A DNA stretch of 32,677 bases, taken from the IMG/VR virus record IMGVR_UViG_3300018083_000090, positions 1-32,677 of that record; one strand, written 5' to 3'. The stretch's first letter is position 1. Each line of letters starts with the position of its first letter. The stretch comes from a virus. The translations under genes were made by a program, and so were the position numbers. This document shows, in pieces, positions 1 through 32,677 of the stretch. Under the pieces are notes generated by a model, which made no database searches, was not told the origin of the DNA, and saw nothing but the letters and a program-made list of their open reading frames with translations.

Positions 1-33
1 CTGCAGCTGCTTCACGTGAGGATCGCCCAATGA
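1..33 (+). CDS. 3' end of a gene cut by the window edge
   Basis: An open frame enters from the left edge and stops at TGA 31-33, leaving only ten residues (LQLLHVRIAQ). The stop overlaps the start codon of the next gene as ATGA, the same coupling used throughout this genome, which is the main reason to believe the frame. Too little remains to assign a family. Confidence 0.45.
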   Translation: MQLLHVRIAQ

Positions 34-167
34 ATATGACTGCTGAAGAAGCCCTCAAGTGGTCTCAGCAAGGCTGGATTGTAGGAAGTAATCTAGTAGG
101 GCGTAGCGCGTGGATGCAATGGATACATACAACGACAATTTACCCGAACACATCAAGAAGAGATTAG
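30..167 (+). CDS. Small hypothetical protein, 45 aa
   Basis: The ATG at 30 overlaps the previous stop (ATGA) and has a GTGAGGAT ribosome site upstream. The protein starts MNMTAEEALKWSQQGWIVGS, with several tryptophans. This loosely recalls small phage proteins with an EALxxLxxGxxV start, but the likeness is too weak for a family call. Its 3' third overlaps the start of the HNH gene in another frame. No membrane segment or metal motif is visible. It could be a real short early gene or a leader peptide coupling translation into the HNH gene. Confidence 0.45.
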   Translation: MNMTAEEALKWSQQGWIVGSNLVGRSAWMQWIHTTTIYPNTSRRD

Positions 168-520
168 TTGCTCTAGCAGAGGCGAAGGTTGAGGAGGCGG
201 CTCGGGCGGAGGGCCTGCTGACCCACTCGCTTCTGCTAGAGCTTTTGTCGTATGACCCTGCAACGGGTTTGTTCACTCATCTGAAGGGGAAGAACAAAGG
301 CGATGTTGCTGGTTGGTCGAACGATGATGGCTATGTGTACCTTACTATTAGGGGAACAAAATATCAGGCACACCGTGTTGCTTGGTTTTACTCCCACGGT
401 ACTTGGCCAGTGTACGAGATCGATCACAAAGATCGAGTTAGAAACAATAATAAACTTGATAATCTAAGGGATGTAACACATCAAGTGAACGCTACGAATA
501 AGGAGAAGAAAGATGGGTGA
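110..520 (+). CDS. HNH homing-type endonuclease
   Basis: This is a free-standing HNH nuclease of the small phage type, 136 aa. Residues about 40-136 carry the typical layout: an LSYDPATGLFTH entry segment, a GDVAG turn, a GYVYLTIRGTKYQAHRVAWF strand pair and the catalytic core EIDHKDRVRNNNKLDNLRDVT, with the DH and N residues of the HNH fold. The first 40 residues are an alanine/glutamate-rich helix not usual in the family. The GTG at 110 has AGGG eight bases upstream; ATG 119 is an alternative start with a poorer site. The 3' end overlaps the next small gene. Such enzymes usually cut related phage DNA near their own locus. It sits beside tRNA genes and structured RNA, a common place for mobile nucleases. 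Confidence 0.85.
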   Translation: MDAMDTYNDNLPEHIKKRLVALAEAKVEEAARAEGLLTHSLLLELLSYDPATGLFTHLKGKNKGDVAGWSNDDGYVYLTIRGTKYQAHRVAWFYSHGTWPVYEIDHKDRVRNNNKLDNLRDVTHQVNATNKEKKDG

Positions 521-593
521 GATTATCCTGATTAGCTGCGTCTTCTTCTTTGTCTTTGCTATCAAGAACGCCTTTAAGCAGCGCAGACGCTAA
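513..593 (+). CDS. Mini membrane protein, 26 aa
   Basis: The ATG at 513 overlaps the end of the HNH gene and has AAGGAG at the right distance. The product is one hydrophobic helix (IILISCVFFFVFAI) followed by a strongly basic tail ending KQRRR, which predicts a single-span protein with a cytoplasmic basic end. The good ribosome site, the coupling and the fit between the HNH stop and the tRNA support a real gene. Function is unknown; tiny phage membrane proteins often modify the host envelope or assist lysis, but nothing here is specific. Confidence 0.55.
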   Translation: MGEIILISCVFFFVFAIKNAFKQRRR

Positions 594-599
594 CCTAAC

Positions 600-673
600 A
601 CCCCTCTAGCACAATGGTAGTGCTGGCGCCTTATTAGCGTCTGATCTGGGTTCGATTCCTAGGAGGGGTACCA
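600..673 (+). tRNA. tRNA, anticodon UAU by position (Ile, AUA codons)
   Basis: A full cloverleaf folds. The acceptor is ACCCCTC 600-606 with GAGGGGT 663-669. The D stem is GCAC/GTGC with a GG-containing loop. The anticodon stem is GGCGC 625-629 with GCGTC 637-641 around loop CTTATTA. The T arm is CTGGG-TTCGATT-CCTAG. Discriminator A670 and an encoded CCA (671-673) follow. The anticodon by position is TAT 632-634, which would read AUA (Ile). Position 37 is T, where a purine is nearly universal, so the charging identity is less certain than the fold. Confidence 0.85.
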
Positions 674-702
674 ACCTTTACCACCACGAGGAGTATGTCA
701 AC

Positions 703-993
703 ATGGCTTCAAAGAAAGATAGGATGCGCATCACATACGATGTGTGCTCTCCTGACGCACAATATCCAGGCTTCTCTGAAAGACGAACCTTCAAGTCAAG
801 GTTCCAAGCGCTCTACCATGCCAAGATCATTAGAAGGTACGGTCACACAGCTTTCTTCGTAGCTGTCGGCTGTACCGTAGCCTTGCTTGGCTCAATTCTC
901 CTCAACCCAATGCGTGCCATGGGTGAACCGCCACTATCATGGTACGCAAGCATGGGAGTCAATAGAGGAAATCCAGCTATCTTGGGATTATAG
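703..993 (+). CDS. Hypothetical single-span membrane protein, 96 aa
   Basis: The ATG at 703 has GAGGAG nine bases upstream and begins 30 bp after the tRNA CCA. The first 45 residues are basic and polar (MASKKDRMRITYDVC, then RTFKSRFQALYHAKIIRRYG). A hydrophobic helix follows at about 49-68 (TAFFVAVGCTVALLGSILL), then a short polar tail. This predicts one membrane span with a cytoplasmic basic N-terminus. No family is recognised. It is the last gene before the first gene-free structured region. Confidence 0.7.
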   Translation: MASKKDRMRITYDVCSPDAQYPGFSERRTFKSRFQALYHAKIIRRYGHTAFFVAVGCTVALLGSILLNPMRAMGEPPLSWYASMGVNRGNPAILGL

Positions 994-1331
994 CTACGCT
1001 GGTTGCTACTGCGTAGCATGAACAGAATAGGGTGTAGCCAAAGAGGGGTAACGACCTACCCGAGCTAAGACGGGAATGATAGCGCCAATCCTTGCTGGCT
1101 ATCGTGGCTAGTCGCGGAACGGCCCTCTCTTAGCCCCTATATATTTTACCACCCTGGTAACGCGGGGTGCACTACGGACTCCTGTTGAACCGGGGGAATG
1201 TTGGTCATGCCTGGAGTTGGTTAGTGGGTATCATCGTTTGACGGTGGTAGATTCAAAACTAACCTCCCATGGCGCCGTTGGCTACGGTGTCTAAACGTTC
1301 TTGAGCTAGCCACTCAGGTCCAATAATACCG
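994..1331 (+). ncRNA. Structured non-coding region with kissing-loop pair, upstream of tRNA-Leu
   Basis: There is no credible gene in these 338 bases, but the plus strand is dense in complementary segments. Near the start are a GCTACGC/GCGTAGC pair (993-999/1011-1017) and the smaller hairpin TGCTAC-TGC-GTAGCA (1004-1018). A closed domain follows: ATAGGG 1027-1032 with CCCTAT 1135-1140, AGAGGG 1042-1047 with CCCTCT 1123-1128, hairpin CCCG 1059-1062/CGGG 1071-1074 and hairpin GATAGC 1078-1083/GCTATC 1098-1103. Next come CACCC/GGGTG (1150-1169), then GGTTAGT 1219-1225 with ACTAACC 1258-1264 enclosing a nine-pair hairpin (1229-1249). Two hairpins (1271-1291, 1300-1318) have complementary loops. 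Many pairs use G-U, which favours RNA over DNA structure. The 5' part (TGTAGCCAAA) resembles a tRNA-Gln 5' arm, but no T arm follows. The RNA class is unknown. Confidence 0.6.
1271..1318 (+). other. Two hairpins with complementary loops (kissing loop)
   Basis: Hairpin one is GGCGCCG 1271-1277 with CGGTGTC 1285-1291 and loop TTGGCTA. Hairpin two is CTTGAG 1300-1305 with CTCAGG 1313-1318 and loop CTAGCCA. TGGCTA 1279-1284 and TAGCCA 1307-1312 are perfectly complementary over six bases, and both loops have seven bases, the usual size for kissing loops. The interaction could be within one molecule or between copies. Confidence 0.6.
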
Positions 1332-1408
1332 TGAGGGATACGCAAATTGGTAAAGCGACTGCACTTAAAATGCAGTGTTTGTCGGTTCGAGTCCGACTCC
1401 CTCAACCA
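1332..1408 (+). tRNA. tRNA-Leu (UAA) with short variable loop
   Basis: The cloverleaf is clear. Acceptor TGAGGGA 1332-1338 pairs with TCCCTCA 1398-1404. The D stem is CGC/GCG with TTGG in the loop. Anticodon stem CTGCA 1359-1363 pairs with TGCAG 1371-1375 around CTTAAAA, giving anticodon TAA at 1366-1368. The T arm is GTCGG-TTCGAGT-CCGAC. Discriminator A1405 and encoded CCA follow. UAA reads UUA leucine codons. Leucine tRNAs normally have a long variable arm, but only five bases (TGTTT) lie between the anticodon and T stems, so this has class I shape. Confidence 0.88.
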
Positions 1409-1494
1409 ATTCAGCAGGCCTAGGACTAGGTAAGAGAGCTACTCCGTAGAGTTCCTATACGAGTGCTCCGCCTGTTACTAACTCGGAGGCCATC
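1409..1494 (+). promoter_or_regulatory. Folded leader of the 1495 gene, with possible ribosome-site masking
   Basis: Between the tRNA and the next gene, nested pairs form: GCAGGC 1414-1419 with GCCTGT 1470-1475, TAGGA 1421-1425 with TCCTA 1453-1457, and a CTAC-TCC-GTAG hairpin (1439-1449). The ribosome site CGGAGG (1484-1489) can instead pair with CTCCG 1466-1470, which shares one base with the first helix. The two folds could be mutually exclusive. This could equally be part of tRNA processing; no known riboswitch class is recognised. Confidence 0.35.
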
Positions 1495-1674
1495 ATGGCA
1501 GGGAAAGTCCCTAAGAAGCTCAATGTGTACAAGGTCACACGTCTCTGTGTGATTGATGATAGTACGCTTAAGCAAGGGCGTGTCCTTGACATGTGGGAGA
1601 TTAAGCTAGAGTTCTGTGTGCAAGATGGAGGAAAGACCCTCAAGATCTTTCTTACCGATAAGGAGCCAGTCTAA
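1495..1674 (+). CDS. Hypothetical protein, 59 aa
   Basis: The ATG at 1495 follows CGGAGG at good spacing. The product starts MAGKVPKKLNVYKVTRLC and alternates beta-type hydrophobic and charged residues (VLDMWEIKLEFCVQDGGK, then LKIFLTDKEPV), suggesting a small beta-rich cytoplasmic protein. The stop overlaps the next start as TAATG. No family is recognised. The codon pattern and coupling to its neighbour make a real gene likely. Confidence 0.65.
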   Translation: MAGKVPKKLNVYKVTRLCVIDDSTLKQGRVLDMWEIKLEFCVQDGGKTLKIFLTDKEPV

Positions 1675-1829
1675 TGACCTGTCATAGCTGCGATGGACAT
1701 CGTTGTCGAGCATGTATCAATCCGCTCCAACGTCAACGTAGCAATACCTATCGTTTCTTCTGGTTCTGCTGCTGGGCAGGGGTCATCGGCATTCCCTTGA
1801 CATATCTTATCCGTTGGATTCAGGGGTGA
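1674..1829 (+). CDS. Small zinc-ribbon-like membrane protein, 51 aa
   Basis: The start overlaps the previous stop (TAATG), with AAGGAG upstream. Residues 3-14 form CxxCxxxxCxxC (CHSCDGHRCRAC), a metal-binding knuckle arrangement. Residues about 26-47 (YRFFWFCCWAGVIGIPLTYLI) are hydrophobic and predict one membrane span. The combination suggests a zinc-binding head anchored at the inner membrane. Function is unknown; it is one of several tiny cysteine-rich proteins in this genome. Confidence 0.6.
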   Translation: MTCHSCDGHRCRACINPLQRQRSNTYRFFWFCCWAGVIGIPLTYLIRWIQG

Positions 1830-1832
1830 TAT

Positions 1833-2147
1833 ATGCGGAATAGGGATCAAATGATTGATCAAGGGCTACGCAAAGATCGTAGCTGTCAGGTCATCAACTT
1901 CGCCCATCATGTCACCCGGCTGCGTGATTCTGCGGCCAATACGAAAGAAAAGGATGCTACTAATCTCTACTATCACGCTAAGCGTGTTCTCGACTTCCAG
2001 AATGGATGCGCAAGGGAAGATGATCACTACTGGTCAGCGGGTCTTTGCATTTGTTGTCACCGTCCTCTGGCTGATCACGATGACACTCCTGATCACGGTC
2101 CCGAACACGATGTGAAACCTTCCACTAGATGGAACCCATTCAGGTGA
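1833..2147 (+). CDS. Hypothetical protein, 104 aa
   Basis: The ATG at 1833 is preceded by AGGGGTGA. The protein is polar, with a CxCCH cluster near the end (GLCICCHRPLADHDD) and several histidines (DDTPDHGPEHD) that could bind a metal. No family is recognised. A second frame (1855-2115) overlaps almost all of it and would encode a protein with a hydrophobic C-terminal helix. The ribosome site and neat spacing to the next gene favour the longer frame. Confidence 0.55.
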   Translation: MRNRDQMIDQGLRKDRSCQVINFAHHVTRLRDSAANTKEKDATNLYYHAKRVLDFQNGCAREDDHYWSAGLCICCHRPLADHDDTPDHGPEHDVKPSTRWNPFR

Positions 2148-2151
2148 TAGT

Positions 2152-2208
2152 ATGGATGAGTATCAAGAAGATGTGAACGAGTTACTCAACGATAGCCCAG
2201 GAGGCTGA
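2152..2208 (+). CDS. Possible 18-aa peptide gene
   Basis: An ATG at 2152 with AGGTGAT upstream encodes MDEYQEDVNELLNDSPGG and stops three bases before the next start. The peptide is acidic and helical. Its last codons contain the AGGAGG that serves the following gene, so its translation may mainly deliver ribosomes there. It is small enough to be fortuitous. Confidence 0.35.
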   Translation: MDEYQEDVNELLNDSPGG

Positions 2209-2211
2209 GTA

Positions 2212-2631
2212 ATGCGACTAGAAACCTACGCTATCTTCATGACCTCCGTCTCGGTCATGCTGCTGATTGCTGCTGCTTCCATTGGCATCTTTGCCTGGAG
2301 GTTGGAGAAAGAGAACGATGAATGGCGACATTCTCTCGCTGTTGCCAATGGCATCATCGGGCGCTGGCGTAACTACTTCACCATTCACAAAGGCGTTATG
2401 GAGAAGCACTATGCTTATCTCCAACATGCCGGATTGCAAGAGGCTTTCAATCTCTGGGCTAAGGAGAAAATGGAGCCTGATCCTGAACTAGTACACAAAA
2501 TCTCCCAGGCTTTGGGGGAGAGGGACGAGGTCATTGTGGAAGAAGCCACAGTGGAGATCGTACCTGACGATAAGGTAGAGATCATTGCTCTGCCTAAATT
2601 ACTACCCGTGCCTATGCGGGTGGATAGTTAG
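2212..2631 (+). CDS. Hypothetical membrane-anchored protein, 139 aa
   Basis: The ATG at 2212 follows AGGAGG at ideal spacing. Residues about 6-29 (YAIFMTSVSVMLLIAAASIGIFAW) are a strong N-terminal membrane span or uncleaved signal anchor. They are followed by a charged helical region (RLEKENDEWRHSLAVANGII) and an acidic tail rich in valine and glutamate. An N-terminal span followed by a helical soluble domain resembles i-spanins in topology, but no partner gene or motif supports that function here, and this region is remote from the lysis candidates at the right end. Family not recognised. Confidence 0.7.
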   Translation: MRLETYAIFMTSVSVMLLIAAASIGIFAWRLEKENDEWRHSLAVANGIIGRWRNYFTIHKGVMEKHYAYLQHAGLQEAFNLWAKEKMEPDPELVHKISQALGERDEVIVEEATVEIVPDDKVEIIALPKLLPVPMRVDS

Positions 2632-2672
2632 TGCGTGGCGTATGTACTGAACTACCACAGTGAGGTTGCGTT

Positions 2673-2969
2673 ATGAGTGCAAAGCTGCACACCAAATCGT
2701 TGGAAGTCGGGACCCTAAAGCCCGGCCACAAGATCGAGCTTGCTAAGGTTTACGTCCTTGTCAAGGCGATCCACCGTGCCGAGAAGGAAGGTCCTACTAT
2801 CGACGACGATGTCTTGCTACTTGAACTGGTTGGCGACTGCGGCCCGTTCAAGGGTAGGAAGACCCGGATCACCGTTTCGTCCAAGGCAAAGATGACGGTT
2901 GTTCTTCACAACCCTCTTCGCAAGCTCTGGGACAAGCTCCGGGCATTAGTCACTTGGCGCGTTGCCTAG
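2673..2969 (+). CDS. Hypothetical protein, 98 aa
   Basis: The ATG at 2673 has GTGAGGTT upstream. The protein (MSAKLHTKSLEVGTLKPGHK...) is basic and mixes beta-type segments (KVYVLVKAIHRAE, VLLLELVGDCGPFKG, RKTRITVSSKAKMTVVL) with a helical basic end. The middle could form a small beta barrel, but no family is recognised. It is the last gene before the 1.17-kb structured region. Confidence 0.65.
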   Translation: MSAKLHTKSLEVGTLKPGHKIELAKVYVLVKAIHRAEKEGPTIDDDVLLLELVGDCGPFKGRKTRITVSSKAKMTVVLHNPLRKLWDKLRALVTWRVA

Positions 2970-3049
2970 TGATAGATGCTACGCAGTAGCACCTGCGGAG
3001 CTATACGCGTTAGTTGCGTACAGGGTGTTACGGTTAGTCAACCACTAAG

Positions 3050-3108
3050 TCTCCTCCCAGTGTGGGTTCGAGTCCCACTATATGGCGCAATTGGTAGACG
3101 CAAGGAGA
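3050..3108 (+). ncRNA. tRNA-like elbow in permuted order inside the large RNA
   Basis: A perfect T arm (GTGGG 3062-3066, loop TTCGAGT, CCCAC 3074-3078) comes before a leucine-type D arm (GCG 3085-3087, loop with TTGG, CGC 3099-3101). They are enclosed by TCTCC 3050-3054 pairing with GGAGA 3104-3108, which occupy the 3' and 5' strands of an anticodon stem. The 3' half of a tRNA therefore precedes the 5' half. Only six bases (3079-3084) separate the arms, so no acceptor stem can form. It is a three-way junction able to make the D-loop/T-loop contact, not a chargeable tRNA. Confidence 0.65.
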
Positions 3109-3220
3109 TAAGGCCGTGTTATCAGGGGCTGCTCTGGACAATGGCTTCTTAAGGTGCTGATTAGACGTTAAACATTCTCAGAGTAACGTCCTATCCAACT
3201 CGATGTCACCTTTCCGGTGT

Positions 3221-3235
3221 CTGGATCGATACCAG
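3221..3235 (+). other. Hairpin with self-complementary loop
   Basis: CTGG 3221-3224 pairs with CCAG 3232-3235 around loop ATCGATA. ATCGAT is its own reverse complement, so two RNA copies could pair loop to loop, as in retroviral dimer-initiation hairpins. The stem is only four pairs. Confidence 0.45.
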
Positions 3236-3927
3236 CAGGGCCTAGCGGCCTTGGACTACGTAGGCACGTAGCTAGAGATATATAGGACATACGCTGGTCC
3301 GTTGTGGAGCTGCAAGACTTTAGGTGTGTGGGTTCCAAACCACTACCCATTGGTAGCCATAGGGGTCCTGGAGACTACCTGTCTAGTAGATCCTCCTTGT
3401 TCGACCTAGGCTTCTGGATGAGACTAAGACTGTGATTAAGTGTTGCGGATGGTAGTTAAGTTACCATGCTTAGGTTCATTAACCTTAGCGAGTGTCCCCG
3501 TAATCACGATCCCCTATATCAGTTGATAGCCCTCCTTCGTATGGAGGTTACTATCTCACCGGGTAATCCCGTGATATGGTATGGATAAGATGCACAGCAC
3601 CTACCTCGTCTGGGACTGTTCAAGCGGTTTTTCTACACAACAAAAGGCCGAAGAAGACTGACCATATCCTCCCATATGCTAGACGTGTCGCTCACCAAGC
3701 GACTCCCAGTGGGATAGCCAGCCGTTGGAATCTCTGAAAGGGTTCCTTCTATTCGAGGTTGGATACGTCCACTTGTGCATAGCTTAGTGCCATTGTTGCC
3801 CCAGATCAGGGTGTTTCTTGGAACGGGTAGGATGGAACGGCAAACGACGTGCAAATCGTCGAATGGTCCCGTGCATGGTGCGATAAACCGCAGGTCTAAG
3901 TGGTCCATTCCAGCTCAGCCCAGCATG

Positions 3928-4038
3928 TGGGGGAGGGGGCGCAGTCAAATGCCTCCCCCAAACTAAGCTCACGGGTGCAAGTAAGTGGCTAAGTTTGTTA
4001 GTTGTATGCAGCGTAGCAGAGTCCCGTGTGTTTAGTTT
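3928..4038 (+). other. 3' domain of the large RNA: G/C-rich hairpin and long closing helix
   Basis: TGGGGGAGG 3928-3936 pairs with CCTCCCCCA 3952-3960. Directly after it, AAACTAA 3960-3966 pairs with TTAGTTT 4032-4038 and CACGGG 3970-3975 pairs with CCCGTG 4023-4028, separated by a symmetric three-base internal loop. A CTAA/TTAG hairpin lies inside. GCGTAGCA 4011-4018 is complementary to TGCTACGC 2977-2984 at the 5' end of the region, so an end-to-end contact is possible. Confidence 0.55.
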
Positions 4039-4094
4039 GTCATGCTTAAAGAGTTGTTCTGCGGCAATACTTAAGGAATTTCCCACCAAAATCC

Positions 4095-4114
4095 CGAAGC
4101 CGCGTAAGGCTTCG
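4095..4114 (+). other. Hairpin before the 4139 gene
   Basis: CGAAGCC 4095-4101 pairs perfectly with GGCTTCG 4108-4114 around GCGTAA. It is followed by C/T-mixed sequence without a T run, so it is not a standard terminator. It may mark the 3' end or a processing site of the large RNA. AAGGGCGAG, the ribosome site of the next gene, begins shortly after. Confidence 0.45.
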
Positions 4115-4138
4115 CCTTCCCACCACCAAGGGCGAGAT

Positions 4139-4405
4139 ATGGACGATCAACAGATCAAGGTAGAGAAACGCTACCGTATTTACTATTGGTCGGGTCGCTT
4201 CCAGCAATTTGCTAACCGCCTTGGCATGGAGGGCTCCCCACCACGTGTAAGATGGTCCCCTAGGGCCAATGAGTATCCTGATCACTTTTCTAAGAAAGAA
4301 ATGGAGGATATCCTTCGTTTCTATTCAGATCAGTATCAGATTTTGAAGGTAGAGACTACATATGTAGCAGTAGGAGTGAGTGACGATGAAGGAAGTGATG
4401 GATGA
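4139..4405 (+). CDS. Hypothetical protein, 88 aa
   Basis: The ATG at 4139 has AAGGGCGAG upstream; a longer in-frame extension to 3995 runs into the structured RNA and is not credible. The protein (MDDQQIKVEKRYRIYYWSG...) is aromatic and basic in its first half and ends in an acidic tail (SDDEGSDG). No family or metal motif is recognised. Its stop overlaps the cyclotransferase-like gene, so it may be the first gene of the amide-modification block. Confidence 0.6.
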   Translation: MDDQQIKVEKRYRIYYWSGRFQQFANRLGMEGSPPRVRWSPRANEYPDHFSKKEMEDILRFYSDQYQILKVETTYVAVGVSDDEGSDG

Positions 4406-4757
4406 GTTTGTTTTTGTCTACGGAACTCTAAAGAAAGGTAAGAGCGCACATAAATTCCTAAAAAATGCTGAATTTCTTGGTCCGGGTGTTGTTAAAGGGA
4501 CCATGTATGGTCATGGAATGGTTCCATATCCTATGATCAAGCTTTCAGGTGAAAAAACAGTCCAAGGTGAGCTTTATGCTGTCACTAAGGACATGCTTGA
4601 GAGTATGGATCGGTATGAAGGGCACCCACACCACTATAAGAGAATTGAAGTAGGTGTTTGGGAGCCTGATGATCCTATTTCTAATGCAAAGGCTTGGGTC
4701 TACGAGTATCAAGGCTCTGTCGAAGGGCTTGATGTAATCAGTGAAGGAGTATTCTGA
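4386..4757 (+). CDS. Gamma-glutamylcyclotransferase-like (AIG2/GGCT) protein
   Basis: The 123-aa product carries the signature of the AIG2/BtrG cyclotransferase fold: YGTLKKG at residues 12-18 (substrate and oxyanion loop) and DRYEGHPHHYKR near 75-86, where Glu78 in the RYEG motif is the expected catalytic acid. Family members release gamma-glutamyl groups as 5-oxoproline or remove gamma-glutamyl protecting groups. The ATG at 4386 is chosen because GGAG lies nine bases upstream; GTG 4380 and ATG 4398 are alternatives. The stop overlaps the next start as TGATG. Together with the amidoligases, ATP-grasp and amidotransferase downstream, it probably acts on a gamma-glutamyl-type amide made by that system. 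The in-block role is inferred. Confidence 0.85.
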   Translation: MKEVMDEFVFVYGTLKKGKSAHKFLKNAEFLGPGVVKGTMYGHGMVPYPMIKLSGEKTVQGELYAVTKDMLESMDRYEGHPHHYKRIEVGVWEPDDPISNAKAWVYEYQGSVEGLDVISEGVF

Positions 4758-4891
4758 TGGGACGCAAGGTTATTCACACGGGCTCTGGTCTTAAGGGTAC
4801 AGTGACTAAGCAAGATGGAGCATACTCCTGGGTCCTCTTGGAGGATGGGAGTGAAGTCTACATCTATTCTGGCGAACTAATGGACCAATAG
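4757..4891 (+). CDS. Small beta-barrel-like protein, 44 aa
   Basis: The start overlaps the previous stop (TGATG) and has GAAGGAG upstream. The sequence (MGRKVIHTGSGLKGTVTKQD, ending GSEVYIYSGELMDQ) has the spacing of a small SH3/KOW-like barrel: GxxGxV, a Trp-Val-Leu-Leu strand, then DGSEVYIYSGEL. No specific family is recognised. The coupling on both sides suggests it belongs to the same operon. Confidence 0.65.
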   Translation: MGRKVIHTGSGLKGTVTKQDGAYSWVLLEDGSEVYIYSGELMDQ

Positions 4892-4900
4892 GAGTCAAGT

Positions 4901-5809
4901 ATGCGTATCGATATCAAAGGTACTCTGGATGTTGTTGAAGTATTCGCCGATCATTCACTCGACAAGAAACCTAAGACAGGCACACATACTACAGTAGCTG
5001 TTATGTCTGATAAGACACACATTGCTTATCAGTGTCACGGCTGTCAGGCCTGTCTAGGTGAGATGTTTAGTGGTGTGTATTACACTACTACAGGATATAC
5101 GACAAGGAAACCTACTGCTATCTACTCAAGTCTCTGGAAGAGACCTGATCAGACCTACGAGGATGCGCTAGCCTACTGGAAGTTCATGTTGAACCCTAGG
5201 TGGAGTCCATATCGTAGTGTCTTGAAGGATTCGGAGATCATCTATCATGAAGAGAAGCCTATTGCATATGTACTGCGGGATATGGATACGTCTCCGCAGA
5301 CAGTCGCAAACCTGTGCTTCGCAATGCGGATGCCCTATGCGCAAGATGGATACTTGCGTATGTTTACAGCACTACGAGAGGCAGGTTTCACTAATGCGGA
5401 GTCGTCTTTCGTCACAGCTAATGCGAGACTAACGCCTAAAGGTTCTATTGGATTCCCTTACATCGGGGACTATCCTTTCGATACCTGCTGGGCAAATATG
5501 TCTTGGAGCGCTTGGAAAGAGGGTAAGCCAAAGACTAATGGTAAACTTATCTCAGAAGGTAATGGGGAGTATCGCCCCTGCAATGTTATCTGGAGTGTCG
5601 CGAAGGTTCCAGGTGCATCTGATAACTATGGAGTCAGTGGACGTAAGCCTACTATCATTCAGAAGCTACTGAGTGGTAAGTTTGAATACAAGGGCAGCTT
5701 CAAGAAGAACTTCAATAGCATCAGCAGCACTGTGCCTCTTGGTGCTGTGGAGTTCGACAAGGCTGTCACAATCCTCCGGGATAACAAAGCAGATTGGCAG
5801 GTAGGCTAA
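4901..5809 (+). CDS. Unknown protein of the amide-modification operon, 302 aa
   Basis: The ATG at 4901 follows TAGGAGT. The protein has an N-terminal beta-rich part with a cysteine cluster (CHGCQAC at about 45-51), an aromatic-rich middle (YEDALAYWKFMLNPRWSPYR) and a conserved-looking segment (GFPYIGDYPFDTCW). The CxxCxxC may bind metal or be structural. No transmembrane segment is visible. I do not recognise the family. Its place between the cyclotransferase-like and amidotransferase genes, with a start-stop overlap to the next gene, suggests a dedicated function in the pathway, such as substrate supply or carrier, which is inference. Confidence 0.75.
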   Translation: MRIDIKGTLDVVEVFADHSLDKKPKTGTHTTVAVMSDKTHIAYQCHGCQACLGEMFSGVYYTTTGYTTRKPTAIYSSLWKRPDQTYEDALAYWKFMLNPRWSPYRSVLKDSEIIYHEEKPIAYVLRDMDTSPQTVANLCFAMRMPYAQDGYLRMFTALREAGFTNAESSFVTANARLTPKGSIGFPYIGDYPFDTCWANMSWSAWKEGKPKTNGKLISEGNGEYRPCNVIWSVAKVPGASDNYGVSGRKPTIIQKLLSGKFEYKGSFKKNFNSISSTVPLGAVEFDKAVTILRDNKADWQVG

Positions 5810-5925
5810 TGGCAACAGGACCTAAGCCCAAACGAGAGACTAAGAAGAAAGCTAAGGGCTATCGCAAGCATGTCAGGGAGAAGGCTTGGCGCGAGCGCAA
5901 GCGTCTGGAAAGGTTGGGCAGATAA
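5809..5925 (+). CDS. Basic 38-aa peptide
   Basis: The start overlaps the previous stop and the stop overlaps the amidotransferase start (TAATG on both sides). The peptide (MATGPKPKRETKKKAKGYRK, ending ERKRLERLGR) is more than 40 percent Lys and Arg and likely helical. It could bind nucleic acid, or be the protein substrate or leader of the surrounding ligases. Neither can be shown from sequence. Confidence 0.6.
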   Translation: MATGPKPKRETKKKAKGYRKHVREKAWRERKRLERLGR

Positions 5926-7139
5926 TGTGTGGACTCTTTGGCGTTTACGCTGGCTCAACTCTCTCTAAGATGGAGATTGATGCCTTTGTGGAGCTAGGCT
6001 TTGTTAGTGGTACACGTGGCCTGGACTCCACAGGTGTGCTCAAGTGCCATCGTAAAGGCCACAACAAGTTCAGCATTACAAGTGAGAAAGATGTAGGTAA
6101 TCCTATGTCTTTCTTGTCTCGCTATACTACTCAATCCTTCATGCGAGATAAGAGCCCATTGATGCTAATGGGTCATGCTCGATGGGCTACAATTGGTGAT
6201 GTCAATAGAGGCAATGCTCAGCCTATCCATGAAGGCAATATCCTCGGCTGTCACAATGGTACTATCGATTACTATTCTCCCAAGAACAAGGAAGACCTCA
6301 AACATACAACAGATAGCCGCAATCTGTTCAAGACTATCAACAAGGAAGGTATTGTTAAAGCACTAAGCAAGACTAGTGTAGGTGCTTATGCATTGACCTT
6401 TGTAGATACTCATCAACGCACTCTCAACTTCATCCGCAACAGTGAGAGAGAACTCTGGCTAGTCAAGAGCAAGGCTCAGAGCCTGTTCTGGGCTAGTGAG
6501 AGGCGTATCCTAGAGTTCATGATGGAAGAGCTAGGTGGTAAGGATCGCTATGATCTCCCACATCTCATCTCAAAGAATTCTCTTCACTCCGTTATCTTAG
6601 GTGATGGTATTGGAGATATCAAAATTCAATACCTCGACAGTGATATCACTAAGGAGTACAACAAGACCTTCTATCCAAGCGCTAGTAAGCCTTGGGAAAA
6701 GAATGGTACCTCTGTTCCTCTTCTCACGTCACAGGCTCCGCCTATCTCAGGTCTCTTCTGTACAGCTTGCTGCTGGAACTTCAACCAATGCAAGTGTGCT
6801 AAAGGTGTGAAGAAAAGCTACATTAGGCCTGATCCTAAGCTGATCTCTGCTAATCTTATGTACTACACACCAGAGAATGCTAAGACAGTGGTGCCACATG
6901 ATGTGGAGAAGTACATCGGCTATGAGAGAAGGAACCTAGCACTATCTGTTGCTAAGGCACTCCTTGATGAGGGTTGCTCTGGGTGTAACAACAAGTTCGG
7001 TATCGAGAACAAGGTCTATTGGTTCTCCGAGAAGGAGTATGTCTGTAGAGACTGCAAGGAGACCAATGAGGTCATACAAGCTGACCTTAAGAAGGTCAAG
7101 ATCTATGGTAGTGGTGTATATGTGGAGCGAGTGAACTAA
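5925..7139 (+). CDS. Class II (Ntn-type) glutamine amidotransferase
   Basis: The start is set at 5925 because it yields MCGLFGVY: Cys2 becomes the N-terminal nucleophile after Met removal, as the mechanism requires; an upstream in-frame extension would bury it. Further family motifs are RGLDSTG (31-37), GHARWAT (83-89) and HNGT (110-113), the glutamine-binding set also found in GlmS, PurF and AsnB. The enzyme hydrolyses glutamine to supply ammonia. The 404-aa protein has no synthetase or isomerase domain; its C-terminal half instead has cysteine knuckles (CTACCWNFNQCKC, and a CxxC pair with a later CRDC) likely to bind zinc. Ammonia is therefore probably passed to a partner, most likely an amidoligase encoded next to it. 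The stop overlaps the next start. Confidence 0.9.
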   Translation: MCGLFGVYAGSTLSKMEIDAFVELGFVSGTRGLDSTGVLKCHRKGHNKFSITSEKDVGNPMSFLSRYTTQSFMRDKSPLMLMGHARWATIGDVNRGNAQPIHEGNILGCHNGTIDYYSPKNKEDLKHTTDSRNLFKTINKEGIVKALSKTSVGAYALTFVDTHQRTLNFIRNSERELWLVKSKAQSLFWASERRILEFMMEELGGKDRYDLPHLISKNSLHSVILGDGIGDIKIQYLDSDITKEYNKTFYPSASKPWEKNGTSVPLLTSQAPPISGLFCTACCWNFNQCKCAKGVKKSYIRPDPKLISANLMYYTPENAKTVVPHDVEKYIGYERRNLALSVAKALLDEGCSGCNNKFGIENKVYWFSEKEYVCRDCKETNEVIQADLKKVKIYGSGVYVERVN

Positions 7140-7879
7140 TGTCGTTCAAAGTAGGCGGTGATCCTGAGTTCTTTATCCTGAGAGATGGTACACCTGTCTC
7201 TGCACATGATCTTCTTCCAGGCTCTAAGGAAGAGCCTTATCCATTGGAGCATGGCGATGTCCAAGTTGACGGTATGGCAGGTGAAGTCAACATTCGGCCA
7301 TCTTCCAGTGCAGAAGAGTTTGAGTATAACGTCAGGGCCGTATTCTCCGATGTTCGTAAGATGCTTCCAAAGCACTTTGACATCGCATTCAAACCTTCGG
7401 TGGAGTTCCTGGATTCGACCTTGGCTACAGTACCTGATTCTCAGAAGGAACTCGGGTGCTCCCCGGATTTCAATGCCTATAGCGGACTGATGAATGAGAG
7501 TCCTATGCTTGAGCTTAAGAAAGTGCCTAATCTTCGCTCAGCAGGTGGTCATATCTGTGTAGGCTGGGGTGAGAACTTCGACAAGAAGGATGCAAGCCAT
7601 GTCCTCGACTGTGAGAGTTTCATTAAACACATCGACCCTATATACAGAAGCTTCTCCACCCTATGGGATCGCGATCAGAGGAGAGCTATGCTTTACGGTA
7701 GACCTGGCGCTTACAGAGCGACAGCTTTTGGAGTTGAATACCGAACTCCTAGCAACGCTTGGGTCGCTCATCCGAAAATGTACCCATTCATATTCGCACT
7801 AGCAGAGAACACCATGCTCCACATGATGGGGGAGCCCGGTAAGGAACTAACATTCAAGAGTGAGTGGATCGATGGCTAA
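7139..7879 (+). CDS. phiEco32-type amidoligase (COOH-NH2 ligase, type 2)
   Basis: The 246-aa protein shows the pattern of the phage branch of glutamine-synthetase-like amidoligases: GGDPEFFI at residues 6-13, HGDVQVDGMAGEVNIRP at 38-54, a GGHICVGWG segment (H in a beta strand) and a late EYRTPS motif. The acidic and His residues in these motifs match the metal/ATP-binding positions of the fold. Such enzymes join a carboxyl group to an amine or ammonia using ATP. The ATG overlaps the amidotransferase stop, and its own end overlaps the next start by eight bases. Substrate is unknown; the neighbouring amidotransferase suggests ammonia or an amine derived from it. Confidence 0.85.
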   Translation: MSFKVGGDPEFFILRDGTPVSAHDLLPGSKEEPYPLEHGDVQVDGMAGEVNIRPSSSAEEFEYNVRAVFSDVRKMLPKHFDIAFKPSVEFLDSTLATVPDSQKELGCSPDFNAYSGLMNESPMLELKKVPNLRSAGGHICVGWGENFDKKDASHVLDCESFIKHIDPIYRSFSTLWDRDQRRAMLYGRPGAYRATAFGVEYRTPSNAWVAHPKMYPFIFALAENTMLHMMGEPGKELTFKSEWIDG

Positions 7880-8492
7880 GCCATACTTTGCAAGAGAGGA
7901 TGCCATCAGGCGTCTCCATGATACCATCTGTATGTACTATGGCCTTCCATACTACGTCAACATGGAAGGTCAGATTGACCAGTACAAGGTCAACATCTAT
8001 CCTCTGAGTTACTTCTATGGACCTAGGAGTGGCAGAGAGAAGCCTAAGACTGTTGACTATACAGATGAAAAATTTGACTACAAACAATTCCCTCTCGGCT
8101 ATGGCTACTCAAAGACTCATGGTGGATTGTACTTCTCTCGTATCCCTGATCGTAAACAACAGCAGGGATTGAACTATAGTACGCTGCGGATCAATGGGCA
8201 AGTTGCGCAGGGTCCCTCGACTATGCTTACTGAAGTTATGGAGAACTGTATCCTTGGTAGGTACCAACCATTAGAGCAGGCCATTAGTCTGGTTAAAAGC
8301 GGCTCAACTGGTACAGTACCTTTCCATAGACGTATGGCAGTATCCATGATTGATCGTGGACTTATCTCTCTCAAGTATCGACTCCGCTCAGTTGGTATCC
8401 TTGATGGTAAGAAGTCCTTCAAACTGCTGGATAACAGGGACAAGGAGTTCCTGCGTAATGTGATCTCGAAAGAGGGAGTTTCTGTTTCATGA
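7872..8492 (+). CDS. Unknown protein between the two amidoligases, 206 aa
   Basis: The ATG at 7872 overlaps the upstream stop as ATGGCTAA; a longer GTG start at 7860 is possible. The protein has a tyrosine-rich N-terminal half (ICMYYGLPYYVNMEG, YPLSYFYGP), a basic centre and a helical C-terminus (LDNRDKEFLRNVISKEG). No membrane span, metal cluster or known nucleotide motif is visible. Strict coupling on both sides argues for a stoichiometric role with the ligases, for example as a scaffold or substrate, but this is inference. Confidence 0.75.
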   Translation: MAKPYFAREDAIRRLHDTICMYYGLPYYVNMEGQIDQYKVNIYPLSYFYGPRSGREKPKTVDYTDEKFDYKQFPLGYGYSKTHGGLYFSRIPDRKQQQGLNYSTLRINGQVAQGPSTMLTEVMENCILGRYQPLEQAISLVKSGSTGTVPFHRRMAVSMIDRGLISLKYRLRSVGILDGKKSFKLLDNRDKEFLRNVISKEGVSVS

Positions 8493-9454
8493 AGTTGAGT
8501 CAGTTCGGTCTTCATCGCAACAAGAGAGGCGACATTGGCATTGAGATCGAGGTCGAGGGGGAGGAGCAACTTACGCCCATCGAGAGTGATTGGTGGGCCT
8601 CTAAGAAAGAGGACTCCCTACGCTTCTACGGTATGGAGTATGTCACCACAAGGCCACTTAACTCTGGTCAAGAGGTCAGGGATGCGGTTGACTACATCTG
8701 TAAAATTATCAACAAGAAAAAGATTGTCAAGGATACTAACCGCACGAGTATCCACACGCATCATAACATGACCAAGAGAGACATCAGACATGTCTTGAAT
8801 GGTGTCTGTGTCTTCTGGATTGTGGAGAATGTTCTTGCCAGATACTGTGGTGAGGATAGAGAGAGCAATCTCTTCTGCATGAGGCTCAAGGATGCAGAGG
8901 CTGTGCTTGATGAGACAATCAAGCAGCTAGATCAACGTCCTCCTCTAATGATGTTTGGTAAAGGTGGAGATACTGTACGCTACGCAGGTCTCAACCTAGG
9001 CGCACTCAGGAACTATGGTTCCTTGGAAGTACGCCTTAAGCAAGGTACTACTGATCCAGAGGAGATCATTGAATGGGCTGAAGCTATGCATGAACTCTTC
9101 TGTCTCGGTGAGTCTTGGAAAGATCCTTCAGAGTTTTTTGATTGGTATGTGTACAATGGTTCTAAGAAATTACTTGAGCGAATTTTTGCAGAAAAATTTG
9201 CCACCAAACTGAGGGATCGAGTTCCCAACTACAAAAACCTGATGGAGGAGAATGCGATCCTTGTGAGCGAGCTAGCCTACGCTAAAGACTGGGACGAATG
9301 GGTAGCTCAACTAGCTAAGGGTGACTATGCCAAGCCTATGAAGACCGACTACAATTACAACCATGCTTATCAGCCAATCACAACATCACAGATACAAGCA
9401 GGAATACCTATCACTTTCACAACCTCCCACACAGGAACAGCAAGCAATGTCTAA
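8489..9454 (+). CDS. Amidoligase, Amidoligase_2 type
   Basis: The 321-aa protein opens with GIEIEVEG (Glu19, Glu21 and Glu23), the acidic strand that defines the putative amidoligase family of the glutamine-synthetase fold. It continues with EDSLRFYGMEYVTTRPL, then TSIHTHHNM (paired His on a strand), and later GSLEVRLKQGTTD with the ExR motif. It is distinct from the amidoligase 600 bp upstream, so the phage has two divergent ligases in one operon. The start overlaps the previous stop by four bases (ATGA). The last about 60 residues are a polar, Thr-rich tail. The enzyme is expected to activate a carboxylate with ATP and form an amide or peptide-like bond. Confidence 0.85.
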   Translation: MKLSQFGLHRNKRGDIGIEIEVEGEEQLTPIESDWWASKKEDSLRFYGMEYVTTRPLNSGQEVRDAVDYICKIINKKKIVKDTNRTSIHTHHNMTKRDIRHVLNGVCVFWIVENVLARYCGEDRESNLFCMRLKDAEAVLDETIKQLDQRPPLMMFGKGGDTVRYAGLNLGALRNYGSLEVRLKQGTTDPEEIIEWAEAMHELFCLGESWKDPSEFFDWYVYNGSKKLLERIFAEKFATKLRDRVPNYKNLMEENAILVSELAYAKDWDEWVAQLAKGDYAKPMKTDYNYNHAYQPITTSQIQAGIPITFTTSHTGTASNV

Positions 9455-10274
9455 GGTACACATCCTCCTCTACGACAAGAACGACAGCGGTGGTAATGCT
9501 CTTAAGGCTAAGATGGGTCTTAAGCGTATTCTTAAGACAGGATCGGAGTACCAAGCTAGCCCGGATAAGGTCATCATTAACTGGGGTAACTCCCGGATGC
9601 TATCTCACTGCAAAGGTAGCCAGTTTATTAACCATCCAGATGCTGTTTCTATCTCTGTTGATAAGATCAAGGCTTTTAAGGCTATGGAGGGTAAGTGTAG
9701 ACATGTACCTTTTACCACTAATAGACTGGAGGCCCTTAAGTGGCTCGGTATTGGCCATAAGGTGGTCTGTAGGGACGTAGTTAATGGGTCAGAGGGCAGT
9801 GGTATCCGTATAATCGAAGCTACGGCCCCTAATTTGACCGTACAGAGCGATCCTGGGTTCATGGCTACCCTCATGGCCTGGTTTACAAGTCCCTCTGCAG
9901 AGTCAAATTTGGGACTCCTAGGGCATAGTCCCCTTTACACCCAGTTTGTACCCTTCAAGAAGGAGTACAGGGTCCATGTCGTTAACGGCAAGGCTGTTAA
10001 TGTACGACGGAAGGTAACTAGTGTAGACCAGCCTACTGTAGTGGGGGACTTTAAGAATGTCACTATTTACCATCAAGACATAGTAGATCAGGCAGTAAAG
10101 GCGACAAAGGCTGTAGGCCTGGACTTCGCTGGAGTAGATGTCCTTTGGGACGGTGCTAAGGCCTGGGTGCTGGAGACGAATACTGCTCCATCAATCGGAG
10201 GTACCTTAACCGTGCAAGGATATGCTGACGAGCTTAAGAAAATGATCAAGGAAAAGTACAACATTACCTGCTGA
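9447..10274 (+). CDS. ATP-grasp ligase (RimK-like)
   Basis: The ATG at 9447 is preceded by AGGAAC and overlaps the amidoligase stop by eight bases. Motifs typical of ATP-grasp enzymes appear in order over 275 aa: a Lys-containing beta strand (KVVCRDVVNGSEGSGI), the YTQFVPFKKEYRVHVVNGK segment, and the metal site FAGVDVLWDG with WVLETNTAPSIGG, where Glu and Asn bind Mg-ATP. The enzyme forms an acyl-phosphate and then an amide with an amine. The closest fold relatives add amino acids such as glutamate to peptide ends. It is the last gene of the amide-modification block, directly before a terminator. Confidence 0.9.
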   Translation: MSKVHILLYDKNDSGGNALKAKMGLKRILKTGSEYQASPDKVIINWGNSRMLSHCKGSQFINHPDAVSISVDKIKAFKAMEGKCRHVPFTTNRLEALKWLGIGHKVVCRDVVNGSEGSGIRIIEATAPNLTVQSDPGFMATLMAWFTSPSAESNLGLLGHSPLYTQFVPFKKEYRVHVVNGKAVNVRRKVTSVDQPTVVGDFKNVTIYHQDIVDQAVKATKAVGLDFAGVDVLWDGAKAWVLETNTAPSIGGTLTVQGYADELKKMIKEKYNITC

Positions 10275-10293
10275 CTACGTCAGCTCTAGAAAA

Positions 10294-10319
10294 TCAAGAA
10301 AGGATTTTCTTGACTTTTT
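10294..10319 (+). terminator. Probable rho-independent terminator after the ligase operon
   Basis: TCAAGAAA pairs perfectly with TTTCTTGA around GGAT (10294-10313), followed by a five-T run. The stem has only two G-C pairs, so termination may be partial. A second hairpin, CTGAC-TAC-GTCAG (10271-10283), overlaps the ATP-grasp stop codon. Confidence 0.55.
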
Positions 10320-10343
10320 AAGAGAGAAAAGGTAAGGTAAGAC

Positions 10344-10553
10344 ATGGAACAAATACAAGTACCTAAAGACTTTGAAACCAAGTACGACAAGCACGAACAG
10401 AAGACTATGATTAGAACTAAGTGCTCTGTCTGCAAGCAATGTTGGAAGTATATTGGCAATGCTACATGCATCTATGGAGGCCCCTATAAGGGGTACGATA
10501 AAGTCCAAGCTAGTGAAACAGATCCAGTGTCCGAAGTGCCTGGACAGGGGTAG
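10344..10553 (+). CDS. Small zinc-finger-like protein, 69 aa
   Basis: The ATG at 10344 has AAGGTAAGG upstream. The first half is charged (MEQIQVPKDFETKYDKHEQK), then RTKCSVCKQCWKYIGNATC provides four cysteines that could bind zinc. The last third overlaps the primase-helicase start in another frame. It may act with the primase, whose own zinc motif lies just downstream, but no family is recognised. Confidence 0.55.
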   Translation: MEQIQVPKDFETKYDKHEQKTMIRTKCSVCKQCWKYIGNATCIYGGPYKGYDKVQASETDPVSEVPGQG

Positions 10554-12102
10554 AGATAACCTAGCTATTTATGATGATGGGCATGGGTATTGCTTCTCAT
10601 GCTCTCTTTATATAGATACATATGCTCTTTCTTTATATAGTATAGATATAGATACTACAGTAACTACTAACTTAGGAAACTCCTTTAGACAAATGAATGA
10701 TAAAGAATCCTATCAATACTTAGAACATAGAGGTATCTCCAGGCATACTATGGAGCACTACAAGGTGCTTACTAAGGTGCTTGCAGATGGTACTCCAGAT
10801 GAGGTAGGGCTACCATATGGGACATATACCACGCTTAGGGGCTATTCTGATAGGTCTTTTAGAACTGTCGGTGATGGCGCTAATGTACTACTGTTTGGCC
10901 AAGACTGTTTTAATTCTGGATCTAGTCGTGCGATCACTGTAACCGAAGGAGCCTTCGATGCAATGTCCGTATACGAGGCCTTGGGGCGCAGGTACCCAGC
11001 TGTCTCGGTTAGAAGTGCTTCTTCAGCCAGAGGTGATTGTGAGAAAGCATATCACTATCTCAACTCCTTCGAAGCAATATACCTATGCTTTGACAATGAC
11101 AGAGCTGGCATGGACGCAGCTAGAGATGTGGCAGCCCTCTTTGATGTCAACAAAGTCTACCATGTCAAGATCGACAAGTACAAAGACGCCAACGAACTGC
11201 TTCAAGCAGATGGTGAAGAAGCTCTAAAGAGGATCTGGTACAATGCTAAGCGGTATGAGCCGAAGGGTATCATCTCCACATACGAAGCTATCGAAGGTAT
11301 CCTCAAAGGCGAAGACAAGCAAGCTATTGCATCCTACCCTTTTCCGACACTGGAATCTATGGCTTATGGCATTAGGACAGGCGAGTTGGTCCTCTTCACA
11401 GCGCTTGAAAAAGTGGGCAAGACTGAAGCGCTAAGAGCTATTGAGTATCACCTACTCAAGACAACTGATCACAACGTAGGTGTCATCCACCTAGAAGAGA
11501 AGGAACGCCGCAGTGTTCAAGGTCTTATTGGCTATGAGTTGGGGGTTCCAGCTCATCTCCCTGACAATGGCACTTCTGCCGATGAGCAGATCATGGCGTA
11601 CAAATCTCTTACGAAGCGTGATGGTCGTGTTCATTTCTATACTCACTTTGGCTCTGACGACCCTCGTAATATCCTTGATGCCATAAGGTACATGGTAAAG
11701 GTGGCTCACTGTAAGTTTGTATTTCTAGACCATATCACTATGCTTGTCACTGGCTTCGAGGAAGATGACGAAAGGAAGCGTCTTGACTACATCTCGACAA
11801 GACTTGCGATGCTCACAAGAGAGCTCGACTTCTGCATGTTCCTTGTCTCCCATGTTAACGACCAGGGACAAACAAGAGGTAGCAGAAATATCGGCAAGGT
11901 TGCAGATCTGCTCATCCACCTTGATAGGGATATTGAGTCAGCCGACATTAAGTCCAGGAACACTACTAGACTTACGTGCCGAGGTAATCGCTTTGCAAGT
12001 ATTACTGGACCGGCTGGACTACTTCACTTCGATCCTAAGACCTTCCGTATCTCAGAAGTAGAAGGGACGCCAGATGCCAGTGAACAAGTGCTCCAATCCT
12101 AA
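10459..12102 (+). CDS. DNA primase-helicase (T7 gp4-like)
   Basis: A fused primase and replicative helicase. The N-terminal zinc domain has CPKC at 24-27 and CFSC at 45-48. The TOPRIM catalytic domain shows VTEGAFDAMSVYEAL (Glu), CFDNDRAGMDAAR (DxD-type metal site) and KDANELL. The C-terminal RecA/DnaB helicase core has Walker A ALEKVGKTEAL, Walker B KFVFLDHITML, and the SHVNDQGQTRGSRNIGKVAD motif preceding an arginine-rich end. Length (about 547 aa) fits gp4-like proteins. The start is uncertain because the gene begins inside the previous one: ATG 10459 has GGAAG eleven bases upstream, and GTG 10513 is an alternative. It unwinds the fork and primes lagging-strand synthesis for the polymerase at 13086. 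Confidence 0.93.
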   Translation: MLHASMEAPIRGTIKSKLVKQIQCPKCLDRGRDNLAIYDDGHGYCFSCSLYIDTYALSLYSIDIDTTVTTNLGNSFRQMNDKESYQYLEHRGISRHTMEHYKVLTKVLADGTPDEVGLPYGTYTTLRGYSDRSFRTVGDGANVLLFGQDCFNSGSSRAITVTEGAFDAMSVYEALGRRYPAVSVRSASSARGDCEKAYHYLNSFEAIYLCFDNDRAGMDAARDVAALFDVNKVYHVKIDKYKDANELLQADGEEALKRIWYNAKRYEPKGIISTYEAIEGILKGEDKQAIASYPFPTLESMAYGIRTGELVLFTALEKVGKTEALRAIEYHLLKTTDHNVGVIHLEEKERRSVQGLIGYELGVPAHLPDNGTSADEQIMAYKSLTKRDGRVHFYTHFGSDDPRNILDAIRYMVKVAHCKFVFLDHITMLVTGFEEDDERKRLDYISTRLAMLTRELDFCMFLVSHVNDQGQTRGSRNIGKVADLLIHLDRDIESADIKSRNTTRLTCRGNRFASITGPAGLLHFDPKTFRISEVEGTPDASEQVLQS

Positions 12103-12226
12103 TTGTCCAGGTTTTGGTAAGGACATGATTGGTAACCTATGTTCCTATTGCTACTGTAAGCAATGTATGAAAGATAAGGAATACGGTGGTAAGTGCCATG
12201 ACTGTCCCAAGTTACAAGCATCTTAA
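12074..12226 (+). CDS. Cysteine-rich 50-aa protein
   Basis: The ATG at 12074 lies inside the primase-helicase end with GAAGGGAC upstream. The product contains nine cysteines arranged as CSNPNC, CSYCYCKQC and CHDC, able to bind two zinc ions. It overlaps both the preceding and following genes. No family is recognised. The dense cysteine pattern is unlikely to arise as a chance shadow frame. Confidence 0.65.
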   Translation: MPVNKCSNPNCPGFGKDMIGNLCSYCYCKQCMKDKEYGGKCHDCPKLQAS

Positions 12227-12839
12227 GTTCTGGAAACATTTCTATCTTAACAGTGATTTAATAGACCTAGGTAGTAAAAACAATACGTTACCCGCTAGAG
12301 ACAAGTGGTTTCAGGCGCTGGAGTTGACCCCCTTCGACAAGGTTAAAGTAGTCTTGCTAGGACAAGACCCGTATCATACGAAAGGGATGGCACATGGACT
12401 GGCTTTCTCGGTACTACCACATAACAAGGGACTTCCTGCTTCCCTTCGGAACATCTTCAAAGAGTATCAGGCAGATCTCGGCTATCCGCAACCGAGGAAT
12501 GGAGACCTACGAACGTGGGCTAGTAGAGGAGTTCTCCTCCTCAACACTATCCTCACGGTGGAAGAGGGTAAGCCTCTATCTCATAAGGGTATTGGCTGGG
12601 AGAAACTAACCTATGAAATCATTAGAGAGCTTGCTACGAAGAGCAAGGTGGTCTTTATCCTTCTGGGCAAACAAGCACAAGAGTACAAAGCGGCATGTGA
12701 TCCATGTCCAGTTGTTGCAGCCGCTCATCCCTCGCCCCTCTCGGCTGCGTCTGGTTTCCACGGATCGAAGATCTTCTCCAAAGCGAATCAGAAGCTGGAA
12801 GAACTAGGCGTCGAGAAAGTTGATTGGAGGTTACCGTGA
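12198..12839 (+). CDS. ung: Uracil-DNA glycosylase, family 1
   Basis: The 213-aa protein has all hallmark motifs: GQDPYH (Asp57 activates water), a segment ending LLLNTILTVEEGKPLSH, and the His loop AAHPSPLSAASGF that pinches the uracil base. Length fits bacterial Ung (about 220 aa). It excises uracil from DNA, starting base-excision repair. The ATG at 12198 lies within the cysteine-rich gene; GTG 12186 is an alternative start. Placement between primase and polymerase suggests it protects newly made phage DNA, and argues against uracil replacing thymine in this genome. The stop overlaps the next start. Confidence 0.96.
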   Translation: MTVPSYKHLKFWKHFYLNSDLIDLGSKNNTLPARDKWFQALELTPFDKVKVVLLGQDPYHTKGMAHGLAFSVLPHNKGLPASLRNIFKEYQADLGYPQPRNGDLRTWASRGVLLLNTILTVEEGKPLSHKGIGWEKLTYEIIRELATKSKVVFILLGKQAQEYKAACDPCPVVAAAHPSPLSAASGFHGSKIFSKANQKLEELGVEKVDWRLP

Positions 12840-13054
12840 ATGAAGTAAACAGACTTATCTCAGAAGCCGATAAGGTACCCGGTGGGTACAGATACGAAGG
12901 TATCTGTTCTAGTCAGTTGTGTTTTCCATTAAAGAATGGTGGAGAGCTTCGGTTCATTATTTGTGATGCTGACGAGAGCGACGGTAAGTGGCACATCGAT
13001 TATTACGATGGTCTCCTTCCTCCAGGTATCACTGGTCCTGTAACTAAAACTTGA
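12836..13054 (+). CDS. Hypothetical protein, 72 aa
   Basis: A GTG start at 12836 overlaps the ung stop (GTGA) and has GGAGG five bases upstream, better than the in-frame TTG further up. The protein (NEVNRLISEADKVPGGYRYE, then a beta-rich half with LRFIICDADESDGKWHIDYY) appears to be a small alpha/beta cytoplasmic protein. No family is recognised. Confidence 0.65.
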   Translation: MNEVNRLISEADKVPGGYRYEGICSSQLCFPLKNGGELRFIICDADESDGKWHIDYYDGLLPPGITGPVTKT

Positions 13055-13085
13055 CATTAAGTAAGAGAAGTGTTATTGCTATTAA

Positions 13086-14915
13086 ATGAGATTAGTTATT
13101 GACGTAGAGACTGACAACCTAGACATAGATAAGATCAAACATGTCTGGTTAATTGTAGCCAAAGACTTAGACACTGGAGTTATATATGCCTACGAAGAAG
13201 ACCAGCTGGAGGAATTTAGAACCCTGGCTGCCGATGCTGATTCTTTTATTGGCCACAACTTTATTCACTATGACTACCTTGTTCTTGAACGATTTTGTCC
13301 GGGAAGCATTGATCCTACCAAAGTAATTGACACACTGATCCTGTCGCATCTCCTCAACTACAGGATCTCGGATGGCAATGGCCACTCCTTAGAAGCGTGG
13401 GGTACTCGCTTTGACCTCCCCAAGTACCCATCCCCAGACTTCACAGTGTACACTACTCAGATGCTGGAGTACTGCATCAGAGATGTAGAGATAAATGAAC
13501 AGCTCTACAACTATCTAGCAGAGTTTCTTAACGCACCAGAGTATCATCAGGCAGTAGAAACAGAACTAAAGTTTGCCTGGGTTTGTCTGGACATGCATCT
13601 GAATGGATTTAAGTATGACAAAAAAGAAGCAGACAAGTTATCCGTGGAACTTACACATAGTCTCGAGAACTTGGACAGAGAGATCAGACGGGCTTTCCCA
13701 CCCAAGCTTGTGCCTATCAGAGAGATCACTCCCAAGCTCACCAAGCACGGCACGCTCTCGCGGAGTAACCTCCCTCGTAATTGGACTGACTTTTCTAAGC
13801 TTCATCCTGGGTGCCCTTTTGTCCTTGTCGAGTCACAGGATTTCAACCCTGGAAGCCCTAAACAGCTCGTATCTAGACTTGATAGCGCAGGCTGGAAACC
13901 TACGGTGCCCACGAAGGGCGGAGATAGTTGGAAGGTAAATGAGGAAAACCTAGCGACCCTCCCAGGGGACGCACCACAGGGTGCTAGGTTGTTGGTAGAA
14001 AGGCTTTTGGTAGCAAATAGGGTGCGTACCCTAAAGGAATGGGAAGCCTCCTACCGTATTGAAACAGGAAGAATACATGGTAAGTTCAACTCTATTGGTA
14101 CTTGGCCTGGTCGGATGTCTCACCAGTCCCCTAATATGGGCAACATCGCGACACGCAAATCTATCAAGTATAAGTCTGAGAAACTTAAATCGCTTGCTAC
14201 TGATCTCGGGGGTAGGATGCGTAGCTTCTGGATTGCTGATGATGGTTGCTGGTTGGTAGGTACGGATAAGGAAGCAGCGCATGTTAGACTATTCGCCCAT
14301 TACATCAATGATCCAATCTTTACGGACGCAGTTGTCAATGGGAGCAAAGGGAAAGGTACTGACGTGCACAGTCTCGGGGCCAAGATCTTCGAGTACCTTG
14401 GATGCGATAGAGACCTACATAAGACATTCATTTTCTCATTCTTTAACGGAGCAGCAGCGCCTAAAGTTGCTGAAATATTTGGATGTACACTCGGAGAAGC
14501 TAGTAGAGCATTACAACTTTACCAGCAAAGATATCCGGGACTTAAAAGACTACGTACAGAACTTATACCCACCTATGCTAGACAAGGATGGTTCCCCGGG
14601 CTAGATGGTAGGAAGGTGTATTATGGAGAGGAGCATGGGATGTTTGCCGGCATGCTCCAATCTGGAGAAGCTATAGTAATGAAGATGGCAAACCTATTAT
14701 GGAGAAAGGAATTAAATGCACAGCAAATCGTATTCAAACAAGTCAACCTCGTTCACGATGAATTCGTCACAGAAGTCAGAGGTAATCGAGAGGTTGCAGA
14801 GTTGGTTGGCCGAACTCAAAGCAACTCCATCAGACGAGTCGGTGAACAGCTTCTACTTAAATGTCCACTTGCAGGAGAGTACAAGGTTGGAAAAGACTGG
14901 CTCAGCGTCCATTAA
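13086..14915 (+). CDS. Family A DNA polymerase with 3'-5' exonuclease (T7-like)
   Basis: The 609-aa replicative polymerase starts with the proofreading domain: IDVETD (Asp6, Glu8), IGHNFIHYD and YCIRDVE, the three Exo motifs. There is no 5'-3' nuclease domain. In the polymerase domain, motif A is GTDKEAAHVR (Asp394), motif B is RDLHKTFIFSFFNG (Lys446, Phe450) and motif C is VHDE (556-559). The two catalytic Asp residues are intact. Motif A has His399 where family A enzymes carry a conserved Glu (Glu710 of E. coli Pol I), and motif B has Asn454 where they carry Tyr (Tyr766), so a paired active-site contact is replaced. Phe450 matches Pol I rather than the T7 Tyr that favours dideoxynucleotides. 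The gene follows a 31-bp gap. Confidence 0.95.
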   Translation: MRLVIDVETDNLDIDKIKHVWLIVAKDLDTGVIYAYEEDQLEEFRTLAADADSFIGHNFIHYDYLVLERFCPGSIDPTKVIDTLILSHLLNYRISDGNGHSLEAWGTRFDLPKYPSPDFTVYTTQMLEYCIRDVEINEQLYNYLAEFLNAPEYHQAVETELKFAWVCLDMHLNGFKYDKKEADKLSVELTHSLENLDREIRRAFPPKLVPIREITPKLTKHGTLSRSNLPRNWTDFSKLHPGCPFVLVESQDFNPGSPKQLVSRLDSAGWKPTVPTKGGDSWKVNEENLATLPGDAPQGARLLVERLLVANRVRTLKEWEASYRIETGRIHGKFNSIGTWPGRMSHQSPNMGNIATRKSIKYKSEKLKSLATDLGGRMRSFWIADDGCWLVGTDKEAAHVRLFAHYINDPIFTDAVVNGSKGKGTDVHSLGAKIFEYLGCDRDLHKTFIFSFFNGAAAPKVAEIFGCTLGEASRALQLYQQRYPGLKRLRTELIPTYARQGWFPGLDGRKVYYGEEHGMFAGMLQSGEAIVMKMANLLWRKELNAQQIVFKQVNLVHDEFVTEVRGNREVAELVGRTQSNSIRRVGEQLLLKCPLAGEYKVGKDWLSVH

Positions 14916-14944
14916 AGACTATCAAGACATAGGACAACCGGCGT

Positions 14945-15199
14945 ATGATTATCCAATCGCATGTGAGACACCTAACACCTATCGTTAATAGATTTGAAGA
15001 GACTAACCCTGAAGGAGCCAAGGACCACAAGTGGCGTATTGGACCTAATTACTTAGAGGAAAATAAGACATGGATGAAACGGAAGCCAAGGGATCAGAGG
15101 ATAAGCGTGAGCCCTATATACTCCAGATCTCGTTCTGGGAACCCAGAGCAGGACCCATCAGGGTCTGGGCCAAAGACAAAGCCCACGCTCTCGAAGTAG
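14945..15199 (+). CDS. Doubtful small protein after the polymerase, 84 aa
   Basis: An ATG at 14945 with AGGA ten bases upstream opens a frame (MIIQSHVRHLTPIVNRFEET, then GAKDHKWRIGPNYLEENK) that fills the gap after the polymerase. Its second half overlaps the better-supported gene at 15070 and reads as low-complexity Ser/Arg/Pro, so the protein may be spurious or only its first half meaningful. A rival frame over 14758-14988 exists. Confidence 0.35.
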   Translation: MIIQSHVRHLTPIVNRFEETNPEGAKDHKWRIGPNYLEENKTWMKRKPRDQRISVSPIYSRSRSGNPEQDPSGSGPKTKPTLSK

Positions 15200-15339
15200 C
15201 TAGTAAGATGGTACCTGGTGCTAGGGATCTAGAGATCCACGATATTGCACTAGAGAAGGATATGTCTAAGGAGGACATGAGTTTTGAAGAGTCCGGTACT
15301 GGCGGTACAAATCCTCCTACCTCAACCAATCTACATTAA
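15070..15339 (+). CDS. Hypothetical protein, 89 aa
   Basis: The ATG at 15070 has GAGGA nine bases upstream. After an acidic lead, residues about 15-62 (YILQISFWEPRAGPIRVWAK, then HALEVASKMVPGARDLEIHD) form a compact beta-alpha-beta pattern typical of small phage proteins that process an aromatic-rich strand and one helix. The tail is acidic and then Gly/Thr/Ser-rich. No specific family is recognised. It lies between polymerase and ssDNA-binding genes, so a replication accessory role is possible. Confidence 0.65.
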   Translation: MDETEAKGSEDKREPYILQISFWEPRAGPIRVWAKDKAHALEVASKMVPGARDLEIHDIALEKDMSKEDMSFEESGTGGTNPPTSTNLH

Positions 15340-15352
15340 GAGAGGAATTAAA

Positions 15353-15544
15353 ATGGAAAAGACTAAGCGTGAACGTGGACCTAATACTCGCGAGCTTCAG
15401 TACAGTATTAGTCTACTGATGGCTGCTATGGAAGTTCTTCGTGAGAAGGCCGGCATGGAGCAGGATGCATTCGAGAAGCTTGTTGACATTAAGTTCGATG
15501 AGATGTATCCCAAAGAGGCAAAGAAAGAAGAGGTAGTTGTTTAA
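15353..15544 (+). CDS. Hypothetical helical protein, 63 aa
   Basis: The ATG at 15353 follows AGAGGA; a longer in-frame start at 15284 lies inside the previous gene and lacks a ribosome site. The product (MEKTKRERGPNTRELQYSIS, LLMAAMEVLREKAGMEQDAF) is mostly amphipathic helix with a Lys/Glu/Val tail. Its stop overlaps the next start (TAATGG). No family is recognised. Confidence 0.65.
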   Translation: MEKTKRERGPNTRELQYSISLLMAAMEVLREKAGMEQDAFEKLVDIKFDEMYPKEAKKEEVVV

Positions 15545-15996
15545 TGGCTAGTAAGACATATGAGTTCACCGGTATCTGCCGGTGGGCTAAGCTGGATAAG
15601 CCTGATCAGAAGTACGACAAGTACTCTATCGAGGTTAAGCTAGATGAAGCAGGTGCAGCCTTGTATAAGCAGGCTGGTTGTATGGGTAGGGCTTCTAAGG
15701 ATGGTGAGGGTTACTACACCTTCCGAAGAGATCCTAAGGGTAAGGTCTGGCAGGACAATGTACAGGTACCTGCTGGGAAGCCTCTAGTGATTGATCCACA
15801 GGGTAATCCTATCCATGAGCTACTGGGTAATGGCAGCAAGGTGACTGTCAAGATTCTTGCCTATGACTACAACAATAGCTTCGGCAAGGGCGTAGGTACT
15901 AGGCTTGAGGCTGTGTGCGTAAATGAGTTGATCAAGTATGAGAAGCAAGCCCAAGCAGTAACAGGCGTAGAGGGCAAGCCTAGGATACCCTGGTAA
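15544..15996 (+). CDS. Probable single-stranded DNA-binding protein
   Basis: The 150-aa product opens with an OB-fold-like layout (TYEFTGICRWAKLDKPDQKY, then KYSIEVKLDEAGAALYKQ). It continues with a YTFRRDPKG turn, an LLGNGSKVTVKILAYDYNN strand region and GTRLEAVCVNELIKYE near the end. This layout is what I associate with phage ssDNA-binding proteins placed beside family A polymerases. A strongly acidic C-terminal tail, as in T7 gp2.5, is lacking; the end is GKPRIPW. It would coat the displaced strand and support annealing. The family call rests on pattern recognition, so moderate confidence. Confidence 0.65.
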   Translation: MASKTYEFTGICRWAKLDKPDQKYDKYSIEVKLDEAGAALYKQAGCMGRASKDGEGYYTFRRDPKGKVWQDNVQVPAGKPLVIDPQGNPIHELLGNGSKVTVKILAYDYNNSFGKGVGTRLEAVCVNELIKYEKQAQAVTGVEGKPRIPW

Positions 15997-15997
15997 T

Positions 15998-16840
15998 ATG
16001 AAAAGCATCACTACTCTCGTTAAAGATATCTATTCTTTAGTTGAGTCCGGCAGGTTTAGTCTTGATGCGAAGAGGCTGGGCAATATGATATCAGAACGTC
16101 TCTCTAGGGGACAGGAGAGTGGTGATGCTCTTCGCATCTCTAACTTAGGAGAGAAGTGTGAACGTAAGTTATGGTATAGACAAAATAAACCAGAAGCTTC
16201 GGAGTCTCTGGATGGGCCTACGCTCCTTAAGTTCAACAACGGGGATATTCTTGAAGAGACTGTCCTCTCCCTTGCTGAACAATCCGGTCATGAAGTCGCT
16301 GGGCGACAAGGTACGATTGATCTTCACGGAGTCATTGGTCACCGAGACGCTATTATTGACGGCGTGTTGGTCGATGTTAAGTCTGCCAATTCTCGTGGTA
16401 TGCACAAGTTCCTTTATCATCGCCTTGAGCATGACGATCCTTTCGGCTACCTTGATCAACTTGACGCTTACCTCGCTGGTAGCAAAGCTGATCCTGCGCT
16501 CAAAGTCAGGGGAGAAATGGCCTTTCTCGCCGTTGACAAAGAGCTCGGAAAGCTCCACCTAGACGTCTACAAGGCACAGAATAAGCCCTGGGAGAAGATT
16601 ATAGTTGGGTTGAGGTCCATGCTATCTTCTACAATGCCTCCTCCCAGGGCTTATACTCCTAAGCCTGATGGGCTATCAGGTAACATGAAGATACCTATGG
16701 AATGTAGTTACTGTCAGTTTAAGAATGAGTGTTATAAAGATAGTAATGGTGGCAAGGGACTGCGTAAGTTTATATACAGCAACGGCCCACGGTGGCTTAC
16801 AGTGGTCATGAAGGAACCTAGACCTGATGAGCAAATATAG
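15998..16840 (+). CDS. PD-(D/E)XK nuclease with Fe-S cluster cysteines (Cas4-like)
   Basis: The 280-aa protein carries the nuclease core GHRDAIIDGVLVDVKSA, giving Asp117, Asp126 and Lys128 as the D...DxK metal site, with Glu86-Glu87 upstream. Four cysteines are placed as in Cas4 and AddB iron-sulfur nucleases: Cys54 in GEKCERKLWYR and a C-terminal CSYCQFKNEC triad. It probably degrades DNA ends during recombination, filling the role of T7 gp6 exonuclease. The order ssDNA-binding protein, exonuclease, endonuclease I supports a recombination module. Its start follows the previous stop by one base. Confidence 0.85.
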   Translation: MKSITTLVKDIYSLVESGRFSLDAKRLGNMISERLSRGQESGDALRISNLGEKCERKLWYRQNKPEASESLDGPTLLKFNNGDILEETVLSLAEQSGHEVAGRQGTIDLHGVIGHRDAIIDGVLVDVKSANSRGMHKFLYHRLEHDDPFGYLDQLDAYLAGSKADPALKVRGEMAFLAVDKELGKLHLDVYKAQNKPWEKIIVGLRSMLSSTMPPPRAYTPKPDGLSGNMKIPMECSYCQFKNECYKDSNGGKGLRKFIYSNGPRWLTVVMKEPRPDEQI

Positions 16841-16991
16841 ATATAGAGGAAAGGATGGAGGCTGGCTGAAACGATTTGCAGCCTTACAACATGAGTACCT
16901 TAAGAAGATACAAGAAAAAGCACAAGCGCTCGGGGAAGTACAAGAGTCCTCTGGAGCAAAAGATAGCAAAGCTTCTCGGGAGAAAGGCTAG
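16827..16991 (+). CDS. Possible small overlapping protein, 54 aa
   Basis: The ATG at 16827 lies inside the nuclease end with AAGGA upstream at a somewhat long spacing. The product (MSKYRYRGKDGGWLKRFAAL, then a helix LKKIQEKAQALGEVQESS) looks like a genuine basic helical protein and bridges the gap to endonuclease I, whose start it overlaps. It could be a real nested gene or a coincidence of frame. Confidence 0.45.
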   Translation: MSKYRYRGKDGGWLKRFAALQHEYLKKIQEKAQALGEVQESSGAKDSKASREKG

Positions 16992-17262
16992 ATACGAGAC
17001 AGAGAAGCTAGAGTATTACCTACCTAAGAAGTATATACCCGACTTCGTTATCCCAAATAAAGATGGTACCCTAACCTACATTGAAGTTAAAGGGTACCTT
17101 AGATATGAAGATCAGGTTAAGATGAGAGCTGTTAGACTTCAACATCCTGAGAAGGATATCTGGATGTGGTTTCCTAAGGATCAGAGAGTCCATAGGTCTA
17201 ACCTGACTAACAGCGAGTGGTGTGATAAGTATGGTTATAAATGGAGAATTGTAGATGTCTAA
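16891..17262 (+). CDS. Endonuclease I, Holliday-junction resolvase (T7 gp3-like)
   Basis: The 123-aa protein matches phage T7 endonuclease I in size (149 aa in T7) and active site: Glu22 in SPLEQK, Asp51 in YIPDFVI, and Glu65-Val-Lys67 in YIEVKGYL, lining up with T7 Glu20, Asp55, Glu65 and Lys67. The N-terminus is very basic (RRYKKKHKRSGKYK). It cuts branched DNA such as four-way junctions, resolving recombination and packaging intermediates. The ATG at 16891 is chosen over an in-frame TTG at 16876. The end overlaps the next small gene by eight bases. Confidence 0.9.
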   Translation: MSTLRRYKKKHKRSGKYKSPLEQKIAKLLGRKARYETEKLEYYLPKKYIPDFVIPNKDGTLTYIEVKGYLRYEDQVKMRAVRLQHPEKDIWMWFPKDQRVHRSNLTNSEWCDKYGYKWRIVDV

Positions 17263-17386
17263 TGTTTGGAGGAAGTTTGGTTGGTGGTGGTTTCACATCA
17301 ATGGTTTTGTAAGGGGTCCATTTACAACCAGCCAACAAGCCTATGAAGCCTCTAGGCGAGCAGTGGATGATCCGAGATATAAGTAG
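17255..17386 (+). CDS. Hypothetical tryptophan-rich protein, 43 aa
   Basis: The ATG at 17255 overlaps the endonuclease stop by eight bases and has GGAGAA upstream. The protein (MSNVWRKFGWWWFHINGFVR, then GPFTTSQQAYEASRRAVDDP) has a very aromatic first half and a helical second half, resembling small phage proteins with a WxxxxNGxxxGPF...A motif. Function is unknown. Confidence 0.65.
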   Translation: MSNVWRKFGWWWFHINGFVRGPFTTSQQAYEASRRAVDDPRYK

Positions 17387-17391
17387 CATCA

Positions 17392-17589
17392 ATGGACGAT
17401 CTACCTACTAAATCAAAGAAGCGTGCTATGCGACGTAAGCGTAATGCGATGGCCAAGGAGCTACGAACAAATAGGCTCTACAGTCCTAAGACCATAGAGC
17501 CTAAGCGTAAACGAGAAAAGTTTAGTGTAAGAGATATCTATCTAGACGAAGAGATCATTGCTGAACTAGAAATGAAGAAGGGACCTTAA
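17392..17589 (+). CDS. Small basic protein, 65 aa
   Basis: The ATG at 17392 opens five bases after the previous stop, without a strong ribosome site, so it may depend on reinitiation. Residues 1-45 are highly basic (KSKKRAMRRKRNAMAKELR, KPKRKREKF-like runs) and the tail is acidic (LDEEIIAELEMKKGP). Nucleic-acid binding is plausible. The stop lies inside the terminator hairpin that ends the plus-strand block. Confidence 0.65.
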   Translation: MDDLPTKSKKRAMRRKRNAMAKELRTNRLYSPKTIEPKRKREKFSVRDIYLDEEIIAELEMKKGP

Positions 17590-17602
17590 TGGTCCCTTTT
17601 CT
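17578..17602. terminator. Terminator between convergent gene blocks
   Basis: AAGGGACC 17578-17585 pairs with GGTCCCTT 17591-17598 around TTAAT, followed by a T-rich run on the plus strand. Read on the minus strand, the same hairpin is followed by a weaker T/C-rich run, so it can serve both directions. It sits exactly between the converging plus and minus genes. Confidence 0.85.
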
Positions 17603-17603
17603 T

Positions 17604-20135
17604 TTACTTTGTTTGATCTCTTTTAAGTTTAGCATAGTAGCTTTTTACAGTGTTATCAGAGAAGGTAGCCTCAGGGAAGGTTCTTCTCATTTTGCTTAAA
17701 GCATTTTTAACATTATATTGTTCAGTAACAAGGTGATTCAAGTATCTCATGTGCTGATCTTCAAACTTAATAGCATGCCCTACGCCTTTGTTAGCGGCTC
17801 CCTCAGTACGGGTCTTTGAGATAGCTGTCTGTAGGGCTTGATCAGTAATCTCCATCTCAGGGTATGCAGCTCTGAATGCTGTCTTAATATCACCCATCTT
17901 GCCACCATAGGTCCTACTAGCATCTACGTAGTCTTGAAGTGTTTTGACCCTGTCAGGTGTCCATTCGTTTTTTACTACTGGACGATTAGGTTCGTTGTAG
18001 TGGATTAGTTCAGGTGGGGTAGCTCCTGCACCTAGATCTTTACGTGTAGGTTCCTCATGAGCAATGACGTTGTCGTAGACCTTACGTCTCTCTTCCTTAG
18101 TTAACTCTTTCCACTCTTTGCGAGAACCTACTACATCTTCGATAGTCTTATTGAAGAGAGCCATGTTCTTCTCACCGTCAGCAGTACGAGGGATAGCAGC
18201 TCTCATCTGACGATAGTCTATAGGAGCTGCTTGAGCTCTTACTTCATCTTGAATAGTCTGCTGTTGCTTCTTAGAGAAGTCAAATTCCATTTGATTAGGA
18301 TCACGAGAGATGGTATCTCCAGTATTCTTGGCTCTCTCTGGCATGTTAGCTGGAGGCTTCTGAATACCAGGAAGTACCTGTTGAGTAGGCTCCTTAGGCC
18401 AGTTGTCTATGAGTTTCTTGGCGTTAGATGCACGCTCCATAGCAAGTTCAATAGCACCCTGCATACCTGGAATTGTATTCAGCATATCAGGTAGATTAGC
18501 TTGCTTAGCTTCTTTGGCAATCGCGACGATAGCCGTTTGATAAGACTCGGCTCTCTTAATCGCATCCATATAGAGGCCCTTCTGACGTACTAGCTCAGGG
18601 TGCTCCGTACCTTTTTTAACTTGACTAAAGATATCTTCAGCTTCTTTCCTAAGTGTTTTTAGTCCGTCATGGATACCTTTACTACCTTCTATAACTTTCC
18701 AATCAGAACGCATAGCCTGATCAGTTTGCTCTTTGATCTGTTGGTTCATATTACGAAGGCTTGCGTCAATCTGCGCCTCTTCGTACTTAGTAGGATTGAT
18801 CTGGAGAGTATCTTTGTATCCTTGATCACGTTCAGCGTAAGTCAAGTGATCGTCTAGCCTCTTCTGAGCATCCTTGATCTCTTTGTTGAGATCATACTTA
18901 CGTTTAGCTGTCATGTTAGGGCTAGATTTAAGCGTTGCTGTAGCGTCTTCTATACGATTCTGTAGAGATTCCATTGCATGCCAGAGAGGAGTATCAGGAG
19001 TGATGCCTCTATCCGCCATCATCTGTTGGATATCTTTAACCTCGTAGCTACGCCCAATACCATAGAGATGATCTTCACGATCAACCAATCTCTTATAGAG
19101 ATCGGTTACGTCTTTAGCATCTTTAGATAGTGGATTGAGATAAGGCAGGAGTTCATCAATGTCATTTAGAGCTTTGCCGATAGGTTGTAGATCATTAGCT
19201 TTAGTTGCTAACTCAGCTTCGTATCTGAGCCTATCAGGTATACGAGCAACACCTGTATTCTGGGCTCCGCCTTCAATAGACGTAAGGGGAGGCTTACCCG
19301 GAGGGAGCTTACCACCAGCCATCCCTAGAGTACCTTTGGCTTCTGCCGAGACTGCTCCACGAGCAAAGCCTCCACCAGCTACAGCTGCTGCTGATCTGAA
19401 GACTGCTGGGATATCTTGACCACCGCTTTCAACAGCCTTGGTTATGTCTTTCCAGAAATGTGATACGATATCAGCAGCCAGAGGACCTAACTTACCTAGA
19501 TCAAATAGACCATTCTGAAATGCATTTAACTCTTCATCTACATCTTTAAGACCATGAAATTTCTTATCAGCACTGGTCCCTGCCTTCTCGGAGTTAGCTG
19601 AACCAACCGTCTTCTCTCCCATGTCTCCTACTGCAGCTTGTTCAGTTCCATCTTGTTGCATCAAGGGATCAAGGATACTGGGCATATGCTCACCGGGTAT
19701 GCGCATATCTTCTTGATACATGCTGAAGAGCTGATCAGCGTTAGCTTCGAAGTTAGGTTGATACCTATTAAATAGCTCTAGATCATCTGGAGAATCTTGC
19801 TTAGGAGCATTAAGAGTATTGAACCTACCATCCATTGGATAAGGTCTATTAGGTACTCCAGGTAAACTGGTACCTACAGTATGAATGAGACTATCTATTG
19901 GATCAGCTGATGCTTTATTCTGATAGCCTTGATAGGGACCATCCTTATCAAACATGTAATAAGGATCACGGCTATCCTTCTGCTCTCTCGGAAAGTTATA
20001 CTCTAGCCTGCCTGGATCATATTCAGGAGTACGTGCTCCTGGTTGCATATCCTTAGTCCATGGACCTTCATCCACGGTCTCTTCACCAGAGAAACCTCGT
20101 GGCATATTTCCAGGACTTGCGATAGTAATTGGCAT
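17604..20135 (-). CDS. Large virion/ejection protein with C-terminal Myb/SANT-like repeats, 843 aa
   Basis: Last gene of the minus-strand structural block. The first about 200 residues are Pro/Gly/Asp-rich and disordered-looking; the middle (about 210-650) is long charged helices. Near the end, two segments align with each other: 725-778 (WTPDRVKTLQDYV ... YPEMEITDQAL) and 790-843 (FEDQHMRYLNHLV ... FPEATFSDNTV). Both share L..(x)V, R..(Y/F)PE, (T/S)D and a basic helix, a spacing reminiscent of Myb/SANT three-helix DNA-binding repeats. Position after the two other large proteins suggests it is packaged and ejected with the DNA. The family is not recognised. The start overlaps the previous stop (TAATG) and has GAGGGT upstream. 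Confidence 0.75.
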   Translation of the reverse strand: MPITIASPGNMPRGFSGEETVDEGPWTKDMQPGARTPEYDPGRLEYNFPREQKDSRDPYYMFDKDGPYQGYQNKASADPIDSLIHTVGTSLPGVPNRPYPMDGRFNTLNAPKQDSPDDLELFNRYQPNFEANADQLFSMYQEDMRIPGEHMPSILDPLMQQDGTEQAAVGDMGEKTVGSANSEKAGTSADKKFHGLKDVDEELNAFQNGLFDLGKLGPLAADIVSHFWKDITKAVESGGQDIPAVFRSAAAVAGGGFARGAVSAEAKGTLGMAGGKLPPGKPPLTSIEGGAQNTGVARIPDRLRYEAELATKANDLQPIGKALNDIDELLPYLNPLSKDAKDVTDLYKRLVDREDHLYGIGRSYEVKDIQQMMADRGITPDTPLWHAMESLQNRIEDATATLKSSPNMTAKRKYDLNKEIKDAQKRLDDHLTYAERDQGYKDTLQINPTKYEEAQIDASLRNMNQQIKEQTDQAMRSDWKVIEGSKGIHDGLKTLRKEAEDIFSQVKKGTEHPELVRQKGLYMDAIKRAESYQTAIVAIAKEAKQANLPDMLNTIPGMQGAIELAMERASNAKKLIDNWPKEPTQQVLPGIQKPPANMPERAKNTGDTISRDPNQMEFDFSKKQQQTIQDEVRAQAAPIDYRQMRAAIPRTADGEKNMALFNKTIEDVVGSRKEWKELTKEERRKVYDNVIAHEEPTRKDLGAGATPPELIHYNEPNRPVVKNEWTPDRVKTLQDYVDASRTYGGKMGDIKTAFRAAYPEMEITDQALQTAISKTRTEGAANKGVGHAIKFEDQHMRYLNHLVTEQYNVKNALSKMRRTFPEATFSDNTVKSYYAKLKRDQTK

Positions 20136-22498
20136 TATCTACCCTCAGGCCTTTTCATAATATTTTGCTTAAGCTGATCTATTGCTCTCTGGACTCTAGG
20201 AGAGATAGGTCTACCGGCCTTTTGATCTTCTTGGGCCTTACGTAATTCATCCATAGTAACTGGATTTAGATTACGAAGATTCTCTTGAGTGGGATTTACT
20301 CTCCGATCTTCTGCAGTTAACGTTGGCCCTCCTGGTATAACATCACCTAGATTACCTGCGAAGTTAGGAACAGTAGGCTGTGTAGTAGTATCAAAGCTGG
20401 GTACTATCTGTCCCTGCTGCTTACCTGCAACAGTTTGAGTATCTCCTTGAGGTTCTAATGCAGATTTATTAGTACCAGGTCCAGTCGGAGTAGTTCTTGT
20501 AGCCGCTGGTGTATTAGTATTTACCGGCTTAGATAGAGGCTCCTTAGGGATCTTGATAACTTCATTATCTGGACCAAGCATCAAGCCATTCATAGCAAGA
20601 GAATTCTGAACATATATATTAGGATCTTGCTTAAGTGCATCTGCTACTGGCTTGTAGTGATTCATTGTAGTATTCAAGCTCTCAGCAATCTGAGTTGCTC
20701 TTGAAACAAACGCAGAGTTATTAGCTCCATACAGTGCAGCATTTGCATCTTTACCAGTAGCTGCATTGGCTTGTATTTTAGACTGAAGAATGGTACGCTC
20801 AAATAGATTAGTCTCTGGATTGTATTTAACACCATGAATAGACGGAGTGTTCTCTAGCCCTCTGATATTCTCGAAGTCTTTTACAACTCTATTACCGACA
20901 GCAGTATCTACAAACTTAATGTAGTTATCTCTAATCACAGGATCCTTGGACTCCATGATAGCCTTGGTAATCCCGGGCTGTAGGAGTTGCTTAAAGAGAG
21001 GTTCTTGATAAGAACCAGCTTTGGCATAGAAGTCTTTGTTCTGGGGATCACCGCTATAGAGCCAGAGAGCTGTAGCCTTAGTTTGTTCAGGAGTTAGCTT
21101 ACCGCTGGAGAGTGCATCAGATATACCTTTAATAGATAGTCGCTTAAGGTTAGCGATATCCTCAGGTGGAATACCTGCCTCCTTCATACGAAGCTCAGCT
21201 TCTTTAAGGGTACCCTCAGCCTTCTCTTTACCTTCTCCGCTGATACCCTGTACGATGTATCTCTGGAAGAGTCTATGCTCTGCTGTCAAGAAGGCACTGG
21301 ACTCACCAAGCATCAGTGAAGTCAACTGATCTCCGCCAAGCTTCCTGTGAGCATCTACACGAGCCATATAGGGAGCTTCATTCACTAGCTTTTGAATAGC
21401 TATGTTCTCGCTAGCCTTTACTGTATCAGCATCTATCGACATATAATCGATATTGCCTTCTTTATAGGCTTTGGTCCGGGTCTCTATTTCTTTACTGAAC
21501 CGCTCCTCGATACGCTTAGCAGCATCATTAGAGAGGCCACTACGTAGTGTGTATGGTTTACCGTTACTATCATTGCGTACTTGATCTAAATGATCATTGA
21601 GTCTTTGGAAACTAGCTTCTTTATATTTAGCTAGTTCAACATTCAATGCCTTGCGTGCTTCTGGTTCAGCAATACCACTAGAGATCTGATCACGATATCC
21701 AGTCGCAGCCTTGGCAAGAGCTTGAGTATCTACTCCCTGAGACTTCATAGCAGCCTCGGTATAAATACCCTCTGTTCCGAAGACTACCTCATTAGCATGC
21801 TGCTCCATCTTATGCTCATTGGCTTTACGCAGATGTTCATCTGTACTTAACTGCGCATCAAAGGCTTTCTTACTTCCTTGTATAACACCCCACTTAGCAT
21901 TGATAGCACGAGCGGTCTGGAGATCAGGGGTTTCACCTTTAGCCAGCAGCTCGGCTAGTGGTGTGCCATGGTCTCTAGCGAAGTGATACTCATTGAGAAG
22001 AGGAGAGTCCTTGTTCTCCTTATTGAGTTCAGCCTTCATCAAGCCAATAGCATGATTAGCAGGATTGACACCCGTTAGATCCTGCATCACATTGTCTACG
22101 TATTCTCTATGCCCAGGATATCTGGAGCGTAGTCTACGTGCCTCACTATCTAGAAGTAGGAAGTAGTGGCTATCTCCTATCTGTCCGGACTCCTTGGCAT
22201 TCTTCATAGTCTGCAGACGATTGGCAGCTGTATTGATCTCAGCAGGGACTTGAGTACCATAGCCCTTCTGCTGTGCGCCCATGTTGATCTCACGATCACG
22301 AATGGCGTCTACGCCTTCAGTAGCATCGTCTCTGATCTTAGTCTTGAAGAGTTCATTGATGCCTTTAATGGCCGAGTCACCAATGGTGGCTACACTCTCG
22401 AAGAGACTGGCTGTTGATAGATCAGGGGTTATCCCCTTGGACTTATCAGTATAGTCAGCATCTTTACTAGGCTGATCAATGTTAAAGGGCTGGGCCAT
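20135..22498 (-). CDS. Internal virion (ejection) protein, T7 gp15-like position, 787 aa
   Basis: The 787-aa product starts MAQPFNIDQPSKDADYTDKS and is almost entirely charged amphipathic helix until about residue 690, then a Pro/Thr/Gln-rich linker (PAATRTTPTGPGTN) and a helical end. This composition and its place between the giant protein and the last structural gene match the gp15-type internal core protein of T7-like phages, which forms part of the channel used to move DNA across the envelope. No catalytic motif is visible. It starts at the overlapping stop of the 1,843-aa gene. Confidence 0.75.
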   Translation of the reverse strand: MAQPFNIDQPSKDADYTDKSKGITPDLSTASLFESVATIGDSAIKGINELFKTKIRDDATEGVDAIRDREINMGAQQKGYGTQVPAEINTAANRLQTMKNAKESGQIGDSHYFLLLDSEARRLRSRYPGHREYVDNVMQDLTGVNPANHAIGLMKAELNKENKDSPLLNEYHFARDHGTPLAELLAKGETPDLQTARAINAKWGVIQGSKKAFDAQLSTDEHLRKANEHKMEQHANEVVFGTEGIYTEAAMKSQGVDTQALAKAATGYRDQISSGIAEPEARKALNVELAKYKEASFQRLNDHLDQVRNDSNGKPYTLRSGLSNDAAKRIEERFSKEIETRTKAYKEGNIDYMSIDADTVKASENIAIQKLVNEAPYMARVDAHRKLGGDQLTSLMLGESSAFLTAEHRLFQRYIVQGISGEGKEKAEGTLKEAELRMKEAGIPPEDIANLKRLSIKGISDALSSGKLTPEQTKATALWLYSGDPQNKDFYAKAGSYQEPLFKQLLQPGITKAIMESKDPVIRDNYIKFVDTAVGNRVVKDFENIRGLENTPSIHGVKYNPETNLFERTILQSKIQANAATGKDANAALYGANNSAFVSRATQIAESLNTTMNHYKPVADALKQDPNIYVQNSLAMNGLMLGPDNEVIKIPKEPLSKPVNTNTPAATRTTPTGPGTNKSALEPQGDTQTVAGKQQGQIVPSFDTTTQPTVPNFAGNLGDVIPGGPTLTAEDRRVNPTQENLRNLNPVTMDELRKAQEDQKAGRPISPRVQRAIDQLKQNIMKRPEGR

Positions 22499-25400
22499 TA
22501 TAGTCCTCGTCTCCTAAGATAACCCAGGTACTCCTGGAATGCTTCTGGTGTCTGTTTCTGTTCCATGAAACGCTTCTGGGCACGCACGACAAGAGGCTGT
22601 TCATCTCTGAGAGCTTGTGAGATCATCTTCATCTTATCCCCTTTCGGGAAGTTACCTAAGATGAATTCTTTATTAGCTCTGTCCCAATTGAGATTGAAAC
22701 CTGCTTCGTTATCACCATCCAATTCTTTAAAAGCTCTGATCATATGCTTATTGAACAACTCTCTTGCACGGACCTGCCCATCCTTCTGTGCTTTCATAAT
22801 GGCATTGACATCCATCATGTCGACAATCGCTTGAGGCTGAGTACCCGTGAGAGCACTGAAGATAGCTTGCGTTGTGGTTATGTTCTCAAGTCTATTCTCA
22901 CCACGACCTTCATATCTTCCAAGAGAATAGGCAGTCCAGACCTTTTGAGCAGCGTTAAGTGAAGATACGTTCTCTAGAATATCTTGATAGTCCGCTGCAG
23001 TTAAAGGAGCATCACCAACACTAGCAACGTAGGAATAGAAAGGATGCATAGATTGAATGACACCCTTCATTGTACGCCCACCGACACCGGTGAAGATGTC
23101 TACTGCGCTCTTTTCACCCTTGATCATATCTCTAAAGAGAGTGATACCACCAAGACCTGAGCCACCGATATCGAACTTCATACCTAGTATCTTTTCAGCA
23201 GCCATAGAAGCTAAACCATTCATCACAAAGTTGACACCCTCATGATCATTAGGATTGACCCACCCAGGGATTACACCGGTTACACGGGCATCTGTGACTT
23301 GCCTGTTAGCTTCACTCTTAACAGGCCAGAGGCCCATAGTCAAAGGTCCACCTATACCTACAGGGAGGCCATAAACTATGCTGTTCCATGTCAAGAGACG
23401 AGTTACTTCCGTAGCCGAAAGCTTACCTCCCCACAGCTGCTCAGCCTGTCTCAAGTGGGCATGGAAGAACTGAGTGATGAGACCTTGCGCGCCTTTCTGG
23501 AGCACGGAATTGCTTACGCCGGACATTCCAAGGTTAAGGAAGTCGGCTCTGTTAAGTACCTGTGTGATCGCAGCGCTGTCGAACCTAGCGGTGGGATTAG
23601 CAGTACGCCATTCGGCATACGCCCCATACCAGGAATTATACCGGCCTATCTCTTCACCCCTGCGGAAGAGACTAGTGTGCCAATCCCACATCTGCCCCGC
23701 CTTACCTTGTGTTATATCACTACGTAGGTACTGGTTCCAGTCTGCTACTTCCTTACCGGCCTTATTATAGCCAGTAGCCTTGAAGGCATTACTAGCTTCA
23801 ATGAAATGGTCAGCCTGCCACATGCCAAGCTTCTCAAGATTCCCGGCAAAGGCTGCAAGCATATTTGGGTTATCTATCCAGGTACGTACAAGATACCCTT
23901 GGGTAGAGGCAGTAGCTGCTTTAAGAGCATTAGTAGGCCCAAGTACTGCTGCTATGTTATTAATAGCCTGGGCTTGGTTGTAGAGGGCTGCTGGGTTCCA
24001 TATTCCCTGCTTCAAGGAGAAGGCCGCTGAGCGCATTGCTTGGATTGGGCTGGTAATGGTACTCCAAGCCCATTCCGCGACTACAGAGCGATCCTTGACG
24101 CTTTTAGCGCTACTTCCCAGGGACTCGAAGAGTTTCTGCTGGAGAGTATCTATCCCGTTTTCGACCTCAGTCCTAATAGAGATAAGTTCCTTAGTAGTAC
24201 GACGTGCATCCCAGATAGCTAATTTCTCAGCTGCGCTAATACCATCTTTAATAGGAGCATGTAGTAGAGCCTGGAGTGGGTCACCTCTTAGACGGGTGAT
24301 ATCCCAAGAGAGGCCGTCAGAGAACTCAGCAATGAATCTCTCTGCCGCCTTTATTCTAACATCATCCAGAACCCTACTAGCAGCCAATTGGTCAGCAGCA
24401 CGGTGAGCAGTAGTGAAAGGATCAACGTACTTGGCAGGTTGGAAATCGTAGACAGGATTACGCTTTGATCCTGAGATGTTGAAAGCATTAAGAGGATCTC
24501 CTCTTTCTTGTGCATATCTAAGATTAACACCACCATTATATAGGTTATGGGGGTTGTCTTCTGGACGCACGAATGTCCAGTTCGGATGCGTACTCTTGTA
24601 AATATCTTCTAGTTTATTTGCATCTAAGGTAGACTTACCGCTAGGGGTAAGCCTAAGCTCTTCAGTAAGCTTAAGAGCTCCGCCACCCTCCTCGAAGAAG
24701 CTCATGAACCTCTCGGGAGAATGGCCTAAATTCTTTCCTAGATAAGCACGTAGAGCAGTGACATCGCCTGATTGAGCAGCTTCAATTAGAAGCTGTCTGG
24801 CTACATTGAAGTGCTCTACATAGTGTTTACCCTGCTTCTCGGTATTGAAGAAGGTATGGTTTAAGTCACCATGATAGTAGACACTTGGATTAATAGCATC
24901 ACCAATACTGATATCGGCTTGCCTAGCTACCCAAGGATAGTCGTATGTCCGATGCCCACCAGGCTTGTAGGGAAGCTGCTGGAAGGGCAATGGGCTAGAG
25001 TGAATCTCATCCACTAGAATGTAATCAACCCGTCCACGCGGTAATTTGAGGCCGTACGTGTCCTTCAAAACCTGACTGGTCTCTGGTCCTACATGGATAA
25101 CTTTTAATTCACCGTCTGCTACACGCTGACGTACAGACTCCTGCCATTTAACTGAGCCCTCAGGACCACGCCTATCTGATCTAAAGAAGCCTGCTTGAGC
25201 AATAGCAGGGTCTCTATCCCAAATAAGATACCCGAATGGTTGCTTATTCGTCGGCATCTTCTCTAGGACTTTACCTTCAATATTCATGTTGATCTCTTTA
25301 CCCAACTCTGCACGAGTGGGGAGACCATACATCATGATACCCTGACGGGTCTTATCCCGATAGAGGCCTAGATTATTAATAGCCCAGTCAACGTCGTTAA

Positions 25401-28029
25401 GCTGTACATACGCCCAGTAGGCACTATGCTCGGCTTCAGTCGGGGTTCTTCCACTATACTTATAGAAGTCTTGTTCGAACTCTCCGAAAGATCTAGAGAA
25501 CCTGCCATATTCGGCGCCCTTCTTGTAATTCTTCTGCTCGTTTAAGAAACCCTTGAACTCATCCCAATCCTTCTTACCTACCTGTCGCTTAAGCTCCATG
25601 ATAGGATCAAGGAACCGCTTGACTAGCTCGAACTGATTCTTAACACTGTAGCCGGCAAGCTTAGCAGCTTCCATCATATTAGCAGAGAGCTTAGAGTCTT
25701 TAGAGACGGGAAGAGCAGCGGCTATAAAGCTACGTAGGCCTGGGGGGTTCTCGTGCTGAGTCTCAATACGAAGAGCATTGCGAGCCTGAAGAGAAGTCTC
25801 ATCGATAGGATGTGTATATTTAATAACATATCCACCACCAAACTCTTCTACTTTATAGGAGTTGGGATGAAGACCTATCTCACGCTCTGCTGAGTAGACA
25901 GCATTCTCTTTAGTAACGAAAGGCTTAAGAGTATCATCAGCAAAGGTAGACTTGATAGTAGCAACCTTCCTATTGAAGTCTTGCTGGAATGCAGTAGTAC
26001 CTTCGATAGTCGTAGCCGGTCTGAAGTTCTGATTAGCAGCTTCCATTCTAATTCCAGCAAATTCCGGGGTTCTGCTTTTCATAGCAGCTTGTCCCAGAGC
26101 ATCACTCATCTTAAGACCAGTGACCTTCTCGAAGTATGCAGCAGCTAATTCTTTAGCTTGTTTAACAGCAACACTAGATCCACCTTTTACGGTACTTTGA
26201 AACTGCTCGGCAGGCCAGTATGCTACCTTCTTAGTTTCAGGATTGAGGAATTGAAAGAACTGCTTACCGTTATGCTCAGACATTCCGTTAATTAGAACAG
26301 GCTGCTTTAGAAGTCTGGATCCATCTTCACTAATAGGATGTGCTTTACTTCCTACTTTAATTCCAGTGGCCTCTTTAGCATGTGCTTCTGCTAGATTAAT
26401 CTCTCCGACAAGCTTCTGAAATCTATCAGCCTGTCTCTTAGAAAACTTTGCACTAAGATCAGCTGTCTCATTAACAGCCTGTAGTGCACGAGCCTCTAGA
26501 GTAGTACCTGTATCTACCTTAAGCGCTATACCAGATACTGAACTTCCGCTAGGCCTCTCACCGAACTTATAGATACGATAGTAGTTGGAGGTTAAGAAAT
26601 CATCTAGATTAGAAGTAGCAACATCTACCACTCGGCCTACTGCACCTGGGTGGGATCTCATTACTATCTTATCTGTCTGTTCAGCTGCTGCAGTTAAGGC
26701 TTGACCTTCCTGCTCTAGGCGCTGTACTTTAACTACACCGTTAGTGACACTATCATCTAGAAGGGATGTACGGGCTTTAATCTCTTCTGTAAGTCTAGCA
26801 GCTCTTTCCCTGACTAGTGTGTAGGAGCCCTGTTCCAGGGCCTGGGAGCCCTGCTGGAGCGTCGTTGTATGGTTCTTGAGGTCTACCCAGCTGGCTTCTT
26901 GGAGCGTACCAGGGACCACGCTACGGGCTTGTGCGAACTCTTCTGCTTTACCTAGTGCTCTGATCTGATCCTCAGCTAGAAGTTTAGCAGCTTTATCTAC
27001 TTCACCAGACTCTTCTAGAACCTTAATAGGATTAAAGGTTCTGTTACCTAAGGATTTAGCTGTCCTATTCCAAGCATTAAAACCAAGCTTAGTGCCTGTA
27101 GCTATTCCCGGGACAGATGCGAAGTCAATAGTAGAAAATAGATTTGCGAGAGCCGCGTCTGACGTAGTATACGCGGCAAATCCATTGAGAAACTGTATGG
27201 CGGCTTCTGGATTCTTACCATACATACTTGTAGCAATAGTCTTAATCTCTTTAAGCGCATCGCTTGGGTTCTCCATGGTCAGATACTTAGAGTACTGAGC
27301 AGCAAGATCGTTACCAGTAAGGGCTAAGAACTGTGAACGCATACGTGCATCATAGAGAAGAGGGACGAACCTCTCAAGGTTAGCATCTATCTTAGTATTA
27401 AAGGCTTGACCTGCTGGAGGCATTGCCGTCCAGCTTTGTTCATCGTATTTAGCTTTAAGCTCTTCTTTAAATCTCTGAACACCTTCTTTGAGATGGAGAC
27501 TCCTTTGAAGATAGTTCATAGATTGATAGTCAGCCTCTGCTGGCTCTCTATGTTTTAGAAGAGCTTCAGCAGTACTGTTGGTCATCTTCTCTGCATACTT
27601 AGCAGCAAAGTAGTCTTCGGTACCGATGTCCGGAGACTCTTGAATACGAAGGACTGCTTCTATATCTTTATCATCAAGATTACCTGCCTTATCATTGATG
27701 ATCTTCTGGATAGCAGAATCCTTAGCATGACGAACATTCATAACATTTGATTGTTCAGCAAGCCGTTCCTCTTTAAGTTCATTACCAGTCTCAATCTGAG
27801 ACAAGAGGAAGTCTCTGTATTTAGAGTCTCTATTGACTCCCATAGCCCATTTAGTAGCGCGCTGTTCAGCAGTCTCTTTAAGGACAGCGGGCTGGGTGGG
27901 GACAGCTCCCATACCGAAGTCCATAGGTACTTCGCCTTTAAAGGCTTCAGAACCTGGATCAATCCTTTGATCAGGATTCTGAGGACTGAAGCCTATACTT
28001 AAGTCAATATTCTCGTAGGGATCTGCCAT
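22498..28029 (-). CDS. Giant internal virion (ejection) protein, T7 gp16-like position, 1,843 aa
   Basis: The largest gene of the window. The protein is helical with alternating hydrophobic and charged stretches. The region about 1300-1750 is more hydrophobic and aromatic (SPIQAMRSAAFSLKQGIWNP, YGLPVGIGGPLTMGLWPV), and the C-terminus is a basic helix (YLGYLRRRGL). Size and order after a gp14-like gene fit the large ejected core proteins of podoviruses. No lysozyme or transglycosylase catalytic motif is evident at the N-terminus where T7 gp16 has one, and no RNA polymerase motif is seen, so it is not an N4-type virion RNA polymerase. It is coupled to its neighbours by TAATG overlaps at both ends. 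Confidence 0.8.
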   Translation of the reverse strand: MADPYENIDLSIGFSPQNPDQRIDPGSEAFKGEVPMDFGMGAVPTQPAVLKETAEQRATKWAMGVNRDSKYRDFLLSQIETGNELKEERLAEQSNVMNVRHAKDSAIQKIINDKAGNLDDKDIEAVLRIQESPDIGTEDYFAAKYAEKMTNSTAEALLKHREPAEADYQSMNYLQRSLHLKEGVQRFKEELKAKYDEQSWTAMPPAGQAFNTKIDANLERFVPLLYDARMRSQFLALTGNDLAAQYSKYLTMENPSDALKEIKTIATSMYGKNPEAAIQFLNGFAAYTTSDAALANLFSTIDFASVPGIATGTKLGFNAWNRTAKSLGNRTFNPIKVLEESGEVDKAAKLLAEDQIRALGKAEEFAQARSVVPGTLQEASWVDLKNHTTTLQQGSQALEQGSYTLVRERAARLTEEIKARTSLLDDSVTNGVVKVQRLEQEGQALTAAAEQTDKIVMRSHPGAVGRVVDVATSNLDDFLTSNYYRIYKFGERPSGSSVSGIALKVDTGTTLEARALQAVNETADLSAKFSKRQADRFQKLVGEINLAEAHAKEATGIKVGSKAHPISEDGSRLLKQPVLINGMSEHNGKQFFQFLNPETKKVAYWPAEQFQSTVKGGSSVAVKQAKELAAAYFEKVTGLKMSDALGQAAMKSRTPEFAGIRMEAANQNFRPATTIEGTTAFQQDFNRKVATIKSTFADDTLKPFVTKENAVYSAEREIGLHPNSYKVEEFGGGYVIKYTHPIDETSLQARNALRIETQHENPPGLRSFIAAALPVSKDSKLSANMMEAAKLAGYSVKNQFELVKRFLDPIMELKRQVGKKDWDEFKGFLNEQKNYKKGAEYGRFSRSFGEFEQDFYKYSGRTPTEAEHSAYWAYVQLNDVDWAINNLGLYRDKTRQGIMMYGLPTRAELGKEINMNIEGKVLEKMPTNKQPFGYLIWDRDPAIAQAGFFRSDRRGPEGSVKWQESVRQRVADGELKVIHVGPETSQVLKDTYGLKLPRGRVDYILVDEIHSSPLPFQQLPYKPGGHRTYDYPWVARQADISIGDAINPSVYYHGDLNHTFFNTEKQGKHYVEHFNVARQLLIEAAQSGDVTALRAYLGKNLGHSPERFMSFFEEGGGALKLTEELRLTPSGKSTLDANKLEDIYKSTHPNWTFVRPEDNPHNLYNGGVNLRYAQERGDPLNAFNISGSKRNPVYDFQPAKYVDPFTTAHRAADQLAASRVLDDVRIKAAERFIAEFSDGLSWDITRLRGDPLQALLHAPIKDGISAAEKLAIWDARRTTKELISIRTEVENGIDTLQQKLFESLGSSAKSVKDRSVVAEWAWSTITSPIQAMRSAAFSLKQGIWNPAALYNQAQAINNIAAVLGPTNALKAATASTQGYLVRTWIDNPNMLAAFAGNLEKLGMWQADHFIEASNAFKATGYNKAGKEVADWNQYLRSDITQGKAGQMWDWHTSLFRRGEEIGRYNSWYGAYAEWRTANPTARFDSAAITQVLNRADFLNLGMSGVSNSVLQKGAQGLITQFFHAHLRQAEQLWGGKLSATEVTRLLTWNSIVYGLPVGIGGPLTMGLWPVKSEANRQVTDARVTGVIPGWVNPNDHEGVNFVMNGLASMAAEKILGMKFDIGGSGLGGITLFRDMIKGEKSAVDIFTGVGGRTMKGVIQSMHPFYSYVASVGDAPLTAADYQDILENVSSLNAAQKVWTAYSLGRYEGRGENRLENITTTQAIFSALTGTQPQAIVDMMDVNAIMKAQKDGQVRARELFNKHMIRAFKELDGDNEAGFNLNWDRANKEFILGNFPKGDKMKMISQALRDEQPLVVRAQKRFMEQKQTPEAFQEYLGYLRRRGL

Positions 28030-28598
28030 TAGTATGGCGCCCCTTCTAGCACATCGACACCACCATACAAACTATTGCTGCTATTATCCTCGGAGCTTGA
28101 GATACCAGGTTGGAAGGTATTGCTATCGCTACTACCGAAGAGGCTACCGGCTATCTCACCACCAGCCTTGGAGTTACCCATTATCATCTTACCAATGCCT
28201 TCAAGACCGCTGGCTTCGGCTTGCTTCTGTCTGATACGAGATTCTCTAGCCCTCTCATCAAACATCTTCTCACCAAGCTGATATTGAAACATATTGTAGT
28301 TAATGTTTCCAGCAGTCTGGTTACGCTCTTGACCACGAGTGCCGCCAACTGCTGAACTACCTTGTGCAAGATTTCCACCAGCGAACATACGACTAGTGGA
28401 CTCAGCTTCTGTCAAGTAACCTTGACGAATGTATTCTCTTTGCTGTCTTTGGAATTGGAGTTGAGCAGCCTCACGTCGAATGCCTTCTTGCCGAGCGGAG
28501 CTCTCAGAGAGCTCTCTAGCTGATCTAGCTTTTCGCTGAGCAGCCACACCACTGGTATAGAGGCCGACTGTAAACATCGCTGCTTGAAATGGAAACAT
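28029..28598 (-). CDS. Internal virion protein, T7 gp14-like, 189 aa
   Basis: The N-terminus (MFPFQAAMFTVGLYTSGVAA) is hydrophobic, followed by a long Arg/Gln/Glu helix (QLQFQRQQREYIRQGYLTEA) and a Gly/Ser-rich region (GGNLAQGSSAVGGTRGQ) with a low-complexity end. This is the usual pattern of gp14-type internal virion proteins, which form the outer-membrane part of the ejection channel. Size matches (196 aa in T7). Position between the tail-tube gene and the giant ejection protein agrees. Confidence 0.8.
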   Translation of the reverse strand: MFPFQAAMFTVGLYTSGVAAQRKARSARELSESSARQEGIRREAAQLQFQRQQREYIRQGYLTEAESTSRMFAGGNLAQGSSAVGGTRGQERNQTAGNINYNMFQYQLGEKMFDERARESRIRQKQAEASGLEGIGKMIMGNSKAGGEIAGSLFGSSDSNTFQPGISSSEDNSSNSLYGGVDVLEGAPY

Positions 28599-31141
28599 TA
28601 TATACCTTGCGCTGTTGAAAGTGCCAATGACCAGCCAATGATTGTGAAAGGCTTAGTTCCGTTAGAACTATATCGAAGCTGGATAGATCTACCCTTGCCT
28701 CTTAGTTTAAGTTTACGCCAAGTCAATGATCGATCTTCCATGAAACCTGTGTAGATCTCTTGTCTAGATCCCCATTTACCGGAGTCACCAGTGATTGCAT
28801 ATTCGAATGCACCCTGGACATAGCAACTATCGTCTGCATCATTTTGTTCGAGAAGAGTTAGTATGTAGTTAGCCTGTGCGAATCTAATAGCATCTCCTGG
28901 GAGGTAGTACCCAGTAATGAAGTAACTATCGTATTCTTGTGCTCCGCCAATGTCTTCAATCTCATTATCATAAACAAACCAATCTCTATGGACTGTATCT
29001 GATACTGTAGCAAAAGTCATATTATGAGTACCTGATGTAGGTTCATATGTAATTAGATATTTATTACCTGGAATACCAGTCCTATCGGCAGCTTGCACGA
29101 AGAGATGGCCTCGAATATCTAATGTACCGACATCTGTAGTAAGAGTCCAGGGATAGTACGCTTTAGTTCTTACATCATAGTTAAGAACTCTGTTGTAGGT
29201 GTACTTGTCATCTCCAAGCACTCCGTCATTGAAGAGCCAGAATACCATGTAGTCTTCAGGAGAATATACACCTTTAACATATTTCTTATTCTCAGTTGGG
29301 AGTTCAGATAAGAACTGATCAATGACTCCGACAGATTGAAATTCTATATTAAATGAGTCATATGATGGATCAAACTTAAGAGAGTAGATTCCTTCTTGCC
29401 CCCACCAGACAGGCAGACCTTGCATATCTACAATGCTTAGTGGACTTGTGGATCCTATTGTAGAAAGACGTTTCACCTGATAATCATTAGCTCTAAAGTA
29501 ATTACCAGAAGATCCTGAGATAGCCCAGACACCATTAGTAGCAATAACAATTAAAGCATTCTTACAATTGACTAGCTTTGTTACTTTACCCATCTCAGGG
29601 ATTACAATTGTACCACCATCTGAAGATAGTAGATCAAAGAAGTACTCACCTGTTGGATCATTAACCGAATAACATTTACCGTACTGTGCTTCCTTCTCTA
29701 GGATCTGGGTGAAGAAGATTGTATTGTTTAAAGAGAAGGCTTCAATACCTGCATAGAAAGCTCTAGCTGCATAGAAGGCAACACAAGAAGGCCGCCTGAT
29801 GGTCTCTTCTGCATCGGTAGTTGAAGTCACCTCATAGAACTGAACTTCTACGAGATATGGATCGGCTGCTGCCGTTACTGCTTGGTTCTGTCTAACCCAT
29901 ACGTAGTTCCAGGAAGTTGCTAGATCTGTGGACGAGATGACTCTTCCACCAGATTCATTAGCAGTATCTGTAAATGTAAGAGTACCAATTAATGTGCCAT
30001 CATTATGCGCAGTAGGTGCTGTTTGTTTAGCATATAGATCCCATGTTACAGGATTATTGGCAAGCATAAATCCACGATCATTACTTCCGTAGATAACTGC
30101 TTGTCCAATTCTCTTAGGACTTGCGCTGTAGTTCTTACCAATGTATGCAGATACGCCCGCAGTTAATTGTGAAGCTGAACTAACTATTAAGTTAGTAACT
30201 CCATCAAATACTGATCCAGGATTACTTACTCCGAAACTTATATTAGTTCCAGTATTAAAACCAATTAGTGCACTTGTCGTACCGATAGCTGCAGTAAATC
30301 CATCAGCAACCATCGCAGCGTTTCTATCGGGATTAGTCGCAGTAAGAATGAAGTGCCCCTTAGGAGCGGGACGCGACAGTGGACTTAGAGAAAGCACACG
30401 GGAGTTATCAAAAGCGTCTGTTACAGAAGCTCGATAAAGAGCGACATAATCACAGTTAGAGGGCATGTCTGTTCTAGCTGTATCCCACTGAGAAAGAGCG
30501 TCAGTAGTACTCCAACCTTGATTTAATATGTTGTAGTAGTGTGCAGCATTACTAGAAGCAAGTCCGGAGACTGAAGCAGTAGGACGATCTGTATCCGCTA
30601 GTCCATCGTCTAATCCTGCAAAGTCTCTTGCTCTGATTTCAAAAGATGTAGCAGTTATAGTATCTGCTGTTGCATCATAGACGACGAAGAACGGGATAGT
30701 CGAAGGATTGACTACAATCAATGTTCCTCTACCCGTTGCATATTGACAGTTGAAAGAGCCGGGATCTAATCCAGAACCTGAAGGGAGATAATCATCTAGA
30801 TCAATAGTAGTATGTATTGTAGTAATTGTAGGACTAGTAGACACATCAAAGAAGTTAAGATCTGATCCATTCTGAATTACTACAAAAGACTTCTCGATAC
30901 CAGCTGCTGCTTCCCAGAGATACTCTGTAAAGACATCAGTATCTACTGTTGTACCGCCATCAAACGTTGTATAGTTATCTTCAAGATCAATTCCAAGTCT
31001 ACGTGAAACTCTGCCAGTAAAATCGAATACACAATTATCTGTATCCGTAGAAGCGTTCTCCGGAAAGTTCAAAGCTGTAACATCCGTGATAAGACCACGA
31101 ATGAATGATTTCTCAACCTTACTGGCAGGAGTTCTAGGCAT
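28598..31141 (-). CDS. Tail tubular protein B-like / stabilisation protein, 847 aa
   Basis: The protein begins MPRTPASKVEKSFIRGLITD and soon shows the motif ENASTDTDNCVFDFTGRVSRRLGID, commonly seen at the N-terminus of podovirus tail nozzle proteins that contact the genome-end assembly. The rest is beta-rich with many Gly, Ser and Thr, consistent with a beta-propeller nozzle (T7 gp12 is 794 aa). It lies just after the gatekeeper-like gene, the normal gp11-gp12 order, with one small gene between. It forms the tail tube end and helps retain DNA. Confidence 0.85.
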   Translation of the reverse strand: MPRTPASKVEKSFIRGLITDVTALNFPENASTDTDNCVFDFTGRVSRRLGIDLEDNYTTFDGGTTVDTDVFTEYLWEAAAGIEKSFVVIQNGSDLNFFDVSTSPTITTIHTTIDLDDYLPSGSGLDPGSFNCQYATGRGTLIVVNPSTIPFFVVYDATADTITATSFEIRARDFAGLDDGLADTDRPTASVSGLASSNAAHYYNILNQGWSTTDALSQWDTARTDMPSNCDYVALYRASVTDAFDNSRVLSLSPLSRPAPKGHFILTATNPDRNAAMVADGFTAAIGTTSALIGFNTGTNISFGVSNPGSVFDGVTNLIVSSASQLTAGVSAYIGKNYSASPKRIGQAVIYGSNDRGFMLANNPVTWDLYAKQTAPTAHNDGTLIGTLTFTDTANESGGRVISSTDLATSWNYVWVRQNQAVTAAADPYLVEVQFYEVTSTTDAEETIRRPSCVAFYAARAFYAGIEAFSLNNTIFFTQILEKEAQYGKCYSVNDPTGEYFFDLLSSDGGTIVIPEMGKVTKLVNCKNALIVIATNGVWAISGSSGNYFRANDYQVKRLSTIGSTSPLSIVDMQGLPVWWGQEGIYSLKFDPSYDSFNIEFQSVGVIDQFLSELPTENKKYVKGVYSPEDYMVFWLFNDGVLGDDKYTYNRVLNYDVRTKAYYPWTLTTDVGTLDIRGHLFVQAADRTGIPGNKYLITYEPTSGTHNMTFATVSDTVHRDWFVYDNEIEDIGGAQEYDSYFITGYYLPGDAIRFAQANYILTLLEQNDADDSCYVQGAFEYAITGDSGKWGSRQEIYTGFMEDRSLTWRKLKLRGKGRSIQLRYSSNGTKPFTIIGWSLALSTAQGI

Positions 31142-31388
31142 TTAGATGCTTCTCAAGCGCCACTTCTGCTTTACGTGAAGAAGTAAACTTCTCACCATCA
31201 AATAGCTCTTTACCCTTGTTGTCAACTACTTTCCACAACTGCCAGGGATTCACTTGAACGACATGATACTTCTTGCCGTTACTGGTCTCAACATGGCGAA
31301 TAGCTATCTGATCATCATCTAGCTCTTTGAACTCACCTGTGAAACCGTCAGTCATTGGATTGTCGATCCTGCTAATCTTCTTATTCAT
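31134..31388 (-). CDS. Hypothetical protein between tail genes, 84 aa
   Basis: Start set at the ATG giving MNKKISRIDNPMTDGFTGEF, because AAGGA lies eight bases upstream; a start three codons earlier sits on the ribosome site. The protein has a beta-rich centre (IAIRHVETSNGKKYHVVQVN) and ends in a basic helix. It overlaps the nozzle gene by eight bases. It may be a small tail or assembly factor; no family is recognised. Confidence 0.65.
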   Translation of the reverse strand: MNKKISRIDNPMTDGFTGEFKELDDDQIAIRHVETSNGKKYHVVQVNPWQLWKVVDNKGKELFDGEKFTSSRKAEVALEKHLNA

Positions 31389-31390
31389 AA

Positions 31391-32203
31391 TTACCATCCT
31401 TGCTTTTGTCTACGATTAATCGTTGTACTCGTCATACCCCTACGTCCAAAGTGCCTATCAATTTGATTGAGAGGATGTTCTCTGGGAGCAGTCCACTTGT
31501 TCTTCTGAGTCTGTATCTGTTGCTTACGTACTTCCTTTGCTGCTTCTGGATGCTGCATCTGTTTTAACTGGAAGAAGGCCCTAACTCTAGCTTTGTTCTT
31601 CAATAGAGAGAACTGTGTAGGATCCAGATCTGGAGTAAAGGTATCTACCATATTGAATGTTGGTAGAATGATTCCCATACACATGGTCTTACTTTTCTGT
31701 AGTGTACTATCTAATGAGCTATCATAGCTATCAAAGATGAAGGTATGATCATCCATAGTAGTGAACCACTGTGGCATCTTATCAGACTGATACATTATCT
31801 CAAATGTCTCAGAGTTCTGTTGATAGGCCATCTCTCCAACATTTGAAGTTTGCCCGATCAAGCCACGCTGGTGTTCCATGAAGTCTTCAAAGTTCATGAA
31901 GGTTACATCTTCATATCTGGAGTATGTATCATCAGCTCCTTGATTATTATACTTAACATTCCTAACTAGACTGACAGTATCGGGGATAGTCATAAGAGTT
32001 GGCTTAGTGATATCGATACTAGCATTAAGCTCGAAGAGACCTTCATGCTCTGGAAGCTGGAGTTCAATGGAAAGATCATAGAAAGTGCTACGAATAATAG
32101 TAGCGATCTGCATGGACTCAACAGTATCATCAATACTATTGACCTCATCGCTATCCATATCAGAAGCAATTTCCTGAACCATATCTAGTAGGGTGAACTT
32201 CAT
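31391..32203 (-). CDS. Tail tubular protein A-like gatekeeper, 270 aa
   Basis: The start MKFTLLDMVQEIASDMDSDE followed by VNSIDDTVESMQIATIIRSTFYDL is the typical opening helix pair of podovirus head-to-tail adaptor proteins (T7 gp11 type). The C-terminus is basic and Gln-rich (QIQTQKNKW, RRGMTSTTINRRQKQGW). Length is somewhat above T7 gp11 (196 aa). It should form the ring that joins the portal to the nozzle. It begins at the base after the previous stop (TAAATG). Confidence 0.8.
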   Translation of the reverse strand: MKFTLLDMVQEIASDMDSDEVNSIDDTVESMQIATIIRSTFYDLSIELQLPEHEGLFELNASIDITKPTLMTIPDTVSLVRNVKYNNQGADDTYSRYEDVTFMNFEDFMEHQRGLIGQTSNVGEMAYQQNSETFEIMYQSDKMPQWFTTMDDHTFIFDSYDSSLDSTLQKSKTMCMGIILPTFNMVDTFTPDLDPTQFSLLKNKARVRAFFQLKQMQHPEAAKEVRKQQIQTQKNKWTAPREHPLNQIDRHFGRRGMTSTTINRRQKQGW

Positions 32204-32473
32204 TTAGATAAACCCGATCTTCTTTAAGCCAGTGCTAATCCAAGCAGTGAATAGAAAACTAATCATTCCTACTACGCCTGCTGCATACATAACCTTCTTT
32301 TCTAATTTAGTAACCTTATCCCAAGAAACTTCGTCTTTCTTGATGTGTTCAGTGAGCTGCATTATCAAGGAATCGACTTTGCCTTCGAGGCGGCCGAGAC
32401 TCCTTTGGAGATCGTAGTCTGTTTCCCTACGGTAGTCTGTGGGTTCTTGGAGCATTCTTCTTTCCCGATCCAT
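32204..32473 (-). CDS. XhlA-like holin candidate, 89 aa
   Basis: A charged N-terminal half with coiled-coil spacing (LGRLEGKVDSLIMQLTEHIK and VTKLEKKV) leads to one membrane helix at about 62-80 (VMYAAGVVGMISFLFTAWIS) and a short basic tail. This topology matches XhlA-type haemolysin/holin proteins of similar length. The first 108 bp overlap the lipoprotein gene in another frame; an internal start at 32455 would shorten the overlap. Context beside a lipoprotein supports a lysis cassette, but the function is inferred. Confidence 0.6.
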   Translation of the reverse strand: MDRERRMLQEPTDYRRETDYDLQRSLGRLEGKVDSLIMQLTEHIKKDEVSWDKVTKLEKKVMYAAGVVGMISFLFTAWISTGLKKIGFI

Positions 32474-32667
32474 TGTTCTCTCGCCACGTTCAGGGCCAGC
32501 AGGGCCGAAGCTGTTCCAGGTGTTAGTATATCAGCTTTATCGACACAGATCAAGGTCCAATCCGGTTTTAATTGTGCACGATTAGCAATTATGACAGTAT
32601 CGTTTGCGCAGCTCACCATTGGCAGTATCAAGCTTAATGCGAGCACGCTCTTTAGCAACCTTTTCAT
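32365..32667 (-). CDS. Small lipoprotein, possible spanin component, 100 aa
   Basis: The N-terminus MKRLLKSVLALSLILPMVSC is a lipoprotein signal peptide with Cys20 as the lipid site, although Met at position -3 is less common. The mature part has two later cysteines and a polar tail rich in Lys, Thr and Ser. A short lipoprotein overlapping a one-span membrane protein suggests an outer-membrane spanin (Rz1-like) in a lysis cassette, but the proline-rich character of Rz1 is absent. It starts ten bases from the right edge, so upstream context is missing. Confidence 0.6.
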   Translation of the reverse strand: MKRLLKSVLALSLILPMVSCANDTVIIANRAQLKPDWTLICVDKADILTPGTASALLALNVAREQWIGKEECSKNPQTTVGKQTTISKGVSAASKAKSIP

Positions 32668-32677
32668 TGATCTTAGA

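Follow-up and report, generated by a model that had tools for sequence, protein, structure and literature searches.

The stretch at 2970-4138 of a 32,677-base virus record from a podovirus-like phage (the window, which is this record at its full length) probably encodes a large structured phage RNA of a new class, which resembles GOLLD and ROOL in kind without belonging to either, and holds at 3049-3109 a circularly permuted tRNA-Leu elbow. To our knowledge, giant phage RNAs fall into very few described classes. What GOLLD and ROOL do is an open question, and permuted tRNA elbows have so far been familiar from Y RNAs and two-piece tmRNA.

Genomic setting and coding status

The gene order of the record from cyclotransferase to primase/helicase matches that of the Zobellviridae phage KZY1 and runs through a gamma-glutamyl cyclotransferase, an unknown protein, a glutamine amidotransferase, a COOH.NH2 ligase, an unknown protein, an amidoligase, a RimK-like ligase and the primase/helicase. 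On the plus strand, 2970-4138 is flanked by an upstream ORF at 2673-2969 and by the ATG of the downstream gene at 4139, and is presumed to be a large-RNA gene from a codon-usage scan, tblastn, Rfam and blastn. The codon-usage scan leaves 2970-3994 uncovered, and over the remainder before the ATG at 4139 coverage comes solely from a GTG/TTG-started extension of the next gene. Against about 250 loci, none of the 14 open segments of at least 35 aa in 2970-4138 has a significant tblastn match (best E 0.13) and no conserved reading frame through the region was found, which upholds a claim made earlier from the letters of the DNA that no supportable gene lies here. The region has no blastn match in 50,697 phage or 72,556 plasmid records and no match to a sigma-70-type promoter. 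The setting is as the same sequence-only reading had described it, with a tRNA-Ile (600-673) and a tRNA-Leu (1332-1408), each found by ARAGORN and by the Rfam tRNA model, and an HNH gene at 110-520 found by Pfam scan.

Hairpin content and predicted folding

Perfect Watson-Crick hairpins (stem of at least 5 bp, loop of 3-8) number 16 in 2970-4138 against 5.9 expected, a count reached by 1 of 60 dinucleotide shuffles; loops of 7 nt occur in six hairpins against 0.9 expected, and stems of at least 6 bp in five against 1.5 expected, the last count being reached by 2 of 100 shuffles. More than a dozen perfect hairpins and many seven-base loops had been reported for the region, and both descriptions hold. 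The hairpin excess is modest, real but not decisive: two coding controls from the same genome contain up to 12 perfect hairpins and global fold energy does not separate the region from genes, so that the count is weak evidence alone. The fold-energy z-scores of the region are -1.68 and -0.86, with coding controls as low as -4.95, and this measure was rejected as an RNA marker as it fails to separate coding controls from RNA.

A 5' hairpin at 2976-3031 (plus strand), in which 2986-2994 pairs with 3023-3031, is repeat-like in sequence and for that reason may lie outside the RNA proper. Its repeat at 2976-3006 (+) has an inverted 90% copy at 989-1019 (-), a similar stretch is found at L174:6050-6089(-), and a short repeat-like hairpin (ATGCTACGCAGTAGCA...) occurs at several sites between genes in this lineage of phages. 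Single-sequence prediction further places on the plus strand a domain at 3671-3931 (span 261), closed by a 10-bp helix of 3671-3680 with 3922-3931 (mean pair probability 0.93), as well as a long hairpin at 3959-4039 that pairs 3959-3968 with 4030-4039 and 3970-3975 with 4023-4028 (mean pair probability 0.98-1.00).

A permuted tRNA-Leu elbow

On the plus strand, 3046-3112 reads TAAGTCTCCTCCCAGTGTGGGTTCGAGTCCCACTATATGGCGCAATTGGTAGACGCAAGGAGATAAG. The order of parts within 3049-3109 is a 7-bp closing helix, a T-arm, a 4-nt linker and a D-arm, all on the plus strand, and the element is a tRNA that has been opened at the anticodon, joined at its acceptor end and stripped of the acceptor stem. The closing helix, GTCTCCT (3049-3055) with AGGAGAT (3103-3109), sits at the tRNA anticodon-stem position and encloses both arms, its 5' strand replacing the 3' strand of the tRNA anticodon stem. 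The T-arm (3062-3078) has the stem GTGGG/CCCAC and the loop TTCGAGT, and is followed by the linker TATA (3079-3082) at the acceptor-stem position and by a tRNA-Leu-like D-arm, TGGCGCAATTGGTAGACGC (3083-3101), with the stem GCG/CGC and GG in its loop. The T-arm of the elbow is identical to that of the phage's own tRNA-Leu at 17 of 19 positions, and the D-arms differ. The tRNA-like part that had been proposed to be embedded in the region is thus genuine, at 3046-3112, but its T-arm precedes its D-arm. ARAGORN calls no tRNA at the element and, with the Rfam tRNA model, gives only the genes at 600-673 and 1332-1408; acceptor stem and anticodon loop are absent, which places the element outside tRNA genes, ordinary or permuted. 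The isolated element folds as the permuted elbow, and in the minimum-energy fold of the full-length stretch its strands are paired to distant segments instead.

We compared the element with a covariance model, R1, trained on L186, L201 and L187 only, three phage elements described below. In a search of 31 sources (563 kb, both strands), the next match after the three training elements is 3046-3121, at full length, with 31.0 bits and E 1.7e-4, and the runner-up below it has 11.6 bits. The same segment is the top match in 1.22 Mb of control sequence, where about 70 related-phage loci with tRNA genes give no match at E<=10. Bacterial loci picked for tandem tRNA genes score at most 25.3 bits with R1, and the 31 bits of 3046-3121 stand only 6 bits above tandem tRNA genes.

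An alignment of nine elements (3049-3109, L186, L187, L201 and five from other phages) has standard pairs in 99.3% of its pair cells and two-sided changes at 13 of 20 pairs, among them 7 of 7 closing-helix pairs. Its covariation score is 0.471, against 0.158 when shuffled (0/500) and at most 0.107 with partners slid. Because the structure guided the fitting of this alignment, and three rows come from close relatives, these figures lean toward the structure, and it is the gap to the slid controls that carries the weight of the test. Together, the independent model and the covariation support, at the level of sequence, a permuted elbow at 3049-3109. Covariation had been proposed as a check on the helices of the region; it is found for the elbow, including 3049-3109 among the nine elements, and, in two pairs of relatives, along the entire RNA.

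Structured RNAs in related phages

These relatives were brought in by a primase-based IMG/VR scan. L186, L187 and L201 contain 1.6-kb non-coding stretches, about 75% identical, located between SSB-like and exonuclease genes and hence elsewhere in the genome than 2970-4138, while L194 and L229 contain non-coding stretches of about 1.0 kb with 75-76% identity. RNAalifold on the pair L186/L201 gives 40 compensatory pairs against 13-21 in 12 column shuffles, and an energy of -375 against -301 for the best shuffled alignment; for L194/L229 the corresponding values are 31 against 5-14 in column shuffles and -224 against -152. Both sets of stretches are structured RNAs.

L186, L187 and L201 hold the same permuted elbow as 3049-3109, with one addition. 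Their closing helix is CATCAGT/ACTGATG and their T-arm ACTGG..CCAGT, and at the acceptor-stem position, where 3079-3082 has the linker TATA, they carry a covarying closed hairpin (CTCGA/TCGAG in L186 and CTCGG/CCGAG in L201, a compensatory change), 3' of which lies the D-arm, TGGCGCAA...GGCAGACGC. Beyond the elbow pattern, the L186 RNA has no blastn or nhmmer match to 2970-4138, and for the remaining ~1 kb of 2970-4138 outside the elbow no alignable homologue was found. T-armed non-coding stretches that are not tRNA genes occur in further related phages, at L199:15442-16467, L228:18300-21200 and L177:2790-3160, and R1 has no match at their T-arms.

IMG/VR scans with the neighbouring proteins identified L050, L077 and L168 as relatives by shared genes, and among relatives whose region is intact they are the closest in gene content; a relative search with the single protein glutamine amidotransferase returned nothing. 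Each has a non-coding stretch directly upstream of the same cluster (about 1.07 kb in L050, 1.05 kb in L077 and 0.73 kb in L168), in which GGTTCGAGACC, then GCCTA and a D-loop-like sequence, lie within a closing helix. Long perfect helices are present in L077 (18 bp, span 198) and L168 (13 bp, span 377). Outside the T-loop motif the three stretches barely align with each other or with 2970-4138, and their elbow is without the Leu-type D-arm. Model R1 has no match in any of the three, so their link to 2970-4138 rests on gene order and a generic T-loop likeness. The closest relative, L174 (primase 87%), is on a contig that starts 982 bp upstream of the primase, and the RNA region is absent from it. 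Other candidates were set aside: L100 has the syntenic genes and lacks the RNA, L153 offers only about 290 nt with two T-arms, and the match of L169 to the motif GGTTCGANACCNCTNGCCTA is a chance one within a helicase gene. With these relatives, the 2970-4138 RNA would belong among RNAs of 0.7-1.7 kb from related podoviruses, a set in which the RNA bodies diverge quickly.

Several further features were seen in the same genomes. A GGGTGCRA motif is common to 2970-4138, L050, L077 and the L186 and L194 groups, in structural contexts that differ. L077:17109-17468 is a group I intron within the DNA polymerase gene; the primase genes of L077 and L168 are both interrupted by about 0.9 kb at one shared helicase position, and the polymerase gene of L050 by about 0.36 kb, probably through inteins or introns. 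In L100, at 4980-6830, there is a hairpin repeat (GACGCGACAAGCGTCGC) that recurs in many intergenic places.

Other permuted tRNA elements

Permuted tRNA modules also occur in a different RNA, of a few hundred nt, found in L261, L288, L295 and L310 (IMG/VR) and in L331 (bacterial MAG JADMJV010000096). Here the acceptor stem is kept as a closed hairpin, often with CCA in its loop, and two permuted modules stand in tandem in L261, L288 and L310, as well as, by eye, in L331. A DUF7873 gene lies directly upstream of the RNA in L288, L295 and L310, and in L261 a relative of that gene, 49% identical, takes the same place. No Rfam family matches L261, L288, L295 or L310, and DUF7873 is not mentioned in the literature searched. 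The phage contig L290 has a permuted elbow at 339-409, beside tRNA genes and about 2.2 kb upstream of a GOLLD RNA (2554-3016, 197 bits); long perfect inverted repeats mark the several hundred nt after the elbow. L330:5557-5647, on the chromosome of Dactylosporangium vinaceum, is a permuted Leu-type tRNA element with 30.2 bits under R1 and no tRNA call.

A first permuted-elbow pattern run against IMG/VR returned three phage contigs only, with short tRNA-like repeats that are not homologues. The phage contigs L003, L004 and L005 carry many tRNA-like repeats with a common acceptor stem (AGTCAGG/CCTGACT), Leu-type D- and T-arms and highly varied middles without a recognisable anticodon, together with a conserved hairpin RNA of ~60 nt that has a T-arm at its end.

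Proposed function and alternatives

The reading we favour, and hold to be reasonably likely, is that of a scaffold RNA of about 1.0-1.2 kb that displays a tRNA-elbow mimic to a host factor; we infer its transcription, its unity as a single RNA and its function. We arrive at it because the part that is shared is the elbow while the bodies change, and by analogy tRNA mimicry would be the function of 3049-3109. In this model, 2970-4138 would be transcribed on the plus strand together with the neighbouring genes, and the whole stretch would form one RNA of about 1.0-1.2 kb with the elbow near its 5' end, connected to the RNA body by the closing helix at the tRNA anticodon-stem position. With the acceptor stem reduced to a 4-nt linker and no anticodon, the element can neither be charged nor decode. 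The body would then act as a scaffold presenting the mimic, and the elbow may dock on an elbow-recognising factor of the host, for example RNase P, TruB, TrmA, a Dus enzyme, PNPase or a tRNA nuclease. Docking could recruit, occupy or divert that factor during infection, as the Y RNA tRNA-like module does with its partner.

The alternatives differ mostly in what they make of the elbow. If the RNA served mainly to assemble with itself into a cage or oligomer, like GOLLD and ROOL, the elbow would be no more than one of its structural or folding modules. Size, phage origin, neighbouring tRNA genes and high structure do resemble those classes (PMC12286853), and in L290 a GOLLD RNA and a permuted elbow lie about 2.2 kb apart; however, neither sequence nor covariance models relate 2970-4138 to GOLLD or ROOL, and the recurrence of the elbow in distant phages while the bodies differ suggests that it is more than filler. 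We therefore consider a cage with an incidental elbow unlikely, although it is possible for an RNA cage also to display the elbow. That the phage carries its own tRNA-Ile and tRNA-Leu would suit a counter-defence decoy, in which an elbow without an anticodon loop binds tRNA-cleaving defence nucleases or sensors and stays uncut. Anticodon nucleases, however, often read the very loop that is absent from the elbow, and no defence gene partner was identified, making this explanation quite improbable.

Two further explanations dispense with a functional RNA. With tRNA genes within 2 kb and a T-arm 17/19 identical to that of the phage tRNA-Leu, the stretch could be a decayed tRNA cluster, a non-functional spacer in which dead tRNA halves came to lie in permuted order by accident. 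Yet closing helix, T-arm and D-arm are all intact, the same permuted order recurs with compensatory changes in unrelated sequence contexts, relatives show covariation over the whole RNA, and a dead 1.2-kb spacer is hard to expect where genes touch; decay is thus very improbable. A DNA-level feature rich in inverted repeats, be it a replication origin, a packaging site or a transcription-control site, would accord with a non-coding region and with the fact that hairpins of single-stranded DNA also covary. We give it next to no credence, as no role at the DNA level is known for a T-arm and D-arm pair bearing tRNA loop sequences, and a structured tract of 1.0-1.7 kb is far longer than usual for such sites.

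Beyond the favoured scaffold reading, a wider and tentative proposal, to which we give rather less than even credence, joins the 0.7-1.7 kb podovirus RNAs and the few-hundred-nt, two-module RNAs of the DUF7873-linked phages in a superfamily of phage RNAs built around one to two permuted elbows, which could neither be charged nor decode and which would engage or disarm host machinery that recognises the tRNA elbow. Phage RNAs are suggested to draw repeatedly on permuted tRNA elbows as a building block, one that tRNA finders miss. A small conserved elbow also offers a concrete handle on the binding partners of giant phage RNAs: it can be used as bait, or mutated or swapped, with the rest of the RNA untouched.

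Comparison with known systems

At gathering score, a cmscan search with the full set of 4227 Rfam families returns nothing in the record beyond the two tRNA genes, and at E<=10 no family falls in 2900-4250. The GOLLD model (RF02032) has no match at gathering score in the record or at E<=10 in 2900-4250, and among the 4227 families the ROOL covariance model has none in 2970-4138; as a positive control, the same library finds GOLLD in L290 at 197 bits. The sequence-only reading had left a choice between a divergent GOLLD or ROOL and a new class. The former finds no match to either Rfam model while the GOLLD control works, and on the measure of these models we set it aside; a large structured RNA outside GOLLD and ROOL is best supported, through the elbow and the relatives. 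GOLLD is a large, elaborate, non-coding RNA borne by phages and prophages, often near tRNA genes, ROOL is large, ornate and phage-associated, near tRNA islands, and both self-assemble into an RNA cage or oligomer (PMC12286853). Like GOLLD, 2970-4138 combines large size, phage origin, nearby tRNA genes and high structure, and it is like ROOL in being large and phage-associated with tRNA genes in the neighbourhood. Unlike in either class, a covariance-model match is absent from 2970-4138 and from the related RNAs, and a permuted tRNA elbow is not among the features described for GOLLD (PMC12286853).

For the elbow itself, the topology appears to be that of the tRNA-like module of bacterial Y RNAs. 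The YrlA model (RF02553) has its sole match in the record at 3038-3125, at full length, and its 13.7 bits (E 0.118) compare with a gathering score of 69, so that the match is a topological likeness and not membership. No match was obtained at the elbow of the L186 group or the other relatives with this model. A tRNA-like module set on a basal stem made by the element's two ends is common to YrlA and 3049-3109, a comparison in which the YrlA arm order was deduced from the described topology rather than read from a structure. YrlA, however, is 90-150 nt long and extends its mimicry to the acceptor arm (PMC8394870), where 3049-3109 has the 4-nt linker TATA. The effector PNPase is bound by the Y RNA tRNA-like domain, which TruB and DusA modify (PMC8394870) and which has been suggested to act as a competitive inhibitor of an anticodon nuclease (PMC7790460). 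No Rsr/Ro60 gene was found among the subset of window proteins scanned with Pfam, the genome being a fragment.

Circularly permuted tRNA genes of algae and archaea, and two-piece tmRNA, encode the 3' half before the 5' half (PMC3978253), as in 3049-3109, but processing gives them back an acceptor stem and, in the case of tRNA, an anticodon, whereas 3049-3109 has neither. ARAGORN finds no tmRNA in the record. The literature searched, which covered few subscription-journal papers, held nothing relevant on permuted tRNA together with phage non-coding RNA, and a review of permuted tRNA does not mention phages.

In the Vibrio phage ICP1, a non-coding RNA of ~0.8 kb is the most abundant phage transcript, with unknown function (PMC7567579). 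It shares with 2970-4138 a gene-free space of about 1 kb in a phage, but the ICP1 stretch has no non-trivial T-arm and no R1 match and, the elbow being absent, was rejected as a relative. The general kind to which 2970-4138 probably adds a class, the giant structured phage RNA, is thus already known from GOLLD, from ROOL and, as a transcript, from ICP1.

What the first reader, a model, noticed from the sequence alone, without database searches (positions are those of the whole stretch)
3050..3108. Circularly permuted tRNA elbow without acceptor stem
A perfect leucine-type T arm precedes a leucine-type D arm, and both are enclosed by the two strands of an anticodon stem in reversed order. Only six bases separate the arms, too few for an acceptor stem. 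This is not a normal or a classical permuted tRNA gene; it looks like a tRNA core re-used as a structural module, able to form the D-loop/T-loop contact, within a larger RNA.
Basis: seen in the sequence. Interest (0 to 1): 0.72.

Follow-up and report, generated by a model that had tools for sequence, protein, structure and literature searches.

The report
Acceptor-less Y-RNA-type tRNA mimic
A phage noncoding stretch contains a rearranged, stripped-down tRNA elbow with the same inside-out layout as the tRNA mimic of bacterial Y RNAs (the RNA partners of Ro60), so it is a variant of a known kind of RNA rather than a decayed or wholly new one.

Summary
Window 3049-3109 contains, in order: anticodon-stem strand, T arm, six bases, Leu-type D arm, anticodon-stem strand. 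It is that of the tRNA-mimicking module of bacterial Y RNAs (YrlA, RF02553), a published circular permutation of tRNA entered through the anticodon stem.

I found dozens of such modules in phage contigs. In 16 aligned ones the closing helix, T stem and acceptor hairpin covary. The tertiary Levitt pair 15-48 switches G-C/A-U in 30 of 31 modules (p=9e-8). The closing helix sits at exact tRNA spacing (5 nt/1 nt). A model trained without the window finds 3053-3108 as its best window hit (25.5 bits, E about 1e-6). Similar modules lie beside Ro60 (TROVE) genes in three contigs and next to annotated Ro-like genes in mycobacteriophages. One of them also lacks an acceptor stem.

The window element is therefore a Y-RNA-type module without acceptor stem. 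It lies in a roughly 1-kb noncoding region of a contig that appears incomplete and has no TROVE gene. It is not a YrlA member by Rfam's cutoff (13.7 of 69 bits). No homologue of the surrounding RNA was found, so its function is inferred.

The parts
3049..3055 (+). 5' strand of the closing (anticodon-type) helix, GTCTCCT
   Evidence: pairs with AGGAGAT 3103-3109, 7 bp; p=0.0019 at tRNA spacing; the same register covaries in phage relatives
3056..3061 (+). variable-loop equivalent CCCAGT; position 48 = T3061
   Evidence: 6 nt between helix and T arm (5 in most relatives); T48 matches A15
3062..3078 (+). T arm GTGGG-TTCGAGT-CCCAC
   Evidence: 5/5 pairs and canonical loop; one of only 3 in the window
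3079..3082 (+). TATA linker in place of the acceptor stem (0 bp)
   Evidence: read from sequence; comparable very short linkers CTTCG in L146 and CGCAG in L133/L161
3083..3084 (+). U8-G9 equivalents
   Evidence: TG before the D stem as in tRNA-Leu; relatives have TA or TG
3085..3101 (+). Leu-type D arm GCG-CAATTGGTAGA-CGC
   Evidence: 3-bp stem; A14, A15, G18, G19, A21 present; aligned by R1
3102..3102 (+). position 26 equivalent (1-nt joint)
   Evidence: 1 nt in the main register of relatives
3103..3109 (+). 3' strand of the closing helix, AGGAGAT
   Evidence: see 3049-3055
2970..3994 (+). noncoding region that carries the module (extent of any transcript unknown)
   Evidence: no + strand ORF of at least 60 aa before 3775; no ORF of at least 125 aa called in it; no Rfam match
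2987..2994 (+). candidate outer stem, 5' strand TAGCACCT (speculative)
   Evidence: 8 bp with 3152-3159 incl. one G-U; not tested for significance
3152..3159 (+). candidate outer stem, 3' strand AGGTGCTG (speculative)
   Evidence: partner of 2987-2994

Best explanation
The element is a Y-RNA-type (YrlA-like) tRNA-mimic module in a phage noncoding RNA. It is a circularly permuted tRNA-Leu-like core, entered through the anticodon stem, with the acceptor stem reduced to a four-base linker. The closing helix 3049-3055/3103-3109 stacks on the D arm; T and D loops dock to form the tRNA elbow (G18-U55, G19-C56, U8-A14 and A15-U48 possible). The anticodon helix ties this elbow to the rest of the transcript. 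With no acceptor end it cannot be charged, CCA-tailed or made into a tRNA. The inferred mechanism is that the elbow is the handle by which the RNA engages tRNA-binding proteins (tRNA-modifying enzymes, PNPase or other elbow binders) while the remaining RNA binds a second partner, a Ro60-type (Rsr) protein in phages that encode one. Shown by computation: anatomy, layout, class-wide covariation, Ro60 gene neighbourhood of relatives. Inferred: transcription, folding in the cell, the partner and the biological role.
For: RF02553 has the same order (stem, T arm, capped acceptor hairpin, D arm, stem) and aligns the window arm for arm, though weakly: 13.7 bits, and 36.3 bits for a clearer phage copy in L014. 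PMC11472068 states that the solved Y RNA 6CU1 superposes on tRNA by circular permutation. Viral scans for T arm - short gap - D arm gave 15 Leu-type and 38 Y-type loci. In 29 deduplicated Y-type modules the closing helix is complete in 8 at the register 5 nt/1 nt and in at most 1 at any other. In 16 aligned modules the structure scores 0.503 for covariation against 0.136 shuffled and at most 0.124 slid. Levitt pair 15-48: 18 G-C, 12 A-U, 1 exception, p=9e-8; the window is A-U. Model R1, trained without the window, ranks it first there. TROVE genes occur in 5 of 30 module-bearing records, close to modules in three; G019 has a module with linker CGCAG about 1 kb from a 559-aa TROVE ORF. R1 finds 53-64 bit modules next to annotated Ro-like genes in BackyardAgain, Sparky and Forza. 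L010, a phage with 39-47% identical polymerase segments, has the same Leu-type module in a 1.5-kb noncoding region.
Against: RF02553 score is far below its cutoff of 69. No TROVE gene in the 32.7-kb record, although no capsid, portal or terminase was recognised and the record may be a fragment. The Ro-binding outer stem of relatives (GTGCGCAG / CTTGAYC internal loop in L161) was not found in the window flanks. The closing helix has 6 rather than 5 nt before the T arm. No direct homologue of the 1-kb region was found, so no covariation exists for the window element itself. No transcript data.
Confidence: 0.68

Rival explanations
1. Decayed tandem: the 3' half of one broken tRNA-Leu fused by deletion to the 5' half of a second, with no present function.
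For: In bacterial genomes all seven hits of a stricter version of the pattern look like this, a broken T arm just before an ordinary tRNA-Leu. Both halves here are Leu-like. The TATA linker is short.
Against: Here no anticodon arm or second T arm follows the D arm and no tRNA is called. Both stems are perfect. The closing helix has p=0.0019 at tRNA spacing and the Levitt pair is intact, which fusion does not predict. R1 gives such controls about 11-13 bits against 25.5 here.
Confidence: 0.15
2. Structural elbow of a large ornate RNA (about 1 kb), used only to bend or pack that RNA and unrelated in function to Y RNAs.
For: The module lies in a 1-kb noncoding region, and a relative (L010) has one in 1.5 kb with two more strict T arms. 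L014 and L162 hold several modules in one stretch.
Against: No Rfam large-RNA match. The region is not clearly more stable than shuffled sequence (z -1.8; L010 -1.0). No homologue shows conservation outside the module.
Confidence: 0.25
3. Classical circularly permuted tRNA gene, processed through a circle into a working tRNA.
For: Order 3' half then 5' half, as in permuted tRNA genes (PMC10085705, citing Soma 2014).
Against: Six bases cannot hold a 7-bp acceptor stem; there is no anticodon loop, only a continuing helix.
Confidence: 0.02

Closest known systems
YrlA / bacterial Y RNA (RF02553; solved structure 6CU1)
   Same: Circularly permuted tRNA-like module entered through the anticodon stem; T arm before D arm; same joints; tRNA tertiary core
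   Different: Window has no acceptor hairpin (TATA), a Leu-type 3-bp D arm, no recognisable Rsr-binding stem, no TROVE gene in the record; 13.7 bits against a cutoff of 69
Phage Y RNAs beside Ro-like genes (seen here in BackyardAgain, Sparky, Forza, G019, G036, G014; Y RNAs in mycobacteriophages reported by Chen et al. 2014 as cited in PMC12282133)
   Same: Same module and geometry; some also have very short or no acceptor stem (L133/L161, L146)
   Different: Those near Ro genes have GCTC/GAGC D arms and a Ro gene next door
Circularly permuted tRNA genes of archaea and algae
   Same: T half before D half
   Different: They keep acceptor stem and anticodon loop and mature to tRNA
GOLLD / ROOL large phage RNAs
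   Same: Long phage noncoding regions near tRNA genes
   Different: No covariance-model match
yjdF riboswitch (tRNA-like fold, PMC9142559)
   Same: D-loop/T-loop elbow reused outside translation
   Different: Not permuted; ligand-binding mRNA leader

Membership tests
YrlA (RF02553) | Order: stem - T arm - acceptor-like hairpin - D arm - stem | tested here: met
   Arm-for-arm alignment; R1 hit 25.5 bits
YrlA (RF02553) | Capped acceptor-like hairpin between T and D arms | tested here: not met
   Only TATA at 3079-3082; but very short linkers occur in some phage Y-type modules, one near a TROVE gene
YrlA (RF02553) | Score at or above the family's gathering score (69 bits) | tested here: not met
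   13.7 bits; none of 30 phage Y-type records reaches it either
YrlA (RF02553) | Rsr-binding outer stem with conserved internal loop | tested here: inconclusive
   Only an unproven 8-bp outer stem 2987-2994/3152-3159; no GTGCGCAG/CTTGAYC loop
YrlA (RF02553) | Ro60-type (TROVE) gene in the genome | tested here: inconclusive
   None in the 32.7-kb record, which appears incomplete
Phage Y-type permuted module (model R1, this work) | Anticodon-type closing helix at tRNA spacing plus matching Levitt pair 15-48 | tested here: met
   7 bp at 6 nt/1 nt; A15-U48
Functional or permuted tRNA gene | 7-bp acceptor stem and anticodon loop | tested here: not met
   Six bases between arms; not called
GOLLD / ROOL | Covariance-model match | tested here: not met
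   No match up to E=10 in 2600-4500
YrlA / Y RNA | Binding to Rsr and PNPase | not testable with these tools
   Needs biochemistry

The most novel reading that the evidence does not exclude
Phages without a Ro60 gene carry an acceptor-less, tRNA-Leu-derived branch of Y-RNA-type modules inside long noncoding RNAs. There the permuted elbow is a docking handle or decoy for host tRNA-binding proteins, independent of Ro60.
Probability: 0.35. Interest if true: 0.68.

Novelty: new variant of a known kind. Interest (0 to 1): 0.5.

Why it matters
Y RNAs are known as partners of Ro60 and as tRNA mimics, but what the mimic binds is unsettled. The phage set shows by covariation, including a tertiary pair, that the permuted elbow is under selection while its acceptor end is dispensable. 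The window and relatives such as L010 suggest the elbow also exists in records without Ro60 and with a class II (Leu) tRNA origin, which gives natural variants for testing what the elbow is for.

Tried and rejected
GOLLD/ROOL or another Rfam family: no match. Homologues of the whole 1-kb region: blastn in phages, local blastn and nhmmer found only the module. Close relatives through the primase: 80 loci, but the nearest (L004) ends before the region and L031, the next, goes from an HNH gene to the amidotransferase gene with no such region. Query with window:4901-5809: nothing. A second module at 3317-3365: 5.9 bits, chance. Bacterial genome hits of the pattern: ordinary tRNA-Leu genes with broken T arms. 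RF02553 and R1 also ring on tandem tRNAs, so scores alone do not separate the classes; linker length and the closing helix do. Structure by MFE: uninformative. Listeria phage P100, whose close relative has very abundant putative Y RNAs (PMC12282133): R1 hits there were of tandem-tRNA size and undecided.

Full report
What is there. The sequence at 3049-3109 is exactly as described and slightly better: GTCTCCT | CCCAGT | T arm | TATA | TG | D arm | A | AGGAGAT. The closing helix is 7 bp. Both arms carry every base needed for a tRNA elbow (T54, T55, C56, A58; A14, G18, G19). The same T-arm pattern occurs only in the two real tRNA genes of the window. The helix has p=0.0019 against shuffled flanks when restricted to tRNA-like joints.

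Surroundings. The record is a 32.7-kb virus contig with family A polymerase, primase-helicase, UDG, endonuclease I and an amidoligase/ATP-grasp/amidotransferase cassette. I recognised no capsid, portal or terminase gene, so it may be incomplete. The module lies near the 5' end of a roughly 1-kb noncoding region (2970-3994) that follows a small gene. No Rfam family matches and the region is only weakly more stable than shuffled sequence.

The layout is known. Rfam's YrlA model has the order stem, T arm, capped hairpin, D arm, stem, and it aligns to the window arm for arm at a low score. A structural paper states that the solved Y RNA superposes on tRNA with a circular permutation (PMC11472068). 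A review describes YrlA as a basal stem that binds Rsr plus a tRNA-like domain modified by DusA and TruB (PMC8394870). The finding is thus the tRNA-mimic layout of Y RNAs, except that the acceptor hairpin is missing.

Is the class real in phages? Scans of viral contigs for a T arm followed within a few bases by a D arm gave 15 Leu-type and 38 Y-type loci. A scan of bacterial genomes with a stricter Leu-type pattern gave seven, which look like ordinary tRNA-Leu genes behind a broken T arm; they serve as the artefact control. Among 29 deduplicated Y-type loci the closing helix is complete in 8 at 5 nt before the T arm and 1 nt after the D arm, the spacing of tRNA, and in at most 1 at any other register. 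Alignment of 16 gives covariation in the closing helix (all 5 pairs change on both sides), T stem and acceptor hairpin; slid versions lose it. Most but not all of the 16 were included because they have the helix; the register count was not selected that way. The tertiary pair 15-48, which in a permuted module joins bases just before the T arm to the D loop downstream, is G-C in 18, A-U in 12 and broken in 1. Tandem ordinary tRNAs would not give this. The window has A15-U48.

Position of the window element. A covariance model built from the 16 without the window finds 3053-3108 as its best hit in the window at 25.5 bits; the real tRNA-Leu reaches 15.5 and artefact controls about 11-13. Tandem tRNA genes elsewhere can score higher than the window, so the claim rests on anatomy plus score. 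The lost acceptor stem has parallels: L146 has CTTCG and L133/L161 has CGCAG in that place.

Link to Ro60. TROVE genes occur in 5 of 30 module-bearing phage records. In G036, G014 and G019 the modules lie about 0.6-1.4 kb upstream of the TROVE ORF; in G019 one of them is the short-linker form. As a positive control, the model finds strong modules next to the annotated Ro-like gene in Mycobacterium phages BackyardAgain and Sparky and near it in Gordonia phage Forza; in the LukeCage and Atu_ph07 stretches it did not. Published work predicts Y RNAs in mycobacteriophages and suspects them in a Listeria phage (PMC12282133). The window record and the Leu-type records tested have no TROVE gene, but these may be fragments.

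Relatives of the window phage. The nearest contig ends before the region. L010, whose polymerase is 39-47% identical over two segments, has a Leu-type capped module and two further strict T arms in 1.5 kb of noncoding sequence between its ssb and exonuclease genes. A closing helix is not evident there. So the module type recurs in this broad lineage at a different genome position, but the RNAs around it cannot be aligned.

Mechanism and limits. I read the element as a docking elbow tethered by the anticodon helix. In known Y RNAs this part is modified by tRNA enzymes and is reported to bind PNPase while the stem binds Rsr. Here only the elbow is recognisable; the Rsr stem is not, so the partner is open. 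Decay from two tRNA-Leu genes remains possible because no orthologue of this element was found.

Noticed in passing
window 2976-3005 and 989-1019; L004 6062-6089: A hairpin (ATGCTACGCAGTAGCACCTGCGGAGC...) starts two noncoding regions just after a stop codon, in inverted orientation, and recurs upstream of ssb in the related contig L004. It may be a mobile palindrome, terminator or processing site.
   Followed up: partly
window 994-1496: A second noncoding stretch of about 500 nt with an ordinary tRNA-Leu(TAA) inside it.
   Followed up: no
L010 1220-2753: 1.5-kb noncoding region in a related phage with the capped permuted module and two more strict T arms, several followed by short hairpins; it looks like a chain of tRNA-like units without normal acceptor stems.
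   Followed up: partly
L014 8506-8672; L129 7312-7424; L162 (G036) 60480-60869: Two or three permuted tRNA-like modules in a row; in G036 an 11-bp stem encloses two of them. Multi-elbow Y-type RNAs.
   Followed up: partly
L161 (G019) 62800-63360: Two Y-type modules share an outer stem with compensatory changes (GTGCCTG/CAGGCAC and TGCCCG/CGGGCA) around a conserved internal loop GTGCGCAG / CTTGAYC, a candidate Ro60-binding site.
   Followed up: partly
phages collection: 342 phage records encode a Ro60-like protein, mostly Mycobacterium and Streptomyces phages.
   Followed up: partly
window 4380-10274: Cassette of gamma-glutamyl cyclotransferase, glutamine amidotransferase, amidoligase and ATP-grasp genes, shared with Rhizobium and Sinorhizobium phages.
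   Followed up: no
L008 2924-2993: A type-P3 twister ribozyme in a viral contig, near tRNA-like pieces.
   Followed up: no

Follow-up and report, generated by a model that had tools for sequence, protein, structure and literature searches.

Positions 4386-10274 of the window, a stretch of viral DNA of 32,677 nucleotides, carry on the plus strand an operon of predicted amide-bond enzymes. By its gene content it is a member of a known phage cassette type, not a new kind. Its core of five genes, GAT2, CNL, U210, AMD and GRASP, is a unit kept whole, and GGCT is outside the core. All seven genes named in the first-pass annotation were found at their positions and in their families (Table 1). The operon is confirmed as real and not due to chance, since the family matches far exceed what chance would give, and the same combination of genes is found in different families of phages.

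Table 1. Genes of the operon, with supporting matches and remarks
Gene	Position	Strand	Assignment	Support or remark
GGCT	4386..4757	+	GGACT/AIG2-like gamma-glutamyl(amine) cyclotransferase, 123 aa	PF06094 E 3e-24
Small ORF	4757..4891	+	44 aa	start overlaps GGCT stop (TGATG)
U302	4901..5809	+	member of a lineage-restricted accessory family	iterated HMM
Small ORF	5809..5925	+	38 aa, very basic	TAATG overlap at each end
GAT2	5925..7139	+	class II glutamine amidotransferase, 404 aa	PF13522 E 1e-13; phrog_4736 E 7e-53
CNL	7139..7879	+	phiEco32-like COOH-NH2 ligase type 2, 246 aa	phrog_3815 E 3e-51
U210	7872..8492	+	206 aa from ATG 7872	phrog_11055 E 6e-14
AMD	8489..9454	+	Amidoligase_2, 321 aa	PF12224 E 1e-6, above cut-off; phrog_7469 E 3e-48
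GRASP	9447..10274	+	ATP-grasp, RimK-like, 275 aa	phrog_2599 E 1e-54; PF08443 RimK above cut-off

The genes are tightly packed, with overlaps of 1 base (GAT2/CNL), 8 bases (CNL/U210), 4 bases (U210/AMD) and 8 bases (AMD/GRASP). The seeming gaps flanking U302 (143 and 115 bases) are filled by the two coupled small ORFs, and thus the junctions are tight there too. These ORFs had been overlooked in the first-pass annotation; no relative of either was found among the fetched loci. The start-stop overlaps had been taken to imply coordinated dosage. What they show is coupling, not dosage as such. Directly 3' of the operon lie early or replication genes encoding a primase-helicase (10453-12102), UDG and PolA. 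Promoter-like sites occur at chance level (10 versus 9.3), terminator-like sites are in mild and uninformative excess (8 versus 4.1), and no tf-type nick motif was found within the window.

The same gene set has been named the "peptidoglycan modification cassette" (PMC5498523, PMC11945000) and is listed for the podophages RIO-1/PSA-HP1, phiEco32, LUZ24, PaP3, tf, PA11, 7-11 and CW02 (PMC5498523). The window contains the same enzymes, namely the COOH-NH2/gamma-glutamyl amidoligase together with a second amidoligase and an ATP-grasp protein, and the class II glutamine amidotransferase in one cluster with GGCT; the location next to early replication genes is also the same. However, the window has no C26 hydrolase, contains two additional small ORFs, and encodes divergent proteins. 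The latter have 13-41% identity in 13-phage alignments and form a long branch in the tree, and a nucleotide search with the operon produced no match in the phage records. Viral contigs were scanned with alignment queries, for which the AMD alignment proved too variable. The cassette is widespread: more than 300 sequenced phage records carry it, among them those of phiEco32-like coliphages, of LUZ24-like Pseudomonas phages and of crAss-like phages. To its description we add U210 as a core gene, C26 as a possible stand-in for GGCT, and the placement of the U302 family.

The completeness of the core was counted in the distinct operons with enough flanking sequence (n=83), and all five genes are present in 82 of them. 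The numbers of matching records among 50,697 phage records are comparable for GAT2 (322), CNL (317) and the ATP-grasp gene (313), and these records are similar in make-up. This supports the earlier suggestion of one pathway. Independent occurrence of the genes in related phages, or loss of catalytic residues, had been named as grounds for abandoning it; the former is not seen in these counts, and all catalytic and family-invariant residues tested in the window proteins are present. A search for a cellular origin in bacterial genomes yielded 12 loci, nine of them with the whole core. At one further locus (L178) the contig, of 4.9 kb, stops short of the ATP-grasp gene. The remaining two (L181 and L184) have relatives of CNL in different gene contexts, from which no hint of function emerged. 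Calling the operon complete overstates the case. GGCT is dispensable to the set, U302 is confined to a lineage, and the window lacks the PuuD-like class I gamma-glutamyl hydrolase (C26) present in most close relatives. The five genes including U210 are the unit that stays together, with the gamma-glutamyl-removing step as the apparently exchangeable part, and this guides the choice of mutants and of expected mass shifts in standard E. coli phages.

The GGCT protein has the YGTL motif and a putative catalytic Glu78, and human AIG2-like domain 1 (3jub, E 8e-8) is among the solved structures closest to it. The C26 enzyme of the related phages matches Peptidase_C26 (E 1e-16) and PuuD and retains invariant GxCRG and HPE. 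With the window included, 32 operons have both GGCT and C26, 13 GGCT only, 38 C26 only, and one neither (Fisher p 0.001). The latter operon is that of Cronobacter phage 009, whose genome encodes a GGCT at another site. An 85-kb contig outside the flank rule also has neither gene. The swap is repeated in crAss-like phages, as C26 but no GGCT was found in cr108_1, and GGCT but no C26 in phi14:2. After correction for kinship, the four supported independent pairs (eight on the whole tree) either changed in the expected direction or were unchanged (sign test p about 0.25). Thus the swap is nominally significant but not significant once relatedness is counted. Strict exclusivity is ruled out by the 32 operons carrying both genes. 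These many two-enzyme operons are not explained by simple replacement.

C26 may stand in for GGCT. Nearly every operon contains one or the other, which points to a gamma-glutamyl step in the pathway. The C26 of the relatives has the Cys and HPE of PuuD, the gamma-glutamyl-GABA hydrolase of the putrescine pathway, and fits the same gamma-glutamyl amine logic. C26 is, however, missing from the window.

The N-terminal domain of GAT2 is similar to the glutaminase domain of GlmS by profile (E 4e-18). Cys2, proposed earlier as the nucleophile, is indeed invariant, as are the glutamine-binding residues, and the Arg, Asn-Gly and Asp positions are present (motifs RWAT, HNG and Asp). With an N-terminal Cys predicted after Met removal and the glutamine-binding residues in place, GAT2 is assigned to the class II glutamine amidotransferases. 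The likeness to GlmS and PurF is limited to this Ntn domain: family and profile searches recognised the glutaminase domain alone and no synthase domain, and in place of the sugar-isomerase or phosphoribosyl domain there is a Cys-rich C-terminal part. Channelling of ammonia from GAT2 to CNL or AMD is therefore a guess. GAT2 could instead be a gamma-glutamyl hydrolase.

CNL scores below the cut-off of the Pfam family PF14395 COOH-NH2_lig (18.6 bits, cut-off 25), but all 30 columns invariant across 13 phages are kept in the window. AMD contains the motifs GIEIEVE and HTH (H89, H91) and the family invariants. No solved structural relative was found for either protein, and their GS-like fold is predicted from family annotation.

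U210 is one of the two proteins described earlier as conserved unknowns, and its presence in the 82 complete cores identifies it as an obligate partner. Its AlphaFold model is confident and mostly beta (pLDDT 93.2, pTM 0.87). It matched phage homologues in BFVD and nothing clearly in the PDB (best Foldseek E 0.026). Similarity of the N-terminal half to a ribosomal or SH3/KOW-like barrel was too weak (best Z 4.6 over 68 residues). AMD of crAss-like phages has an N-terminal extension of approximately 190 residues; profile comparison showed no relation of this extension to U210, and a fusion was rejected.

The other protein, U302, is not conserved at the level of plain sequence: it had no match in family searches, and tblastn retrieved zero phage records. 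Iterated HMM search links it to TC6_056 (99.9% by hhalign), CVT22 gp67 and others, and it is placed by these profiles in a lineage-restricted accessory family whose genes precede the cassette in phages of the Zobellviridae-like group. Many core-bearing phages lack it. Fold searches with its model (pLDDT 78.5) gave nothing clear; the best match on a second look was to the GS-fold ligase PafA (4bjr_B, Z 3.6, 161 aligned, rmsd 4.7). Profile comparison with CNL and AMD showed no similarity, and no convincing relation was found to the upstream unknowns of LUZ24, phiEco32 and other phages, LAh6_112 reaching only 58%.

The reading we somewhat favour is that the operon is an early one and encodes an amide-ligation pathway in the cytoplasm, fed by glutamine and glutamate and including gamma-glutamyl removal. 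GAT2 would hydrolyse glutamine to ammonia. CNL, AMD and the RimK-like GRASP would activate carboxylates with ATP and join the acceptor to ammonia, an amine or glutamate, with U210 as their obligate, probably non-catalytic partner. A gamma-glutamyl group would be installed en route and then cleaved as pyroglutamate by GGCT in the window phage, the PuuD-like hydrolase presumably removing it in most close relatives. The order of ammonia release, ligation and trimming is likewise conjectural. The butirosin and putrescine pathways also glutamylate first and deglutamylate later, and the proposed pathway resembles them since the gamma-glutamyl group is put on and then removed. More tentatively, several phage families may share a protecting-group pathway in which their own ligases gamma-glutamylate an amine, either of the two unrelated enzymes GGCT and C26 removes the group to leave an undescribed amide product, and U210 is an obligate ligase subunit.

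One possible alternative, though a doubtful one, is that the ligases alter the stem peptides of wall precursors by amidation or extra links, blocking superinfection or preparing lysis. This hypothesis of peptidoglycan modification and superinfection exclusion is published (PMC5498523, PMC11945000), is quoted in PMC10580990, and is traced to Iyer 2009 and Hardies 2013 by citing papers. The first-pass annotation left it unnamed, but was right that no product is defined in print. The idea offers the same enzymes a target, the precursors are cytoplasmic, and the named hosts are mostly Gram-negative. However, the substrates of known GGACT and PuuD enzymes are L-gamma-glutamyl amines, whereas the stem peptide is gamma-D-glutamyl. 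Family searches of the operon revealed no peptidoglycan-binding domain, and although wall modification is repeated from paper to paper, no experimental test or measurement of the cassette product was found in the papers examined.

It is unlikely, though suggested by GRASP, that the RimK-like ligase and its partners put glutamate or a short peptide on a host or virion protein, with trimming by GGCT or C26. The nearest solved relatives of GRASP are the RimK glutamate ligases (profile to 5zct RimK, E 1e-9), RimK being the glutamylator of ribosomal protein S6, and the family-invariant residues are present. Related ATP-grasp clades have been proposed to modify host proteins (PMC4431377). However, GRASP is distant from RimK and sits in a multi-ligase operon, which contains no conserved substrate protein or leader peptide, the patchy U302 being a poor candidate. 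Assignment of GRASP to the R2K clade was rejected, as R2K_2 (22.7 versus 26.2 bits) and R2K_3 (20.6 versus 26.3) score under their cut-offs while the RimK model is above its own.

Finally, a mere boost of ammonia or amino-acid turnover during infection, as argued for phage ZRK32 (PMC10945688), is very improbable, since two unlike ligases, an ATP-grasp protein and U210, all tightly kept, exceed the needs of nitrogen turnover, and the planctomycete attribution of ZRK32 is itself doubtful, as its record is 84% identical to Pseudomonas phage SCYZ1 over 95% of 8 kb.

The seven-gene operon in the 32,677-base viral record is a new, divergent member of an already known set. A 'peptidoglycan modification cassette' of seven genes with these enzymes was described in RIO1-like podoviruses and listed for phiEco32, 7-11, PA11, tf, MR299-2, LUZ24, PaP3 and CW02 (PMC5498523). 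A 2025 paper takes up the cassette again and names two possible functions, superinfection exclusion and readying the wall for lysis (PMC11945000); PMC10580990 attributes the former to Iyer 2009. No experiment on the product or phenotype was found in the open-licence literature, where most subscription papers are missing. New here are a quantified core, the protein U210 as its obligate member with a confident predicted model, and the alternation of two gamma-glutamyl enzymes.

The operon lies between tRNA-Ile, tRNA-Leu and small ORFs on one side and replication genes (primase-helicase, uracil-DNA glycosylase, family A DNA polymerase) on the other. Family matches confirmed the gene set of the first-pass annotation; all seven genes stood, but two small coupled ORFs had been overlooked. 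U302, a protein without assigned function, had no family match in searches of the seven genes. Since the small ORFs fill both apparent gaps flanking it, the whole region reads as one tight operon. Further downstream, the neighbouring genes overlap by 1 (GAT2/CNL), 8 (CNL/U210), 4 (U210/AMD) and 8 (AMD/GRASP) bases. The likely start of GAT2 places the nucleophile at Cys2. No relatives of the small ORFs were observed among the fetched loci. Crass-like relatives also have a uracil-DNA glycosylase gene adjoining their cassettes.

Features of the operon and its surroundings in the window
Feature	Position	Match or property
Operon, seven larger genes	4386-10274	
GGCT, gamma-glutamyl cyclotransferase		PF06094
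Small coupled ORF	4757-4891	44 aa, beside U302
U302		
Small coupled ORF	5809-5925	38 aa, very basic, beside U302
GAT2, class II glutamine amidotransferase	likely start ATG 5925	class II glutaminase
CNL, COOH-NH2 ligase		phrog_3815
U210		phrog_11055
AMD, amidoligase		PF12224, phrog_7469
GRASP, ATP-grasp ligase		phrog_2599, RimK
Uracil-DNA glycosylase	12186-12839	

GAT2, CNL, U210, AMD and GRASP were present in all 12 other phages fetched as annotated records or as sequence, mostly a short way upstream of replication genes. IMG/VR loci were then gathered with CNL and GRASP profiles, and HMMs of all the components were run against them. Once duplicates and short-flanked loci had been removed, the five-gene core was complete in 82 of 83 operons; as the loci were chosen by similarity to two operon genes, the figure holds for this operon's relatives rather than for phages at large. 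The single exception, L059, has no recognisable U210 or AMD, and L160, outside the flank rule, no recognisable U210. In tblastn searches of 50,697 phage records, GAT2 was found in 322, CNL in 317 and GRASP in 313, with nearly identical host make-up. The independent occurrence of the genes that would have told against the earlier reading was not observed. Bacterial genome assemblies encode CNL relatives at 12 loci. Nine of these have all five core genes, and a tenth, on a 4.9-kb contig, breaks off before the ATP-grasp gene. The other two are outside the phage cassette: an Omnitrophota MAG (L181, 3394-4638) has a relative near an FGE-sulfatase-like gene, and a Deltaproteobacteria MAG (L184, 10226-16709) has two, one adjoining a protein with a GVELEFN motif.

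Alignments of 13 phages, numbered by the window proteins, bear out the expected conservation of putative catalytic residues. All invariant positions are kept in the window: Cys2, Arg, His-Asn-Gly and Asp of GAT2; D8, E10, K30, E49, H138, E200 and R202 of CNL; E19, E21, E23, R45, H89, H91, E180 and R182 of AMD; K73, R109, E173, R175, K189, D231, E243 and N245 of the ATP-grasp protein. These are as expected for working enzymes, with putative catalytic roles assigned from family knowledge. No solved relatives of CNL and AMD were detectable in PDB.

The earlier interpretation is partly supported, as the core is kept together and its residues are conserved, but GGCT is not core. Many relatives carry, instead of or beside it, a class I amidotransferase-like protein, C26, in which the GxCRG and HPE motifs are invariant; it scores E 1e-16 against Peptidase_C26 and, by profile, E 3e-8 against PuuD. 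The substrates of known GGACT and PuuD enzymes are L-gamma-glutamyl amines. Counting the window, both enzymes occur in 32 operons, GGCT alone in 13, C26 alone in 38 and neither in one; the last, of Cronobacter phage 009, has GGCT encoded elsewhere in the genome. Fisher's test gives p 0.001 with related phages counted as independent. On the tree C26 changed at least eight times, and GGCT is present in every row lacking C26. Four supported independent pairs were observed, none in the wrong direction, too few for the sign test to reach significance (p about 0.25). Outside the tallied set, in crAss-like phages with CNL, GAT2, AMD and ATP-grasp genes, C26 and no GGCT was found in cr108_1, and GGCT and no C26 in phi14:2. 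The alternation is suggestive of a required gamma-glutamyl-removing step, without proving it.

U210 has low sequence identity, yet is nearly universal among these operons. Its predicted model is confident (pLDDT 93.2, pTM 0.87). The fold search gave no clear PDB match, the N-terminal half being only weakly like SH3/KOW-like barrels; matches in BFVD are phage homologues. From linkage, U210 may be a partner or scaffold. Cr108_1 (L185) and phi14:2 (L186) have no separate U210 gene, and their AMD has an N-terminal extension of roughly 190 residues, in which no sequence relation to U210 was detected.

Iterated profiles join U302 to proteins that TC6, CVT22, two Vibrio phages and an oyster-associated phage encode upstream of their cassettes, usually adjoining C26. 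IMG/VR loci contain 45 distinct relatives. The predicted model is moderate (pLDDT 78.5), and a second-look comparison weakly matches it to the Pup ligase PafA (Z 3.6, 161 residues), which is no more than a lead.

In the record of 'Poriferisphaera phage ZRK32' (OP650935.1, 5000-13000; L012), 95% of an 8-kb stretch aligns with Pseudomonas phage SCYZ1 at 84% nucleotide identity, and its assignment to a planctomycete (PMC10945688) merits re-examination; the growth claim for this phage is not specific to these genes (PMC10945688). In yeast two-hybrid, the gamma-glutamylpolyamine synthetase SpuB/PauA2 of the host was reported as a binding partner of gp9, an early LUZ24 protein unrelated to the cassette (PMC4635203). 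LUZ24 itself carries the cassette, and this contact is a possibly relevant coincidence.
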